Program-made: the position numbers and the translations under genes | Shown here: piece by piece, positions 1 to 23,892 of the stretch | Position numbering within the stretch: the first letter of the stretch is position 1 | Layout: the number at the start of each line of letters is the position of its first letter | The notes under the pieces: generated by a model | What the model was told of the DNA's origin: nothing | What the model saw: only the letters and a program-made list of their open reading frames with translations | Databases searched by the model: none | Source of the DNA: a virus | Strand: one strand, 5' to 3' | Virus record (IMG/VR): IMGVR_UViG_3300049812_000383 | Location: 1-23,892 of that record | Length of the DNA stretch: 23,892 bases

Positions 1-1130
1 GGTATAACTTTTTCATAAACCGAATCTGCGATAGCTTTTAGTAGTAGTGGTGGCACCATTCTACCGATACGTTCTGACTTCTGATTCCACTTACCAGTCA
101 GAACAAAGTCATCTGGTAGTGATTGTATTCTTTTCAGTTCACCTATCGTTAGTTTTCTAGGTTCACTCCAATGAAACGCACCAGCAGTTGTATCATTACT
201 ACCCATCGCAGTAAGTGTTGGTGCTGGAGCTTTGAGTGATACTCTTTTCAAATTAAAGTGATGACCCTTGTGATGATAATCTGCACCAGTTAAAACTTTA
301 TCTGGATTGTTAGGCATCTTACTGCCAGTGTCTTTCCAATATGCAGTTTTAGAAAACTTCTCTGTCAATGTCTTTACTTCTTCCTCATCATAAACTAAAC
401 CCTCTAGTGCTTGACCTAAAGGGATTACATCTTTACTTTCTACTGGAAATATACTAGAAATATTCAAAAATGTCAACCCTACTTTTTCTGTTATGTCACT
501 TCTAATTCCTATGAAGAAAACACGATTACGAGTTTGTGGTACACCAAAGTAACCACTGTTTAAAACTTTTGCAGATACATCGTATCCTATGTCTTCAAAT
601 GTATTTTGAATCTTGTTAAAATATGTTTTGGCCTCACCCATAGTCAAGCCTGCAACATTCTCTGCGATAATAACTTTTGGTTTAATAACCTCTGCAACTC
701 TAAGAAACTCAAAAAATAAATCTTCTACATTTGTAACCTCTTTGATATCACTGTAACCTTTAGTTTTGCCAAATGCATTTTTGTGTGTATTACCTTTACC
801 ATGTGACATATTACCTGCGACCGAAAATGCAGAGCATGGTGGACTACCATCCAATACATCTAATTCACCAGCCTCTAGTCCAGTGATATCTAAAAACTCT
901 TGGCCTGATAACTTCTTTATGTCATCTGGTAATATTGGAGTTGCTGGGTAGTTTTGACCATAAGTGGTTCTTGCCTCCTCTACAAACTCGTTCACCGCAA
1001 GTATCTTACCACCAGCAAGACGATAACCTGTTGAAGATCCACCACCACCAGCAAAAGTAGATATTACAGTAAACTTTTCTTGTGCAGATGCATCATTCAC
1101 ATCTTTTAAATTATATGGGTAATATACCAT
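1..1130 (-). CDS. DNA (cytosine-5) methyltransferase, C-terminus cut by window edge
   Basis: This enzyme transfers a methyl group from SAM to carbon 5 of cytosine in DNA. I translated it by hand because it has no stop inside the window: 376 codons are present and only the last few residues can be missing. The C5-methyltransferase motifs occur in order: motif I (TFAGGGGSSTGY, residues 25-36), motif IV with the catalytic cysteine (GSPPCS, Cys99), motif VI (ENV, 157-159), motif VIII (QTRNRV, 199-204), a short target-recognition region, motif IX (RKLTIGELKRIQ) and a motif X-like GRMVPP near the end. The ATG at 1130 follows a good Shine-Dalgarno (AAGGAAAG) and overlaps the PP-loop gene by 20 nt, so the two are co-transcribed. 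The role could be protection from host restriction, or one step of a larger base modification. The recognition sequence cannot be read from the protein. Confidence 0.93.
   Translation of the reverse strand, partial: MVYYPYNLKDVNDASAQEKFTVISTFAGGGGSSTGYRLAGGKILAVNEFVEEARTTYGQNYPATPILPDDIKKLSGQEFLDITGLEAGELDVLDGSPPCSAFSVAGNMSHGKGNTHKNAFGKTKGYSDIKEVTNVEDLFFEFLRVAEVIKPKVIIAENVAGLTMGEAKTYFNKIQNTFEDIGYDVSAKVLNSGYFGVPQTRNRVFFIGIRSDITEKVGLTFLNISSIFPVESKDVIPLGQALEGLVYDEEEVKTLTEKFSKTAYWKDTGSKMPNNPDKVLTGADYHHKGHHFNLKRVSLKAPAPTLTAMGSNDTTAGAFHWSEPRKLTIGELKRIQSLPDDFVLTGKWNQKSERIGRMVPPLLLKAIADSVYEKVI
448..476 (-). promoter_or_regulatory. Possible internal promoter within the methyltransferase gene
   Basis: On the minus strand TTGACA (476-471) is followed 17 nt later by TATATT (453-448). 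It has the same layout as the promoters in front of gp43, gp55 and the VWA gene. It lies in coding sequence, so AT-rich codons could produce it by chance. If real, it would feed genes left of the window. Confidence 0.3.
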
Positions 1131-1968
1131 GTCTTTCCTTTTTATACCAATCTCTACAAACGTCCATCATTCTTTTTCTGTTATTAAAATTTATGTCACT
1201 ATTATTTAGCAGAGTTTCAAATAACTTATTAATGTTAGAACCAAGATGTAAATTTATATGTTGACGTACCTTACCATACTTTTCAAGGTTAGTAAAGTCT
1301 TTTCTTAAAATTTCTTTTTGTCTAGGAATATTTAACTCTTGCCATGAAAAATCCATAAGATATTCTCTAACCTTTGAGTCTAGGAAAGGAGTGATATGAA
1401 TCTTACCATGTTTAGTTGCAAGAGCCGTGTGCTCTTTATAACCAGCGCAATCACCATCAAGATAATTTCTTCTATATTGATTAAATGTAATTGATTGCAT
1501 CTTTACTTTTTCACAATATTTTAAATGATTATTCCATTTCTTAGGATTACTATATCTCATAACCGCAGTCTTACCATTAGGTATTAGCCCATCGGCACCC
1601 CATCCTGTGGCCACATAACGCTGGTAAATTTTTGGGTAAACGTATAGAAATGGGAATAAGCACTCAAAGTGAACCTTCTTACGACAACCTAGTTTTACTA
1701 ATCTATGCCAATCATCTACTAAATTTGATGTGGGAACAATTACACTATTAAACTCCCAACCCATTATTTCAGATACTTCTTTTGCCTTCTCATAATCGTA
1801 AGATACATCATCCTCTAAATGAAAACTATACGCAACAACTTTGTATCCAAGGTCATGAATCGCAGTTGCGACACATAAACTATCAACTCCACCAGATAAA
1901 AGTACAGCAACATCTTCTTGGGGGTGTATTTTTTCCAATATATGATTTTCTAATAGTTGTTTAATCAT
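1111..1968 (-). CDS. PP-loop ATPase, asparagine-synthetase C-domain-like
   Basis: A 285-aa protein with the ATP-pyrophosphatase P-loop LLSGGVDS (residues 23-30). Further on it has features of the AsnB synthetase domain: ATGWGADG, which resembles the GxGADE stretch, then ITPFLDSKVREYL and KEILRKDF near the C-terminus. The glutaminase domain of AsnB is absent. Family knowledge says such enzymes adenylate a carboxylate (or another carbonyl) with ATP and then attach an amine; free ammonia or another amine would be the nitrogen source. The substrate is unknown. Its ATG overlaps the end of the 467-aa gene by 8 nt and has no clear Shine-Dalgarno, which suggests translational coupling. It is followed directly by the C5 DNA methyltransferase, so a role in DNA base modification is possible (inference). 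Other PP-loop families such as QueC or tRNA thiolases fit less well. Confidence 0.8.
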   Translation of the reverse strand: MIKQLLENHILEKIHPQEDVAVLLSGGVDSLCVATAIHDLGYKVVAYSFHLEDDVSYDYEKAKEVSEIMGWEFNSVIVPTSNLVDDWHRLVKLGCRKKVHFECLFPFLYVYPKIYQRYVATGWGADGLIPNGKTAVMRYSNPKKWNNHLKYCEKVKMQSITFNQYRRNYLDGDCAGYKEHTALATKHGKIHITPFLDSKVREYLMDFSWQELNIPRQKEILRKDFTNLEKYGKVRQHINLHLGSNINKLFETLLNNSDINFNNRKRMMDVCRDWYKKERHGILPI

Positions 1969-3364
1969 TTACTGTAACTTTATTTTTCTTTGGTTGCCAT
2001 CTAGCTAAAACATCCCATGTCCAATGACCTTCTTTACCATATGCTTTAAATAAGTTTTCAATTATTGGAATCAAGTCTTTTTGTTTATCGGGCCACATAT
2101 CTGCATACTTTTTAAAACTTGAACGTCCATGTAAAAATGGTGTGTGTAAAGTTCTTTTTAAATTAGCAGGGTCATCTAACCATCTAACAAAAAAATCCCA
2201 ACCATTAAAACCATTAGCAGCATATACTGTAGATATAACTTTAATATCATGGTTATCTGATTTATCTTTTGGATTTTCAATTTCTTTAATATCAGCATCT
2301 GTATAAATTATTCTCTCCATGTTAGGTGGAAGTTCATTATCAGATATTTCCCCATTAAGACGGACTCTTAATTTTGGACGGATTTTATCCCAATCTGTTG
2401 AGGAAGAAGCACCCAACATACGAGCTCTCTTTCTAACTCTTTCATCTTTGTGAGATAAACCATACTTTAAACATAAATCAAGACAGCTTTCAATGATTTC
2501 CTCTTCATCAGTATTCATACGAGAGATTGGTTCATCTTTTGCATTATCCCAACGTAAAATATCTCTTAATGTTTCTGGAGAACACTTACTCCAATCTGAC
2601 TTGGGAACAAAAATAACTTTTAATTCTTTTACATACCTTCTAACATTCTCTTTCATCATTGCTTCGATTGAATGTGTATTACCACCTCTTTGGTGTTGCC
2701 CTGGGCCATAAAAATCTTCTAAAAGAATAGTTGGTCTAATAGTCTTTATTGCTTTACCTTTAGTTGCTTCTATATCTTTTCCAATATTATTTACATGAGT
2801 TAAATTTATATCAAACATTCTAGGTTGAGCTCGGCGCAAATTGTATATGTGATTAATAGTATCTTTTCCAGTTTTATATACTTCATTTTGAATATTGTTT
2901 ATGATTTTATCAAATATTTCTTCTTGAATACCTAAAGTTTTTAACTTAGTGCCACTAACATTACTTTCGTTAAAGAATGGAACATTGTTAACTGCGTCAA
3001 TTTCTTTTAACACCTTTTCCTCCTCTACAAGAATAGATGAGTCTTGACCAACTTTTAAACAAATAATTCTCCAATCTTTTCCACTCATGGAGTCAAAAAA
3101 GGTTTGTGTTTCTGTTGAACTTGTATAATCTGATTCCATAAAAATTGCAACTGTAGATGTAGTTTGTGAACCAAAATATCTATCTTTACCATCCTCATTA
3201 GGTTCTTCAAATATTATTAAATAGAGTCTACCAGTAGTATTTGACTCTACATCTTTTCTTTCAACTATATCATTATGATACATACGATTATTCGTATGGG
3301 GTAAGTCTTTAACATCATCCCATGTTACTTCTTCTATATATTTCTTTAATTGTTCTTTGTTCAT
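1961..3364 (-). CDS. Hypothetical 467-aa protein, possible GIY-YIG-like N-terminal domain
   Basis: I do not recognise this gene as a whole. I chose the ATG at 3364 because it forms an ATGA overlap with the gp43 stop and has a strong GAGGAG eight bases upstream; a longer in-frame extension inside gp43 is unlikely. Residues 46-137 resemble a divergent GIY-YIG nuclease fold: GRLYLIIF, then RYFGSQTTS, a Glu-rich helix (LVEEEKVLKE) and FFNESNVSG, as in phage GIY-YIG proteins, but no convincing catalytic arginine follows the YFG. The middle contains GGNTHSIEAM followed by a strand ending VIFVP, reminiscent of the GNxRxxA loop of ParB/sulfiredoxin-like domains. The C-terminal 100 residues are rich in aromatic residues (GHWTWDVLARW). 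It may bind or cut DNA, but this rests on motif resemblance only. It is co-transcribed with gp43 and the PP-loop gene. Confidence 0.8.
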   Translation of the reverse strand: MNKEQLKKYIEEVTWDDVKDLPHTNNRMYHNDIVERKDVESNTTGRLYLIIFEEPNEDGKDRYFGSQTTSTVAIFMESDYTSSTETQTFFDSMSGKDWRIICLKVGQDSSILVEEEKVLKEIDAVNNVPFFNESNVSGTKLKTLGIQEEIFDKIINNIQNEVYKTGKDTINHIYNLRRAQPRMFDINLTHVNNIGKDIEATKGKAIKTIRPTILLEDFYGPGQHQRGGNTHSIEAMMKENVRRYVKELKVIFVPKSDWSKCSPETLRDILRWDNAKDEPISRMNTDEEEIIESCLDLCLKYGLSHKDERVRKRARMLGASSSTDWDKIRPKLRVRLNGEISDNELPPNMERIIYTDADIKEIENPKDKSDNHDIKVISTVYAANGFNGWDFFVRWLDDPANLKRTLHTPFLHGRSSFKKYADMWPDKQKDLIPIIENLFKAYGKEGHWTWDVLARWQPKKNKVTVND

Positions 3365-5859
3365 ACAAAAAACTCCTCTAATGTTCCTTGTGTTCCATAA
3401 CTTCGATCCACCAACCAATTTATCTTCTGCAATATAAAGTTAAGTGGCTCTACAAACGACTTTTCAAACTGTATATCATAGTCTATTATTTTGTGAAAGT
3501 CAAGTTCTTTTGGTAAAAAAGTTATAAAAGATATTGAACTACACTGATACACGTTTGGTTGTTTTAGATTAATAAACTTGATTTTGTCTCCCTCAAGAAT
3601 GTATGGATATTTGTTACCTAATTTATTTTTACGAACCAAATGATTATATAGGATCGCACCCTTCACATGAATAGGAGCACCCTTTGCAAACAACTGATTG
3701 GAATCACTAAACTTTGACAATCCATTTACACTTCTAGGATACGCAATCTCCTCTGGTGGTAGTGTCATAAACTCCTCACGAAAATTCTGTATGAATGTGT
3801 TGAGTTCTTTCTCTGTACCATTCATAATAATCTTCAGGCCTTCTTTAATCTTCTCACGACAAGGTTCTGGAGTAGATGACTTGACAGCTTCGATACCCAT
3901 GATCTTGAGTTGCGGTTCTTTATATTTGACACCCTCGTTATCATGCACGTTAAGAATATATCTTTTCTTTGCAGTCCAGATACCTTTATCTGCAATCACC
4001 TCTCTGGACATCTCCATCTTTTGTTCATACGAGTTTACATACTGATGCAAATCCTCGTAACTCTTATTAATAAAAGGTTCAATTTTCTCTCTGGCCACTG
4101 TATCCAAGAATGGGACGACTCTGGAGGAATCTTGTTCTTCTTTAAAAACCTTATCAACAAGTTTGTCAAAAACAACATATATCGAGTCTGTATCTGACGC
4201 AACAACGTAATCCTCATTATTGGTTTTAAGCAAGTCATTAAGATAGTCGTTAACAGCAGACTCAATCCAACGAATAGATAACTGACCAGAAGTAGTAATT
4301 GCTTCAGCAACCAAAAGATCATAGTAACGAAACCAATTATTACCAATAGCACCATATGCAGAGTTGAGAGAAATCTTTTTAGCAAGTTGGATGTTGTTAT
4401 ACTTTGCAATATCTTTGAGTAGTTTTGGGTTCTTGGTGTTCTCATAGTCTTGCTTTGCCTGTAACATAAGTTTCTTATACTTGACACGATCATCATACAT
4501 GGACTGCATTATCTCAGGCAAAAATCCTCTTTTTGTTGTTTTGAACAATGCACCATTTGGTGTGAGTGTTACACCTTTGAGTATTGATGTATCTACCTTT
4601 TTGTCAAGTAGTTTATCAACTGACATATCCTTCACCTTGTCTTGTGCAACAAGTGTTTCTGGTGATATGTTATATTGCATAATCAAATGTGGATACAATG
4701 AGTTCAGATCAAAAGACATAACCCACTTGTGCATACCAAGCTGTGGTTCTTTGACATACGCACCCTCAAACTTTTCTGACTTTTCTGATTTTCTCTTTTG
4801 TGGTATGACGATATTCTTTTTAAGTAGGAAGTTGTAGATTAGAATATCCCAGTATTTTGTAGAACCAAGAACATCCATGAAGTTTACTTTTGCATCATAG
4901 GCCATGGTGAGACAAAGTTCAATTAACTTCATCTTATCTTCAAGCCTATCGACAAGTTCCACATCTTGAATGTTATATTCTAGGAAAGATTGAAAATCTT
5001 TTGTGTACCAATCCTTAAATGTTTCATATGGATTACCAGACTTTTTCTCACCAAGTTCTACATATGCAATATGGTCAAGACGATATGATTCTTGTGCAGT
5101 GTATGTAAACTTACGATACAAATCAAAATAATCTAGATGTGCAACACCTTGTATGTCATACAGTTGATGCCGTCTACCCATCTTGTAAATCTCTTTATCA
5201 GATACGTTTCTCCAAGGTGACAATCTTTTGAGTTCATCTTCACCACAAAGATTCTTGATGCGATTACACAAATAAGGCACATCAAAAAACTCTGTATTCC
5301 AACCAGTGATGACATCAGGCTGGTGTCTTTCCCAGAAAGTAAGAAACTCTTTGATTAGATGTATTTCACTCTCACATTCAATGTAAGTTACATCATCACG
5401 ATTGTTAGTAAATTCACCGATACCCCAGACAACAAACTTTTTACTTTGATGGTTTTTAACTGTGATTGATAACAGTGGTTCTATGGCATCCTTTGGATTA
5501 GGAAAACCATTTTCGCACTGCACCTCAATATCAATCGTGACAATAAGTATCTGGTCAATATCCCAACTTACATCATTAGGATATTGTTCTGCGATATAAT
5601 TATACGCATACATATTGCTACCATAGATAAGATGTGGTTGGTTCTTGTAAGACTCCAACCATTCTTTTGCTTCTTTGATAGTATTGTGTTTAATAGGTGT
5701 GACATATTTACCACAGAGAGTTGTATGCTCAGTCTGTTTTGCAACAGGAGCGTACAGTGTGGGAGAATACTTGACCTTACGGACAAGTCTTTCTCCGTTC
5801 ACAACTTCTCTTAATAACAGATAGTTACCCCATTGAGTAATATTGGTGTAAAAGTTCAT
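3361..5859 (-). CDS. 43: DNA polymerase, family B (T4 gp43)
   Basis: The replicative DNA polymerase with 3'-5' proofreading, 832 aa (T4 gp43 is about 900). Exonuclease motifs: Exo I TIDIEV (Asp110, Glu112), Exo II GWNTEFFD (Asp193), Exo III YNIQDVE (Asp299). Polymerase motifs: A SFDLNSLYP (Asp384), B KKISLNSAYG (about 494-503), C SDTDS (Asp556, Asp558), then TAKKRY in the thumb-side region. The N-terminus aligns with T4 gp43, which supports this ATG. The last residues, GTLEEFFV, sit where T4 has its clamp-binding tail (SLDFLFG) and should contact gp45. The gene is intact, without intron or split. No Shine-Dalgarno precedes the ATG; instead a promoter lies immediately upstream with its predicted start at the ATG. 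The stop overlaps the next gene as ATGA. Confidence 0.99.
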   Translation of the reverse strand: MNFYTNITQWGNYLLLREVVNGERLVRKVKYSPTLYAPVAKQTEHTTLCGKYVTPIKHNTIKEAKEWLESYKNQPHLIYGSNMYAYNYIAEQYPNDVSWDIDQILIVTIDIEVQCENGFPNPKDAIEPLLSITVKNHQSKKFVVWGIGEFTNNRDDVTYIECESEIHLIKEFLTFWERHQPDVITGWNTEFFDVPYLCNRIKNLCGEDELKRLSPWRNVSDKEIYKMGRRHQLYDIQGVAHLDYFDLYRKFTYTAQESYRLDHIAYVELGEKKSGNPYETFKDWYTKDFQSFLEYNIQDVELVDRLEDKMKLIELCLTMAYDAKVNFMDVLGSTKYWDILIYNFLLKKNIVIPQKRKSEKSEKFEGAYVKEPQLGMHKWVMSFDLNSLYPHLIMQYNISPETLVAQDKVKDMSVDKLLDKKVDTSILKGVTLTPNGALFKTTKRGFLPEIMQSMYDDRVKYKKLMLQAKQDYENTKNPKLLKDIAKYNNIQLAKKISLNSAYGAIGNNWFRYYDLLVAEAITTSGQLSIRWIESAVNDYLNDLLKTNNEDYVVASDTDSIYVVFDKLVDKVFKEEQDSSRVVPFLDTVAREKIEPFINKSYEDLHQYVNSYEQKMEMSREVIADKGIWTAKKRYILNVHDNEGVKYKEPQLKIMGIEAVKSSTPEPCREKIKEGLKIIMNGTEKELNTFIQNFREEFMTLPPEEIAYPRSVNGLSKFSDSNQLFAKGAPIHVKGAILYNHLVRKNKLGNKYPYILEGDKIKFINLKQPNVYQCSSISFITFLPKELDFHKIIDYDIQFEKSFVEPLNFILQKINWLVDRSYGTQGTLEEFFV

Positions 5860-5865
5860 TATGTA

Positions 5866-5894
5866 AATATATCACACTTTTTATGTTTAGTCAA
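5866..5894 (-). promoter_or_regulatory. Sigma70-type promoter of gp43
   Basis: On the minus strand TTGACT (5894-5889) is followed after 17 nt by TATATT (5871-5866). The -35 box includes the stop codon of the upstream small gene. The expected transcription start, about 7 nt past the -10, coincides with the gp43 ATG at 5859, which would make a leaderless or near-leaderless message. Confidence 0.65.
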
Positions 5895-6117
5895 CCAACA
5901 TTTGTTTATCGTCATAAACCTTGTTGATGATATCAAGATTGTCTTGTGCATCAGCCATTGCACTAACAAGTTTATCCATCTCTTCAATATGTTGAGGATG
6001 TTCTCCAATCGCAACTGGATTGTTTGCATACACTTTCAAAGTGACCTCTGCCTCTTTGTACTGTGCTTCATACTTTGCTCTCAACGCATCTAACATTTGG
6101 TGTCCTATACAAGCCAT
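5887..6117 (-). CDS. Small hypothetical protein, 76 aa
   Basis: A small, acidic, probably helical protein starting MACIGHQML; no membrane segment or signal peptide. I chose the ATG at 6117 because TAGGAGAAAAGATA lies directly in front, a clear Shine-Dalgarno. A longer reading from 6138 would place this ribosome site inside the coding region and overlap the ligase gene. The sequence is mostly charged and helix-forming (EAQYKEAEVTLK, then NLDIINKVYDDKQ) and could form a short coiled coil or helical hairpin. It sits between the ATP-grasp ligase and gp43, and its stop codon forms part of the gp43 -35 box. One speculative idea is that it is a substrate or partner of the ligase next door. Function unknown. 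Confidence 0.75.
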   Translation of the reverse strand: MACIGHQMLDALRAKYEAQYKEAEVTLKVYANNPVAIGEHPQHIEEMDKLVSAMADAQDNLDIINKVYDDKQMLVD

Positions 6118-6128
6118 TATCTTTTCTC

Positions 6129-7181
6129 CTATTTCCAATTTTCTCTGTTCATGTATATTTTTAGTATTTCCTGTGTTACACTTTTATCTTTTGTAACCTC
6201 TTCAATGCCACCTAAGCCTGGTGTCGCATTAACTTCAAGTATATATGGTTGCTCTTTTTCCCTATCTTTTGCTGGTAGTAAATCTACACCAACTAAATCA
6301 CCGTCAACCAACTGTGCTACTTTTATTGCTGTCTCTTTTTCCATATCTGTAAGTTCTATTGATTCTGTTTTTGCGCCCAAGGAGGCATTACTCCTAATAT
6401 CATCATCCATTACATTTCTTCTCATTGACGCAAGCACTTCACCATTTACCACTAAAACTCTAATATCATAATCAATCTTGATATACTCTTGAACTAGAAG
6501 ATCCACATATGGTTGTAAAAAACTTAACATCTGAACAGTGGGGTGCAGAGACTTCATACTTTCCATTATGATAACACCAACTCCAGTTTGACTACCACTA
6601 GATGATTTTAGTATCAATGGAAACTTTAACCCACCCTCTTTTACAGCTCTTTCAGAATCATCTGAATATGTTATCGGAACTGTTATTGGACTTCTTAAAT
6701 TGTTTTGTTTGAAAAGTTGATCGCAATAATATTTGCTTGAACACACATCCCATGTTTTTATAGATGGTATAGTTTTGAAACCTTTATCTTCTAGCCCTCT
6801 AATTATATCTACCCATCTTCTATTTGTGGTGTAACCAAAAGTTCCTAGTCCTCTTGCAAATATCAAAGTATTATCTGGATTTATTTCAATTGGTTTCTGA
6901 TACTTTGCACCACCAGATTCAGTTGGCATAATCACAACACCATCATCGTCAAATTCAAAAGAATTTATAAACAGTTTTCCATTACTTTCAGAAACAAAAA
7001 GACCAGTATACTCAACATTAAAAATTTCAATACCAACTTTTTTTGCTGAATCTGTGTACAACTTAAAATCTGGTCTTTCTCTTTTACCAACATCTCGCAC
7101 ATCTTCATTTGAGTTGTTGAACACAATTAATCTATACGACTCCTCTTTCTGTTCTGTAATGAATGAACTGAACTTCTCCAA
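6129..7181 (-). CDS. RimK-like ATP-grasp ligase
   Basis: A 350-aa protein whose C-terminal two thirds is an ATP-grasp ligase domain. Visible motifs are FPLILKSSSGSQTGVGV (ATP-binding lysine and glycine-rich loop), QEYIKIDYDIRVLVVNGEV, RSNASLGA, GVDLL and EVNATPGLGGIE (metal-binding Glu/Asn). RimK relatives use ATP to join an amino acid, often glutamate, to a protein or peptide carboxylate; the substrate here is unknown. The N-terminal 130 residues are a separate pre-ATP-grasp region. The only plausible start is TTG at 7181: it follows RegA within a few bases and is preceded by GAGAGG, which lies inside the last codons of regA. It shares the replication operon with RegA and the clamp loader; T4 has no ligase here, so it is an accessory gene. 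Confidence 0.88.
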   Translation of the reverse strand: MEKFSSFITEQKEESYRLIVFNNSNEDVRDVGKRERPDFKLYTDSAKKVGIEIFNVEYTGLFVSESNGKLFINSFEFDDDGVVIMPTESGGAKYQKPIEINPDNTLIFARGLGTFGYTTNRRWVDIIRGLEDKGFKTIPSIKTWDVCSSKYYCDQLFKQNNLRSPITVPITYSDDSERAVKEGGLKFPLILKSSSGSQTGVGVIIMESMKSLHPTVQMLSFLQPYVDLLVQEYIKIDYDIRVLVVNGEVLASMRRNVMDDDIRSNASLGAKTESIELTDMEKETAIKVAQLVDGDLVGVDLLPAKDREKEQPYILEVNATPGLGGIEEVTKDKSVTQEILKIYMNRENWK

Positions 7182-7183
7182 AA

Positions 7184-7588
7184 CTAAGCCTCTCTTTTTT
7201 TACCTATGTTGTATTTAGTTTCAAGTGTCCAGTCATCTTTCTCTTTGAATGAGATAATCTTTATCTGACTTAGTGGTGCAGTTACGTCTGTCGTGCCTTT
7301 AACATTCACTAGACCCCAATCACTTAATAGTTTTGCGATTGTGTTTCGTCTTGCAATATCATTCTCTGACAGATTAGTCTGTTTACCATCAAGTGCAAAC
7401 AGCTCTTTGAAATGCACAATGTAATACTTACCTTGTTTGTGCAAGATATGACATGATTGATATAATACTTTTTCTTTTCTGGAAGCAACGCCTATTCGTG
7501 AAAGAGTCTCACGAATCTTTAGGAAGTCATCTGGTTCTTTCAGTTCAACTTCAAGCATTTGCTCTTGTGTCCAATTAATGCTTTCCAT
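7184..7588 (-). CDS. regA: RegA translational repressor
   Basis: RegA binds the translation start regions of several phage early mRNAs, including its own and those of the clamp loader genes in T4, and blocks ribosome loading. The match to T4 RegA is strong along its length: KEPDDFLKIRETLSRIG, KVLYQSCHILHKQGKYYIVHFKE, LSDWGLVN and a conserved ISFKEKDDW near the end. I chose the ATG at 7588 (134 aa) because AAAGGTGG lies just upstream. An internal ATG at 7558 would give 124 aa, closer to T4's 122 aa and aligned with its first Met, but has a weaker ribosome site. The gene overlaps gp62 by 14 nt, so it is coupled to clamp-loader translation, the same 44-62-regA order as in T4. Confidence 0.97.
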   Translation of the reverse strand: MESINWTQEQMLEVELKEPDDFLKIRETLSRIGVASRKEKVLYQSCHILHKQGKYYIVHFKELFALDGKQTNLSENDIARRNTIAKLLSDWGLVNVKGTTDVTAPLSQIKIISFKEKDDWTLETKYNIGKKREA

Positions 7589-7973
7589 TTTTTCCACCTT
7601 TATTCAAACTATCCTTGATAGTTTTTATCTGTTCATCATTAAGTAAGTTAAGAGCAGACTTTGCCTTTTCATTACTGTAACCATAATACTCTTTAACACA
7701 CTCTATGTTTTTTAGTTTTTTCGCCTTCATCCAAGGAACATATCTTTTCCTTGTTCTTACACTATTTAGTAAAAAGTCAAACTGCAACTTTTTATCTAGG
7801 TGGTGGTGTTTGTTCATTTCGTTGACAAGCATTATAGTGTCTGGAAATGGTGCAAGACATTTGTTGATAATAAATGATGGATACTTCTTTTCCCACATCT
7901 CGTCATCTGTATCCATCAGATTTTTCTTTTCGTGATTGATTGCATTTAGATAATCCTTGAGTTCATAAGTCAT
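7575..7973 (-). CDS. 62: Clamp loader small subunit (T4 gp62)
   Basis: A 132-aa protein that with gp44 forms the ATP-driven loader placing the gp45 clamp on primer-template junctions. Supporting features are its position directly after gp44 and before regA, as in T4, and short gp62-like stretches such as FDFLLNSVRTRKRYVPWMK. It is shorter than T4 gp62 (187 aa), as is usual for marine T4-like phages. Its ATG overlaps the gp44 stop as ATGA, so the two subunits are translationally coupled, which helps fix their ratio. The C-terminus is Lys/Gly-rich (KGGKNGKH) and overlaps the regA start by 14 nt. Similarity is modest, so the call leans on synteny. Confidence 0.88.
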   Translation of the reverse strand: MTYELKDYLNAINHEKKNLMDTDDEMWEKKYPSFIINKCLAPFPDTIMLVNEMNKHHHLDKKLQFDFLLNSVRTRKRYVPWMKAKKLKNIECVKEYYGYSNEKAKSALNLLNDEQIKTIKDSLNKGGKNGKH

Positions 7974-8905
7974 TTGAACTTCACCTGTCCCATCAACTCT
8001 GTGAAGAACGCAAGCATATTTATTTCTTGGTCTGCGACAAAGGCTGACTTGTATTGATACTCTGCAAGGATAACGACAGCATGAGGAATAGTGGAACTAT
8101 CCAGATTATCATAAAGGGAATCATAAACCCTACGAAAAATACGAACTGGATCGTTGTCCAGATTGTTGACAACCCACTTACGAACTTCGGTAATATTTTT
8201 ATCTTTAAGACTTTTATAAAGTTCACTAAGATTACTCTCTGATAGATTTACTAAGACACCAGCATCTATCTTACCAGATGCAGAATATCTTTGTAACTCA
8301 TTTAGAACCCTTCTCCAATCTGGGAAGAACTTATTCATAAGTTCTGCAACAGCCTTAGGTTCAAACTCTACTCCCTCACTATTTAGAATATCACCGACTC
8401 TTGCAAAGAACCTACTTGCAAGTTTTGGTTTCTGACTATTAGGGATAATGAAATCTACGACACTGCATCTAGAATGAAGTGGTGGTATCAGTCTATTCTT
8501 AAAGTTACAAGTCAGAATAAATCCACAGTTCTTGTGAAACTCCTCCATGAAACCACGCAGAGCAGGCTGTGTTGATTGAGGATTTAGATAGTCTGCCTCG
8601 TCAATGATCAGATACTTTCTACCACCCTCAAGAGATACAGTAGATGCAAAGTTTTTGATTTTAGTTCGTAGAACGTCAATACCAGATTCCTCTGAACCAT
8701 TTATCATCATATACGTTGAACCGATTTCATCTATCATTGCTTTTGCAACAGTGGTTTTACCAACGCCTGGCCCACCACTTAAAATCATATTAGGTATATG
8801 TTTGTCTTGAACAAATAGTCCAAAGGTCTTTTTTAGTTCATCTGGTAAAACACAGTCACGAATAGTGTTAGGGCGGTATTTTTCAACCCACAAAAAATCT
8901 TCCAT
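7970..8905 (-). CDS. 44: Clamp loader large subunit, AAA+ ATPase (T4 gp44)
   Basis: The ATPase subunit of the sliding-clamp loader, 311 aa (T4: 319). It has the RFC-type N-terminus FLWVEKYRP, a Walker A GGPGVGKTT (44-52, Lys50), Walker B LIIDEAD (99-105), a sensor-1-type stretch LTCNFKNRL and the clamp-loader SRC arginine-finger motif (145-147). The C-terminal part is the helical collar region. A GGGGGT ribosome site stands about 8 nt before the ATG. The gene follows gp45 closely and overlaps gp62 as ATGA. It acts with gp62, gp45 and gp43 at the phage replication fork. Confidence 0.98.
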   Translation of the reverse strand: MEDFLWVEKYRPNTIRDCVLPDELKKTFGLFVQDKHIPNMILSGGPGVGKTTVAKAMIDEIGSTYMMINGSEESGIDVLRTKIKNFASTVSLEGGRKYLIIDEADYLNPQSTQPALRGFMEEFHKNCGFILTCNFKNRLIPPLHSRCSVVDFIIPNSQKPKLASRFFARVGDILNSEGVEFEPKAVAELMNKFFPDWRRVLNELQRYSASGKIDAGVLVNLSESNLSELYKSLKDKNITEVRKWVVNNLDNDPVRIFRRVYDSLYDNLDSSTIPHAVVILAEYQYKSAFVADQEINMLAFFTELMGQVKFK

Positions 8906-8920
8906 AATATAACCCCCAAC

Positions 8921-9595
8921 TTAAACTGTATAAGTTGATTCGGGTTCAAGAGCAATCCAATACTCTATATCACTACTCTTGTTTTTATAATGACTGATAT
9001 TTTTAGCAGACACCTCTACGTCATAAGTTCCATCAAGTAGTTTAAGATTTTCTACTTTGAAGAAGAAGTTAAACTCACCATCACTTTGAGTATTTACATC
9101 CAAAGAATAATTATTTGCAGTATCATTCTTTTTATCTTTTACTGTAAGTGAAGAACCACTACCATTTTTTTCTAACACCATGTCTGGTGCTCCGATTGCA
9201 GATGCAGCCCTTTTGAGTTTTGATAGGTCATCATTACTCATTGTGAACTTGACTTCATTAGACGGCATAGTAATCATTTTACTAGGACTTGTAACGACTG
9301 ATGGATCTGAATAGAAATACTTCATCTTAGTTGATGGTTTATTCTCTTCAGTGATTGTTACATAACTATCAGAAAAATCTAAGATAGGATTCTCAAACAA
9401 TGATAGAGCTCCTAAGAACTCATTCAAATCATAGATAGCAATCTCTTTTGGAAAAGTCTCCTCTACAGTTGCACGAGCAATGATGTTTTTCATCGCAGAC
9501 ATTGTTGACATCTCGTTACCCTCTTTGATTACGAGATTTTGATTTATAGTTGCAAAGTTCTTCAGCACTGAAGTTGTGTGATTACTTAGTTTCAT
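8921..9595 (-). CDS. 45: Sliding clamp (T4 gp45)
   Basis: The trimeric DNA clamp that gives gp43 its processivity and, in T4, also activates late transcription through gp55. 224 aa, close to T4's 228. The N-terminus MKLSNHTTSVLKNFATIN matches T4 almost residue by residue, followed by conserved AIYDLNEFLGALSL and by DPSVVTSPSK; the C-terminus YWIALEPEST matches T4 YVVALEADST. The start overlaps the DUF3310 gene by 14 nt, with GGAG about 12 nt upstream. Two likely clients in this window, gp43 and gp55, end in short hydrophobic clamp-binding tails. Confidence 0.98.
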   Translation of the reverse strand: MKLSNHTTSVLKNFATINQNLVIKEGNEMSTMSAMKNIIARATVEETFPKEIAIYDLNEFLGALSLFENPILDFSDSYVTITEENKPSTKMKYFYSDPSVVTSPSKMITMPSNEVKFTMSNDDLSKLKRAASAIGAPDMVLEKNGSGSSLTVKDKKNDTANNYSLDVNTQSDGEFNFFFKVENLKLLDGTYDVEVSAKNISHYKNKSSDIEYWIALEPESTYTV

Positions 9596-9866
9596 TTTTT
9601 GTTTTCTCCAATTTATCTACATATAATGCGATAATACCATAATGTATTACTTTTAGCAAGTCATTTCTATCCTTGCCGTTCTTTTTTCCATATCGTTGTG
9701 CATACTTGAGTATGTTACCGATACAAAACCCTTCACCATGACCACCATCAATAATAAACTCTGTAGCCTGAAAGTTGTTTTGACTATAGTGTTGATCATA
9801 TGTTTGGTCAATGTAAGACTTCAGCTCTGCCAAAGTCTTACCCTCATCATATTTGTAATCTATCAT
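9582..9866 (-). CDS. DUF3310-type small phage protein
   Basis: A 94-aa protein with the pattern of the DUF3310 family found in many tailed phages: FCIGNILKYAQRYGKKNGKDRNDLLK, i.e. GN-x-x-KY-x-x-R followed by K-x-G and D-L-x-K, then a hydrophobic helix HYGIIALYVDKL. The biochemical function of the family is not established; it is often found among nucleotide-metabolism or replication genes. Here it sits directly upstream of the gp45 clamp, with an ATGA overlap to the oxygenase before it and a 14-nt overlap into gp45, so its expression is tied to the replication operon. The protein is soluble, with no signal peptide or membrane segment. Confidence 0.82.
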   Translation of the reverse strand: MIDYKYDEGKTLAELKSYIDQTYDQHYSQNNFQATEFIIDGGHGEGFCIGNILKYAQRYGKKNGKDRNDLLKVIHYGIIALYVDKLEKTKNETK

Positions 9867-10891
9867 TCTTTGATTTCTGCTCCAGTTACTTTGTTTACTT
9901 TTTTCCTACCACGAAACTGTGATACGATTCCTTCTTTTTCTTCATCAGACATTTCACCAAAAGCTTTACCATTTATCTTGAAGTTCTGATTGTTAAATAA
10001 GTTTACGTTTGCAGAGAATGTTCTTCTCTCACCCTCACCAAAGAATGGATTGACTGAATGTCTCAACCAGTTTGGGAAAATAATAAGAGTTCCTTTTTCG
10101 GGCTTTACATATTCTTCTGTAACAGGTCTTAGTGCAACAACATCTCTCATTACGTTCTGACCCCAGTTGAAATATGTGTATCCATCTACAACACCACTTG
10201 CGTGATTGATATCTACACCACCACCTAACTCTGATGGATCTGGTTGTTTCTGAATACACTCTGGAACTTTTAGATACATAATCATCGAAAGTCCTGCTTC
10301 AGTTCTACAACCATGATCATGCAATGGATTATAGTCACCAGCATAACTATGAACTGTCCAAGCCTCAAATGCATCAGCAGTCACATCTTGACCATAACCT
10401 TGTTGCATATATGTTTTGCAACACTGATCAATAATCTTTTTGAATTGTTCACCAACACTACCATCCAAAAGAGGAAAACTTAGTTGTGCAGATTTTTTAT
10501 CACGATTGATCTGACCGACCAATCCATCTGAATAATCATCATTTGCTGGGATATTAACATTATCAATATGGTCATTTAGTTCATCAATGACTTGTTCTGG
10601 AATTTCAACCTTCATCATATGGACTGCGAGTTTAGTTCTCATTGCAGCTTTGATGCCAGGTTTTTCAAGTTTGTATTCTTTTACAATTCTGTCGTATTCT
10701 TCAGAACCCTCTGGGTATGTTACACCATCAGGCATTTTAACTTTTTTAATGATTGGATCTTCTGGAGACACTTGTTCAGTAATGATCTCTGGTTTTACAT
10801 CTTGTGATGTAGTGGACATATTTTCATCTAACTTTGCTACTGCACCATCTTGTATTCCTTCTGGTGGCAAGTCAAAAACTTTGATTCCCAT
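9863..10891 (-). CDS. 2OG-Fe(II) oxygenase family protein, with N-terminal extension
   Basis: A 342-aa protein whose C-terminal 200 residues form a putative 2-oxoglutarate/Fe(II) oxygenase of the type common in marine phages. Likely metal ligands are in NPLHDH (His191, Asp192/His193) and the distal His278 in FPNWLRHSV; a downstream Arg (RRTFSANV, about 289-290) would bind 2-oxoglutarate. The first 85 residues are a separate acidic region rich in Pro and Glu, of unknown role. The substrate is unknown; relatives hydroxylate proteins or nucleotides. AAGGAG lies eight bases before the ATG, and a promoter lies upstream. It is the first gene of the unit DUF3310-45-44-62-regA. It is one of four such oxygenases in the window and the only one with the long extension. 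Confidence 0.85.
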   Translation of the reverse strand: MGIKVFDLPPEGIQDGAVAKLDENMSTTSQDVKPEIITEQVSPEDPIIKKVKMPDGVTYPEGSEEYDRIVKEYKLEKPGIKAAMRTKLAVHMMKVEIPEQVIDELNDHIDNVNIPANDDYSDGLVGQINRDKKSAQLSFPLLDGSVGEQFKKIIDQCCKTYMQQGYGQDVTADAFEAWTVHSYAGDYNPLHDHGCRTEAGLSMIMYLKVPECIQKQPDPSELGGGVDINHASGVVDGYTYFNWGQNVMRDVVALRPVTEEYVKPEKGTLIIFPNWLRHSVNPFFGEGERRTFSANVNLFNNQNFKINGKAFGEMSDEEKEGIVSQFRGRKKVNKVTGAEIKE

Positions 10892-10929
10892 AATATAGGC
10901 TCCTTATCTATAGATTTGTTATTCTGACC

Positions 10930-10959
10930 ATAATACCACAAAGAGGGGTTATGTGTCAA
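10930..10959 (-). promoter_or_regulatory. Promoter of the oxygenase-gp45-gp44-gp62-regA unit
   Basis: On the minus strand TTGACA (10959-10954) is followed after 18 nt by TATTAT (10935-10930), five of six to consensus. The 5' leader would be about 30 nt and carries AAGGAG. The promoter lies inside the inverted repeat at 10932-10974, so the -35 box occupies the hairpin loop region. Confidence 0.65.
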
Positions 10960-10974
10960 CCCCTCTTTGGTATT
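10932..10974. terminator. Strong hairpin at the 3' end of hsp20
   Basis: A 17-bp inverted repeat with a 2-nt bulge: arms 10932-10950 and 10958-10974 around the loop ATGTGTC. The T-run (10973-10980) lies on the plus-strand side, so as an intrinsic terminator it would best stop rightward transcription. For the leftward hsp20 message it would be a 3' stem without a following T-run, which may stabilise the mRNA or slow polymerase. Confidence 0.65.
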
Positions 10975-10978
10975 TTTT

Positions 10979-11419
10979 TTATTTAATTTCAATAAGTTTT
11001 GGTTTCTTTTCCTCTGGGATAATCTGTTCCAGAGAAATAGTTAGAAGTCCATTTTCTAATTTTGCACCATTAACTACAACATCATCTGCTAAAGTAAACT
11101 TGCGGCTGAACTTTCTATATGAGATACCTTTGTGTATAGTCCACTCATCAGATTCTTCACTTGTTTCTTTTACAGAACGAATCGTAAGCACACCTTGTGC
11201 GACCTCGACTTCAATATCTGATTTATCAAAACCAGCAAGTGCCATAGTAATTTCATATCCATAATCAGTTACTTTCTGAATATTGTATGGGGGGAAGCCT
11301 GTGGATTGTTGTTGATGATTCCAGTAATCGTTTAGACGATTAAACTGTCTTTCAAAACCCACGGCATAGGGGGTGATTTGATTAAAATTGTCAATAAGAC
11401 TTAATGCGTTTCTTACCAT
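10979..11419 (-). CDS. Small heat shock protein, Hsp20/IbpA type
   Basis: An ATP-independent holdase chaperone of 146 aa. After an N-terminal arm, the alpha-crystallin domain begins at PPYNIQKVTDYGYEIT and includes ALAGFDKSDIEVEV, GISYRKFSRKFTLADDV and the typical GAKLENGLLTISL (A-x-x-x-n-GLL). It ends with IPEEKKPKLIEIK, whose I-E-I resembles the I-x-I/V tail used in oligomer assembly. Hsp20 genes are common accessory genes in marine T4-like phages and are thought to protect proteins during infection. AAGGAG lies 8 nt before the ATG. It appears to be a single-gene unit with its own upstream promoter and hairpin. Confidence 0.96.
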   Translation of the reverse strand: MVRNALSLIDNFNQITPYAVGFERQFNRLNDYWNHQQQSTGFPPYNIQKVTDYGYEITMALAGFDKSDIEVEVAQGVLTIRSVKETSEESDEWTIHKGISYRKFSRKFTLADDVVVNGAKLENGLLTISLEQIIPEEKKPKLIEIK

Positions 11420-11473
11420 TTTTTTTCTCCTTATAAAAGCAAGACTAACGTGACAACCCTTAATGGCATTGTC

Positions 11474-11508
11474 CTATTATATATAGGGATTGTAATCCTA
11501 AATTACAA
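11474..11508 (-). promoter_or_regulatory. Possible hsp20 promoter overlapping the hairpin
   Basis: On the minus strand GGGG-TTGTAA is followed after 17 nt by TATATA, running on into TATAATAGG. The -35 lies in one arm of the hairpin and the -10 just past the other. TATATATA is also a weak variant of the T4 late box TATAAATA, so early or late use cannot be told apart. Confidence 0.4.
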
Positions 11509-11514
11509 CCCCTA
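11484..11514. terminator. Hairpin between moxR-like gene and hsp20
   Basis: Arms 11485-11496 and 11502-11513 form a 12-bp stem with one A-C mismatch around a 5-nt loop. On the minus strand it follows the stop of the MoxR-like gene (11527) and may end that transcript, but a T-run directly after it is lacking on this strand, so its strength as a terminator is uncertain. Confidence 0.45.
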
Positions 11515-11526
11515 CATTAACTTTTT

Positions 11527-12675
11527 TTAGAATTTTGATTCTTCAACCATTTCTTCTAATGTTTCCTCTGGAGTATTTTCCTCTAAAGGATTTACACCAG
11601 CATCAATCTTGGAGTATAGATCCAAGAAGGATTCTTTAGTGTCTTGATCGAACCTCGACACACAAAGTTCGATTGACTTTTGTTTGTCCTTGAAAATCGA
11701 AAACGATTTTGCAATGTGGTCTAGTCGCCGAGTTGAGATCAACTCATCAACACCACCATCAAAGAAGGTCTTACGAATAACTTCAGACCAAGTGACCAGA
11801 TTAGTTGCAAAGTCCTCATCTACAACACCATACTTTTTCATCGAACCAAGAACAATCTTTTTCTCGACTGATGCAGCAGGGTATGGTTGTTCGATAGTAA
11901 TTGCAAACCGTTCTAGGAAAGCCTCGTTAAGAATGTTAGTTCCAATGAAACGTCCATCCTCTGAACCTTTACCTTTAGTGTTGGCAGTTGCCATCACGTT
12001 GAAACCCTCTTTTGGAGTAATCCACTTGTTGACTTTCTTGAGATAAACACCCTTACCTTCAAGAACTGGTTGCAGACACATCAACTTGTTTGAACCCAAG
12101 TCACACTCATCAAGAAGCAAAGTGCAACCACGTTCCATTGCCTCGACAACTGGGCCAGGCACAAACTTGGTTTCACCATTGACCAAACGGAAACCACCGA
12201 GCAAATCATCTTCATCAGTTTCGATAGTGATGTTCACACGAATCAGTTCCTTACCCATCTCGGCATGAACCTGTTCGATCATAAGTGTCTTACCATTACC
12301 AGACAAACCAGTGGTAAAGACTGGATAAAATATTCCAGACTTGACAATCTGTTTAATGTCCTTGAAGTGACCCCAAGGAACAAAACCCTCAAAGGCACTA
12401 GGAACTAAATTCTGACGTTCCATATTAGATGCAATCAAATTCACAACAGCACTCTCTGTTTCAGTTGGAGTGTTTACTATCGTTGTTGGAGCAACCTCTC
12501 CAGGCAACTTGAACTGGTTATGTGCAACCTTGTATTGTTTCATAAACCAACCAGCAAGTGGCACACCAGCATTTGCAGATGCCTCTCGCACTTGTTGTTT
12601 GTTAATCACAGTTCCGATACCAAACATTTCAGTTGCAGAATCTACGAACTTTTGTTTTTGTGGTGAAAAAATCAT
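11527..12675 (-). CDS. MoxR/CobS-like AAA+ ATPase
   Basis: A 382-aa AAA+ ATPase. Walker A GLSGNGKT (123-130), Walker B LLLDECD (186-192) and sensor-1 NVMATANTKG are clear, followed by the arginine-finger region AFLERFAITIE. Marine T4-like phages carry this gene and it is often annotated cobS after the cobalt-chelatase subunit, but MoxR-type ATPases more generally work with VWA-domain partners to remodel or insert metal into target proteins. The immediately upstream gene is such a VWA protein, with a near-identical promoter. The N-terminal 100 residues resemble a small helical substrate domain; the C-terminus is very acidic (EENTPEETLEEMVEE). ATG at 12675 follows GAGAGG. The target in the infected cell is unknown. 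Confidence 0.93.
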   Translation of the reverse strand: MIFSPQKQKFVDSATEMFGIGTVINKQQVREASANAGVPLAGWFMKQYKVAHNQFKLPGEVAPTTIVNTPTETESAVVNLIASNMERQNLVPSAFEGFVPWGHFKDIKQIVKSGIFYPVFTTGLSGNGKTLMIEQVHAEMGKELIRVNITIETDEDDLLGGFRLVNGETKFVPGPVVEAMERGCTLLLDECDLGSNKLMCLQPVLEGKGVYLKKVNKWITPKEGFNVMATANTKGKGSEDGRFIGTNILNEAFLERFAITIEQPYPAASVEKKIVLGSMKKYGVVDEDFATNLVTWSEVIRKTFFDGGVDELISTRRLDHIAKSFSIFKDKQKSIELCVSRFDQDTKESFLDLYSKIDAGVNPLEENTPEETLEEMVEESKF

Positions 12676-12710
12676 AATGTAACCTCTCTTTCAATTCTCA
12701 TCATATATAT

Positions 12711-12739
12711 ATGCTAACACGATTCGTTTTGTTTGTCAA
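12711..12739 (-). promoter_or_regulatory. Promoter of the MoxR-like gene
   Basis: On the minus strand TTGACA (12739-12734), then a 17-nt spacer, then TAGCAT (12716-12711) continuing into ATATATATG. The 14-nt core TGTTAGCATATATA is identical to the one at the VWA promoter. The -35 starts 4 nt after the VWA stop codon. Confidence 0.7.
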
Positions 12740-12742
12740 GTG

Positions 12743-14986
12743 TTATGCAACCATTTTTATAAAATTATTTAACAATGGTCTATTGACAATCTTACCAACC
12801 GACATTTTTGAAAACGCACGTTTCAGTTGAGCCTTACTCGCACCAACCTCGACATCAAGTTCAGAGTCCATATCCATACCACCTAACCCAGGCAAGATAT
12901 AGACAGTATCAAAACCTTGTGCATTTGGAACGATACCCACGTTTTCTTTTTTAATCTTTTTTGCGATTTCAAATGAGGCATCGTAACTACCATAACCCAT
13001 AACATATTCTACTTCAGATGGTTTTACAAAACCCTTCCTACCAGAACCAGCAACAAAGAAGTTTGTCACACTCATATCAGGCACTCTTTTTCTTAGAAGA
13101 TCTAGAAAAGCACTCATCTGGGTATCCCGATCATCATTGTATGAGTCAGAGCTGACTTTGTTACCGAACTTCTGATCAACATAGACAGAACGACCAACAC
13201 CATATCCATAGATACCCTCGTAACTCTCAAGAGTTTCACCATTATGAGTCTGATACTTATGAACACCACCGATTTTGTGACTAGCACCATCAGTAAGGAA
13301 AATCGTATGAACTTTCTGGACGTTATTTACTTTCTTAAACTCTGGGACTACTTGCAAAGCAGCAATGATTGCAGAGTTTAGTGGAGTGCCACCCAAGTTT
13401 AACATCTTTGGCACGTTATATGGATAACCCTCTTTTCTCCAATCTCTATAAGACCACTTACTCGCAATCATGTAGAGATAGTGCATCATATGCATTTCAT
13501 CTTTATTTTTCATCTTACTTGAAAAGAAGTGTAGAAGATTAAACGCATCTATTTTCAACTCGCCAGGCTTGAAAGGATTAATACTACCACCACGATAACT
13601 AAAATTACCATTTCTGTAGTATGCATCAGAGAAAGCATACACATCAAATGGAATGTTTACTTTCTTACAGAACCAAATCAAGTTGAACAACTGGTTTAGA
13701 GTGCCTTTAAGATTACTAGACATTGATCCAGACCAATCTAGGAACATCACTAATCCGTGATTAGTTGCACCAGGCAAGGTAGTGACTTTTGCAAACAAGT
13801 CATCATTGAACTTGTAAGTGTGTAAAGCACCCATATCTAAAACACCAGTCTTAGAAGTCAAAGCCTTTGCATACTGGTCAGCAGACTTTTTCATCTCAAA
13901 CTCTTTTACCATATAGGCAATAGTTTTTTTACTGTCATTCTTAGTTTTGTTAAACTCTTCTAATGTCTTATCAAAGTAAAGAGCACCATCAGTTTTAATC
14001 TGATCACTATAATGATTCTTGAAAATCTCTAAAATAGTGGAAGATGAAACTATAATTTTTTTCATATCCAACTCTGGAATGAAACCAGTTCTTTGTGGTT
14101 TTGCATCCTTATTCAAGAACTTTTTAGATGACTCACTCCAAGCATAATCAGTGGAAGCAGTGATAGGAGCATCACTATCTTTACCACCTTCAGAACCACC
14201 GATAACAATCTCTGTTTTTTCTTCTGATTCTTCTGAACCCTCATCATCTAAGTTGGCAGGGGCAGAAGGAGTCGAACCCTCATCTTCTGATTTGGAGTCA
14301 GATGTGTTACCACTGTCACCATACCCCTCTGATTCTTCCTTTGAACCTTCTGAACCAGAACCACTAGGAATACCATCTTCAGACTGAGCACCTCGCTGAG
14401 ACATATCTGACATATCTGGTGATGGGTTTTGCTCTTCACCTTGCGACTCTTCGTTCTCTGCAATATACTCATACAGTTCTTTTGCGAGGTCTAGAACTTC
14501 ATCTGGAGTTTTAGTCTGGTTTGCTTTTTGCACCCAGACTTTTTCCTCTTCTGAAAAAGGCACATCAATATGATGTTTGAAGTGAAGATTGATTCTGTCG
14601 ATCAGATTGTATTTTGAGATATCCTGTCCAACAGTCTCAAAAAAGTTTTGTGCGATTAACTCTTTATAACCTTTATTGAAAACTCTAACAGAGCCAGGAT
14701 ACTTCTTTTGAACTAACTTTTCAATTCGCACATCCTCTAGGACGTTGACAAAAGAGAACTCAATATTTTCGTTACGAGCCTTTTCCAACTGTTCTAAAGG
14801 AGTCCACAAAGCATGACCCACCTCATGCAACGTCATCAAGTCTTGAATATTTTTAGACATCTCCTTCCAGATAGGAAGTGATAACTCTCTATTCTTGACA
14901 TCAAACATCGCAGTGGACTGATTTCTGTGAACCACATGGATATCTTCTTCAGCAAGTAATTTTGCGAGTGTGGATAAATCTCTCAT
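12743..14986 (-). CDS. VWA-domain protein with zincin-like HEXXH motif (CobT-like partner)
   Basis: A 747-aa protein in three parts. Residues 1-170 carry HEVGH (54-58) and a later NVLEDVRIE (81-89), the arrangement of a zinc-binding, peptidase-like domain. Residues about 175-280 form a Ser/Glu/Asp/Gly-rich disordered linker. Residues 400-730 are a von Willebrand A domain with the MIDAS motif DWSGSMS (417-423) and a downstream GGTPLNS threonine. CobT-type proteins with VWA domains pair with MoxR/CobS ATPases; here the ATPase is the next gene. I chose the ATG at 14986 because TTAGAGGTTTAT precedes it; the upstream TTG lacks support. Whether the HEXXH site cuts a protein or only binds metal is not known. 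It has its own promoter. Confidence 0.92.
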   Translation of the reverse strand: MRDLSTLAKLLAEEDIHVVHRNQSTAMFDVKNRELSLPIWKEMSKNIQDLMTLHEVGHALWTPLEQLEKARNENIEFSFVNVLEDVRIEKLVQKKYPGSVRVFNKGYKELIAQNFFETVGQDISKYNLIDRINLHFKHHIDVPFSEEEKVWVQKANQTKTPDEVLDLAKELYEYIAENEESQGEEQNPSPDMSDMSQRGAQSEDGIPSGSGSEGSKEESEGYGDSGNTSDSKSEDEGSTPSAPANLDDEGSEESEEKTEIVIGGSEGGKDSDAPITASTDYAWSESSKKFLNKDAKPQRTGFIPELDMKKIIVSSSTILEIFKNHYSDQIKTDGALYFDKTLEEFNKTKNDSKKTIAYMVKEFEMKKSADQYAKALTSKTGVLDMGALHTYKFNDDLFAKVTTLPGATNHGLVMFLDWSGSMSSNLKGTLNQLFNLIWFCKKVNIPFDVYAFSDAYYRNGNFSYRGGSINPFKPGELKIDAFNLLHFFSSKMKNKDEMHMMHYLYMIASKWSYRDWRKEGYPYNVPKMLNLGGTPLNSAIIAALQVVPEFKKVNNVQKVHTIFLTDGASHKIGGVHKYQTHNGETLESYEGIYGYGVGRSVYVDQKFGNKVSSDSYNDDRDTQMSAFLDLLRKRVPDMSVTNFFVAGSGRKGFVKPSEVEYVMGYGSYDASFEIAKKIKKENVGIVPNAQGFDTVYILPGLGGMDMDSELDVEVGASKAQLKRAFSKMSVGKIVNRPLLNNFIKMVA

Positions 14987-15014
14987 ATAAACCTCTAATC
15001 TCAATTATGTATAT

Positions 15015-15043
15015 ATGCTAACATAAGGATTAGGGATTGTCAA
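15015..15043 (-). promoter_or_regulatory. Promoter of the VWA/zincin gene
   Basis: On the minus strand TTGACA (15043-15038), a 17-nt spacer, then TAGCAT (15020-15015) followed by ATATACATAA. The -35 sits within a short imperfect inverted repeat (15029-15053, ATTAGGG against CCTCTAAT) that could act as a weak terminator for the methyltransferase gene upstream. Confidence 0.7.
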
Positions 15044-15079
15044 CCCCTCTAATTTGTTTAACTAAATCAATGATTTACA

Positions 15080-15625
15080 TTATGGTTTTCTACCAAAAAA
15101 ATGTATAGCTTGCGAATCGGGCGAATCACTTCTACTAAAAAAGTACCAACAACAATTATCTTTACCACTGGACTTACTGCCCTCTATCCACTGTACTCTA
15201 CCGATACTTACCACTTTTTTCAGTAAAGGTAAGTATTCTATGCTTTGTTTAGTATGCATCCAGTCTGCATCAAATAATAACCATGTTGGTTTAAATGCAG
15301 TAAAATACTCTATCATGGGGTGTAATAGTTTTCTGTCCCACGGTGGATTTGTAATAATGTAGTCAGTTTCTAGGAACTCACTTGAACCCAAATCTCTAAA
15401 ATGATTTTTATGAATACTATCACTCTGTGGTTCAATGTCTGATGCCCAAGAACACCAACTTCCCTCAACCAAAGTCTCTATATGATTAACTAATGCACCA
15501 TCACCAGCACATGGTTCTGCAAATGCAAACTCACTCGGCAGATGTGGAACAAGAGGTTCTACTGCTTGCCAAGGTGTTGGATAGAAATCTCTATCTACTC
15601 TCTCGTAATCACTTCTTTTACCCAT
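15080..15625 (-). CDS. Putative SAM-dependent methyltransferase with NPPW motif
   Basis: A 181-aa protein. After DFYPTPWQAVEPL comes a SAM-binding motif I-like AEPCAGDGALV and then a catalytic IITNPPWDRKLL. NPPW/NPPY is the signature of N6-adenine or N4-cytosine DNA methyltransferases and some RNA or protein N-methyltransferases. The protein is short, with no obvious target-recognition domain, so its substrate is uncertain. Two starts are possible: GTG at 15628, which overlaps the gp46 stop as GTGA, or ATG at 15625, which I list. No strong Shine-Dalgarno is visible, so translation probably depends on ribosomes finishing gp46. It is the last gene of the gp55-47-46 unit. Confidence 0.8.
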   Translation of the reverse strand: MGKRSDYERVDRDFYPTPWQAVEPLVPHLPSEFAFAEPCAGDGALVNHIETLVEGSWCSWASDIEPQSDSIHKNHFRDLGSSEFLETDYIITNPPWDRKLLHPMIEYFTAFKPTWLLFDADWMHTKQSIEYLPLLKKVVSIGRVQWIEGSKSSGKDNCCWYFFSRSDSPDSQAIHFFGRKP

Positions 15626-17331
15626 CACGCAACATGACTAAAGTTTCTTACTTTTTCAAACTTAATTGTACTTCTGAATTTGTCTGCAAGTGCATCTTGT
15701 TTGTGACTAATCACAAATATATTTTCACCACTCAACGTATTCAGTATCTTTAAAAACTCGTCTGTCCCAGTTCCGTCAAGTGAACTGTCAAATATCTCAT
15801 CTAGTATAAGTAGATTCGTATTCGTAGAGTTTTTCATTTTTGCAACAGCTCTCCATGTAAAGAGTAATGCAAGGTCAATACGCATCTTCTCACCTTCACT
15901 AAAAGATGCATAGGTAAACTCATCACGATATCTCGACTTGATTGTTTCCTCAAAGTTTTCGTCTAGTGTAAAGTTCACATAAAACTCCATAGACGTTAGA
16001 TACTTATTGATAAGTTTATTCATAATCGGTAGATATTGTTTTATTATCTTTGTCTTAATACCTGTGTCCATGAGCATACTTCTTGCAGCCTCATGGTACA
16101 CTTTGTCCTCTTTGAGTTTGGTTTTTTGTTCACCTACCTTTTCGATATCAACTTTTAGACTTTCTAGTTTTTCTATATCTGATTCTTCCACACCATCTTT
16201 TTTGTATTGTTCTATTTCAGTGTGAAGTTTGACATTGAACTTTTCTAGTTCGTTAATAGATGTATTCAACTGTGCAATACTTACTTCGTTTTCTCGCACC
16301 AACTTTGCAATATCTTTATATTCTTTTATTTTATCAGTCACCCTTGTCATTTCACTTGAGAGTTTTTTCAGCCCATCAGACAGTTCTTTTGATTGTTCTG
16401 TTCTTTGTGTGATTGCCTTTGTTTTGAAAGCTTCATCTATGTCCTGTTCACAAGTAGGACACTCATCGTTGTTTTCTAGGAACTCAATCATTTTAATGTG
16501 ACGATTGTGTTTGTCCTTGAGTGTAAACTGAATGTCCTTCAACTTATCTTTTTTACTGGTAACTTGATCTTCACCGATCATGCTTTGTAGTAGTTCTTTA
16601 TTTTTATCCTCAAGGTCTTTTCTACCACTTCTTCTTTTCGATAACTCAAAATCATTCTCTTTTATAGCATCTTGTTTCTGTTGAATGATTTTATCTTTGT
16701 TCTCTTTCATAGATACGATATGACTTTCTTGCATATCAATTTTTGATGACACCAAATCATATTGATGTTCTATATCACGAATGTCCTCCAGAATAGTTTT
16801 GATTTTCTGTTTTAGTATAAGGTTCATGGTTGAAAAAATTTTTATATCTAATATCTCCTCAACGACTTCCCTTCTTTGTCTTGCTTTGAGTTGCATGAAT
16901 GGAGCCCAAGATGCACTGCCTAATATTACAACCTGTGTGAATGAACCATAGTTCAACTTGAGTATTTGTTGTTCTAATATCTTTTGATAATCTCTGACAT
17001 TGGCTTCAAGATTTAATAACTTGTCGTTTTGATATATCTCAAACTTGTTTGGTTTGATACCACGAATAACTTTGTATTGAACACTACCGATAGAAAACTC
17101 AACCTCAACCATAGTGGAACTATTGTTGATAGAGTTTACCATTTGATTTTTACTGATTGATCTGAAAGGTTTACCAAACAATCCAAAACACAATGCGTCA
17201 AGAATAGTTGACTTACCAGCACCATTCTCACCGATAATGAGTGTTGTAGGATTTCTGTCTAGTTGAATCTCTGTGGGTTGATTTCCAGTTGATAGAAAGT
17301 TTTTCCATCTCACATACTTAAAATTAATCAT
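15625..17331 (-). CDS. 46: Recombination exonuclease subunit, SbcC/Rad50-like ATPase (T4 gp46)
   Basis: The ATPase half of the gp46/gp47 nuclease that resects DNA ends for recombination-dependent replication and host DNA breakdown. 568 aa (T4: 560). Walker A GENGAGKS (34-41); long coiled-coil arms rich in Lys/Glu on either side of a zinc hook CPTC (291-294); ABC signature FSEGEK (477-482); Walker B LLILDE (507-512); and a terminal ISHK switch histidine. The ATG overlaps the gp47 stop as ATGA, giving coupled synthesis of the complex. All key residues are present. Confidence 0.98.
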   Translation of the reverse strand: MINFKYVRWKNFLSTGNQPTEIQLDRNPTTLIIGENGAGKSTILDALCFGLFGKPFRSISKNQMVNSINNSSTMVEVEFSIGSVQYKVIRGIKPNKFEIYQNDKLLNLEANVRDYQKILEQQILKLNYGSFTQVVILGSASWAPFMQLKARQRREVVEEILDIKIFSTMNLILKQKIKTILEDIRDIEHQYDLVSSKIDMQESHIVSMKENKDKIIQQKQDAIKENDFELSKRRSGRKDLEDKNKELLQSMIGEDQVTSKKDKLKDIQFTLKDKHNRHIKMIEFLENNDECPTCEQDIDEAFKTKAITQRTEQSKELSDGLKKLSSEMTRVTDKIKEYKDIAKLVRENEVSIAQLNTSINELEKFNVKLHTEIEQYKKDGVEESDIEKLESLKVDIEKVGEQKTKLKEDKVYHEAARSMLMDTGIKTKIIKQYLPIMNKLINKYLTSMEFYVNFTLDENFEETIKSRYRDEFTYASFSEGEKMRIDLALLFTWRAVAKMKNSTNTNLLILDEIFDSSLDGTGTDEFLKILNTLSGENIFVISHKQDALADKFRSTIKFEKVRNFSHVA

Positions 17332-18389
17332 ATTTCTAAATCTTGGGCCTCTTTGTAAAGTTGTCTCTGTATGTTTATTAATCTAGGTTTATCTAGTGTT
17401 GTATCCAGTTCCTTTACATACTTACTTAATATCGTCATTGTGTCTTGTGTATTCTCTACAATATCATCTGAAACAGAGTTAGCATCCATGTCAGAGAAGT
17501 CCTCTATAATTTTTACTTCGTGACAGTCTGCCTTTAACAATCTTTCAGTGAACTTATCAAACTGATATAAATCTTTTTTATTTACAACAATAAGTTTAAC
17601 ATAATTATCTTTATACTCTGTGATGTCGTGTTCATCATAGTTTTTGTCGGTGTCATCATAGTATATTTTCTTGTGAATAGTTCTAGGATTTATGATTCTG
17701 TCCAGTTGCCTGCTATCAGTGTTAAGGACATGAAATCCTTTTCTATCTCCACAATCGTTCCAATAAAACTCATATGGACTGCCCAAGTAATATATCTGGC
17801 CATCATCAGATTTGTGATGGAAATGCCCACTAAAAACACTATCAAATTTTGAAAAAATAGATTTACTATATCCATGTTCATTCTTCATACCTTTTATCAT
17901 ATCAAAACCAGCAATCTCTAAATGACCCATACACATATCGGCTCTTGATTGTTCTATAACCTTCATCGTTGAAGCATGGTTTGATGCATTTATCCAAGGC
18001 ACAAACAAAACAGACAACTCACCAAATATGGCCTCTTCTGCCTCTGGATATATTTTAATATTTTCATATCTGTCACCAATTAATTCTACAACAGAGTTTA
18101 CATCATTGGTGTTCTTAAAATAAGTATCATGGTTTCCAACCAGAACATGAAGTTCTATTCCAAGGTCTATGAAAGGCCTTATAAACTTCTCACGAAATTC
18201 TTTTGCCGTCCTATATGAAACATACTTGCGTCTGTCCATTATATCACCTAAGTGAATACAATGTTTGATATTATGTTCTTTTAGATATGGAAAAAATTGT
18301 TCATCATAAAACTTGTAAAAATACTCACTAAAATTTATGTTATCATTCCTTGCACCAAAATGAGTATCGGTAATTATTGCTACGTTCAT
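17328..18389 (-). CDS. 47: Recombination exonuclease subunit, SbcD/Mre11-like (T4 gp47)
   Basis: The nuclease half of the gp46/gp47 complex, 353 aa (T4: 339). Calcineurin-like phosphoesterase motifs are in order: DTH (Asp8, His10), GD (48-49), GNHD (85-88), GHLE (155-158) and GHFHH (188-192), which together hold two metal ions. The C-terminal third would be the capping and gp46-binding part. Its ATG overlaps the stop of the upstream oxygenase gene as ATGA, and its own stop overlaps gp46 in the same way. T4 keeps the order 55-47-46 with nrdH between 55 and 47; here an oxygenase takes that place. Confidence 0.98.
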   Translation of the reverse strand: MNVAIITDTHFGARNDNINFSEYFYKFYDEQFFPYLKEHNIKHCIHLGDIMDRRKYVSYRTAKEFREKFIRPFIDLGIELHVLVGNHDTYFKNTNDVNSVVELIGDRYENIKIYPEAEEAIFGELSVLFVPWINASNHASTMKVIEQSRADMCMGHLEIAGFDMIKGMKNEHGYSKSIFSKFDSVFSGHFHHKSDDGQIYYLGSPYEFYWNDCGDRKGFHVLNTDSRQLDRIINPRTIHKKIYYDDTDKNYDEHDITEYKDNYVKLIVVNKKDLYQFDKFTERLLKADCHEVKIIEDFSDMDANSVSDDIVENTQDTMTILSKYVKELDTTLDKPRLINIQRQLYKEAQDLEI

Positions 18390-19018
18390 CTAATATTTCC
18401 TACCACTACAATCCTTTCATCATCTGTTTGTGATACTGGAACTCTATGGTTCATCACAGATGGAAAAATAATTAAGTCACCCACTTTTGGATAGATATGT
18501 TTTTCTTCACCATTACCCACAAAAATAAATGGTTCTGTATTATCTGTTGTCTTTACATAATATGTCCAACTCAATGCAGATGGCCAGTGGTGATGTGTTT
18601 TTATATAGTGTCCTTTTCTATACAACGCACCCCAACAATCCTCTGTTTTAAAGTTATGTTCTTTTGGACAAAAGTTATCTAACACCAATCTTGATATTGT
18701 TTCAAACTCCTTTATAAAAAGGTGTGACTTATAATTAGTCATATGATAATTATCAAGATCTTGTTCTTTTTGTTTTTGTTCTACGTTTTCATCTCTAAAC
18801 TCTTTTATCCTAGTTTCTATCAACCAGTTTAAATCCTCAATATATGGGTGATATTCACAATCATCAGGCCATACTAGATTCTTTTCTTCTTCAAAAAGAT
18901 TATAATGTCGTGCCATAAATGCATATTGTAATTCTTGCACCACAATACCTTTCAGATCTGGCACTTCACCTTTTTTAACTTTAGGAGTTAAACCAATAGG
19001 GACTGTCAAATTTTCCAT
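18386..19018 (-). CDS. 2OG-Fe(II) oxygenase-like protein
   Basis: A 210-aa protein with the double-stranded beta-helix signature of marine-phage 2OG-Fe(II) oxygenases: GHYIKTHHHWPSALSWTYYV (metal ligands among His142-144), then GDLIIFPSVMNHRVP (distal His191) and a DERIVVVGN strand whose Arg202 could bind 2-oxoglutarate. The N-terminal 100 residues are helical and charged. The substrate is unknown. The gene starts 1 nt after the gp55 stop and overlaps gp47 as ATGA, so it is embedded between the late sigma factor and the recombination nuclease. Its codons look more AT-rich than those of gp46, which may point to later acquisition. Confidence 0.82.
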   Translation of the reverse strand: MENLTVPIGLTPKVKKGEVPDLKGIVVQELQYAFMARHYNLFEEEKNLVWPDDCEYHPYIEDLNWLIETRIKEFRDENVEQKQKEQDLDNYHMTNYKSHLFIKEFETISRLVLDNFCPKEHNFKTEDCWGALYRKGHYIKTHHHWPSALSWTYYVKTTDNTEPFIFVGNGEEKHIYPKVGDLIIFPSVMNHRVPVSQTDDERIVVVGNIR

Positions 19019-19019
19019 G

Positions 19020-19553
19020 TCAATTATCCATGAAGTTTTCTAAACCTTTTGGTTCATCTTTACTTTCTTTCTTTTTTGGTTTGTAAACAGCTTCATCTGG
19101 TAACATTACATTTGGATCAAATCCACCAATATTATAATTTGTAAAGTCTCCAGGCATAGTTGTATATTGTGCAAAATCTTGTTTCTCTATCATCTTATGT
19201 TTTACATGAGACTGTTTTTTCTCTTTTTGTATTCTACGAATAAATGCGTAGTAAATGATTTGTGTAAAATATGCAAATGGGTTTTTAGATTTTTCTGGAT
19301 CAAAGTTGTGTATGTATTGTAAACAGTTCTCTATCCCATCACTAATCATTTCTTGTCTATATGTGTAGTTTATAAAATTAGGCCTATACGATAGACCATT
19401 TGCTATCTTTAAAAAACATTCACCAATATAGTTAGATATTCTAGGTGGTTCACTCCCAGATTCCTCTGCATCTTTACATTGTTCTTTCCACTCTATCATA
19501 GCTTGATGAAATTTTTTGTTATCAACATAATGAACAGTTTTTTGTTTTGCCAT
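19020..19553 (-). CDS. 55: Late-transcription sigma factor (T4 gp55)
   Basis: gp55 replaces the host sigma factor and directs RNA polymerase to TATAAATA-type late promoters, working with the gp45 clamp. 177 aa (T4: 185). Strong T4-like stretches are HYVDNKKFHQAMIEWK, RQEMISDGIENCLQYIHNFD, KNPFAYFTQIIYYAFIRRI and QKEKKQ, which correspond to the sigma region-2-like core. The C-terminus GLENFMDN resembles the T4 clamp-binding tail (SLDFLYE). I chose the ATG at 19553 because AAGGAAA precedes it and it aligns with T4; a longer reading from 19616 starts with TTG and runs into the promoter. No gp33 co-activator was seen in this window. Confidence 0.97.
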   Translation of the reverse strand: MAKQKTVHYVDNKKFHQAMIEWKEQCKDAEESGSEPPRISNYIGECFLKIANGLSYRPNFINYTYRQEMISDGIENCLQYIHNFDPEKSKNPFAYFTQIIYYAFIRRIQKEKKQSHVKHKMIEKQDFAQYTTMPGDFTNYNIGGFDPNVMLPDEAVYKPKKKESKDEPKGLENFMDN

Positions 19554-19581
19554 TGAAATTTCCTTGCGAATAATTAGATAC

Positions 19582-19610
19582 ATCTTACCAAAAATACTTG
19601 GTGATGTCAA
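19582..19610 (-). promoter_or_regulatory. Promoter of gp55-oxygenase-47-46 unit
   Basis: On the minus strand TTGACA (19610-19605), a 17-nt spacer, then TAAGAT (19587-19582). The start would fall near 19575, leaving a short leader with AAGGAAA. Its -35 box lies 24 bp from that of the divergent plus-strand promoter. Confidence 0.7.
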
Positions 19611-19634
19611 GGTCAATTAATATTTTTTTGGGTG

Positions 19635-19663
19635 TTGACAAGACTGGAAAATGTGTGTATAAT
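19635..19663 (+). promoter_or_regulatory. Perfect consensus sigma70 promoter, antisense to all genes
   Basis: TTGACA (19635-19640), exactly 17 nt, then TATAAT (19658-19663): twelve of twelve to consensus. Transcription would start near 19670 and run rightward, antisense to the Sm-like gene and then uvsW. No plus-strand coding gene with a credible start follows. The transcript would begin close to the small stem TCAC-TTT-GTGA (19663-19673). Confidence 0.7.
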
Positions 19664-19687
19664 CACTTTGTGACTCATCAGATATAA

Positions 19688-20104
19688 CTAGTGTATTGTA
19701 CTTTTCTGTTTATCTAAGATAGCTTCCATTTCATCTAAATCATTTTCTAAATCTTCAATTGTCTCTTCTTTTTCTATTACTTTAATTTCTTTTTCTGTCG
19801 GGCCACCTTCTGTAAGATCCATATCTTCCATACTTTTTAAAACATACTCGTAGTATCTTTTCAATCCAACACTCACTGGTGTCATTAGCACGACTGTGTT
19901 TTTATGAATCGTAAACTCATCCTCATCAGAGTAAGGCTGTATCCATCGTGAAAGACCTAATGATTCTATCATGCCTTTTTCTGTGGTTCTATTATAAGTT
20001 TCCATTTTTAGTGGTGAAGATATTATCAAAATATTTCCATTCTCATCCTCAACATTGCAGATGATATCCTCTCCATTTGATAATTTTACCATTTGATAAC
20101 TCAT
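19688..20104 (-). CDS. Conserved hypothetical phage protein, Sm-like N-terminal fold
   Basis: A 138-aa protein that directly follows uvsW with an ATGA overlap. The N-terminal 60 residues read as an Sm/Lsm-like beta barrel: MVKLSNGEDIICNVE, then NILIISSPLKM, resembling small phage proteins of marine T4-like genomes that begin K-L-x-x-G-E-E/D-I-I. Residues 60-95 contain more beta strands (FTIHKNTVVLMTPVS). The last 35 residues are an acidic helix (DLENDLDEMEAILDKQK). Sm-like folds often bind RNA, but no RNA-binding residue can be confirmed here. The gene is the last of the unit, with no terminator hairpin seen after it. Function unknown. Confidence 0.85.
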   Translation of the reverse strand: MSYQMVKLSNGEDIICNVEDENGNILIISSPLKMETYNRTTEKGMIESLGLSRWIQPYSDEDEFTIHKNTVVLMTPVSVGLKRYYEYVLKSMEDMDLTEGGPTEKEIKVIEKEETIEDLENDLDEMEAILDKQKSTIH

Positions 20105-21552
20105 AGATTTACCTTACTAACTTTGTAACTAAAGTTTTCCCCTTTATAGATATTTAGTCTTTCTGTAAAGTGTCTATATGTGAAGTTTTGTCTTGATTTG
20201 TACGAGGCATTGTCGGCAATATCAAACAGGCGAACAACTGATTTATTCTCCATCTTTCTAAGTCCACGCCCAATCGACTGCAAGACCCTGATTTTGCTTT
20301 TTGAAGGAGAGGCGAACACGATGTTGTTGATATTCCTAATGTTAATACCAGTAGAAAATGTACCATAACTCGCAATGATAAGAGAGTCTTTTTCTTTTTC
20401 AACGATACCCCTAATCTTCTCTCTCGTTTCAGTTGTCGTTCCACCATATACAAAGAATACTTTCTTGTCAAGCTTTTTAATTTCATTGTGTAACAAAACT
20501 CCGTGTTTATCCACCAGTTGGAAAAGAACCAGTGTATTACCTTTTATTGTCTTGCACAAATTCTCTATAAACTTATTTCTCTTCGTATGTGATACAATGT
20601 AGTTTAGTTCCTCTGCGTATGTATATTTCTTAATCCTTTTACATTCTTCATCGGTATGTTTGAGCACAATACAATCTATGTCTAGTTTTGCAAGTGTTTC
20701 ATCGTCCATCAGTTCTTTAGTGGTAGTGACTTGTGTGACTTTACCAAACAAACCTTCAAGCACAAGTCTATGTGTTTGTGTTCCATCAAGTGTTCCTGTC
20801 AATCCAAACCTATATTTACAATCAGCACTTCTTGCCATTATATCTGTGAGTGACTTGGCCTTAAATAAATGAGCTTCATCACCTATGATACAACCATATT
20901 GTGCAAAGTAAGGTCTGTGAAGTTTATACAAACTCTGCCATGTAGAAATCACCACAGGTTTTTTAGAACCCTTGTCATGTCCAGCATACACTCTATGAAT
21001 ATGCTCGTCTTTCCAACCGTAGTCAATAAAGTCAGAATACATCTGTTCAACCAAAGATGTCGTTGGAACAAGTATCAGTGTTTTTAGATTCATCAAATGA
21101 TAATAACGAACAAGTGTGTAGATTATTAGTGACTTACCCGAAGCAGTAGGAGATAAAAGAAGACAACGATTTGTTCGTATAGCATGAAATATTGCATCAA
21201 TTTGGTAGCCACGAAATTCAATAGACTTCCCTCTGGCTTTTGGTCGTAGGGACTCGGCAAATTTTCTAACGCTTTCACGATCAATATTCCGTTCATCTTC
21301 TACTCCTTCCTCTATTATATATTCTACAGAGTTTCTAGAACAAAACTCTTTTATGTAAGGTAAAAGACCAACATATATTCTACCATTGTGTGGAGAAAAC
21401 AATCGTATTTTACCATCCCAAAGTTTCTTACGATAATGAGGCATATACTTAGCCCCAGGCACTTCAAACGTGAAGTAGTCTGTAAGTTCTCTTTCCAGAT
21501 CGTCATCTACCTTGAGTTGTAGATACACCTCATTTATTTTAGATATTAACAT
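20101..21552 (-). CDS. uvsW: ATP-dependent recombination helicase UvsW
   Basis: UvsW is a superfamily 2 helicase that reverses stalled forks, migrates Holliday junctions and removes R-loops, shifting T4 from origin-dependent to recombination-dependent replication. 483 aa (T4: about 500). The N-terminal domain matches T4 (KLWDGKIRLF). Helicase motifs: I TASGKS (136-141), II DEAH (225-228), III GLTGTL (250-255), and VI QSIGRGLRK near the C-terminus, which ends in KVNL as in T4. I chose the ATG at 21552, which aligns with T4, over an upstream reading. It overlaps the preceding oxygenase by 14 nt with only a weak ribosome site, suggesting coupling. Confidence 0.97.
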   Translation of the reverse strand: MLISKINEVYLQLKVDDDLERELTDYFTFEVPGAKYMPHYRKKLWDGKIRLFSPHNGRIYVGLLPYIKEFCSRNSVEYIIEEGVEDERNIDRESVRKFAESLRPKARGKSIEFRGYQIDAIFHAIRTNRCLLLSPTASGKSLIIYTLVRYYHLMNLKTLILVPTTSLVEQMYSDFIDYGWKDEHIHRVYAGHDKGSKKPVVISTWQSLYKLHRPYFAQYGCIIGDEAHLFKAKSLTDIMARSADCKYRFGLTGTLDGTQTHRLVLEGLFGKVTQVTTTKELMDDETLAKLDIDCIVLKHTDEECKRIKKYTYAEELNYIVSHTKRNKFIENLCKTIKGNTLVLFQLVDKHGVLLHNEIKKLDKKVFFVYGGTTTETREKIRGIVEKEKDSLIIASYGTFSTGINIRNINNIVFASPSKSKIRVLQSIGRGLRKMENKSVVRLFDIADNASYKSRQNFTYRHFTERLNIYKGENFSYKVSKVNL

Positions 21553-22156
21553 CTTGCAAACTATTCGGTTCTCCGTACATACCTCTGATAATAAAGTTCC
21601 AAGATACACTTACTCTTTCAGAACCAGTTGGAGGCACCCAATGTGTTAACCAAGATGGAAAGATAATACCAACTCCAGTTGTGCAAGGTATCGCAATGAT
21701 ATCAGAGTTCAGTGTATTATCTTTATTTTTGTTTGGCCTCATAACGTGTGCGTGTGGCCGTGGATCAAAAAACTGTATAGGGGATGATAGGTCATCAGAC
21801 TGCACATAATACACACCAGAGAAAAGATGATTAGAATGTGTATGTGGTGCGTGTGCGTTTCCTTTTGGTAGTGCATTACCCCACATCCCTGTCATTTCTA
21901 GTGAATCGTACTTGAACTCCATCTTTTTCACAACCTCGTGAGTTGCGTCATTGATCGTATTTCTCAACCTCGCAAACTCTGGTATTTTGTGAAGATTATT
22001 TTTTGTGTGTTTTGATAAACCAGCAACATCTAGGGTTTCATTATTTTTTGTACCCTTTATATAATCAACCATAATCTGTTGTTCTTCTTGCTCCATCTTA
22101 TGATTGAATATATGTAGTGCCGTGGGAAAAACTAAATGCGTCTTAATTTTTTCCAT
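21539..22156 (-). CDS. 2OG-Fe(II) oxygenase-like protein
   Basis: A 205-aa protein of the phage 2OG-Fe(II) oxygenase type. Signature: HAPHTHSNHLFSGVYYV (His105, His107), FFDPRPHA, then GVGIIFPSWLTHWVPP (distal His172) and SERVSVSWNF with Arg181 as the probable 2-oxoglutarate anchor. The ATG at 22156 is preferred over a longer reading from 22210 that lies inside the upstream oxygenase. The gene overlaps the upstream oxygenase and uvsW by 14 nt each, so it is part of the uvsY-uvsW unit. Its substrate is unknown. It is only distantly similar to the oxygenase before it, so the pair is not a recent tandem duplication. Confidence 0.86.
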   Translation of the reverse strand: MEKIKTHLVFPTALHIFNHKMEQEEQQIMVDYIKGTKNNETLDVAGLSKHTKNNLHKIPEFARLRNTINDATHEVVKKMEFKYDSLEMTGMWGNALPKGNAHAPHTHSNHLFSGVYYVQSDDLSSPIQFFDPRPHAHVMRPNKNKDNTLNSDIIAIPCTTGVGIIFPSWLTHWVPPTGSERVSVSWNFIIRGMYGEPNSLQDVNI

Positions 22157-22706
22157 AGAAGTCCAGCCTATCTGAATTTGCATCACTTCTAAAAGTTTTA
22201 AAAACAACACAAGTTCTTAAATCATAACATTGTCTAGAAACTGGCATGGCTTGATGATTTAGTTTTGCATCAAAAACAAATAAACGGTTTCCAATATAGT
22301 TTACATATTTTTCTATCTCATTTTTTTGTTCATTCCAAATAACAGTTCCACCCAACCACTCTGGTTTCCAATCAAGTCTTGGATAATATATCATTGTAAA
22401 ATCGCCATCGTCTATGTGTAAATGTGGTTCTATACCATGAGTGTGTGCATTGCAATAAACTCTTTTAAAATATTGAACTTTATATTTTTCCTCAAAGTTA
22501 TATTTTGTTTTTGCAGTTTCCCAAATTGAATTAAGGAAACTATACTCTGGTTCAATTGTTTCATGTCCACAAAAAGTATGCCAATGTTTATTAACTTCTT
22601 TACCATTAGATTTATAATCATATTGCCAAGTTATTTCTTTCATTTCCATATCAATTAATTCTGCGACATGAGGTTCTAACACATTATCGTAAATATCACA
22701 AATCAT
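22143..22706 (-). CDS. 2OG-Fe(II) oxygenase, prolyl-hydroxylase-like
   Basis: A 187-aa protein with a classical HxD...H iron site: EPHLHIDDGDFT (His97, Asp99), then GGTVIW, GNRLFVFDAKLNHQAMPVS (distal His151) and YDLRTCVVFK (Arg164 for 2-oxoglutarate). This pattern is closer to prolyl-4-hydroxylase-like enzymes than that of the other three oxygenases here. The substrate is unknown. AGGAG lies 7 nt before the ATG. It follows uvsY after 35 nt and overlaps the next oxygenase by 14 nt. The coding sequence is very AT-rich compared with uvsW, consistent with a separately acquired accessory gene. Confidence 0.87.
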   Translation of the reverse strand: MICDIYDNVLEPHVAELIDMEMKEITWQYDYKSNGKEVNKHWHTFCGHETIEPEYSFLNSIWETAKTKYNFEEKYKVQYFKRVYCNAHTHGIEPHLHIDDGDFTMIYYPRLDWKPEWLGGTVIWNEQKNEIEKYVNYIGNRLFVFDAKLNHQAMPVSRQCYDLRTCVVFKTFRSDANSDRLDFYGKN

Positions 22707-22741
22707 TTTCTTCTCCTACATTAATCAAGTCACTATATTAT

Positions 22742-23173
22742 TTAGTATGTCAACCCTGCTTCAAACTTCTTCCATTCAATAGCATTTTTGATATCCCAAC
22801 CACGATTATCCACAGACTTAATTACACCCTTGATGTAATCAACGACTGTTTCTAAATATCCTATTTTATTTTCTGCATCTATGATTTCTTCATCAGCAGA
22901 TATATAAACACCTAGATCTGTCTTTAGAACTTTAAGGTCAAAAGGTTTACTTGCATATATTTTTGCATCAGCTTTACCACCATAGTATTCCCACTTTTCA
23001 CGATACAATCGTTTGTAATCTCCTTTTGCCTTAAACAAAAGAAGTTCAAATTTAGATTTGTGGTCTAAATACTTTGCTTTGATTTCTTGATTTTTTAAAG
23101 ATTCAGTATCTAAGTGTTCATCATCTACTCTCAAGTCTTGTGAGACTTGAAGTTTCAATTCATCCAAATTCAT
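22742..23173 (-). CDS. uvsY: Recombination mediator UvsY
   Basis: UvsY loads the UvsX recombinase onto gp32-coated single-stranded DNA. 143 aa (T4: 137). T4-like stretches are WEYYGGKADA (T4 has LDYYSGRGDG), the central VLKTDLGVYISADEEI and the C-terminal VDNRGWDIKNAIEWKKFEAG (T4 has SRGFAIKHIQDMRAFEAG). I chose the ATG at 23173, preceded by CGGAGTGAAA; an earlier GTG two codons upstream is less likely. It lies 12 nt after the tail-tube-fold gene. UvsX itself is not in the window. A TATAAATT box at 23215-23208 could give it an extra late promoter. Confidence 0.93.
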   Translation of the reverse strand: MNLDELKLQVSQDLRVDDEHLDTESLKNQEIKAKYLDHKSKFELLLFKAKGDYKRLYREKWEYYGGKADAKIYASKPFDLKVLKTDLGVYISADEEIIDAENKIGYLETVVDYIKGVIKSVDNRGWDIKNAIEWKKFEAGLTY

Positions 23174-23185
23174 TTTCACTCCGTA

Positions 23186-23776
23186 TTATAAAGTCACTAT
23201 CTCATATAATTTATAACGAAAGTCAACAGTGGCTGTGAGATATTCAACATCTGCGACTTGTTGTGTATAGTCTAGTCCAGACAACGCAACTGGGAAACAA
23301 TCAGCAAACCGAACCTCTACGAGTGGATTATTTTTATTTGACAGTATTGAAAGTGTCGCATCAGAATATAAAGGTCTTTCTGCTACTGCTTGACCAACTT
23401 TACCTATATCAGTTTGTGCTTTACCAGCTGCGTTTGATGTGTTTGATGTGCTAGAACGAAAGTCTGTAAACTGTTGTCTAGTTTTTGGAAACCCTAAACC
23501 TATCATCCAGTTATGCATTTCTATGTAGTTTTCTAAACTTTCATCCACAAGAAACTGAACATTCAAACTTTCGTAAGTTACCTTATCACCAACGTAAGGT
23601 ATATCTTTGTAGGGTGTTGGTATTACTGCTTCACCCAAACTTATGCCAGGGATATTCGCAGTCTGAACAAAGAACTGCACTTTAGGTATCTGATTCAGAA
23701 TAAACCTAAACTGTGTTGGACTACTATAATCCAACTGATCTGGTTGTCTATTGAGAGGTGATGTTTCCGTTGTCAT
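23186..23776 (-). CDS. Tail-tube-fold structural protein (gp19-like)
   Basis: A 196-aa virion protein. The pattern FRFILNQIPKVQFFVQ, ANIPGISLGEA, YVGDKVTYESLNVQFLVDE, NYIEMHNWMIGLGFP and a final beta-rich VEYLTATVDFRYKLYEI follows the tail-tube fold of T4 gp19 (ALPAG, VAGDRTFDDWTVTVMND, FEVTLALDYWE). That fold is shared by tube, tube-initiator and tube-terminator proteins, so which T4 protein it equals is uncertain; its place after a probable structural gene and before uvsY does not settle this. The region 100-125 is Ser/Thr/Asn-rich. The ATG has no Shine-Dalgarno but is abutted by a perfect T4-type late promoter, in keeping with a late structural gene. Confidence 0.78.
   Translation of the reverse strand: MTTETSPLNRQPDQLDYSSPTQFRFILNQIPKVQFFVQTANIPGISLGEAVIPTPYKDIPYVGDKVTYESLNVQFLVDESLENYIEMHNWMIGLGFPKTRQQFTDFRSSTSNTSNAAGKAQTDIGKVGQAVAERPLYSDATLSILSNKNNPLVEVRFADCFPVALSGLDYTQQVADVEYLTATVDFRYKLYEIVTL
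23208..23215 (-). promoter_or_regulatory. Weak late-promoter-like box upstream of uvsY
   Basis: TATAAATT on the minus strand, seven of eight to the T4 late consensus, 35 nt before the uvsY ATG. It lies in the end of the tail gene and may be chance in AT-rich sequence. Confidence 0.25.
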
Positions 23777-23789
23777 AATAGTATTTATA
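23777..23789 (-). promoter_or_regulatory. T4-type late promoter
   Basis: The minus strand reads TATAAATACTATT, the complete extended T4 late consensus recognised by gp55. It ends one base before the ATG of the tail-tube-fold gene, so the message would be leaderless or nearly so. Confidence 0.85.
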
Positions 23790-23798
23790 AAGAAAAAA

Positions 23799-23821
23799 AA
23801 GAGGGGAACAAGTCCCCTCTT
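23799..23821 (-). terminator. Intrinsic terminator of the upstream structural gene
   Basis: A perfect 9-bp stem (arms 23799-23807 and 23813-23821, loop ACAAG) rich in G:C at its core. On the minus strand it is followed by a further run of six T, a classical rho-independent terminator. It lies 23 nt after the stop at 23845 and just before the late promoter. Confidence 0.88.
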
Positions 23822-23844
23822 CTTTTGGTTGGTTGGTAAAAAGA

Positions 23845-23892
23845 TTACATAAGGTTAGTAACTTTAACTCTTCTGTAATACTTGTTGGTATT
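23845..23892 (-). CDS. C-terminal end of an upstream gene, probably structural
   Basis: Fifteen in-frame codons reading NTNKYYRRVKVTNLM, then TAA at 23847-23845, followed by a terminator. Only the very end is present. In marine T4-like phages the capsid gene gp23 lies near uvsY, and an NKYYR-type end would suit a structural protein, but this is not enough to name it. Confidence 0.5.
   Translation of the reverse strand, partial: NTNKYYRRVKVTNLM

Follow-up and report, generated by a model that had tools for sequence, protein, structure and literature searches.

Results

The locus and its promoters

The window, by which we mean the whole stretch of DNA analysed here, is a 23.9-kb virus record (23,892 nt) that encodes gp55, an Sm-like protein, UvsW, two 2OG-Fe(II) oxygenases, an endonuclease V-type protein, UvsY, gp47 and gp46, and judged from this gene content it comes from a T4-like marine phage. 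The features considered below are collected in Table 1. The Sm-like protein is related by sequence to the solved chain 3BY7 and has an acidic tail ending in STIH; in the window clade, pelagiphages and Sinorhizobium phages this tail ends in an almost invariant histidine (TIH, KYH or TFH) that resembles a docking tip and is absent from many cyanophages. At the far end of the gene run, the 196-aa ORF at 23,186–23,776 has a weak tail-tube match, and a strong terminator-like hairpin, present on both strands, lies at 23,794–23,826, just upstream of this ORF and of the late-type promoter site.

Table 1. Coordinates of the features discussed, in the window and in phage isolates; the 5' ends in isolates are sequence predictions.
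Feature	Position	Strand	Remarks
-35 box TTGACA of the antisense promoter	19635..19640	+	Bases 1-5 never vary among the 197 relatives scoring 10/12 or better
-10 box TATAAT of the antisense promoter	19658..19663	+	17-nt spacer; TA...T invariant in 197 relatives
Gap of 24 bp separating the divergent -35 boxes	19611..19634	+	T-rich just 5' of the antisense -35 box; possible UP-like tract
Start-site dyad TCAC-TTT-GTGA	19663..19673	+	Hairpin that covaries in relatives; stem of just 3-4 bp in the window phage
Conserved TGT	19669..19671	+	Predicted start at G19670, the 7th base past the -10 box
TCAGA motif	19678..19682	+	Among predicted first transcribed bases; 31/114 distinct relatives vs 1.8 in shuffles
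gp55 late sigma factor gene	19020..19553	-	ATG at 19553
gp55 sigma-70 promoter TTGACA-N17-TAAGAT	19582..19610	-	10/12, with TGn; divergent from the antisense promoter
Sm-like gene	19688..20104	-	138 aa; PF16243, 36 bits, above cut-off; convergent to the antisense promoter
uvsW helicase gene	20101..21609	-	Upstream of the Sm-like gene
Late-type promoter TATAAATA	23782..23789	-	Upstream of the run ORF 23186-23776 - uvsY - ... - uvsW - Sm-like gene
Predicted antisense 5' end, HTVC008M	about 80,260	-	
Predicted antisense 5' end, Mosig	21,352	+	
Predicted antisense 5' end, Syn9	123,698	-	
Predicted antisense 5' end, S-PM2	84,439	-	
Predicted antisense 5' end, P-SSM2	124,805	-	
Predicted antisense 5' end, P-HM1	116,774	-	

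A first-pass annotation had singled out the plus-strand site at 19,635–19,663 as a 12/12 sigma-70 promoter with a 17-nt spacer, the best in the window, followed by no plus-strand gene and lying back to back with a gp55 promoter across 24 bp between the -35 boxes, and all of this was borne out by the sequence. A scan of positions 14,000–23,892 returned 50 promoter-like sites, among which the antisense promoter ranked first and was the sole 12/12 site; it is also the single match to TTGACA-N15-19-TATAAT in the whole window. Nearby plus-strand ORFs are not conserved in the relatives scanned. The site lacks a canonical extended -10 element, a TG directly abutting TATAAT with no TGn, and the T-rich stretch 5' of its -35 box is also found in window-clade relatives. 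Dinucleotide shuffles of the window gave an expectation of 0.06 such matches, with one match in 6 of 100 shuffles; a lone 12/12 site in an AT-rich genome is only mildly improbable. It is conservation in relatives that places the promoter far beyond chance and led us to reject a chance match as its origin.

Elsewhere in the window, a 753-aa peptidase-like ORF (12,743–15,004) contains, in frame within its Ser/Glu-rich linker, a complete tRNA-Trp(CCA) gene whose CCA is encoded (14,254–14,328, minus strand). Locus L050, whose peptidase is 59% identical to that of the window, carries a tRNA-Trp(CCA) in the same place (9,772–9,846, plus strand); in both the tRNA overlaps coding sequence on the same strand, and comparison of the two acceptor stems reveals compensatory changes (AGGGGTA/TGCCCCT versus AGGAGAA/TTCTCCT).

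Conservation of the antisense promoter in relatives

We collected about 240 viral loci with three gp55 protein searches, and a profile of the Sm-like gene matched in 239 of the loci examined. For 202 non-redundant 110-nt flanks located 3' of the Sm-like stop codon, we then scored the best promoter facing back into the gene. In this set, which was chosen by gp55 similarity and to which the proportions apply, 197 of 202 flanks contain a promoter of at least 10/12 (12/12 in 83, 11/12 in 79, 10/12 in 35 and 9 or less in five), as compared with a mean best score of 8.3 in shuffles. The promoter is spread over cyanophages, pelagiphages and Sinorhizobium phages, and is present in the isolates HTVC008M, Mosig, P-SSM2, Syn9, S-PM2, P-HM1, ACG-2014b and Sinorhizobium phage phiM12. 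At twelve other genomic matches to the Sm-like profile in these isolate genomes the antisense promoter is absent. Weak profile matches at other ORFs were seen in P-HM1, Syn9, S-PM2, P-SSM2, ACG-2014b and Mosig, all without the promoter.

The annotation had named conservation of the boxes despite divergence of the flanks as a check, and this check was passed strongly: in the 197 loci, bases 1–5 of the -35 box and the TA...T of the -10 box are invariant, whereas the spacer mostly carries less than 0.8 bit. The boxes are 17 nt apart in 137 loci and 16 nt apart in 60. Across the 51 clusters into which the Sm-like proteins fall at 60% identity, the boxes remain near invariant. On this pattern it is near certain that the antisense promoter is real and under selection, and it very probably does something. 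Inspection of the five low-scoring flanks revealed a 10/12 site overlapping the gene end in L236 and a 9/12 site in register in L166; a good antisense promoter is absent from L246 (and its near copy L247), L148 and L086 (Melnitz). The Melnitz type is the clearest exception, the promoter there having been lost or degraded.

Position relative to the Sm-like gene and gp55

The -10 box lies 7–69 nt from the Sm-like stop codon in the 197 loci, and in 178 of 183 relatives the gene immediately upstream of the Sm-like gene is uvsW. Where inserted genes place gp55 0.65–1.7 kb away (for example in L011, L013, L042, L048 and L068), the promoter is still found beside the Sm-like stop. Because it keeps to the Sm-like 3' end when other genes intervene, a gp55-centred role is unlikely, and the earlier proposal of polymerase occupancy affecting gp55 was rejected as its core function: the promoter tracks the Sm-like gene. 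The antisense and gp55 promoters often interlock in cyanophage loci (with a gap of -16 in 44 loci), and in many cyanophages with this arrangement a secondary effect on gp55 is possible.

A covarying dyad at the predicted start site

A TG(T/A/C) is found 5–9 nt past the -10 box in 116 distinct relatives, 109 of which have TGT. It sits in the loop of a dyad whose first arm, of 4–6 nt, immediately follows the -10 box and whose complementary arm corresponds to the predicted first transcribed bases. Examples include AACGG-TGT-CCGTT in Mosig, AGGC-ATGT-GCCT in HTVC008M, CAGGA-ATG-TCCTG in phiM12, AGGT-CTTGT-ACCT in L024 and AGACT-ATGT-AGTCT in L107, where the right arm is directly 3' of TGT. Watson-Crick stems of at least 4 bp occur in 57 of 116 distinct sequences, whereas permutations that reassign left and right parts among the sequences give 10.7 (sd 3.0). 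Stems of this length were found at the site in 60/120 loci versus 4–26/120 in windows slid elsewhere along the same loci, the highest of these neighbours (at -30) being attributed to the inverted pair of -35 boxes from the antisense and gp55 promoters. In all, 33 different stems of at least 4 bp were observed, pairing being preserved as the bases vary. Following the right arm, TTCAGA is present in 23/114 distinct relatives as compared with 0.4 in shuffles.

Near-complete stems with a single mismatch, read on the promoter's own strand, have G-T in 16 cases and A-C in none. The presence of G-T without A-C suggests that a hairpin forms in the promoter's own strand, although this bias is suggestive rather than proof since one cyanophage ancestor is common to several of the G-T cases and other mismatches are seen in 17 cases. 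A hairpin in the sense mRNA is disfavoured, as the wobble pairs fit the opposite strand. If transcription starts at the G of the TG, 7–8 nt past the -10 box, the left arm would be left untranscribed, so that non-template DNA in the initiating complex could adopt the complete hairpin but RNA could not. With 33 stems and a mismatch count of 16 to 0, the dyad does not have the conserved half-sites, equal on both strands, of a symmetric operator.

We tentatively suggest, while holding the chances to be somewhat against it, that this represents a new kind of promoter part. It would be a non-template-strand hairpin of the initiating bubble, in which the discriminator forms one arm, the start site the loop and the initially transcribed nucleotides the other arm. 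Compensatory substitutions would maintain it across marine T4-like phages and the related Sinorhizobium phages, and it would control promoter escape or the loading of a factor at an antisense promoter common to the family and governing the Sm-like–uvsW unit. To our knowledge, a covarying start-site hairpin has not been described as a promoter element, and if confirmed it would be a new one.

The predicted transcript

No conserved antisense ORF was found in the viral contigs, where ORF lengths scatter from fewer than 10 to 107 aa, and a hidden plus-strand gene was rejected on this ground. We also rejected the codon for the C-terminal histidine of the window clade (CAT/CAC) as an antisense start codon, as the ORFs it would open are very short and not conserved, and the histidine itself is missing from many cyanophages. 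No consistent terminator-like site that would define a short RNA was seen within 1.5 kb in relatives, nor any in the window, and a search for an Rfam family returned only sub-threshold chance matches. Codon conservation at the 3' end of the Sm-like gene is only slightly raised (0.68 versus about 0.58), so the body of the RNA is not marked as functional. Taken together, the lack of a conserved ORF, terminator or Rfam family and the slight codon rise fit the act of antisense transcription, or simple pairing in cis, better than a structured RNA. The suggestion in the first-pass annotation of a discrete short regulatory RNA is weakened, there being no consistent terminator and no clear RNA-level constraint inside the gene.

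Further copies of the dyad promoter

Half of the eight isolate genomes (Mosig, HTVC008M, P-SSM2 and P-HM1) have a single dyad promoter. In phiM12, a second promoter with an identical dyad lies in the 650-bp gap before nrdJ; in ACG-2014b there are two others, at 12,641 and 46,771 (both plus strand), one of them preceding cpeT and one a small gene, and Syn9 and S-PM2 have one further copy each (52,741 and 162,737, both plus strand). The further copies in ACG-2014b, Syn9 and S-PM2 share the cyanophage start-site motif, about AACNCTGYNAGGGTT, and are upstream of ordinary genes. Because a few cyanophages carry the same dyad in this position, the class is not only antisense, and dyad promoters may constitute a small promoter class.

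In phiM12, phiM7 and phiN3, the promoter beside the Sm-like gene is followed on its own strand by an ORF of 50–55 codons, which argues that the promoter works. This ORF (L254 3,619–3,771, minus strand, in phiM12; L341 in phiM7; L340 in phiN3) is convergent, lies between the antisense promoter and the Sm-like stop, and ends in NVxPxYRRF; it is unannotated in phiN3.

Discussion

A proposed early antisense brake on the Sm-like–uvsW unit

That the promoter is antisense to the Sm-like gene and uvsW, as first annotated, is supported by the conserved relation in relatives, and of the roles then proposed a brake is the one we favour; the sequence, its position, its conservation and the dyad are observed, whereas transcription, its timing, the braking effect and the hairpin's role are what we infer. 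We give about an even chance to the joint reading that this sigma-70 promoter is part of the 3' end of the uvsW–Sm-like unit and restrains the unit early in infection. Host RNA polymerase would start at about G19670 and read back through the Sm-like gene toward uvsW; while host sigma-70 polymerase is active, this transcription would hold down the unit through collision, RNA-RNA pairing or both, and the brake would lapse once gp55 takes over. The hairpin in the promoter's own strand would probably tune escape from an unusually tight promoter, or be read by a factor in the open bubble.

Two lines of background favour such a brake. The T4 UvsW helicase is expressed from a late promoter and unwinds and removes origin R-loops (PMC3016281), providing a reason to keep UvsW off early, and in cyanomyoviruses early transcription is believed to rely on unmodified host sigma-70 polymerase, with gp55 serving late (PMC2984593). 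Counted against it are the chance-level occurrence of the late-type site TATAAATA, with one exact copy in the window where 2.3 are expected, the only slight rise in codon conservation, the copies of the dyad promoter before ordinary genes, the phiM12-type small ORF and the Melnitz-type loss or degradation. A brake alone also leaves the dyad and the TTCAGA motif unexplained.

If the promoter does restrain UvsW early, it would provide a simple switch, from host sigma to phage sigma, between origin-driven and recombination-driven replication, a change that in T4 rests partly on late UvsW expression. The phages concerned are relatives of very abundant marine phages, and the 5' ends predicted in named isolates make the antisense claim checkable against RNA-seq of published infections.

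Alternative explanations

An unlikely alternative, though the best placed of those we considered, is a small RNA acting in trans through its 5' end (GU, the right arm and UUCAGA). The enrichment of TTCAGA after the right arm, a strong single-purpose promoter and the Sm-fold protein encoded alongside would all fit, but the RNA has neither terminator nor Rfam family, constraint downstream is not clear, and the constant overlap with the 3' end of the same gene is needless for a trans-acting RNA.

Much the same low standing belongs to a roadblock or insulator, in which polymerase held at the promoter would stop transcripts of the uvsW unit from entering the gp55 operon, the RNA being incidental. 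Consensus promoters bind polymerase tightly, the site is just beyond the last gene of a unit that in the window has no terminator at that point, and the hairpin could slow escape. However, the promoter stays by the Sm-like stop when the next genes are other than gp55, and the conserved transcribed motif is left unexplained.

It is improbable that the transcript primes DNA synthesis at an R-loop origin, as at T4 oriF and oriG. A gene-less, mostly single-copy promoter beside uvsY, uvsW, gp46 and gp47 would suit an origin, and T4 origins comprise a promoter and an A+T-rich element at which R-loop formation is independent of specific sequences (PMC3016281); here the whole region is A+T rich, so this element does not discriminate. 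The base-skew extremes of eight complete phage genomes are about 10–87 kb from the element, giving no sign of an origin at the site, and some genomes have second copies upstream of genes.

More improbable still is an operator, with a phage repressor binding the dyad to control a small set of sigma-70 promoters. The palindrome spans the start site, phiM12, ACG-2014b, Syn9 and S-PM2 each have two or three promoters whose dyads are identical or almost so, and none of four genomes cross-tested contains the dyad of another. Yet stem sequences vary freely among close relatives around a fixed loop, the restriction of G-T mismatches to one strand is unexpected for a symmetric operator, and four of the eight genomes have a single copy. 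Finally, a relic promoter of a small gene since lost by marine phages, as the ORF under the same promoter in phiM12, phiM7 and phiN3 might suggest, is hardly credible, since decay would be expected and the boxes are near invariant across the 51 protein clusters.

Comparison with known systems

None of the papers searched describes this antisense promoter beside uvsW. The phage lambda OOP RNA is transcribed from a cis-antisense promoter convergent to the 3' end of cII, back into cII, and is a short RNA with its own terminator. The window promoter is similarly convergent to its putative target and just past its 3' end, and differs from OOP in that no terminator was found, a start-site dyad is present and conservation extends over an entire phage family. 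The OOP small RNA is reported to suppress CII phenotypes (PMC5869508). CfrI of cyanophage S-PM2, a marine T4-like phage, is an antisense non-coding RNA positioned on the 3' side of the target (PMC2984593; PMC5931967); it is about 225 nt long and located at psbA and a homing endonuclease gene, a different locus from that of the uvsW-side promoter.

As at T4 oriF and oriG, the promoter is near recombination genes and its transcript may itself matter, UvsW acting on the T4 transcript (PMC3016281); the T4 origins, however, use MotA middle promoters and are replication-tested, whereas the antisense promoter is known from sequence and base skew is uninformative. The proposed hairpin recalls RfaH/ops, in which a small non-template-strand hairpin in the transcription bubble is read out through its loop (PMC5995543), but ops has one set sequence and functions during elongation, whereas the hairpin considered here is at the start site and its varied stems argue against one fixed ops-like sequence. 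The promoter shares host sigma-70 boxes with the early promoters of T4-like cyanophages (PMC2984593); those precede early genes, whereas the antisense promoter is directed against the neighbouring genes and its dyad is rare among promoters of the same genomes. Phage cis-antisense RNAs at gene 3' ends are thus already known from OOP and CfrI, and what is new is the family-wide fixation of such a promoter together with a covarying hairpin at its start site.
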